Origin: a virus
Length of the DNA stretch: 26,110 nt
Reading direction: 5' to 3' (one strand)
Virus record (IMG/VR): IMGVR_UViG_3300031972_000150
Span: 1 to 26,110 of that record
Shown in pieces: positions 1 through 26,110 of the stretch (the first letter of the stretch is position 1; each line of letters starts with the position of its first letter). The notes under the pieces were generated by a model, which did no database searches, was not told where the DNA came from, and saw nothing but the letters and a program-made list of their open reading frames with translations. The position numbers and the translations under genes are program-made.

Positions 1-110
1 AGCTCACGGAGTTCTACTACTGCTTCAGCCCAACGCTCACCACACTCTTTTTCATGCGCTGCGATCCGCTCTAAAGCGTCGAGGGCTAGGTTACGCTCTT
101 GCTCGGTCAC
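1..110 (-). CDS. Small helical protein, partial at left edge
   Basis: The reading frame starts with GTG at 110 and runs off the left end, leaving 36 residues (first M/V, then TEQERNLALDAL, ending near VVELRE). It is rich in Glu, Ala, Arg and Leu and predicted helical. The GTG overlaps the TGA of the upstream gene as GTGA, and AAGGCGAAG lies just upstream as a possible ribosome site. Short phage proteins with a helical N-terminus like this often continue into one C-terminal membrane helix (XhlA/holin-accessory type) and sit near lysis genes. The C-terminus is outside the window, so that role is only a suggestion. Confidence 0.6.
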   Translation of the reverse strand, partial: MTEQERNLALDALERIAAHEKECGERWAEAVVELRE

Positions 111-265
111 TGCTTCGCCTTAAAAATTACTAAAGCGCAGTATTCTAGCACCTTGTAGCATTTCGCTACCATAGCATCGTCTTTTGGAGTCGGCGTCACG
201 GCTGTGATTGCCGAGGCTAAGGTCACTGCTGCTGTCGCAATGTTGAATAAGTCGATTAGTTCCAT
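107..265 (-). CDS. Small protein with hydrophobic N-terminal segment, holin-like candidate
   Basis: This is a 52-residue frame beginning MELIDLFNIATAAV. Residues 5-25 form a hydrophobic, Ala/Thr-rich stretch, followed by TPTPKDD and a short second part with two Cys ending in FKAKQ. Its ATG shares one base with the stop of the upstream 107-residue gene (TAATG), and AGGAG lies ten bases before it. The next gene overlaps it by GTGA, so these small genes look like one coupled unit. A single weak membrane segment in a late phage operon would fit a holin or other membrane-associated lysis factor. No family motif proves this, and the hydrophobic stretch is short. Confidence 0.6.
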   Translation of the reverse strand: MELIDLFNIATAAVTLASAITAVTPTPKDDAMVAKCYKVLEYCALVIFKAKQ

Positions 266-588
266 TACCACGGTACTCCTCTGCCTTCTACTGGGTTCTT
301 GCTGAGTTCAATCTGATTAGCGACTGCATCTTCGTATGCCGTCACTTGCTCAGCACCGATGACTGCTTTAGCCCACGCAATAGCGTCTGCTTCGGTAATG
401 TCTGCATAAGCGGTGAAGTTATCGGCGTCAGGGGATTCGAGTGCAACAGTGCCGTACACTCGTCCGTTGTGGGTTACGTCCCCGACTGTCTCGCTGTCCG
501 TGCATTCAAAATGCAAGGTCGTTACAACGTCGCTCAAGTCGCCTTCAACGAGCGTTCTGTTCATTGATTTGATTGCCCAAGTAGCCAT
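265..588 (-). CDS. Small phage protein, DUF7936-like
   Basis: The product is 107 residues, starting MATWAIKSMNRT and ending GRGVPW. The pattern (MATW, a central SETVGDVTHNGRVYGTV beta segment, then an acidic DADNFTAYADITEADAIAW helix and a C-terminal GVPW) matches from memory a family common next to fibre genes in marine phages and listed as DUF7936. I could not run the search. AGGAG lies eight bases before the ATG, and the stop overlaps the next start (TAATG). It follows the fibre gene directly, so a role as a fibre-associated or assembly protein is possible but unproven. Confidence 0.75.
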   Translation of the reverse strand: MATWAIKSMNRTLVEGDLSDVVTTLHFECTDSETVGDVTHNGRVYGTVALESPDADNFTAYADITEADAIAWAKAVIGAEQVTAYEDAVANQIELSKNPVEGRGVPW

Positions 589-603
589 TAAATGTTCTCC
601 TGA

Positions 604-2235
604 TTAGCCACAGTAAAGAACGCATGAAACTAACTTCACACCTTCATCACTATTTCCGATTGTTACTTTTCCGATTGTTTTACTTCTTATAATGTCATCT
701 GACTGCACTTTGGCTGTGCCATCACCGTTAGATTCAAGCAAGTCGCCACCAGCGCAAGCTCCTGTGACTTTTACTTCACCAATACCCACACCAGAAACAA
801 TAATGTCCCCTTCTTCGGAAATACGGTCTATAACGCCGTAGACTCTGGCGTCACCTTCTGAGTCTGAAACTTTTATCTTTGCGTGATTACTTTTATGCTC
901 TTGGTCTATTGTGCTAACAACTGTTCCTTTGGCGGTAGTAACGTCAACTCCGCTTGATGCGTGTGCGCCAGAAAAACCAACGAGCGAAACAGTGCTACCA
1001 GAAACATCTATAGAGCCTTCTAATGCGCCTTGTGCGTAAAACTGAATTATAGAACCGTCATTAGTCATCCGATTGAACGTGGCTACGACATCACCATCCC
1101 TTGCAACGTCCAGCCGGTCATCGGCCATCAAACCTATTCCGCCGCCAGAGGTGTTGTTATAAAGGCTTGTGTCTGTGGTACCCACAAGCAAGTTGCCGTT
1201 TGAGTCGATGCGCATGCGTTCTGTGGTGTTTTCTACAAAAGCTAAACCTGCGGGTTCGTCATTTGCTGTAGCTCGTATAGTTTTTATATGGTACGAATTA
1301 CTAGCACCACTGTGCGTCATTGCAATTTGGTTATTTAAAGAACCGGCTGAACCTGCACCAATGCTGGTTGTTAAAGGGCTAACTGGACTCTGCGTACCAA
1401 TCCCGACGTTGCCAGAGGTATCAATCCGCATGGCTTCTGCGCCGCCACCGCCATCGCCTGTAAAAATAAGATTAGACCCAGCTAATCGCAAACTTGTAGA
1501 CGCACCTGCATCAGTAATGCCACAAATAGTCGCACCAGCGGCGTTATCAAAAATGGACACGTTACGGTCAGTAGCAGTCTTTACTTGAAGTTTTGCAAAC
1601 GACTGCGGCGTAATGCCAATCCCGACGTTGCCGCTGGAGTCGATACGCATGGCTTCCGTATCATTGGTCTTGAAAACCATTGGGCCGTTATCGACATTAA
1701 CAAGCTGAGATTCAGCACCGCTGAAGTTTTTAATGACGAACCCAGAGGTATTACCTGTATGTCTTAACGTAATCAAAGTAGGATCGCTAGACGATTCAAC
1801 AGTCAAACCATCAGCAGTCACAGTGCCCGTCACGTCTACGCCTGTGGAGGTGGTGGCTAGTTTGGCGTTGCCTGCATTATACAGAGTTACTGCGCCGCCT
1901 TCAGCCGCATTAATCATGTTTTCCGTATCTGCGGCATTGTTTAGCTGGAACGTATTTGTTACCACTCGTAACGGGCCAGTACCAGAAGTGTCTGCAATTA
2001 GGCTGTAAGTTCCAGTGTGATAAATCTGTAGGTCAGAGCCATCACCGAAGACTGCCTTTACGTTGTCACCAAATGTAGTGTCAGCTGCTGCATTAACCCC
2101 AAGCTCAATAACAGCGTTGCTTGAGTTCTTAGAGTAAAGTCTTTTGTTAGTTAAGTCTACAGCAAGCTCGCCAACTGACAGATCATCTGCTGTAGGAGCA
2201 CCTGAGCCATTTTTAGTAATAATCGTTGTAGCCAT
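604..2235 (-). CDS. Tail fibre or spike-like structural protein
   Basis: The 543-residue product begins MATTIITKNGSGAPTADDLSVGELAVDLTNKRLY, a start frequent in marine phage fibre proteins. The middle carries at least three copies of a fibre motif (AMRIDSSGNVGIG, AMRIDTSGNVGIG, RMRIDSNGNLLVG) separated by variable beta-rich segments, as in trimeric beta-structured fibres. The last 110 residues form a distinct domain (GDARVYGVIDRIS ... GGDLLESNGDGTAKV ... TIGKVTIGN) that probably caps or trimerises the fibre. AAAGGG lies upstream of the ATG. It follows the coiled fibre gene at 2247-3695. The expected role is host recognition at the virion surface; the receptor cannot be read from the sequence. 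Confidence 0.8.
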   Translation of the reverse strand: MATTIITKNGSGAPTADDLSVGELAVDLTNKRLYSKNSSNAVIELGVNAAADTTFGDNVKAVFGDGSDLQIYHTGTYSLIADTSGTGPLRVVTNTFQLNNAADTENMINAAEGGAVTLYNAGNAKLATTSTGVDVTGTVTADGLTVESSSDPTLITLRHTGNTSGFVIKNFSGAESQLVNVDNGPMVFKTNDTEAMRIDSSGNVGIGITPQSFAKLQVKTATDRNVSIFDNAAGATICGITDAGASTSLRLAGSNLIFTGDGGGGAEAMRIDTSGNVGIGTQSPVSPLTTSIGAGSAGSLNNQIAMTHSGASNSYHIKTIRATANDEPAGLAFVENTTERMRIDSNGNLLVGTTDTSLYNNTSGGGIGLMADDRLDVARDGDVVATFNRMTNDGSIIQFYAQGALEGSIDVSGSTVSLVGFSGAHASSGVDVTTAKGTVVSTIDQEHKSNHAKIKVSDSEGDARVYGVIDRISEEGDIIVSGVGIGEVKVTGACAGGDLLESNGDGTAKVQSDDIIRSKTIGKVTIGNSDEGVKLVSCVLYCG

Positions 2236-2246
2236 TGTTTATCCCT

Positions 2247-3695
2247 TTAGTATACTCCACCGTCGAGCGTACCTGTTGTCATGTTGTCTGCGTTAAGTGT
2301 TGAGTTTGATTGTAAAGCTGAGTCTGCTAGTGCACCCTGTGCTGCCGTAGCGTAGTCACTAGAAGCTGTTGTAGCTGCTGTCCCTAAGCCTAACGTGCCT
2401 CTAGCAGTCGCTGCGTCAGCATCATCAATCAGTGTCAGGCCATAAGCAGATACAGCAGAGGCTGCTAAAGCTGCGTCAGCAGTTGCACCTTGAGCTGCAG
2501 TAGCATAATCACTAGAAGCCGTAGTTGCTGCTGTACCTAAACCCAGTGTGCCTCTGGCAGTGGCTGCATCTGCGTCATCAATCAGAGTTAAGCCATAGGC
2601 TGACACAGCGGAAGCAGCAAGTGCTGCATCAGCAGTAGCACCTTGTGCAGCAGTAGCGTAGTCAGCAGAGTCAAATGCTTTGACTTGTGCTAAGTTAGTG
2701 ACCTCTGAGTCCATCAGAGCGCCAGCTGCTTCTACGTTAGTTGCGTCCGTTACGTCTGCATTGTCTTCTATTGTGTCTAGTCTAGTCCCATCAGCAGCAA
2801 CGTCACGTCCATCCACAGTACCGGACAGAGTAATGTTGCCTGTAAGGTTTAGATTGCCTGTGCCAGTGATGTTGTTACTGTTGAGGTCTAAGTCTCCACC
2901 CAGTTGTGGCGATGAGTCACCGATAAGGTTAGGGTTAATTGTGTCCCATGCAGAACCGTCATAGATACGAGTGCTGTTGTCAGAAGTGTTAAAATACCAG
3001 TCACCTACAGTCAACGCAGCGCCATTACCGTCCACCGTTGGGTTGGACGACTGTGCGCCTAAGTAAAGTCCGTCGATTGCGTCCTTTGCTGCTTCAGCTG
3101 CTGTTGCGCTAGTTGCTGCCGCTGTTGCACTGTTAGATGCGTTGGTTGCGGAGGCTGAAGCGTTGGACTCTGACGTAGAAGCATTGCTTTCAGCTGTTTC
3201 TGCATCCGCTTTAGCAGATTCTGCTGCTGTCTGTGCAGTTTCTGCGGCTGTTTTGGCGGCTTGAGCTTTAGCATTGTAGTGTAGGGCTGAGTAACCTGTA
3301 GTAACTGTATCAGCTAGTGTGTATTGAGTGTCTTCTGCGGTTACTGCTAACTTCGACGCATCAGCTGCGCTGTCAGATGCTTCTGAGGCTTTTGTAGTGG
3401 CTGTTGTAGCGTGACCAGAGGCTGTGTCTCTGTAGCCTTGTGCTAAATCTCTGGCAGCTTCTGAAGCAGTCTGAGCGGTTTCTGCGGCTGTTTCAGCAGT
3501 CTCAGCAGCACCTTGTGCAACTACTGCAGCGTCCTTTGCTGTTTCAGCATCAGTTGCACTGTTGGCTGCATCTGTAGCTGAACTAGCGGCTGCATTAGCT
3601 TTAGCTGAAGCAGTGGCGGCATCTTCACCAACCTGTGAAGCTACTGCGTCTGTAGTAGCGTCACCAGTGCCACCTGTACCTCTAAAGATACCCAT
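2247..3695 (-). CDS. Tail fibre-like protein with long Ala-rich coiled coil and internal repeats
   Basis: The 482-residue product begins MGIFRGTGGTGDATTD. Residues about 20-200 are Ala/Ser/Thr/Glu-rich with AETAQTAAE-type heptads, a trimeric coiled-coil stalk. A compact region follows (YLGAQSSNPTVDGNGAALTVGDWYFNT, then SSPQLGGDLDLNSNNITG), which is common in phage fibres. The C-terminal third has a stem motif (VDGRDVAADGTRLDTIEDNADV) and two identical 51-residue repeats plus a partial third. GGAG precedes the ATG. It is the first gene after the capsid-gene terminator, so its transcript depends on read-through or an unseen promoter. It probably forms a stalk that works with the next gene's fibre. 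Confidence 0.8.
   Translation of the reverse strand: MGIFRGTGGTGDATTDAVASQVGEDAATASAKANAAASSATDAANSATDAETAKDAAVVAQGAAETAETAAETAQTASEAARDLAQGYRDTASGHATTATTKASEASDSAADASKLAVTAEDTQYTLADTVTTGYSALHYNAKAQAAKTAAETAQTAAESAKADAETAESNASTSESNASASATNASNSATAAATSATAAEAAKDAIDGLYLGAQSSNPTVDGNGAALTVGDWYFNTSDNSTRIYDGSAWDTINPNLIGDSSPQLGGDLDLNSNNITGTGNLNLTGNITLSGTVDGRDVAADGTRLDTIEDNADVTDATNVEAAGALMDSEVTNLAQVKAFDSADYATAAQGATADAALAASAVSAYGLTLIDDADAATARGTLGLGTAATTASSDYATAAQGATADAALAASAVSAYGLTLIDDADAATARGTLGLGTAATTASSDYATAAQGALADSALQSNSTLNADNMTTGTLDGGVY
2351..2656 (-). repeat. Two 153-bp in-frame direct repeats in the fibre gene
   Basis: The segments 2351-2503 and 2504-2656 are adjacent copies of exactly 153 bp encoding the same 51 residues (SDYATAAQGA ... 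AVSAYGLTLIDDADAATARGTLGLG ... TTAS). A partial copy lies at the C-terminal side. The DNA of the two copies differs at many third codon positions while the protein is unchanged. The duplication is therefore old and held by selection on the protein, not a recent slip. Confidence 0.9.
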
Positions 3696-3710
3696 AGATT
3701 GCTCCAGCTA

Positions 3711-3742
3711 GGAATAAAAGAGGGGGCCAATTAAGACCCCCT
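3711..3742 (-). terminator. Rho-independent terminator after the major capsid gene
   Basis: On the minus strand an eight-pair stem AGGGGGTC / GGCCCCCT (one G-T pair) closes a TTAATT loop at 3721-3742 and is followed by CTTTTATT. It lies seven bases past the capsid stop. It would reduce transcription into the fibre genes relative to capsid. Its loop and inner stem match the hairpin at 23713-23730. Confidence 0.85.
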
Positions 3743-3748
3743 AGAGTT

Positions 3749-4723
3749 TTACTCGTCAAGTACAGCGAGGACAAAGCCTGCTTCTGGACGGTAAGTTTCG
3801 ACACCATAGAGAGTGTCGGCAGTGTAAAGCGTAGAGAGGTACTCTTGCTTGTACTGCGTCTGTGAACGTACTGACATCTGCTCAGCAAGAACGATAGCGT
3901 CCTTGTGGAAGAACATACAGCCACGTACTTGGCCGCCCGTGTTTTGAGCAGCAGTTTCTAAGATGGGAGCGTTGCTAGAAACGTAGACGTCTACACCGTA
4001 CAAGTTACCAATGAGGCCAGACTCAACACCACGTCCACCAACAAAGTCAGAAGACACATAGCGCTCAATACCCATAATTGACTTACGTACAGCAGGAGGA
4101 ACTACGATTACTCGTCCGTCCATAGGTACGTTAGCGTCGTCCATGAGCTTGATGGCTTCACGGAAACCAAGGTCCGTAAAGTTGTCGCCTGTAGCAACAG
4201 TGTCGTCGGTATAGATGGTCAAACCAGAAGTACCATCAAAGTAGTAGCTGTTGCTGTTTTCCCAATTAGCACCGTCGGTTGGCGCAGCAGTTCTCGTACC
4301 ATCGCCAAAACCAGTACCGCAGTTCATAAGGTCTGTGTCTACTTTAAGCGACAGCGCATAGCCAGCGTCTTCAGTGTAGAACTGACGAAGGCTATTAAGA
4401 GCCTGTACTTCAACAATGTCTTCGATGAGTCGTGAGTACTCAAAGTGACGATCAATGCTGACAGTCAGTTCTGACTCAGTGTTAGCAATAATTTTTACTG
4501 CTAGATTTTCACCTTTTGCGCTTGCCTCATCACGAGTTGGCTTAGGAATATGGATCAAGTCACCCTTCTTGCCCGTCATTGCTAGACGCTTGACAAGAGG
4601 AGCCATCTTGAGGTTCTTTTGGTAAGCAGCGATAATCTCGTCACTCCAGATTTCTGGAATAAACTTATCGGCTTCAGTTTTTCCGGTAATGCCTGTTGCA
4701 CCCGGATAAGCTACAGTAGTCAT
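3749..4723 (-). CDS. Major capsid protein
   Basis: The 324-residue product begins MTTVAYPGATGITGKTEADKF. It has the shape of an HK97-fold coat protein: an N-terminal arm, a stretch with FIPEIWSDEIIAAYQKNLK, an extended-loop-like region rich in charged residues (KKGDLIHIPKPTRDEA), an alpha-helical spine (FTDLGFREAIKLMDDANVPMDG followed by RVIVVPPAV), and a C-terminal YGVETYRPEAGFVL strand typical of P22/N4-like marine podovirus coats. AAAGGAG precedes the start. It directly follows the scaffold gene, the usual order, and is followed by a strong terminator, as expected for the most abundant virion protein. The exact capsid family was not tested. Confidence 0.9.
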   Translation of the reverse strand: MTTVAYPGATGITGKTEADKFIPEIWSDEIIAAYQKNLKMAPLVKRLAMTGKKGDLIHIPKPTRDEASAKGENLAVKIIANTESELTVSIDRHFEYSRLIEDIVEVQALNSLRQFYTEDAGYALSLKVDTDLMNCGTGFGDGTRTAAPTDGANWENSNSYYFDGTSGLTIYTDDTVATGDNFTDLGFREAIKLMDDANVPMDGRVIVVPPAVRKSIMGIERYVSSDFVGGRGVESGLIGNLYGVDVYVSSNAPILETAAQNTGGQVRGCMFFHKDAIVLAEQMSVRSQTQYKQEYLSTLYTADTLYGVETYRPEAGFVLAVLDE

Positions 4724-4743
4724 TAGTCACAATCTCCTTTAGA

Positions 4744-5541
4744 TTATTTGACTCGACCCTCTGCGTATGCTTTTAAGATTTCATCTGATAAAGCTTGGTA
4801 ACGCTCAGGGTCTGTTCTCATAAGTTTAATAATGTCGGCCCTGCGATAAACTTTCTTACGACTACCTTCAGCACTGCCTCGTGCATTGCCTGTGTTAGCT
4901 GCCTTGAGTTGTTGCTTCCGCGACTGTTTTTCAACTGCAGCGGTCTGCTGTGCAATGTTCTTACGCTCCTTCCAGAGAGTAAACAGTTCATCAGCAGCTT
5001 CAGCATTGTACTGTTGGTCAGCTTCTACAAACAACTGAGTCCTGATCTTAGAATCTTTGATCCAGTCAGCAAACTTAGGATCTTTCAGGATGTCCTGCAT
5101 GTCCGGGTGTTTGCTGTTCAGCATCGCAAGAGATGTCTGCTTCTTGTATTGAGCAGAGTACTCTTGAGCTTCTCTGATCTTCGGGTGGTTCTCAATAGCA
5201 CGATTAACTGCTGCTTGAGGGTCCGTAAAATAGTCAATATCGTCTTCAGGCTCAACGTATTGTTGAGGTGCTTGTTGTTGTGATTGAGTCGTAATGAAAT
5301 CATCCACAACTTTACGAAGTTCACCTACCTCAGATGATTGACGCCCAAGTAGCTTCTCAGCCTCTTGGTGCATCTGTACCACTTCTTCTAGCGATTTGCC
5401 TTGGTACTTCTCTGGTACTGTAGGTTCTTCTTGTTGAGGTTGCTCAGCGTCTACCTGCTGAATCTCGTCTACTTCGTTTTCTTCAATGTTGTCTGCTTGT
5501 TCCTCTTCGGGAGGCAAGTCAACCATTGTTGCTCTTGACAT
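4744..5541 (-). CDS. Capsid scaffolding (assembly) protein
   Basis: The 265-residue product is highly acidic at the N-terminus (PPEEEQADNIEENEVDE) and Gln/Glu-rich. It continues with a helical section VPEKYQGKSLEEVVQMHQEAEKLL and a second helical, charged region, and ends in a basic C-terminal segment (RKKVYRRADIIKLMRTDPERYQ). An acidic, helical protein with a basic C-terminal helix that binds coat protein is the hallmark of phage scaffolds. It sits directly before the major capsid gene. GGAG lies about eight bases before the ATG. Like other scaffolds it would be expected inside the procapsid and absent from mature particles. Confidence 0.85.
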   Translation of the reverse strand: MSRATMVDLPPEEEQADNIEENEVDEIQQVDAEQPQQEEPTVPEKYQGKSLEEVVQMHQEAEKLLGRQSSEVGELRKVVDDFITTQSQQQAPQQYVEPEDDIDYFTDPQAAVNRAIENHPKIREAQEYSAQYKKQTSLAMLNSKHPDMQDILKDPKFADWIKDSKIRTQLFVEADQQYNAEAADELFTLWKERKNIAQQTAAVEKQSRKQQLKAANTGNARGSAEGSRKKVYRRADIIKLMRTDPERYQALSDEILKAYAEGRVK

Positions 5542-5558
5542 GATTAAACTCCGTGATC

Positions 5559-5786
5559 TTAGTCATTATGGAGGTTGCTGTTTTGGCCTGCCTTTTCGTG
5601 TTCTCTTACCCACCTCATGTGTCTACCGGGAAAGTCCCCACTAGACCCATCTAGGATAAAAGCCGGAGCAGATACCATACGTGTCCCTTTAGCACCACAA
5701 TCGCACCTACTGATCCTAGTGCCATTAGGGACAAACTTTTCTACTACATGCCCATTAGGGCATCTAAAGTCATAAACTTTATACAT
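5559..5786 (-). CDS. Small zinc-ribbon protein, FmdB-like
   Basis: The 75-residue product begins MYKVYDFRCPNGH and has metal-ligand candidates C9, H13, C28 and C30 (RCPNGH ... SRCDCGA), the pattern of an FmdB-type regulatory zinc ribbon with one Cys replaced by His. The rest includes a polar FPGRHMRWVREHEKAG helix. Its ATG overlaps the end of the upstream gene by eight bases. Similar small ribbon proteins sit between portal and scaffold genes in marine podoviruses; their function is not known. Confidence 0.75.
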   Translation of the reverse strand: MYKVYDFRCPNGHVVEKFVPNGTRISRCDCGAKGTRMVSAPAFILDGSSGDFPGRHMRWVREHEKAGQNSNLHND

Positions 5787-6036
5787 CTACTTCTACTTCT
5801 TCGTTATCAGCTTCTGCTTGTTCTCTAGCAGCTGCAATCGTATCTGGAAGATTGATTACAGAAGCCAAAGCAGCAACTTGGCCTTTACGAAAGTGTAGAT
5901 CTTCTGCATCTTTGACTGACTGAATGTCAGCAAGTCGTGTTGCATTACTGGAAAGTTCTTGCACGAGTTGTTTGAAACCTTCGTGATTGAAGAGTTCGTT
6001 GTAGTTGTCAAAATAAGTTTCAAGCTCAGTGTTCAT
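5779..6036 (-). CDS. Conserved small phage protein of unknown function
   Basis: The 85-residue acidic, helical product (MNTELETYFDNYNELFNHEGFKQ ... FRKGQVAALASVINLPDTI) resembles proteins I recall from many marine podoviruses near the scaffold gene; I know no function. The C-terminus is very acidic (EADNEEVEVDV). AAAGGA lies six bases before the ATG. A strong sigma70-like promoter sits just upstream at 6066-6094, so this is the first gene of a short-leader transcript that also serves the ribbon, scaffold and capsid genes. Confidence 0.75.
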   Translation of the reverse strand: MNTELETYFDNYNELFNHEGFKQLVQELSSNATRLADIQSVKDAEDLHFRKGQVAALASVINLPDTIAAAREQAEADNEEVEVDV

Positions 6037-6065
6037 TGATTTCCTTTATGTATTACTACAGTTAT

Positions 6066-6094
6066 AGTATAGCATACTTTTGTAGTAAAGTCAA
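6066..6094 (-). promoter_or_regulatory. Leftward sigma70-type promoter before the scaffold-capsid genes
   Basis: The minus strand reads TTGACT (6089-6094), a 17-base spacer and TATACT (6066-6071), with TG one base before the -10 (TGCTATACT), an extended -10. It lies in the only gap of this gene cluster. The flanks AGCTTGACTTT and TATACTATA are shared with the promoter at 11148-11176. Confidence 0.85.
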
Positions 6095-6098
6095 GCTT

Positions 6099-6311
6099 TT
6101 ATTTACCTCTTTTTGTAGGCTTCTTTTTCTTCTTGGGACCGTAATTCATTGCTTTCTCCTTTGCTTTGCCTGTCAAGTCTTTGAGGTGATAAAGTCTCAC
6201 CGATGTTTTGCCGTGGGTTTTTCCTGAGTGGAGTTCACCGTTAGGCATCTTATGAGTTCCTCCGGTATGGAGAGTCCCATCTTTCTTAAAGTGTTTTACG
6301 CCTGTTGCCAC
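6099..6311 (-). CDS. Small basic Gly/His/Lys-rich protein
   Basis: The 70-residue product starts at a GTG (6311) sharing a base with the upstream stop (TAGTG). It reads MATGVKHFKKDGTLHTGGTHKMPNG and contains a near-repeat (LHTGGTHKM / LHSGKTHGK). The tail is strongly basic (PKKKKKPTKRGK). Similar short proteins are familiar from marine phages without an assigned role. The composition suggests nucleic-acid or capsid-interior binding; that is inference. Confidence 0.75.
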   Translation of the reverse strand: MATGVKHFKKDGTLHTGGTHKMPNGELHSGKTHGKTSVRLYHLKDLTGKAKEKAMNYGPKKKKKPTKRGK

Positions 6312-6466
6312 TACTTTCTGCCTCTTTTTGCTGTCTTAGCGGCCTGTTTGAAGGCTTTTGCACTGGGTGCGCCTTTTGAACCCGGTTTACGCATCTTCTC
6401 GCCACTTCCGGCTGCAATACGCTTACGCTTGGCGTGTATATTTTCATAGAGTCCTTTCTTAACCAT
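6311..6466 (-). CDS. Very small basic protein
   Basis: The 51-residue product (MVKKGLYENIHAKRKRI ... GEKMRKPGSKGAPSAKAF ... AKRGRK) is about one third Lys plus Arg. I chose the start at 6466 because it forms a TAATG overlap with the upstream stop and has AAGGTG eight bases before it. Longer in-frame starts would run back into the upstream gene. The sequence pattern is recurrent in marine podoviruses between portal and scaffold genes. It may be a virion or DNA-packaging accessory; function unknown. Confidence 0.8.
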   Translation of the reverse strand: MVKKGLYENIHAKRKRIAAGSGEKMRKPGSKGAPSAKAFKQAAKTAKRGRK

Positions 6467-6753
6467 TACCATTTCACCTTGTTTGCCCAGTACGCTGCTG
6501 AGCATTTTCCTTTGGCGATGTTCTTAGCGTGTCTAGCTTTGAACGACTTACGCCTTGCTTTTTCTTTAGCAGTTTTCGGGTTCTTACCTGCACCACTAAC
6601 GCCTTGCTGACCAAACCGTATGGTCTTAATACTCCCGTCATCACATTTAGCTACAACTACGTGAGACTTAGTTGGGTGATTAGGAGTCCTCTTTGGTTTG
6701 TTGAACCCGCTTACTCCTGCTCGCTTGAGGCTTGGGTGCTTCTCCTTTGACAT
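6466..6753 (-). CDS. Basic protein, DUF6321-like
   Basis: The 95-residue product begins MSKEKHPSLKRAGVSGFNKPKRTPNH and contains KSHVVVAKCDDGSIKTIRFG and KARHAKNIAKGKCSAAYWANKVKW. This matches from memory the domain called DUF6321, found in many phages; the assignment needs a search. The protein is very basic. Its ATG overlaps the portal stop (TAATG) and its stop overlaps the next start the same way, so the basic-protein cluster is translationally linked to the portal. Confidence 0.8.
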   Translation of the reverse strand: MSKEKHPSLKRAGVSGFNKPKRTPNHPTKSHVVVAKCDDGSIKTIRFGQQGVSGAGKNPKTAKEKARRKSFKARHAKNIAKGKCSAAYWANKVKW

Positions 6754-6862
6754 TAGTTAGTGCCTCCACCTTGCGGTCTAAGTCTCTGAGGAGTTCCCAA
6801 CGAGGTTCTAGGTAGCTGTCCACCTGCCGCAGTAGGCTCTTCAGTTCTTGGTCTGTTAGCAT
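6680..6862 (-). CDS. Probable overprinted small helical protein across the portal 3' end
   Basis: In another frame of the minus strand, an ATG at 6862 with AAAGGT seven bases upstream opens a 60-residue frame (MLTDQELKSLLRQVDSYLEP, RWELLRDLDRKVEALTNV, then a basic polar tail ending KEDS). The first 40 residues form a regular amphipathic or coiled-coil helix. It overlaps the last 110 bases of the portal gene and the first 74 bases of the next gene. The portal frame there is low complexity (EEPTAAGGQLPRTSLG), which fits constraint from the second frame. It could be chance; my view is that it is somewhat more likely real than not. Confidence 0.55.
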   Translation of the reverse strand: MLTDQELKSLLRQVDSYLEPRWELLRDLDRKVEALTNVKGEAPKPQASRSKRVQQTKEDS

Positions 6863-8786
6863 TTTGATTACCTTTAATCTGACGTTCTTTAAGGAGAGTT
6901 TCAGCAACGCGCATACGTCTTTCAAACTCTTTGTCTTCTGCATCGCCTTCACGTAGATTCCTAGTGATGGCATTGATGCGGTCTATCTCCAACTCTTGAG
7001 GTACAGCATTGGCTTCTGCAACAAGTTTGCCTGCCCTAGCTGCTGACTCCTGAGCCTGAGCAGCCAAAGCTGCTGTCTGGGACTGCTGGAACTCAAGCTG
7101 GGCCTGCTGTGCTGCTTGTGCCATCTGCTGAGCTTCTGGGTTAGGCTGCATAGCTTGTGCCATAGCCGCCAGAAGTTCCTCACGGTTAGATAGATTCATG
7201 TTGTCAATGATTGACTGGATCAGTGTGTTGTACAGTGGTGAGTCTTTTTGCATGGTCTGTAGTAGTTGTACCAGCTGTGTCACCTCGTATTCCCTAGCGA
7301 TGATACCCAGTGTGCTGCTTGCGTTGAACTTGTAGTCAGCTACGGGGTAGTTCTCAGGGTCAAACTGCATGTACCGATAGGCAGCTTTCTTGACAAATGG
7401 AATCAGGAAAGACTGCTGAAAGTTGATGAGAGTACGCTTGTGACGCTTAATAATAGCCCCAAGAGACATGCTGATTCCAGCAGCTGTTGCCTCTCCATTG
7501 ACCTGACCTGCGATTCCAGCTGAATCGACAGCTCCTGTAGCTTGTTGTACCATTTGCTGCAAAGCTCCTGCCTGAGCAAATGTAATTTGATTAACCTGTC
7601 CGAAATTGAACGGTTGTAAAACTTCACGCGGGTCTCCACTAGTTAATATCATCTTACCCGGACGTACTTCTGGTTTTGCTCCTCTAGGCAGACGTGTAGC
7701 GTCAATGGCAAGCATGGGGTGTATCGTAAGACTCAGAGCGTCTATCCTAGCTCGCAACTCTGTATCTAGTGCTTTCTGACTGTTGTAGCCTTTTTCGCAC
7801 ACGCCACGTCCCCAGAATCTACCGGGTACAACGTCCCACGGGAAGGCTACAATGGGCCTGTCCTGCATCATGTATGGGTTAGCTTCTGCTTTCAGCAAGA
7901 TGCCACCGTTGGCAATAACAACTACTGCCTCTACGTACTTTGACTCAGCCTTCTTCTCCAGTTCTACTACTTCTTCGTCTTCGTCCTGCATAGCTTTCTC
8001 AAGCATTTCTCGTGGGACTAAACCGTAGTATTTCGTTAGACGCACCTTGTCGTCGTTGTAGATAGTAATGTCTTGATCAGGCTCAAGGTCTGCGTCAGGT
8101 GCTGCAGAGCCTACGTATACGTCCTTGTAGACGCCCTGTTCCTGCAGAAGCTCTACCTGATGTCTGCTTACGAACTCGTCCACAGCAACGCCCATAGCGT
8201 CCTCAACGGACGTAGCTACAGGGTCAATAAGGAAGTTCTGTGGCAACACAGGCTTCAGCTTAACTTTGACACGCTCCATGATGTTGACTCCAACAGCCTG
8301 CAAGTCTCCACCCATGATGGGCTGAGTTGCTGGAGCCATCTCTTTCATTTCTTCAATGATAATCTCACCGACACCTGTGCCAAACACAGCTGCATTGATG
8401 AGACACTCTGCGACTGACTTACGAACTTTACAGTCCTCAAAGTCCTCCATGAGTTTGTTACGCAGGAACATCACGTCTTGGCGCTCTGTGTCACCCATGT
8501 TGTCACTTACGTCGAACCACTTGCCACGCCCAAAGGTGGCTTCTTCTAGCTCAGCTACGTTGGACTCAACGGCTTGCTGGAGAGCAGGAGAGATGATGCG
8601 ACTACGTTCTGACTTACGTTCGCTGTCTGCTGGGTCCCATTGTCCCCGCCAGAGTCTGTAGTACTCTTCAAAACGTGCTTCGTAGTTTGACTCGTAGTAG
8701 TCACGCCAGTCTTCACACTTGGTGATTACCCAGTCTTCGATAGTCTCTTCGACCATCAAAGGGTCCTGCTCGTATAGTTCACTCAT
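6753..8786 (-). CDS. Portal protein (head-tail connector)
   Basis: The 677-residue product follows the large terminase gene and begins MSELYEQDPLMVEETIEDW. The N-terminal third has the usual portal layout (YEARFEEYYRLWRGQWDP, SRIISPALQQAVESNVAELEEATFG, then LINAAVFGTGVGEI). A crown or barrel-like C-terminal part is Gln/Ala-rich (QQAQLEFQQSQTAALAAQAQ). The length is near that of P22-type portals rather than the roughly 535-residue T7 portal. A stop-start gap of two bases separates it from the terminase. The role is the dodecameric DNA entry ring at one capsid vertex. The last 37 codons are shared with a possible overlapping gene. Confidence 0.88.
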   Translation of the reverse strand: MSELYEQDPLMVEETIEDWVITKCEDWRDYYESNYEARFEEYYRLWRGQWDPADSERKSERSRIISPALQQAVESNVAELEEATFGRGKWFDVSDNMGDTERQDVMFLRNKLMEDFEDCKVRKSVAECLINAAVFGTGVGEIIIEEMKEMAPATQPIMGGDLQAVGVNIMERVKVKLKPVLPQNFLIDPVATSVEDAMGVAVDEFVSRHQVELLQEQGVYKDVYVGSAAPDADLEPDQDITIYNDDKVRLTKYYGLVPREMLEKAMQDEDEEVVELEKKAESKYVEAVVVIANGGILLKAEANPYMMQDRPIVAFPWDVVPGRFWGRGVCEKGYNSQKALDTELRARIDALSLTIHPMLAIDATRLPRGAKPEVRPGKMILTSGDPREVLQPFNFGQVNQITFAQAGALQQMVQQATGAVDSAGIAGQVNGEATAAGISMSLGAIIKRHKRTLINFQQSFLIPFVKKAAYRYMQFDPENYPVADYKFNASSTLGIIAREYEVTQLVQLLQTMQKDSPLYNTLIQSIIDNMNLSNREELLAAMAQAMQPNPEAQQMAQAAQQAQLEFQQSQTAALAAQAQESAARAGKLVAEANAVPQELEIDRINAITRNLREGDAEDKEFERRMRVAETLLKERQIKGNQNANRPRTEEPTAAGGQLPRTSLGTPQRLRPQGGGTN

Positions 8787-8788
8787 AA

Positions 8789-10039
8789 TTAGTATCCTGC
8801 TACCACGTCTAAGATTTCATGGTCGTCAATTTCGTATTCATAGTCATACGCTACGTTTGCAAGCTGATCGACGTAAGCCAAAGCGTCCACCAAGTCGTCG
8901 TGCGTTAGTGGGTCTGGAAACTGAAACAACTGGTCCAAGAACCTAGCGTTCCACTCTCCTTTGTTCAGTGTTATGTAGCCATTCTCAAACCGCCCCTGAA
9001 GTGCCCACATAACTCTGTCAGTCTTCTTTTTGTTACCGTGAGTTAGCTCCTCGACTCTAAAGAATGTCCCGTAGCGTTTCTGTAGGTCCGACAGAGGCGA
9101 CATTACAGCTTGCTTAGCAATACCTCTTTCGATACCCACACTGACTGGTTCGTAATCTCGTACTGCCTGAAAAATTTTGGCTGCTGTCTCGTCAAGGCTC
9201 CATCGCCCGTAAATAATATTGTCAACGTACCAACCATTAGGACTGACCTTGACCACAGCAATTGCGGTGTCGTCAAGCTTTGTATTCTTAGTACGCTTCT
9301 TGTTGACTTCTTCAAACCCTGCCAAGTCAACTGCAATGTAATAATCTCCTACGTCTGGTTCATCTTCTGAGACTTTAACCCAGTCCTCTTTAAACATTTC
9401 TGACCCACGAGCTTCAAATGACGCCATAAACTCCTGACGAAACGCATAGCTTGACATAGACTTCTTTGCAATGTCGATTTCACTAGGGTCAAGCAAAGGG
9501 TTGTCATAGGAAGTAAAGTGCCAAGCTTTGTAAGTCTCGTCGTCACCCAGTTCAGCATACTTGTACAACTCGTAGAAATGATTTCTGCCCATAGGCGTAC
9601 CTATGAACATCGCGCAGCCCTTTTGGTCAGCAAGTGCTGGTCGAAGGATCTGCTCAAATACGTCGGGCTTCATGTCTGCGTACTCGTCCAACACGAGGAA
9701 CTTCAACGACACACCACGCATTGTCTCTGGTCTGTCAGCACCTTTGAGGCTGATGGTTGCACCATTGACCAGTTTTAGTTGCAGGTTGTTGATGTGACTT
9801 CCAGTAATCACTGGATGCCCTAGTTCCAACAACGTCTGCCACATGATGTCACGAGCCTGACCCTGTGTAGGGGCTACGTAAAACACATGACCCCTATCGG
9901 CTTGCAGAGCGTTTACAATCAGCATCCATGCAGCAAGCCTTGACTTACCTGTACGTCTACCTGCAGCTACAATCTTGAATCTAGTGTCGTCCGTCCAGAC
10001 TTCTTGCTGCCAAGGCAGTAGCTCAATGTTAAGATCCAT
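8789..10039 (-). CDS. terL: Terminase large subunit
   Basis: The packaging ATPase-nuclease has about 416 residues from the start at 10039 (MDLNIELLPWQQEVW). An in-frame ATG at 10066 would add nine residues; neither start has a clear ribosome site. I prefer 10039 because LLPWQQEV is the usual TerL N-terminus. Visible motifs are Walker A AAGRRTGKS (residues 25-33), Walker B FLVLDE (114-119), the coupling motif FIGTPMG (145-151), and RNase H-like nuclease acids in YYIAVDLAG (D238), VGIERG (E304) and HDDLVDALAY near the end. It lies just before the portal gene, as in most tailed phages. Confidence 0.95.
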   Translation of the reverse strand: MDLNIELLPWQQEVWTDDTRFKIVAAGRRTGKSRLAAWMLIVNALQADRGHVFYVAPTQGQARDIMWQTLLELGHPVITGSHINNLQLKLVNGATISLKGADRPETMRGVSLKFLVLDEYADMKPDVFEQILRPALADQKGCAMFIGTPMGRNHFYELYKYAELGDDETYKAWHFTSYDNPLLDPSEIDIAKKSMSSYAFRQEFMASFEARGSEMFKEDWVKVSEDEPDVGDYYIAVDLAGFEEVNKKRTKNTKLDDTAIAVVKVSPNGWYVDNIIYGRWSLDETAAKIFQAVRDYEPVSVGIERGIAKQAVMSPLSDLQKRYGTFFRVEELTHGNKKKTDRVMWALQGRFENGYITLNKGEWNARFLDQLFQFPDPLTHDDLVDALAYVDQLANVAYDYEYEIDDHEILDVVAGY

Positions 10040-10394
10040 TAAAGTTAGGAAAAGCCGCAGGTTCATTCATCAGTTTAAACGTAAAGGCAATCTCTACGTC
10101 GCCAACAGAACCTGTCTGTGCTTTTACTACGTCTCCGTTGTGGAGTACAAAAATAGGTGCATCTGCTTGACCACCTAAGATTTCTTTGTTTCCACTTTGT
10201 AGTGAGTTATTGTCCAGAAAGTACAACTGGTCTACACCGGCACCGTCTTCCCACCAGCAGGACACGTTGTTTGTGCTGCCGCCGTGGTTAGCTATGAATA
10301 TATAATTAACCCATAAAACGTAGCCAGCGGGGACTGTGAACAGAGATGTCTCTGAAGTGTCTGCTAAAGTCTTATGTTTGGTGTAGTACATCAT
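10029..10394 (-). CDS. Beta-rich probable virion protein
   Basis: The 121-residue product (MMYYTKHKTLADTSETSLFTV, then PAGYVLWVNYIFIANHGG ... EIAFTFKLMNEPAAF) is made of alternating hydrophobic strands with Gly turns, a likely beta-sandwich. Proteins with the T-LFTVP-GYV and IANHGGS patterns are frequent in marine phages near terminase genes and are usually called hypothetical or head-decoration proteins. It starts one base after the endolysin stop and its end overlaps the terminase start by 11 bases. A structural role is inferred from fold and position only. Confidence 0.75.
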   Translation of the reverse strand: MMYYTKHKTLADTSETSLFTVPAGYVLWVNYIFIANHGGSTNNVSCWWEDGAGVDQLYFLDNNSLQSGNKEILGGQADAPIFVLHNGDVVKAQTGSVGDVEIAFTFKLMNEPAAFPNFNGS

Positions 10395-10395
10395 G

Positions 10396-10746
10396 TTAGT
10401 AGAGCCACATCACGGGTGTAGTACCACGAGTGTCTACGTGTACGAAGTCCTTAGCTATGCCAATGCCGTTGAAGCCGATGTGGTTAGCTACGTTGACTAT
10501 GCGGTGTCTTTCGGCTGCGTTGGTTACTCTGATGTCAGCAGCAATACCTTGGGCGTGGGTGCCGGGAACTTCCTTGGCAGCTTCAATAGGATGTTCTGTA
10601 GGATGACGGAAGCCACTCGTGATCACAAAAGGAAAACCACAGCCCCCACGCAAACGATCTAACTTCTCTAGGAACTCTTGTTCCATACGGTTGTCACCCG
10701 TGACTTGACAATTGAACTCATCTAGAGTAAAGTACTTAAGCTTCAT
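10396..10746 (-). CDS. Endolysin, peptidase M15 family (L,D- or D,D-peptidase)
   Basis: The 116-residue product has the M15 zinc-peptidase signature: HAQGIAAD (H64 and D71) and FVHVD (H103 and D105), with SGFRHPTEHP before it. It also opens with YFTLDEFNC, the common start of M15_3 phage enzymes. It would cleave peptidoglycan cross-links or stems during lysis. It has no signal peptide, so it would need a holin to reach the wall. AGGGG lies before the ATG, and the start overlaps the preceding gene by 11 bases. Its place between the small and large terminase genes means it is expressed early in the late operon. Confidence 0.9.
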   Translation of the reverse strand: MKLKYFTLDEFNCQVTGDNRMEQEFLEKLDRLRGGCGFPFVITSGFRHPTEHPIEAAKEVPGTHAQGIAADIRVTNAAERHRIVNVANHIGFNGIGIAKDFVHVDTRGTTPVMWLY

Positions 10747-11119
10747 CTACGATTTCCCCTTCGATGACTTCGTTGTCACCCACGTCAACAGTGCCAACAC
10801 CAGTAATATTGATCTGAATAGCGTTTCTACCTGCGTCTTTCACTACGTCCTTTTCAAAAGCACCCACTGGTAGCATACGGTCCATGATTAGCTTCCATGC
10901 TGCCGCTTGATTCTTGTGTTCATTGTCCAGAGCAGCATCAAATATCGTCTCTAGGACTTTTTTTGACTTTGGTGAAGCCAGCATACGAGCTTTGTACTCG
11001 TTGATGATAGCAGCGTCACCCTTTGGTCTACCCACTTGCCCTTTGTTTCCGGGTTTTACAGCGGCTATCTCTGACTTCCGGGGTCTGCCACGACCACGCT
11101 TTTTTATTTCTGCGGTCAT
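10736..11119 (-). CDS. AT-hook DNA-binding protein, probable terminase small subunit
   Basis: The 127-residue product opens with a basic AT-hook-like stretch (GRGRPRK at 9-15) and a second one (GRPKG at 30-34). A helical core follows (AIINEYKARMLASPKSKKVLET, then LDNEHKNQAAAWKLIMDRMLP) with a beta-rich acidic tail. A short DNA-binding protein as the first gene of the packaging operon, upstream of TerL, fits a small terminase. The core resembles the many phage proteins in which AAWKLIMDRMLP marks a conserved helix. The leftward promoter at 11148-11176 lies 30 bases upstream. No direct family proof is available by eye. Confidence 0.7.
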   Translation of the reverse strand: MTAEIKKRGRGRPRKSEIAAVKPGNKGQVGRPKGDAAIINEYKARMLASPKSKKVLETIFDAALDNEHKNQAAAWKLIMDRMLPVGAFEKDVVKDAGRNAIQINITGVGTVDVGDNEVIEGEIVDEA

Positions 11120-11147
11120 AACACAAATTGTCCCAAATTACAACTAT

Positions 11148-11176
11148 AGTATAACACAAGTCTACACAAAAGTCAA
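11148..11176 (-). promoter_or_regulatory. Main leftward (late) sigma70-type promoter
   Basis: The minus strand reads TTGACT (11171-11176), 17 bases, then TATACT (11148-11153) with TG one base before the -10 (TGTTATACT). It faces the small-terminase gene 30 bases away. It shares AGCTTGACTTT and TATACTATA with the promoter at 6066-6094. Confidence 0.88.
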
Positions 11177-11205
11177 GCTATTTTTCCTTTGGTGCGCCAC
11201 AAGTC

Positions 11206-11239
11206 ACAACCGCAAGGCTAATCAATGACTTACGGTTGT
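11206..11239. repeat. Inverted repeat in the control region
   Basis: ACAACCGCAAG (11206-11216) and CTTACGGTTGT (11229-11239) are complementary at 10 of 11 positions around a 12-base centre. It lies just upstream of the leftward promoter's -35 box, where a regulator could bind. No T tract follows on either strand, so it does not look like a terminator. Confidence 0.7.
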
Positions 11240-11377
11240 TAAAACACGAGGTAATATTCCTAATTTTCACCTATTTTGTGTCTGAGAAGCTACTACAATT
11301 ATAAACACAAGTCAACACCCTCCCCCGGTATCAACATTTGCAGACAATTGGCACGCTTTGTGCAGGGCAACACGGGT

Positions 11378-11578
11378 CGCAACCACAGTCAGCACCGGAA
11401 GTCAAGTGTTGACATGTTGGCCAGACTAGTGTAGCGACACGAGGCGCAACCATAGTCAGCGCAGGAAGTCAAGTGTTGACACGCCAGCGGATCTAGTGTA
11501 GCGACACGAGGCGCAACCACAGATGACACGGGCTGTCAAGTGTTGACAAAGTGTGTGAGCCAGTGTAGGACCCATTAG
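11378..11578 (+). repeat. Three 67-bp tandem repeats with a dyad and -35-like box
   Basis: The units are 11378-11444, 11445-11511 and 11512-11578. Each begins CGCAACCA and holds the dyad GTCAAGTGTTGAC at the same offset (11401, 11468 and 11535). Each has TTGACA followed after exactly 17 bases by TAGCGA, TAGCGA and TAGGAC. Units 1 and 2 are very similar; unit 3 has drifted. The -35-like box is perfect, but the -10-like box matches consensus at only two positions. The array may be operators, iterons of an origin, or weak activator-dependent promoters. Confidence 0.92.
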
Positions 11579-11610
11579 CGCCTAGCATAGACACAAGTTA
11601 AATACAAGGG

Positions 11611-11638
11611 TTTTCAAGTGTAAAAATATGCGTATAAT
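11611..11638 (+). promoter_or_regulatory. Rightward early promoter
   Basis: A perfect TATAAT at 11633-11638 is preceded by TTTTCA (11611-11616) with a 16-base spacer. Transcription would start near 11645, between this box and the first early gene's GGAG at 11660. The TATAAT lies exactly 67 bases after the TAGGAC of the third repeat. Confidence 0.75.
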
Positions 11639-11672
11639 GGGCACATCAACAACGGAAACGGAGCGACACAAG

Positions 11673-11873
11673 ATGCACGAGACAAGCAAGCAGATCATAA
11701 GAGACCTACCGCATTACACTGATGCACAATTGCGACAGCTTAGAGGCATGCTCGCGCTAGACGCATACGGTGCTGAAGTAGGGACACAAGTAGCGCGTCA
11801 CGTATTCGCTGAGTGCGACAGACGCGAAGCATTGATGGCTGAAGTAATGACACAAGTAGAGGAAGCAGTCTAA
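11673..11873 (+). CDS. Small unknown early protein
   Basis: The 66-residue product begins MHETSKQIIRDLPHYTDAQL and is helical and mildly charged, ending MTQVEEAV. A longer frame opens at 11628, but that ATG overlaps the TATAAT of the promoter and would not be in the transcript. The ATG at 11673 has GGAG nine bases upstream. Its stop overlaps the next start (TAATG). As the first gene of the rightward operon it is placed to act early in infection; I recognise no family. Confidence 0.75.
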   Translation: MHETSKQIIRDLPHYTDAQLRQLRGMLALDAYGAEVGTQVARHVFAECDRREALMAEVMTQVEEAV

Positions 11874-12514
11874 TGACAATCAAACTATCTAAAGCTGGCA
11901 AGATGCCATGCCGATCATGGTCACTAGAAGCGCTTAAGACATGCGCCGGTAGCGTAGGCGACGACGGTAAACTAGTGCCAGCATGCGCCGGATGCTATGC
12001 CACGACAGGAAACTATAGGTTTCCGAATGTCAAAGCTCCACGAGAGCACAATCGTGAGGATTGGAAGCGTGATTCATGGGTAGATGATATGGTCGCAGAG
12101 TTAGACAATGACCGCTATTTCCGGTGGTTTGACTCGGGCGATATGTACTCGATCAAGCTGGCACAAAAGATGCTGGAAGTAATGAAGCGCACACCATGGG
12201 TAAACCATTGGCTACCTACGCGTATGCACAAGTTTGCGAAGTTTGCCGAGGTCATCGCTGAGATGGAAGCATTGCCGAACGTAGTGGTCCGTCTGTCGTC
12301 CGATAGCATCACTGGAGAGACTATCGACGGTCTGACAACGAGCACCATAGTGCCATTCGCAGACGATGCTGCCGATGGTATGACAGTGTGCGAAGCGTAC
12401 ACCAGACAAGGCAAATGCGCGTCCTGTCGAGCGTGTTGGAATAAATCGGTAGCTGTGGTAGCATATCCAGCACACGGCAAAAAAATGTTAGGATTGATTG
12501 CGAAAGCAGCATAG
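11873..12514 (+). CDS. GP88-family Cys-rich protein, possible radical-SAM-like fold
   Basis: The 213-residue product resembles the phage GP88 family. Eight cysteines fall in two groups: C13, C24, C38, C41 (the last two in ACAGCYA) and C173, C182, C185, C188 (GKCASCRACWNK). Between them come segments like those of a TIM-barrel enzyme (FRWFDSGDMYS, WLPTRMHKFAKFAEV, VVVRLSSDSI). The C-x13-C-x2-CYA arrangement recalls the Gp37/Gp68 (DUF5131) phage proteins, which I recall being linked to the radical-SAM fold. I infer one Fe-S or zinc site in each group. The activity is unknown. It is translationally coupled to the upstream gene (TAATG). Confidence 0.75.
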   Translation: MTIKLSKAGKMPCRSWSLEALKTCAGSVGDDGKLVPACAGCYATTGNYRFPNVKAPREHNREDWKRDSWVDDMVAELDNDRYFRWFDSGDMYSIKLAQKMLEVMKRTPWVNHWLPTRMHKFAKFAEVIAEMEALPNVVVRLSSDSITGETIDGLTTSTIVPFADDAADGMTVCEAYTRQGKCASCRACWNKSVAVVAYPAHGKKMLGLIAKAA

Positions 12515-12525
12515 GAGGAAGTACA

Positions 12526-12696
12526 ATGCATTTTCTAGGTTACGTGATTTGGTATGACCATATGAATACACAATGGGAGATTTTAGACTATACAAAGCAT
12601 CACACTGATCCCGAGCGCGTGGTTATGCGTATTAAAAACAGAGCGCCATTGTTGAAATGGCTGAGGAAATTAGGCAAAAGAGGAGTAGACTACTAA
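12526..12696 (+). CDS. Small unknown protein
   Basis: A 56-residue frame has a strong ribosome site (GGAGGAAG six bases before the ATG). It reads MHFLGYVIWYDHMNTQWEI ... VVMRIKNRAPLLKWLRKLG and ends KRGVDY. Aromatic strands come first and a basic helix last. Its stop overlaps the next start (TAATG). The strong ribosome site and tight packing support a real gene; no family recognised. Confidence 0.75.
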   Translation: MHFLGYVIWYDHMNTQWEILDYTKHHTDPERVVMRIKNRAPLLKWLRKLGKRGVDY

Positions 12697-12971
12697 TGAG
12701 CAAACAAAAACACGATGAATTAGTTAGCCGTGAGATCGAGCGAGCAGCAGAGCGAGGTGATGACCAATTGCATGCAACGCTGGTATCACTACACACTAAA
12801 CTAACCAGCAGCGACGAACTGCTAAACGACCGTCAACGAGAGATCTCGGAATTACGGGGTCAGATATGGGATCTAAAAGAGCAGATCCGAGGCGCTCGTG
12901 GTTTACTGGAACTGCGTAAAGAGCGCATCGAAGATCTACTGAAAGAATTAGGCCAGGAGGAGACAGCATAG
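12696..12971 (+). CDS. Coiled-coil small protein
   Basis: The 91-residue product begins MSKQKHDELVSREIERAAERG. It is a long charged helix with heptad character (ELLNDRQREISELRGQIWDL, then KEQIRGARGLLELRKERIED). I chose this start because AGGAG lies ten bases before it and the ATG overlaps the upstream stop (TAATG). An in-frame ATG at 12657 lies inside the previous gene and has no ribosome site. It probably forms a dimeric coiled coil. Function unknown. Confidence 0.8.
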   Translation: MSKQKHDELVSREIERAAERGDDQLHATLVSLHTKLTSSDELLNDRQREISELRGQIWDLKEQIRGARGLLELRKERIEDLLKELGQEETA

Positions 12972-13153
12972 TGAATGAGTTAATCAGAGAGTACCTAGAC
13001 CTAGTGAAGCGAACCATGAAAACTAATGATATCTTCGCTTATCAGAAGCTAGAACAGATGGAACACGACTACCCAGAGATTGCTGATCTGGTGTATCAAT
13101 CGGCTGGTTCGATGTCGTATGATTTCCAGCAATCAATGGTGATAGAGGATTGA
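12971..13153 (+). CDS. Small acidic unknown protein
   Basis: A GTG start at 12971 shares its first base with the previous stop (TAGTG) and has AGGAGG ten bases upstream. The 60-residue product (NELIREYLDLVKRTMKTND ... DYPEIADLVYQSAGSMSYD) is helical and acidic. No family recognised. Coupling to its neighbours suggests the same early transcript and related dosage. Confidence 0.7.
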   Translation: MNELIREYLDLVKRTMKTNDIFAYQKLEQMEHDYPEIADLVYQSAGSMSYDFQQSMVIED

Positions 13154-13155
13154 GC

Positions 13156-13314
13156 ATGAAAATGATCGAGCCAACACGGGAAGAAATACTGAACGCATGG
13201 GCTGTCATGTACAAACTACAGCATGACGGCAGACGCTCTCACGATGACGTTGACAAGCTGCAGCAGGCCATGCGAATATTGGACCGAGAACAAAACCGGA
13301 GGTTAAATCAATGA
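13156..13314 (+). CDS. Small helical unknown protein
   Basis: The 52-residue product (MKMIEPTREEILNAWAVMYKL, then QHDGRRSHDDVDKLQQAMRIL) is helical and charged. It begins two bases after the previous stop with AGAGG upstream, and its TGA overlaps the next ATG (ATGA). The gap would otherwise be unexplained, and the codon use matches its neighbours. No family recognised. Confidence 0.68.
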   Translation: MKMIEPTREEILNAWAVMYKLQHDGRRSHDDVDKLQQAMRILDREQNRRLNQ

Positions 13315-13535
13315 TAGGCTATGACCATGAGTTTTATAGCGGCTACACTGGCGATGAGTACAGCTTTTATCTGAACCATGACGGTGATGATTATGTATTC
13401 GAGGATCTAAAGATCAATGGCGTACCGAAGCATAATGAGGATGTCAGCAATCGTGAGTATCTGGACATGCTACAATGCTTAGACGATCACAAGTGGCTAT
13501 GGGCTGACGAAGATACAGCGAGGCGCAGACGATGA
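13311..13535 (+). CDS. Small acidic, Tyr/Asp-rich protein
   Basis: The 74-residue product reads MIGYDHEFYSGYTGDEYSFYL, then NHDGDDYVFEDLKINGVPK, and ends in a basic tail ARRRR. It is strongly acidic and aromatic in its first half, a composition seen in DNA-mimic or other early phage inhibitor proteins, though composition alone proves nothing. It is linked to both neighbours by ATGA overlaps. Confidence 0.75.
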   Translation: MIGYDHEFYSGYTGDEYSFYLNHDGDDYVFEDLKINGVPKHNEDVSNREYLDMLQCLDDHKWLWADEDTARRRR

Positions 13536-14011
13536 ATCAATTTATCCTAAGCAGAGATCCGAAGCAGTCTGCAGCGTGGCTCTGTAATTCACATTCGGTC
13601 AAACAGCCGCTTGAACAGGCACAAATGCTCAGTAGCTGTCACAGGCTCTTAGAGACGCCACAGGCGGACTTTGTGTACAAGATGGCCCATGCTAACCACC
13701 CATGCACAAAGTGGCTCAGATCGTCTCAGATTGCCTACAAATACGGCTTAGAGTACCTAGAGGCAATGTTTGCAGAGTATACGCACCGCTATGGCAAGAT
13801 CCACAAGACGGAACGTGAGATTCTGCCATACTTGCGACACGTACCCGAAGCACTGCCAGATCTGCCATGGGAAGATCCACCGCAATGCTTCGGTGATCAT
13901 CAAGAGTGTAGAGGAGATGATGTTGTGGAAGCGTACCGCAAGTACTACAAAGCGAGACGAAACGAGATCAAAATGGAATGGACTAACAGGGAGAAACCAC
14001 AATGGCTGTAG
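13532..14011 (+). CDS. Pyr_excise-like phage protein
   Basis: The 159-residue product has the N-terminal signature of a widespread phage and archaeal family: F-x-L-x-x-D-P followed by an H-x-V-K element (here FILSRDPKQSAAWLCNSHSV, H21 and K24) and LEQAQMLSSCHRLL. Databases often group this family with pyrimidine-dimer DNA glycosylase (PF03013), but its members differ from T4 DenV and the enzymatic role is uncertain. The C-terminal half has an aromatic, proline-rich region (ALPDLPWEDPPQCFG) and a basic helix (YRKYYKARRNEIKMEW). If active it would act on damaged DNA in a sunlit host. Confidence 0.6.
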   Translation: MNQFILSRDPKQSAAWLCNSHSVKQPLEQAQMLSSCHRLLETPQADFVYKMAHANHPCTKWLRSSQIAYKYGLEYLEAMFAEYTHRYGKIHKTEREILPYLRHVPEALPDLPWEDPPQCFGDHQECRGDDVVEAYRKYYKARRNEIKMEWTNREKPQWL

Positions 14012-14280
14012 AAGTACACATAAACGAAACAATGGCTGATTATTATTTAGAAGCCTATACGAAGGACTACAAAATTAACGAGGACAAAACTATAGAAGAC
14101 ATCGGCATCACTCGCTTGGCCTATGTCGCTGGATACAGAGACTATGACATAGGAGAGGAGCAGCAGTTAAAGACGTGGCTAGACTTGAGGAACAAACTTA
14201 AGGAAGCCTACGAAACTTACCCCGATGGTGAGGTCACAGTTAAACTAGTGATTAAGGACGAATGGATAAATTGCGTATGA
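14002..14280 (+). CDS. Unknown 92-residue protein
   Basis: The product (MAVEVHINETMADYYLEAYT, then a mixed region and VTVKLVIKDEWINCV) is acidic, with probable strand-helix-helix-strand structure. It overlaps the upstream gene by ten bases and the downstream gene by 4 or 19, depending on the start there. No family recognised. Confidence 0.7.
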   Translation: MAVEVHINETMADYYLEAYTKDYKINEDKTIEDIGITRLAYVAGYRDYDIGEEQQLKTWLDLRNKLKEAYETYPDGEVTVKLVIKDEWINCV

Positions 14281-14465
14281 ACATATTCAAAAGGCTATAC
14301 AATTGGACAGCGGCAGAGATACGAATGATCTATGAAGACTTCAGAGATGGCTACGTGAGTACTGACAGGGACCTACTCGACCTTGTGGTCATAGGCTCAA
14401 TGGTCGCAGCCATGACCATACTAGTGATGTGCTTCATAGGCATAGCAGGAGATAGAGCACTATGA
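14262..14465 (+). CDS. Small single-pass membrane protein
   Basis: The 67-residue product has an amphipathic N-terminal half (IFKRLYNWTAAEIRMIYEDF) and one clear membrane helix, about residues 41-62 (LVVIGSMVAAMTILVMCFIGIA). The start is uncertain: 14262 has AAGGA only a few bases before it, while an ATG at 14277 gives an ATGA overlap with the upstream stop. The C-terminal TGA overlaps the ThyX start (ATGA). It is likely in the inner membrane; function unknown. Confidence 0.72.
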   Translation: MDKLRMNIFKRLYNWTAAEIRMIYEDFRDGYVSTDRDLLDLVVIGSMVAAMTILVMCFIGIAGDRAL

Positions 14466-15127
14466 GTAGCGTAGAAGTAGAGTTGTTGAACAGCATGGGG
14501 AATGACCTAACGGTGGCTAATGCAGCCCGTGTATCTTTCCAGAAACACCACAAGACGCTCACAGAGGGCGACGTGAGGCTGATTAAGTACCTAGCCAAGC
14601 ATAATCACTGGACCCCATTTGGGCACGTACAGCTGCAATTTAGGATCAAAGCACCTGTGTTTGTCGCTAGGCAGCTAGTGAAACATCAGGTGGGGCTGGT
14701 GTGGAACGAAGTGAGCCGGAGATACGTCGATGACCCACCAGAGTTCTACAATCCGGAACTGTGGAGGATCAGAGCAGACGATAAAAAGCAAGGGTCATCT
14801 GATGAAGTCCTAGAACGGGACTCTCTGGTCTTCATGGAGTACTGGGATCTCATGACACAAGCTGAGAAACTGTACCAGCAAATGGTCGAAGAGAAGCACA
14901 TAGCACCAGAGCAGGCTCGCATGGTCCTGCCTCAGTCCATGATGACAGAGTGGTACTGGACTGGATCACTAGCAGCCTTTGCACGAGTGGTGAATCTACG
15001 GTCAGCACCTGATGCACAGCTAGAGTGCCGACTAGTGGCTAATCTGATTGACGAGAAGGTGAGCAGTATGATACCATTGATGTCTAGCTGGGACGCACTA
15101 AAGGAGAACCACGGTGAAGAAACTTAA
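14462..15127 (+). CDS. thyX: Flavin-dependent thymidylate synthase ThyX
   Basis: The 221-residue enzyme methylates dUMP to dTMP using methylene-tetrahydrofolate, FAD and NADPH. The ThyX signature region is at 74-88 (KHQVGLVWNEVSRRY), with conserved N82, E83, S85 and R87. The canonical RHR start of the motif is KHQ here and one residue is inserted before NE, a form I associate with phage ThyX. Also visible are AARVSF near the N-terminus, HWTPFGHVQLQF, and a C-terminal SAPDAQLECRLVANLI. It overlaps its neighbours by 4 and 14 bases. It would supply dTMP for the phage replisome. Confidence 0.93.
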   Translation: MSSVEVELLNSMGNDLTVANAARVSFQKHHKTLTEGDVRLIKYLAKHNHWTPFGHVQLQFRIKAPVFVARQLVKHQVGLVWNEVSRRYVDDPPEFYNPELWRIRADDKKQGSSDEVLERDSLVFMEYWDLMTQAEKLYQQMVEEKHIAPEQARMVLPQSMMTEWYWTGSLAAFARVVNLRSAPDAQLECRLVANLIDEKVSSMIPLMSSWDALKENHGEET

Positions 15128-15248
15128 ACAAGCATTAATGCTACTCATGACCGTACCTGCGTGGTTACCTACGGTTCTTTTTTTCATAGTTTATTCACTG
15201 ATTATAAACGTAGATAAAGTACATAAGGAGTACGACGAAGATGACTGA
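15114..15248 (+). CDS. Tiny membrane protein with GTG start
   Basis: A 44-residue frame starts at GTG 15114 with AAGGAG seven bases upstream, inside the end of ThyX. It reads (V)KKLKQALMLLMTVPAWLPTV, then LFFIVYSLIINVDKVHKEYD: a basic N-terminus, one or two hydrophobic helices over residues 6-32, and an acidic tail. The excellent ribosome site and the otherwise empty gap (15128-15240) support a real gene. The positive-inside pattern suggests a cytoplasmic N-terminus. Confidence 0.75.
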   Translation: MKKLKQALMLLMTVPAWLPTVLFFIVYSLIINVDKVHKEYDEDD

Positions 15249-15468
15249 AGAAATACTCGATCACTACGTAACTGATACCGATGTAGAGCGTATGGCTGAC
15301 GATCTGGCCATCGATGAGATGCACAATCTTAACTTCGGTGACCTGCAGTTTGTACTGAAGAGGCTCCTTCGGGAGAAATACAGGTCCATGATACCTACTG
15401 ACCTACTTAGGTTACACAGAGACAGATTTTACTATAGTTATTCAGAGGAAGTTAAAAATGAGATGTAA
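15241..15468 (+). CDS. Small acidic unknown protein
   Basis: The 75-residue product (MTEEILDHYVTDTDVERMAD, then LQFVLKRLLREKYRSMIPTD) is acidic at the start and basic in the middle helix. AAGGAG lies about ten bases upstream, within the preceding small gene, which it overlaps by eight bases. Its end overlaps the zinc-finger gene by eleven. No family recognised. Confidence 0.7.
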   Translation: MTEEILDHYVTDTDVERMADDLAIDEMHNLNFGDLQFVLKRLLREKYRSMIPTDLLRLHRDRFYYSYSEEVKNEM

Positions 15469-15652
15469 GGCGTGTAATGAGATCCTAGAGGACGCAGAGT
15501 TGACACGTAAAGACCCAAATGGTGACTTCTACGACCTATGCAATATCTGCTACAACAGTTCACAAGCTTGCGAATGGGAGGACGATAGTTTTTTTGATGA
15601 CTTCACAAGAAAACACTTGACAACGGAGGACAACTATGATACCCTCTACTAA
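15458..15652 (+). CDS. Small zinc-finger protein
   Basis: The 64-residue product has two Cys pairs, C3/C6 (RCKACNEIL) and C28/C31 (LCNICYN), spaced as a four-Cys zinc finger, followed by an acidic tail (CEWEDDSFFDDF). Similar zinc-ribbon proteins occur in early phage operons and are often guessed to bind host transcription factors or DNA. AGAGGAAG precedes the ATG. Confidence 0.75.
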   Translation: MRCKACNEILEDAELTRKDPNGDFYDLCNICYNSSQACEWEDDSFFDDFTRKHLTTEDNYDTLY

Positions 15653-15935
15653 AGTAGTACCTATGTCATTACTTAAGTATAAAACTAAAGAAGTAGACTG
15701 TAGTAGTAGACAACAGAAGTACAACAGTAGTACAACAGGAGTACTACAGAAGCTAACTTTAGTTTTACTTATGTTTATGGCTACTGGCTGCGTTAGTAGA
15801 GCTAGTGATGCAGAGTACTGCACCGACATGCGTGTAGTTCCTACTCAGGAGTTCAACTGCACCTACATGAATCCATGGTCCATGATCTGCTCACGTAAAC
15901 GAGTGTACAAGCCAATTTGTGCACGTTGGGCGTGA
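15636..15935 (+). CDS. Lipoprotein-like protein with unusual N-terminal extension
   Basis: The 99-residue product has a hydrophobic stretch and lipobox-like end at residues 40-52 (LTLVLLMFMATGC, C52), then a Cys-rich exported-type domain with C62, C74, C85 and C95. About 38 polar residues precede the signal core, which is odd for a lipoprotein; an internal start at M10 (15663) still leaves a long lead. GGAGG lies six bases before the ATG at 15636. The extension is encoded by an 11-bp DNA repeat. It overlaps the zinc-finger gene by 17 bases. It could be a surface or superinfection-exclusion protein; that is a guess. Confidence 0.65.
   Translation: MIPSTKVVPMSLLKYKTKEVDCSSRQQKYNSSTTGVLQKLTLVLLMFMATGCVSRASDAEYCTDMRVVPTQEFNCTYMNPWSMICSRKRVYKPICARWA
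15707..15749 (+). repeat. 11-bp direct repeats inside the lipoprotein-like gene
   Basis: Four units with an exact 11-bp step begin at 15707, 15718, 15729 and 15740: TAGACAACAG, AGTACAACAG, AGTACAACAG and AGTACTACAG. Eleven is not a multiple of three, so each unit is read in a different frame and the protein gains no repeat. The constraint, if any, is on the DNA or RNA. Confidence 0.85.
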
Positions 15936-15960
15936 CACGGGTGGCGAACCGTGGTATAAT
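15932..15960 (+). promoter_or_regulatory. Rightward promoter for the replication genes
   Basis: GTGACA (15932-15937), a 17-base spacer and TATAAT (15955-15960), with TG one base before the -10, form an extended -10 site. It stands in an 86-base gap before the single-strand binding protein gene. The transcript would have a leader of about 55 bases with GGAG at 16008. Confidence 0.85.
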
Positions 15961-16021
15961 ATTAGTACATCTAGACAAACTCTAGGTTAAAACAAAAGAC
16001 GATAAACGGAGATTATTCCAT

Positions 16022-16405
16022 ATGGCAGCACAAGCAACGACAATCGAAGGCGTAGTAAACTTCAGCAACGTAACGCAGCATGACGTATTCAATGGACAGG
16101 ACACTGGTGCGTACTCCATGACCATTACGTTGTCAGAAGATGACGCAGCCTCACTAGCAGCACAGGGTGTCAAAATCAAGGACTACCAAGGCGCTAAGCA
16201 GCGTAAGTTCAAGTCCAAGTTTGAAATCAAACGGTTTGACGCAGAGGGCAATCGCTACAACGGTGAAGTTCCGTACAACTCAAAGGTACGCTTGAAGTAC
16301 GTATTGGGACAACCTCATCCTGTACACGGGGTGGCTACGTATCTGGAGGCAGTCAAGGTCTTGGAGGAAGCCGAGATGACTGAAGGTGACACTGGAGACT
16401 TCTAG
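16022..16405 (+). CDS. Single-stranded DNA-binding protein, gp2.5-like
   Basis: The 127-residue product has an OB-fold-like beta pattern (IEGVVNFSNVTQHDVF, YSMTITLSEDD, RKFKSKFEIKRFD, KVRLKYVLG) and an acidic C-terminus ending EMTEGDTGDF with terminal Phe. In T7 gp2.5 the acidic tail with a last Phe contacts the polymerase and helicase; the same design is visible here. T7 gp2.5 is much longer (232 residues), so this is a minimal version. GGAG lies ten bases upstream. The stop shares a base with the helicase start (TAGTG). Confidence 0.85.
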   Translation: MAAQATTIEGVVNFSNVTQHDVFNGQDTGAYSMTITLSEDDAASLAAQGVKIKDYQGAKQRKFKSKFEIKRFDAEGNRYNGEVPYNSKVRLKYVLGQPHPVHGVATYLEAVKVLEEAEMTEGDTGDF

Positions 16406-18018
16406 TGGCGGCTTTCGTTAAGCACGAGGGGTGTCCGAAGTGCGGTTCTTCGGATGCCCTAGCCATCTACTCAGACGGTGGAGCACATTGCTTCGCCGCT
16501 GGGTGCAACCATCACGTAAACGGCGGTAACATGATAACACAAATAACTGAAGCAGCACCAGTTAAAGCATGTCGCCTTAGCATGGGAGGCACAGTAGCGG
16601 CAATACCCCAACGCAGGATCTCACAGGAGACTTGTAGTCACTTTGGTGTGACTGTGGAGTACTCAACCACGGGTGAGATCATCAAGCACTACTACCCCTA
16701 CTACAAAATCGACACAAATGAAGTAGGGTCAGCAAAAGTACGCGAAGTGAAGACCAAGAACTTCCACACTACTGGTGACGTAACCGGAGTTGGCTTTTTT
16801 GGTCAGAACAAATGCACATCTAGCCGATACCTAACTATCACAGAGGGTGAGCTGGACGCTCTGGCTGTATTCGAGATGTCCGGCAGGAAGTGGGACGTAG
16901 TTTCCTTACGATCCGGTGCTGCCAACGCAGCCAAGGAGATCAAGGAGCAGCTGGAGTGGATCGAAGGTTACGAGCAGGTGGTCTTGTGCTTCGACAACGA
17001 CAAAGCCGGTGACGCAGCAGTCGATCAAGTCAAGGACATCTTTAGCCCCAACAAGCTGAAGATCGTCAAGCTCCCACTCAAGGACGCCAGTGATATGCTC
17101 ATGGCGAACAAAGTCAAGGAGTTCACACAGGCATGGTGGAACGCCAAGATCTACAGACCTGACGGTATTGTAGCTGGCGTGGACACATGGGAAGCACTGG
17201 TTGAGAAGCGTAAAGTCAAGTCCACACCGTACCCGTGGGAAGGCTTGAATCAGCTTACTCGTGGTCACAGACCGTATGAGCTAGTGACAATAACCAGTGG
17301 TAGCGGCATGGGTAAAAGTCAGTTCATACGTGAGATCGAGTACGACCTACTCAAGCGTTGCAGCGGCAACATCGGTGTATTGGCTCTTGAGGAGGACCTA
17401 TCGAGGACTACGCTGGGGATCATGTCAGTATCGGCTAACCGACCGTTACACCTAGAGGAAGACACGCCAGTTGAACACTTGCGTCCATTCTGGGAAGACA
17501 CGCTAGGCACAGGCAGGTACTACTTGTTTGACCACTGGGGTTCAACTTCGGCTGACAACTTGTTAGCACGAGTACGGTACATGGCGAAAGCTCTGGACTG
17601 CAAGTTTGTGATCTTGGATCACCTCAGCATCGTTGTGTCGTCTCAAGAGTCGGGTGACGAGCGTAAGGCGATTGACGAGATCATGACTAAGCTCAGGACA
17701 CTCGTGGCTGAGACCGGCATCTGTTTGTTTCTCGTGTCACACCTACGCAGATCACAGGGCAAAGCTCATGAAGATGGCGCTCAGATCAGCTTGGGTGAGT
17801 TACGTGGGTCACAAGCAATCGCACAGTTGTCCGACATAGTGATAGGCATGGAGCGGGATCAGCAGCATGAGAACGAAGACATCAGGAATACAACAACAGT
17901 ACGTGTCCTCAAGAATCGTTACACTGGTGAAACTGGTCCTGCTTGTTGGCTTAATTATGATCGCACAACAGGTCGCCTAGCTGAAGTACCCAACCCACAC
18001 ATTGGGGACGACTTCTAA
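16405..18018 (+). CDS. Bifunctional primase-helicase, T7 gp4-like
   Basis: The 537-residue product starts at GTG. An N-terminal zinc ribbon (C10, C13, C29, C34) recognises primer sites in relatives. A TOPRIM primase core has E147/E149 (ITEGELDALA) and D197/D199 (LCFDNDKAGD). A RecA-like ring helicase follows with Walker A SGSGMGKS (298-305), EE at 329-330, Walker B FVILDH (D405), GELRGSQAIAQLSD (463-476) and an Arg-rich TVRVLKNRYTG near 498. The protein ends IGDDF, an acidic tail with a last Phe as in T7 gp4, matching the SSB tail. It would unwind DNA and prime the lagging strand. Confidence 0.95.
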   Translation: MAAFVKHEGCPKCGSSDALAIYSDGGAHCFAAGCNHHVNGGNMITQITEAAPVKACRLSMGGTVAAIPQRRISQETCSHFGVTVEYSTTGEIIKHYYPYYKIDTNEVGSAKVREVKTKNFHTTGDVTGVGFFGQNKCTSSRYLTITEGELDALAVFEMSGRKWDVVSLRSGAANAAKEIKEQLEWIEGYEQVVLCFDNDKAGDAAVDQVKDIFSPNKLKIVKLPLKDASDMLMANKVKEFTQAWWNAKIYRPDGIVAGVDTWEALVEKRKVKSTPYPWEGLNQLTRGHRPYELVTITSGSGMGKSQFIREIEYDLLKRCSGNIGVLALEEDLSRTTLGIMSVSANRPLHLEEDTPVEHLRPFWEDTLGTGRYYLFDHWGSTSADNLLARVRYMAKALDCKFVILDHLSIVVSSQESGDERKAIDEIMTKLRTLVAETGICLFLVSHLRRSQGKAHEDGAQISLGELRGSQAIAQLSDIVIGMERDQQHENEDIRNTTTVRVLKNRYTGETGPACWLNYDRTTGRLAEVPNPHIGDDF

Positions 18019-18350
18019 TGAAGCCTACGCACAGAGGCAGACCTCATATTGACCAGAAGATTGAGTTTCTCCAGCAGTACAAAATGGAGAAAGGCTGTAG
18101 TGTTTGTGGATACAACGAGATACCACAGGCTCTGGAGTTCGACCACATCGACAGGTCAAAGAAGAAGTTTGGGATGAACAAGGCGTACAAGTACAAGTGG
18201 TCAACAATCATGGAGGAGCTGGAGAAGTGTGTCATACTCTGTGCCAATTGCCATCGAAAGAAAACAGTAGAGGACAAGGACTATCTGAACAACGTAAATA
18301 AAGAACCAGAAGAAGTAAGACAGTACGACTTATTTGGTGACTTATCATGA
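18018..18350 (+). CDS. HNH endonuclease
   Basis: The 110-residue product has a complete zinc-bound HNH site: C27/C30 (CSVCGY), D42-H43 (LEFDHID) and C75/C78 with H79 (CANCHRKKT). It sits between helicase and polymerase, sharing a base with the helicase stop (TAATG) and overlapping the polymerase start by four bases (ATGA). It could be a free-standing homing endonuclease or a domesticated phage nuclease. The tight overlaps on both sides favour a gene that is now part of the operon. Confidence 0.9.
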   Translation: MKPTHRGRPHIDQKIEFLQQYKMEKGCSVCGYNEIPQALEFDHIDRSKKKFGMNKAYKYKWSTIMEELEKCVILCANCHRKKTVEDKDYLNNVNKEPEEVRQYDLFGDLS

Positions 18351-19978
18351 TCTATCTGGACTTGGAAGCCAACGGTTTGACTCCTGACACCATTTGGTGC
18401 GTAGTTACCATGGAAAATGACCATGTGGAGGTACACACGACACCAGAAACGCTACGAGAGGCTCTCAGAAGCTCTGTGAGCGTCGTTGGGCACAACCTAA
18501 TAGGCTACGATATGCCAGTCCTAGAACGTCTCTGGGGCGTCTCAGTGGCGTCTGAGAGGATCATTGATACACTGGTGTTGTCACGTTTGTGTGACCCAAG
18601 TAAGTCAGGCGGACACTCACTGAGGAACTGGGGTAACGAGTTGGGCTTCCCAAAAGGGGACCATGACGACTGGTCACAGCTGTCTCAAGAGATGATTGAC
18701 TACTGCATACAGGACGTGAAAGTCACAGCAGCAGTCCATCAGAAACTGAAGCAGGAGATGAAGGACTTCTCAGCTGAGTCCATCAAGCTGGAACACAAGG
18801 TCCAGTGCATCGTGCAGCAGCAGGAACGCAATGGGTGGGTTTTGGATCAACAACTGGCACATGAACTGTGTGCTACATTCAAGGAGAGGATGAATGAAAT
18901 CGAAGAGGAGTTACAGGAGAAGTTTCCACCGATTATCCATGAGAGGTGGTCTGAGAAGACTGGCAAGCGCCTTAAGGACAGGGTTGAAGTTTTCAATGTC
19001 GGGTCTAGACAGCAGATTGCGAAGAGGTTATCTGGGCTTGGTGTGGTCTTTGCGAAGACTACGGAGAAGGGCAATCCTATCGTAGACGAAGCTGTCCTAG
19101 ACACTATTGACTTGCCAGAGGCTAGAGTCGTCAGTGAGTACTTGATGCTACAGAAGAGATACGCACAGGTCCACTCATGGCTAGACCATGTGCAGGACGA
19201 CGGTAGAGTCCACGGTCGCGTCATCAGCAATGGTGCAGTCACTGGACGTATGACACACCAGTCACCCAACATGGCACAAGTCCCAGCAAGCCACAGTCCA
19301 TACGGACACGAGTGTCGCTCATGCTGGACTGTACCAGAAGGTAAGAAGCTGGTGGGGTTTGACGCTAGTGGACTTGAGTTGCGGATGCTGGCTCACTACA
19401 TGAATGACAAGGAGTTTACAAATGTCCTCCTCACTGAAGACATACACACAAGAAACCAGATGGCTGCTGGACTTGAAACTAGACCTCAAGCAAAAACTTT
19501 CATCTATGCTTTCCTTTACGGAGCAGGAGAAGCTAAAATTGGAAGTATCGTCGGAGGAAGCGCATCTGATGGCGCAAAGCTTAAGCAGAGATTTCTACGA
19601 AATACACCTGCTCTTGAAAGTCTACGAGAACGAGTTATCAGAGCTGCTGGGAGAGGCTATCTTAAAGGACTTGACGGAAGGCAGCTTCACGTCAGATCCG
19701 AGCATGCTGCATTGAACACGTTGTTGCAAGCCGCTGGTGCCATCGTGATGAAGAAAGCACTAGTGATCCTCGATGACTACGCAAAGCAGTGGAACATCGA
19801 CTACAAATTCATAGGGAACATACATGACGAAGTTCAGGCAGAGGTTGCAGAAGAACAAGCAGAGAAGTATGGGTGGCTCGCAGTTGAGTGTCTCAAGGCG
19901 GCGGGTTTGGAATTTGGCCTCAGATGTCCACTCGACGGAGAGTACAAGGTCGGCACAACTTGGGCAGAGACTCACTAA
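18347..19978 (+). CDS. Family A DNA polymerase, T7-type, short
   Basis: The 543-residue replicase has a 3'-5' exonuclease domain with D5/E7 (YLDLEANG), D55 (GYDMP) and Y119/D123 (YCIQD). The polymerase domain has motif A VGFDASGLELRMLAHY (D339), motif B R379, K383, Y387 and Y391, and motif C HDE (493-495). The residue equivalent to E. coli Pol I 762 is Tyr (Y387), as in T7. It is about 160 residues shorter than T7 gp5 (704), and the thumb section (IIHERWSEKTGKRLKD then VFNVGSRQQI) lacks the thioredoxin-binding insert as I recall it from T7. Codon choice shifts over 19430-19690. Confidence 0.96.
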   Translation: MIYLDLEANGLTPDTIWCVVTMENDHVEVHTTPETLREALRSSVSVVGHNLIGYDMPVLERLWGVSVASERIIDTLVLSRLCDPSKSGGHSLRNWGNELGFPKGDHDDWSQLSQEMIDYCIQDVKVTAAVHQKLKQEMKDFSAESIKLEHKVQCIVQQQERNGWVLDQQLAHELCATFKERMNEIEEELQEKFPPIIHERWSEKTGKRLKDRVEVFNVGSRQQIAKRLSGLGVVFAKTTEKGNPIVDEAVLDTIDLPEARVVSEYLMLQKRYAQVHSWLDHVQDDGRVHGRVISNGAVTGRMTHQSPNMAQVPASHSPYGHECRSCWTVPEGKKLVGFDASGLELRMLAHYMNDKEFTNVLLTEDIHTRNQMAAGLETRPQAKTFIYAFLYGAGEAKIGSIVGGSASDGAKLKQRFLRNTPALESLRERVIRAAGRGYLKGLDGRQLHVRSEHAALNTLLQAAGAIVMKKALVILDDYAKQWNIDYKFIGNIHDEVQAEVAEEQAEKYGWLAVECLKAAGLEFGLRCPLDGEYKVGTTWAETH

Positions 19979-19987
19979 GGAAACAAC

Positions 19988-20857
19988 ATGAAAAACATAT
20001 ACAACCTAGTAGACGACATCTACAAAGTAGTGTCAACCAAAGAGGTAGAAGAAGGAGTGGACATCGACGCTGCAATAGAGCAGTTTGGCGAGAACGTCAA
20101 GGACCTGATGCGTCAGGAGTTCGGTGAGCAGAAGAAGCGGGACAACAGAACACTCCGTATGTCCAACATTGGGCGCGAAGATCGATACCTGTGGAACTTA
20201 TTTAACGAAGTGGAACCCAGTGAAGTAATACCACCACACACTTACGTGAAGTTCCTCTATGGTCATCTCATTGAGGAGCTACTGCTCTTCCTGACTCGTG
20301 CAGCTGGACACGAGGTGACTGACGAGCAGAAGGTGTGTGAAGTCAACGGGATCAAGGGACACATGGACTGCAAGATTGACGGTATCGTTACCGATGTCAA
20401 GTCAGTGTCCACGTATGGGTTCAGGAAGTTCAAAGATGGGTCACTGGCTTATGATGATCCGTTTGGGTACATAGCGCAGATCAAAGGATACGCACATGCA
20501 GAAGGTGCAACCAAGTTTGGCTGGCTTGCTATGGACAAGCAGAATGGTCACTTGACTTACCTCATGTATGACTCAGAGGACACACAAGCGCCTGTGTATG
20601 ACCTGATCTCCTACAGCATTGAGGACAGGATTGACCACATAAAAAAGCTAGTGGAGCAGCCGACACCGCCAGAAGTCTGCTACGAATCTATCGCAGATGG
20701 AAAGAGTGGCAACCAGAAACTCGCCGTCGGATGCTCATATTGTGCCTACAAAAAGCAGTGTTGGCCTCAAGTAAGAGGCTTCGCATATTCATCAGGTCCA
20801 CGTTATTTAGTAGAGGTAGTAAATGAGCCGAAGGTTCCAGAAATTGAGCTTCCGTAG
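19988..20857 (+). CDS. RecB/Cas4-like PD-(D/E)XK exonuclease with four C-terminal Cys
   Basis: The 289-residue product has the exonuclease motifs in order: H93 (YGHLIEE), D127 (GHMDCKIDG), D136-x-K138 (TDVKS) and the RecB-family Q164-x3-Y168 (QIKGY). A C-terminal cluster C231, C249, C252, C258 (GCSYCAYKKQCW) could bind an Fe-S cluster or zinc, as in Cas4/AddB relatives. It occupies the place of T7 gp6 and would degrade host DNA and remove primers. AAGG precedes the ATG. It overlaps endonuclease I by 35 bases. Confidence 0.88.
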   Translation: MKNIYNLVDDIYKVVSTKEVEEGVDIDAAIEQFGENVKDLMRQEFGEQKKRDNRTLRMSNIGREDRYLWNLFNEVEPSEVIPPHTYVKFLYGHLIEELLLFLTRAAGHEVTDEQKVCEVNGIKGHMDCKIDGIVTDVKSVSTYGFRKFKDGSLAYDDPFGYIAQIKGYAHAEGATKFGWLAMDKQNGHLTYLMYDSEDTQAPVYDLISYSIEDRIDHIKKLVEQPTPPEVCYESIADGKSGNQKLAVGCSYCAYKKQCWPQVRGFAYSSGPRYLVEVVNEPKVPEIELP

Positions 20858-21206
20858 TAAGTTTGAAAAGGATGTGTCACAGCATCTCCATGGCTTCCTG
20901 TATGAGCCGTTTACAGTACCCTACACAATCCATAGGAACTACAAACCGGACTTCGTACATGAAGCTACAGGGACGCTGGTGGAGTGCAAGGGGTTCTTCA
21001 GGGACGGAGACACAAAGAAGTACAAGAGTGTCAGGGACAGCCTACCAGAAGACCAGAGGCTAGTGTTCGTCCTGATGCACCCCAACAAGAAGATTAGGAA
21101 AGGAGCCACGATGACAATGGCACAATGGTGTGACAAAGAAGAAATTATGTGGTATACTATAGATACACTTCAGGAGTTGATTAGCGATGTCTCTAACAAT
21201 GGATGA
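20823..21206 (+). CDS. Endonuclease I (Holliday junction resolvase), T7 gp3-like
   Basis: The 127-residue product lines up with T7 endonuclease I over its core: FRSKFEKDVSQHL (E15), YKPDF (D43) and LVECKG (E54, K56), the four catalytic residues of the family. A YKGSP-like turn appears as IRKGATMTMAQWCDKE. It resolves branched DNA before packaging and helps break down host DNA. The gene begins within the exonuclease gene, and its end carries a promoter for the next genes. Confidence 0.92.
   Translation: MSRRFQKLSFRSKFEKDVSQHLHGFLYEPFTVPYTIHRNYKPDFVHEATGTLVECKGFFRDGDTKKYKSVRDSLPEDQRLVFVLMHPNKKIRKGATMTMAQWCDKEEIMWYTIDTLQELISDVSNNG
21130..21158 (+). promoter_or_regulatory. Rightward promoter for the reductase module
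   Basis: GTGACA (21130-21135), 17 bases, then TATACT (21153-21158) with TG one base before the -10 (TGGTATACT). It lies inside the endonuclease I gene. The -35 box, spacer length and GTGGTATA element match the promoter at 15932-15960. Confidence 0.8.
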
Positions 21207-21372
21207 AATCAAGGAAAGGATACTGCGTGTCTATGACCCAGATGACTTGTTAGAGGCACTGGAGATATCATCGGAAGAACTCATGGATCGCTTTGAAGAC
21301 AAACTGATTAATCGTTTGGACAGGTTTGAAGAGGAACTGGTGGATGAAGAGGAGGACGAAGATGAGTATTGA
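21187..21372 (+). CDS. Small very acidic protein
   Basis: The 61-residue product (MSLTMDEIKERILRVYDPDD, then EELMDRFEDKLINRLDRF) is a charged helix with a Glu/Asp tail (VDEEEDEDEY). It is the first gene after the promoter at 21130-21158 and has CAGGAG upstream. It overlaps endonuclease I by 20 bases and the next gene by 11. No family recognised; similar acidic small proteins recur in T7-like phages. Confidence 0.75.
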   Translation: MSLTMDEIKERILRVYDPDDLLEALEISSEELMDRFEDKLINRLDRFEEELVDEEEDEDEY

Positions 21373-21604
21373 TAATGCTACGGTAGTTGAGTGGGACAAT
21401 GTGTCTAAACCGGAGCATTACAACAAAGGAGGGATCGAAGCAATCGACGGTATCAAAGCCTCCATGACGGACACAGAGTTCAGAGGGTATCTCAAGGGCA
21501 ATGCAGTGAAGTATCTTTGGCGCTACACCTACAAGAACAAACCCGTAGAGGATCTCAGGAAGTGTCGCTGGTACATAGACAGGTTGATACAGGAGCTAAT
21601 CTAA
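21362..21604 (+). CDS. DUF3310 family protein
   Basis: The 80-residue product contains KPEHYNKGGIEAIDG, YLKGNAVKYLWRYTYKNKP and LRKCRWYIDRLI, the signature of DUF3310 (SaV-like), a small nucleotide-kinase-associated phage family of unknown activity. I chose the start at 21362 because GAGGAGG lies six bases before it; an in-frame ATG at 21326 lies inside the previous gene. Its stop overlaps the next start (TAATG). Its place beside the reductase fits a link to nucleotide metabolism. Confidence 0.88.
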   Translation: MSIDNATVVEWDNVSKPEHYNKGGIEAIDGIKASMTDTEFRGYLKGNAVKYLWRYTYKNKPVEDLRKCRWYIDRLIQELI

Positions 21605-21834
21605 TGAAAGTAATTGAAGGACACTTCGGAGACAAGGATGAGAAACTACCAGTATCAACGGTATTTGGGGCTATTTCTTCAGTGGAGGATTTAGACAGCT
21701 ATGAGGACGCCTTCTGCATAGTCAAGTCAGACGACTACGTTGTCATCTCTACGAACCTCAACACACACCAGCTGTACTTCCTGCTGGACCAAATTAAACT
21801 ATCGCTAATTACACGAGGAGACTACGAAATCTAA
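21604..21834 (+). CDS. Small unknown protein before the reductase
   Basis: The 76-residue product begins MKVIEGHFGDKDEKLPVS and ends ITRGDYEI. It is acidic with beta-rich segments (AFCIVKSDDYVVIS). The start has AGGAG eight bases upstream and a TAATG overlap; a longer frame from 21517 runs through the DUF3310 gene and is not credible. Its stop overlaps the reductase start (TAATG), so the two are coupled. Confidence 0.78.
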   Translation: MKVIEGHFGDKDEKLPVSTVFGAISSVEDLDSYEDAFCIVKSDDYVVISTNLNTHQLYFLLDQIKLSLITRGDYEI

Positions 21835-23705
21835 TGGACGCATATCAACAGTACATACACAAGTCCCGATACGCCAGATACTTACCAGAAGAGCAGCGCA
21901 GGGAGACATGGCTAGAGACAGTCAACCGCTACCTTGACTTCTGGGTCAACAAAGAGAAGATCACACGTAAGGAAGCTACAGGACTCTATGACGACATCTA
22001 CAAGCTGGACGTAATGCCCAGCATGAGAGCCTTGATGACCGCTGGTGAGGCTCTGGACAGGGACAATGTAGCTGGCTTCAACTGCTCCTACTTGCCCATT
22101 GACCACCCCAAAGCATTTGACGAGATGATGTACGTCCTCATGTGTGGCACTGGTGTCGGCTTCAGTGTGGAACGTCAGTACATCACAAAGCTACCAGAAG
22201 TCGCAGAGGAGTTCCATGATACAGATACCGTTGTACACGTCGCTGACAGCAAGATTGGGTGGGCAAAAGCATACCGCGAGCTTATCGCAATGCTCTTTAG
22301 TGGCCAAGTTCCAAAGTGGGACGTATCTGGAGTTAGACCTGCAGGGGCAACACTTAAAACCTTCGGAGGTAGAGCAAGTGGTCCAGAACCTCTTGTTGAC
22401 CTGTTTCAATTCACAATCGATGTCTTTCGCCAAGCTGCTGGACGAAAGCTTAGTTCCATCGAATGTCACGATATCTGCTGTAAGATTGCACAGATCGTCG
22501 TCGTTGGGGGAGTCCGAAGAAGTGCTCTCATCAGTCTCAGTAACCTCACTGACGATAGAATAAGAAGAGCTAAATCAGGGCAGTGGTGGGTAGATAATCC
22601 ACAGCGCGGCTTGGCTAACAACTCTGCTTGCTACACAGAGAAGCCAGATTTTGAAGCATTTTTGAACGAGTGGAAAAGTTTGTATGAGTCCAGATCAGGT
22701 GAACGGGGTGTTTTCAGTCGCGTCGCAAGTCAACGACAAGCTGCAAAGAATGAACGAAGAGATGCTACCTTTGATTTTGGCACTAATCCATGCTCAGAAA
22801 TCATCCTCAGACCGTATCAGTTCTGCAACTTATCAGAAGTTGTCATCAGGGCAACCGATAGTCTCGACAGTCTCCGACGGAAAGTACGAAGTGCAACTAT
22901 CCTTGGCACTCTGCAAGCAACACTAACCGACTTCAGATACCTGCGTAAGATCTGGAGTGACAACACAAAAGAAGAGGCATTACTTGGCGTGTCCCTGACT
23001 GGCATCATGGATCACCCAGTGATGTCGGGGAGGAAGAGCAAAGATGAACTCAAGTACTGGCTACAAGAGCTTAAGAAGGAAGCTATTAAGACTAACCGCA
23101 AATGGGCTGAGAGGCTTGGCATTAGCACTAGCACTGCCATTACTGCTGTTAAGCCTTCCGGTACTGTTAGCCAATTGGTTGATTCTGCATCTGGCATACA
23201 TCCTAGATACTCAGATCAGTACATTCGACGAGTAAGAGCAGACGCACGAGACCCACTGTGTGCTGTGCTTGAGGCTTCAGGAGTGCCTGTAGAGGACGAC
23301 GTGATGTCACCCAGTACTAAGGTATTCTCCTTTCCCATCAAGTCCCCCAAAGGCGCTGTAGTGGCTTCTGACATGGGTGCTATGGAGCAGCTTGAGCTAT
23401 GGGAGATGTATCAGGACCACTGGTGTGAACACAAGCCTTCCATGACGTGCTACTATAGGGACGATGAGTTCCTTGAGGTGGGACAATGGCTGTACAACAA
23501 GTTCGACAAGGTGAGTGGCATTAGCTTTCTACCTTACTCAGAACACACGTACCAACAAGCGCCCTATGAGCCTGTGGATCTTGAGACTTACAAGACGCTT
23601 GCTAAGGAGTTCCCAGACAACATTGAGTGGGACATCGTGGAGGCTAGTGACATGACCGAAGGTGCACAGCAGTTAGCGTGTGTCTCCGGGGTGTGTGAAG
23701 TGTGA
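21834..23705 (+). CDS. Class II (B12-dependent) ribonucleotide reductase, monomeric
   Basis: The 623-residue enzyme reduces ribonucleotides using adenosylcobalamin. Landmarks: N318-C320-E322 (TNPCSEI) as the thiyl-radical site, with redox Cys C84 (FNCS) and C331 (FCNL). The 11-residue gap from C320 to C331 equals the C408-C419 spacing of Lactobacillus RTPR. The C-terminal pair C616/C621 (CVSGVC) has the five-residue spacing of RTPR C731/C736. No small subunit gene is present, which fits class II. It is shorter than RTPR (739). Codon choice shifts over about 22245-22950. It ends at the convergent terminator. Confidence 0.95.
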   Translation: MDAYQQYIHKSRYARYLPEEQRRETWLETVNRYLDFWVNKEKITRKEATGLYDDIYKLDVMPSMRALMTAGEALDRDNVAGFNCSYLPIDHPKAFDEMMYVLMCGTGVGFSVERQYITKLPEVAEEFHDTDTVVHVADSKIGWAKAYRELIAMLFSGQVPKWDVSGVRPAGATLKTFGGRASGPEPLVDLFQFTIDVFRQAAGRKLSSIECHDICCKIAQIVVVGGVRRSALISLSNLTDDRIRRAKSGQWWVDNPQRGLANNSACYTEKPDFEAFLNEWKSLYESRSGERGVFSRVASQRQAAKNERRDATFDFGTNPCSEIILRPYQFCNLSEVVIRATDSLDSLRRKVRSATILGTLQATLTDFRYLRKIWSDNTKEEALLGVSLTGIMDHPVMSGRKSKDELKYWLQELKKEAIKTNRKWAERLGISTSTAITAVKPSGTVSQLVDSASGIHPRYSDQYIRRVRADARDPLCAVLEASGVPVEDDVMSPSTKVFSFPIKSPKGAVVASDMGAMEQLELWEMYQDHWCEHKPSMTCYYRDDEFLEVGQWLYNKFDKVSGISFLPYSEHTYQQAPYEPVDLETYKTLAKEFPDNIEWDIVEASDMTEGAQQLACVSGVCEV

Positions 23706-23711
23706 AACTAA

Positions 23712-23731
23712 AGGGGCCTTAATTGGCCCCT
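23712..23731. terminator. Convergent hairpin terminator
   Basis: GGGGCC (23713-23718) and GGCCCC (23725-23730) pair around a TTAATT loop, with an extra A-T pair. TATTGTTCTT follows on the plus strand and TTTAGTTT on the minus strand, so it may stop both directions, weakly. It ends the reductase operon and overlaps the stop codon of the converging gene at 23730. Confidence 0.8.
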
Positions 23732-25658
23732 ATTGTTCTTCTTCGTCTTTAGCAGCCGCTGAAGTCAAGCCGGCGCCTATCAACATCCCACCACGATCCT
23801 GCATACGCTCTGCAGCTACTGTTTCTCTAGTCGGTTTAGCAGTAGCTATCTTTTCTAGAGCAGCGTCTACGTCAACAGCCTGCGAGTCTTTTTCAACAGG
23901 CGCTTTGTTTGAGATGCCAGCTTCGGGATCTCTAAAGTTCTTGAAGATAGGAGGAGTAACTGCGATCAGAGAGTTAGGTATGATACGATCTGTCGCGGCT
24001 TTAACTGGTTTGATGTTTTCAAAGAAGTCGTGAACGTCCGACATAATCAGCGCGGTTGTGCCGTCAGGTTTTACGTAACCAGACACATGAATACCGCCTT
24101 CAACAATAGCAGACCCCGTAGTGTTACCGGAAAAGAAGACCTTACCGCTTTCGTCTCTGCCTGTTATAGTCAGGTTTTGTCTTCTTAGTTCGTCAAGCAG
24201 AGTCCCTTGAGTTATTTCAGTGCCTTCTAAGGCTTTAAAAGCGTTGTTGATTTTGTATGCAGGAGAACCTTCTTTTCTAGTACTTGTTAAATCGAAGAAA
24301 TGATTACCAGATGTTTGTCCTTTTGCTGCTCTTTTCATCACAACCAGAGCAGGAACACCTGCCTCACCCAGCGCGTCTCTATGTGCGTTAAGGATGTTTT
24401 GCTCTAGTTTACTAGATACGTTTTCAGAAAAGGAGACATCGTATCTGTCGCTGGACGCTTGGTTGTTTTTAAGGAACCAAGAAGATAAAGTACCTCTTTG
24501 GTAGGCGTTATAAGGTTCAACAAAGGACTCTAAAGCAATCTGTGCAAGCCCTTCGTTTAAACCACCACGCCTACCTGCCTGTGAACCAATGTGCATCTGG
24601 TAGATGGCTTCTGCCACGGCTTTTGGAATACCTCTATCGGGCAATTGAGAACCTAATTGTCGTATTTCTTCATCAAGCTCTAAATGTCTTTCTGTACGTC
24701 TGCCTCCGGGTTTGTCTAATGCTCTATATTCTTGTTGTTTCTTTGCTATCTCTTGTAAAATCTTTTTACCTTCGGGACTATCTGCAAATTTAGAGCCAAT
24801 CATGTGTGCTTCAATAATACGTCTTCCGGTTTCGGATAGACCCTGCTCTCTGAATAAAGCACGAGATTCAGGGCTAAACAAGTCCTTAACAGTCCTTTTA
24901 AAACCTTCTTGTGCAAAATTAGCAACAGTGCTTAGTTTTGCAACCATTGCTCTTGATTCTTTTGATGATTCAAAATCTTTTGTTTTTAGTGTATCTTGAC
25001 CAATTCTTTTGCGGAACTGTCTAACCTTTTTTCGCAACGAATCAGGAACCAGCATTCCGTTTTCAGCGAAATCTAAAAAACTGTTAAAACGTGAATTAGC
25101 GTCATACATCGATGTTTCAAGACGCTTTTCCCTGTCCGTTAAACCCCCAAAGGCTCCTGCTTGTTTAGGGTTTGTGGCGCTTGGTTCATATATCCCATAA
25201 AAATTATCTATGTAGTTGTCTAACGAAGCTAACTCCATGCCTCGTCCAGAGAGCCTTCCTGTTCTCTGGTCTACAATGTTGGACCCTACTTGCCTCATGG
25301 CTGATCCTAAGCCAAACAAACCCAAGTCAGCAGCAGAAAGACCCGCGCCGACGTTCCTAGCCATACGTGGGTACTGTTCGGCTGTGGCTGCAATAGGCCG
25401 TGTCACAGGTTCTGCAATGATCCCCAAAGGAGGAAAGAGACTACCTGCTGCCTCCATCGCAGGTCCAACAGTTTTTTCTGCGATAGTGCCTAATGTGGCG
25501 TCCGATACATTACCTAATGATCTTAAGTAAAACTCAGGCGCAGTGATTTCTCCTAGCTCATACATCTGCCCTTCTTCACGCTGTCTTTCAACGGCAGGTA
25601 CAGTTCCACCACCATCTGTACGAAAATCAGGATAAAGGTTTTGAGATAATCTAGGCAT
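23730..25658 (-). CDS. Large probable internal virion protein
   Basis: The 642-residue product begins MPRLSQNLYPDFRTDGGGTV. It has a Gly/Ala-rich region (EKTVGPAMEAAGSLFPPLGI, VGAGLSAADLGLFGLGSAM), long charged helices (IGQDTLKTKDFESSKES, KKQQEYRALDKPGGRRTERH) and a C-terminal AAERMQDRGGMLIGAGL tail. No enzyme motif stood out. Its size, composition and position at the 3' end of a leftward late operon fit an internal core or ejection protein of a podovirus. It starts with a TAATG overlap on the upstream gene. I cannot name a family. Confidence 0.65.
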   Translation of the reverse strand: MPRLSQNLYPDFRTDGGGTVPAVERQREEGQMYELGEITAPEFYLRSLGNVSDATLGTIAEKTVGPAMEAAGSLFPPLGIIAEPVTRPIAATAEQYPRMARNVGAGLSAADLGLFGLGSAMRQVGSNIVDQRTGRLSGRGMELASLDNYIDNFYGIYEPSATNPKQAGAFGGLTDREKRLETSMYDANSRFNSFLDFAENGMLVPDSLRKKVRQFRKRIGQDTLKTKDFESSKESRAMVAKLSTVANFAQEGFKRTVKDLFSPESRALFREQGLSETGRRIIEAHMIGSKFADSPEGKKILQEIAKKQQEYRALDKPGGRRTERHLELDEEIRQLGSQLPDRGIPKAVAEAIYQMHIGSQAGRRGGLNEGLAQIALESFVEPYNAYQRGTLSSWFLKNNQASSDRYDVSFSENVSSKLEQNILNAHRDALGEAGVPALVVMKRAAKGQTSGNHFFDLTSTRKEGSPAYKINNAFKALEGTEITQGTLLDELRRQNLTITGRDESGKVFFSGNTTGSAIVEGGIHVSGYVKPDGTTALIMSDVHDFFENIKPVKAATDRIIPNSLIAVTPPIFKNFRDPEAGISNKAPVEKDSQAVDVDAALEKIATAKPTRETVAAERMQDRGGMLIGAGLTSAAAKDEEEQ

Positions 25659-26110
25659 TACTTGTCTTCCTGCTCTTGTTCGGCTTCAGCAATGATCTGC
25701 TCACCCGCTGCTCTAAATGCAGAGTACACGATTGCTCTCTGGGCTAAAAGAGATTTCTTAGTCACAGGATCTTTTGTCCTAGCCAAGCCTTTCTCTATTT
25801 CTTTAAAAATATCGTTGAGAGCATAAGACACTTTAGCACGTATGTTAGCAGGTGTCTCTGATTTCATTGCTCTTCTAACAATGACAATAGGAGCCATTCC
25901 AACACCTAAACCCAACGTAGCTGCGATATTAAGTAACTGGCTTGATATAGTTTCACCTACGTACTTATCTAAGCCCAACTCTTGAACGTAGCGTCCTACA
26001 GCTCCCTGCGCCTCTTTAGCAGCCTTCTGTGCTATGTTGTCCTGTACGTCCAAAATTCTAGACTGTCTCGCAAAGATGTCTTCAGCTTCAGGCACAACAT
26101 CAAACAAAGA
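25658..26110 (-). CDS. C-terminal part of a virion protein, truncated by window edge
   Basis: The frame is open to the right edge (reading SLFDVVPEAEDIF at the edge), so its start lies outside; an in-frame TTG at 26107 is not a convincing start. The visible 150 residues include a hydrophobic Gly-rich helix (LLNIAATLGLGVGMAPIVIV), charged helices and an acidic Glu/Gln tail (EAEQEQEDK). Such membrane-active helices occur in ejection proteins of podoviruses. Its stop overlaps the next start (TAATG). Assignment as an internal virion protein is inference. Confidence 0.6.
   Translation of the reverse strand, partial: SLFDVVPEAEDIFARQSRILDVQDNIAQKAAKEAQGAVGRYVQELGLDKYVGETISSQLLNIAATLGLGVGMAPIVIVRRAMKSETPANIRAKVSYALNDIFKEIEKGLARTKDPVTKKSLLAQRAIVYSAFRAAGEQIIAEAEQEQEDK

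Follow-up and report, generated by a model that had tools for sequence, protein, structure and literature searches.

Phased 67-bp repeats of paired, promoter-like half-sites in the divergent control region of an uncultured phage, and the exchange of array types at the same slot in its relatives

Introduction

What function might be served by three exactly phased repeats placed between the leftward and rightward genes of a phage, and which protein would bind them? The window analysed here, a 26,110-base stretch, is the uncultured virus record IMGVR_UViG_3300031972_000150, which is classed as linear and is probably a fragment; close relatives reach up to about 36 kb, some 10 kb of the genome being outside the window. 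The leftward genes include the large terminase and a probable small terminase (10736-11119, minus strand; assigned by position), and the rightward genes, from about 11673, comprise a small early gene and a GP88-family gene followed by a T7-like primase-helicase, a family A DNA polymerase, SSB and endonuclease I. The repeats occupy the divergent region between these two blocks. A first-pass annotation had proposed for them an operator array for early-late switching, iterons of a replication origin, or activator-dependent tandem promoters. GC skew switches at the array and flips again near 23.7 kb, where the genes turn, and since the switch follows gene direction, it carries no independent weight in favour of an origin and was rejected as proof of one.

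Anatomy of the repeat array

Repeat comparison and Tandem Repeats Finder (scores of 215-228) delimit three units that together span 11367-11567, with copies spaced by exactly 67 and 67 bases and the second and third copies 79% and 70% identical to the first (Table 1). The phasing described in the first-pass annotation is thereby borne out, as are the dyad starts it gave at 11401, 11468 and 11535, and the fixed 17-base distance from TTGACA (11409, 11476 and 11543) to a TAG-N3 box that reads TAGCGA, TAGCGA and TAGGAC. The dyad core, GTCAAGTGTTGAC, occurs nowhere else in the window and appeared in 0 of 2000 dinucleotide shuffles of the intergenic region. What had been missed is that a further conserved element flanks the dyad on either side, 12 bases beyond its TTGACA/TGTCAA arms, and that a fourth CAAGTGT stands at 11615, within the -35 region of the candidate early promoter.

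The 15-bp dyad sits inside a larger mirrored composite in which the half-site TTGACW-N12-TRTGNTWG faces both left and right. Each unit is laid out as a TRTGN mirror, 12 bases, TGTCAA (or AGTCAA), 3 bases, TTGACA, 12 bases and a TRTGN-like element, and a linker of about 14 bases brings the total to 67. The leftward half-sites of the window fit TRTGN; in the rightward ones the sequence is TAGTG or CAGTG, a partial fit. In the distant relatives L162, L166 and L177, TATGCTA stands constantly 12 bases from TTGACA, reading outward from the dyad. Gap scans of both strands gave 45 matches at a gap of 12 and at most 3 at every other tested gap in ten dyad-type slots, and 71 at a gap of 12 against at most 21 at other gaps in sixty other slots, counts that come from related phages and hence are not independent of each other. 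Conservation 3' of 220 distinct TTGACA contexts peaks at T-R-T-G-N-T-A-G, starting 13 bases past the hexamer. The earlier suggestion that selection acts on the dyad and its spacing gains support from the relatives, in which the dyads recur at a pitch of 67 (also 63, 69 and 79), the filler differs and the inner gap of 12 bases is strict.

A hairpin or RNA role of the array was rejected on z-scores of merely -1.7 (DNA) and -2.3 (RNA). Elsewhere in the window, a 153-bp tandem repeat of 2.3 copies (2313-2664) lies within a large leftward structural gene (2247-3695), and the first early ORF holds a 22-bp direct repeat (91%; 11772-11793 and 11838-11859).

Table 1. Sequence features of the divergent control region, in window coordinates
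Feature	Position	Strand	Basis or remarks
Candidate promoter P_L, terminase/late block	11148-11176	-	TTGACT-17-TATACT, TGTGT extended -10
Conserved AT-rich block TTCCTAATTTTCACCTATTTTGTG...CTACTACAATT	11257-11300		Comparison with relatives
Degenerate leftward half-site, left edge	11287-11315	-	TTGACT-N12-TGTAG-TAGCTT; kept in type A and type B relatives
Conserved C-tract CCCTCCCCCGG	11318-11328		Between AT-rich block and array
Single degenerate sigma54-like element, putative type-B array remnant	11348-11364	+	TTGGCACG-N4-GTGCA
67-bp unit 1	11367-11433	+	Repeat comparison, Tandem Repeats Finder
Leftward half-site, unit 1	11377-11405	-	TTGACT-N12-TGTGG-TTGCGA
Rightward half-site, unit 1	11409-11437	+	TTGACA-N12-TAGTG-TAGCGA
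67-bp unit 2	11434-11500	+	Repeat comparison, Tandem Repeats Finder
Leftward half-site, unit 2	11444-11472	-	TTGACT-N12-TATGG-TTGCGC
Rightward half-site, unit 2	11476-11504	+	TTGACA-N12-TAGTG-TAGCGA
67-bp unit 3, diverged	11501-11567	+	Right part corresponds, in the window, to the right-boundary element conserved in relatives
Leftward half-site, unit 3	11511-11539	-	TTGACA-N12-TGTGG-TTGCGC
Rightward half-site, unit 3	11543-11571	+	TTGACA-N12-CAGTG-TAGGAC; relatives: TTGACA-N12-TATGT-TGGACC
Candidate early promoter P_R	11611-11638	+	TTTTCA-16-TATAAT; CAAGTGT at 11615-11621

Promoter likeness without a -10

TTGACA, a 17-base spacer and TRTGN together make up the -35 and extended -10 of a sigma70 promoter. 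All three rightward half-sites of the window carry TTGACA and the leftward ones TTGACA or TTGACT, and the spacing to the extended -10 (a gap of 12 plus 5) is strict across relatives, with the rightward sites of the window fitting in part. The -10 hexamer is what the array lacks: T stands at position 6 in 7 of 95 array half-sites, and TANNNT in no slot half-site. In the window and six relatives, TTGACW-N12-TRTGN sites outside the slot nearly all continue into TANNNT and lie at expected promoter places (the exception, at 4748 on the plus strand, is common to L083's genome), and those within the slot never do so. The layout of the half-sites is that of the -35 plus extended -10 of the phage's own candidate promoters. 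Judged by their letters, the array half-sites are promoter-like sites without a functional -10, a likeness to a sigma70 code that the host may or may not use; because the -10 is missing we class the array as promoter-like rather than as promoters.

At promoters that depend on an activator, it is usually the -35 that is missing and the -10 that is retained. Of the three first-pass proposals, activator-dependent tandem promoters fare worst, given that 88 of the 95 half-sites have no T at position 6 of the -10 and that the sites face both ways. Two candidate promoters of the form TTGACW-N12-TRTGN-TANNNT, both conserved in L083's genome, were noted elsewhere in the window, one ahead of late structural genes (6094-6066, minus strand) and one ahead of SSB and replication genes (15617-15645, plus strand).

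One slot, three types of array

In related uncultured phages the slot is flanked by TerS, read leftward, and by the early genes, read rightward. Most of 64 distinct relatives have the AT-rich block and C-tract on its left and TTGACAAGTGTGTGAGCCTATGTTGGACC, itself one half-site, on its right. Its filling falls into three types: half-site dyads (type A), TTGGCAYG-N4-TTGC elements (type B; TTGGCA-N6-TTGC gave 93 matches at a gap of 6 and at most 2 at other gaps), and clusters of 7-10 DnaA boxes per slot (type C). Some slots mix array kinds. DnaA boxes number 213 in the slot regions of the 64 distinct relatives versus 5.7 in shuffles, and whole-genome searches placed the array motifs only or almost only in the slot, as with 9 of 9 DnaA boxes in G011 (35 kb), all TTGGCA units of G005 and 3 of 3 dyads in the window. 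The window itself has no match to the sigma54 promoter form TTGGCAY-N5-TTGC, one degenerate copy standing at 11348, and zero TTATNCACA boxes.

According to the first-pass annotation, relatives with the same gene order and no repeats would speak against a function. Many relatives do lack the dyad, and to that extent the objection holds; in these the same slot is filled by other arrays, and to that extent it falls away. These comparisons indicate that it is the slot that is conserved rather than its sequence. On a tree of the GP88 protein, with cut-offs for array type set by the analyst, the types fall into clusters, yet a minimum of 16 changes is required overall, and many branches are weak.

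The type-C slots resemble bacterial-type origins, here in phages whose replisome is T7-like. The G011 boxes, of consensus sequence, are those of locus L072 (G011:C1:18254-18432). Between TerS and GP88, the slots of L049, L031, L034, L020 and L089 hold up to 10 elements like the sigma54 consensus, partly paired in inverted orientation at a distance of about 23 bp, and in some cases two DnaA boxes stand at the centre of the array. The 36,563-base contig of G005, classed as linear, repeats the slot motifs at both of its ends (C1:45-175 and 36044-36202) and is therefore probably circular or terminally redundant. A DnaA-trio in the left block was considered and dropped, as CTACTA is present there in the orientation opposite to what we take to be that of the known element.

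Candidate binders

Across slot types, identity is about 80% for the T7-like primase-helicase, polymerase, SSB and endonuclease I. Core replication proteins are thus constant while the repeats vary, and no phage-encoded initiator was found that varies with them, such as an iteron origin with its own initiator would have. Nor was any early gene found that follows the dyad type, being common to all dyad-type phages and absent from others; a phage-encoded cognate regulator was rejected on this ground, and a host protein as binder would lead one to expect just this. No helix-turn-helix regulator turned up in the Pfam or PHROGs scans of ORFs; many small ORFs had no match there, and the roughly 10 kb beyond the window would add more. 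Likewise no T7-type RNA polymerase was found in 12 relatives, a weak negative, as the control genomes also gave no match. Because no phage protein was found that coevolves with the arrays and all three arrays resemble sites of host proteins, we favour host factors as the probable binders. One product of the window, encoded at 13532-14011, is a DNA binding protein by PHROGs and a pyrimidine dimer DNA glycosylase (PF03013) by Pfam.

A docking site at a probable origin, and its rivals

The reading we prefer, at a rough probability of 0.4, is that the array would be a cis-acting docking site in a conserved slot, probably the replication origin, composed of sites that resemble those of host machines. 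Each 67-bp unit would present two sigma70-promoter-like half-sites back to back, and with the -35 and extended -10 contacts kept and the melting letters of the -10 gone, host RNA polymerase, or another factor sharing its footprint, might bind with no productive transcription. A T7-like replisome for which no T7-like RNA polymerase was found suggests that origin opening is left to host machines, which would be called in by polymerase-like sites here and by sigma54-like sites or DnaA boxes in sister phages. Opening would take place next to the conserved AT-rich block, with bound polymerase helping; a closed polymerase complex makes no primer, so the step from such sites to origin opening is conjecture. 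The AT-rich block, which might serve as the unwinding region of a DnaA-type origin, lies beside the slot in the window and its relatives, and an origin is favoured because this block, the DnaA clusters in the identical slot, the T7-like replisome and the undetected phage RNA polymerase fit together. Among the first-pass proposals it is the origin that the DnaA-box clusters favour, although they could also titrate DnaA. We are more tentative about the broader notion of one modular cis-element, its filling swapped among sigma70 sites unable to melt, sigma54 sites and DnaA boxes, at which host polymerase or DnaA, and not a phage initiator, would be gathered at the origin or titrated.

The array could instead be an operator, with a DNA-binding regulator of host or phage bound to TTGACW-N12-TRTGNTWG, cooperatively on paired half-sites, and switching P_L and P_R between early and late expression. 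This is possible, if the less probable course: the array lies between the two candidate promoters, P_L contains TTGACT-N12-TGTGT with a similar 12-base filler, CAAGTGT stands in the -35 of P_R, and the mirrored symmetry would suit a dimer or tetramer. However, the ORFs scanned gave neither a helix-turn-helix match nor an early gene specific and common to all dyad-type phages, the corresponding promoter region of close relatives has no CAAGTGT, and an operator alone leaves the replacement by DnaA boxes or sigma54-like sites in the same slot unexplained. The arrays might also be sponges, titrating polymerase holoenzyme, sigma54 holoenzyme and DnaA as phage copies rise and so shutting down host programmes. 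All three types resemble host-factor sites, none looks transcriptionally productive, and each occurs in several copies restricted to the slot. With three to ten sites in a genome, however, little of an abundant polymerase would be titrated early in infection, and a sponge has no need for one conserved place between fixed flanking elements; we rate it below the operator, though both are serious rivals.

A terminase recognition or cutting region would also explain conserved flanking elements next to a probable small terminase gene. Yet the small terminase remains 85-90% identical in many phages with a wholly different array kind (L086, L089, L144 and L117), both flanking genes stand on one contig in 64 distinct contigs, and full-length contigs break at many different places; the slot is therefore not an obligatory physical end, and we regard a packaging site as improbable. 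Least credible by far is a neutral, functionless tandem duplication of intergenic DNA. The 70-79% likeness among the repeats of the window is what a decaying duplication would show, but the dyad and the 12-base gap persist in distant relatives whose filler is quite unlike, and the shuffles never produced the dyad core.

Should the slot prove to be the origin, phages with a T7-like replisome, apparently without an RNA polymerase of their own, must open it in some other way than T7, and the exchange of promoter-like, sigma54-like and DnaA-box arrays beside constant replication proteins would amount to an experiment of nature, testing which host machines are able to open it. For the window it is predicted that the units bind sigma70 polymerase without opening.

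Comparison with known systems

Iteron and DnaA-box origins of plasmids, phages and bacteria are built of repeated binding sites. The slots share with them repeats beside a conserved AT-rich block and, in sister phages, 7-10 DnaA boxes at the same place; unlike them, they have no identified initiator gene, and the window has no DnaA box of the above form and a promoter-like repeat unit. At the primary origin of T7, promoters and then an AT-rich stretch prime replication; T7-like replisome genes are present here, whereas no T7-type RNA polymerase was found and the sites look like those of host sigma70, without a -10. The sopC centromere of the F plasmid, like the phage array, is made of tandemly repeated units some tens of bases long that each contain a short inverted repeat, but the genes scanned yielded no recognisable partition protein and the gene content is of lytic type.

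The nearest functional parallel is the promoter islands of E. coli, which bind RNA polymerase yet are nearly silent (PMC3661553). Both have dense promoter-like signals, with polymerase binding and little transcription shown there and predicted here. The structure differs: promoter islands are at least 300 bp long, irregular, AT-rich by their authors' account and able to form open complexes (PMC3661553), whereas the phage sites are regular, paired and without a -10, in DNA of 50-60% GC. The type-B units match the sigma54 promoter consensus and spacing, TGGCAC-N5-7-TTGC (PMC12316311), though the host may or may not have sigma54; unlike sigma54 promoters, they form tandem and inverted arrays of 3-10, and the window holds only one degenerate copy.

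Occurrence beyond this group of phages

Open-access literature on phage origins with DnaA boxes, phage sigma54 arrays and T7-like origins lacking a polymerase held nothing like the array, most subscription papers lying outside this set. The nearest cultured relative by polymerase is Pelagibacter phage HTVC103P (50%), whose annotated genes in the first 16 kb all run in one direction, so there is no comparable slot there. A motif of host chromosomes was rejected: a search for twin dyads in one genome per species, covering 84,980 species, returned five matches, and the four inspected were simple local repeats, not array-like. In a large intergenic region of a 94,888-base contig from a different phage (L171/L203), two TGTCAAGGGTTGACA dyads lie 71 bases from each other; TAGCATA precedes one of them, and TATGCT follows it at 12 bases. 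This occurrence in an unlike phage suggests a binder common to unlike phages, as a host factor would be. Many copies of TAGCATACT were also seen in a 2.5-kb intergenic region at L203 (7700-8300; contig IMGVR_UViG_3300038548_000082, about 44 kb).
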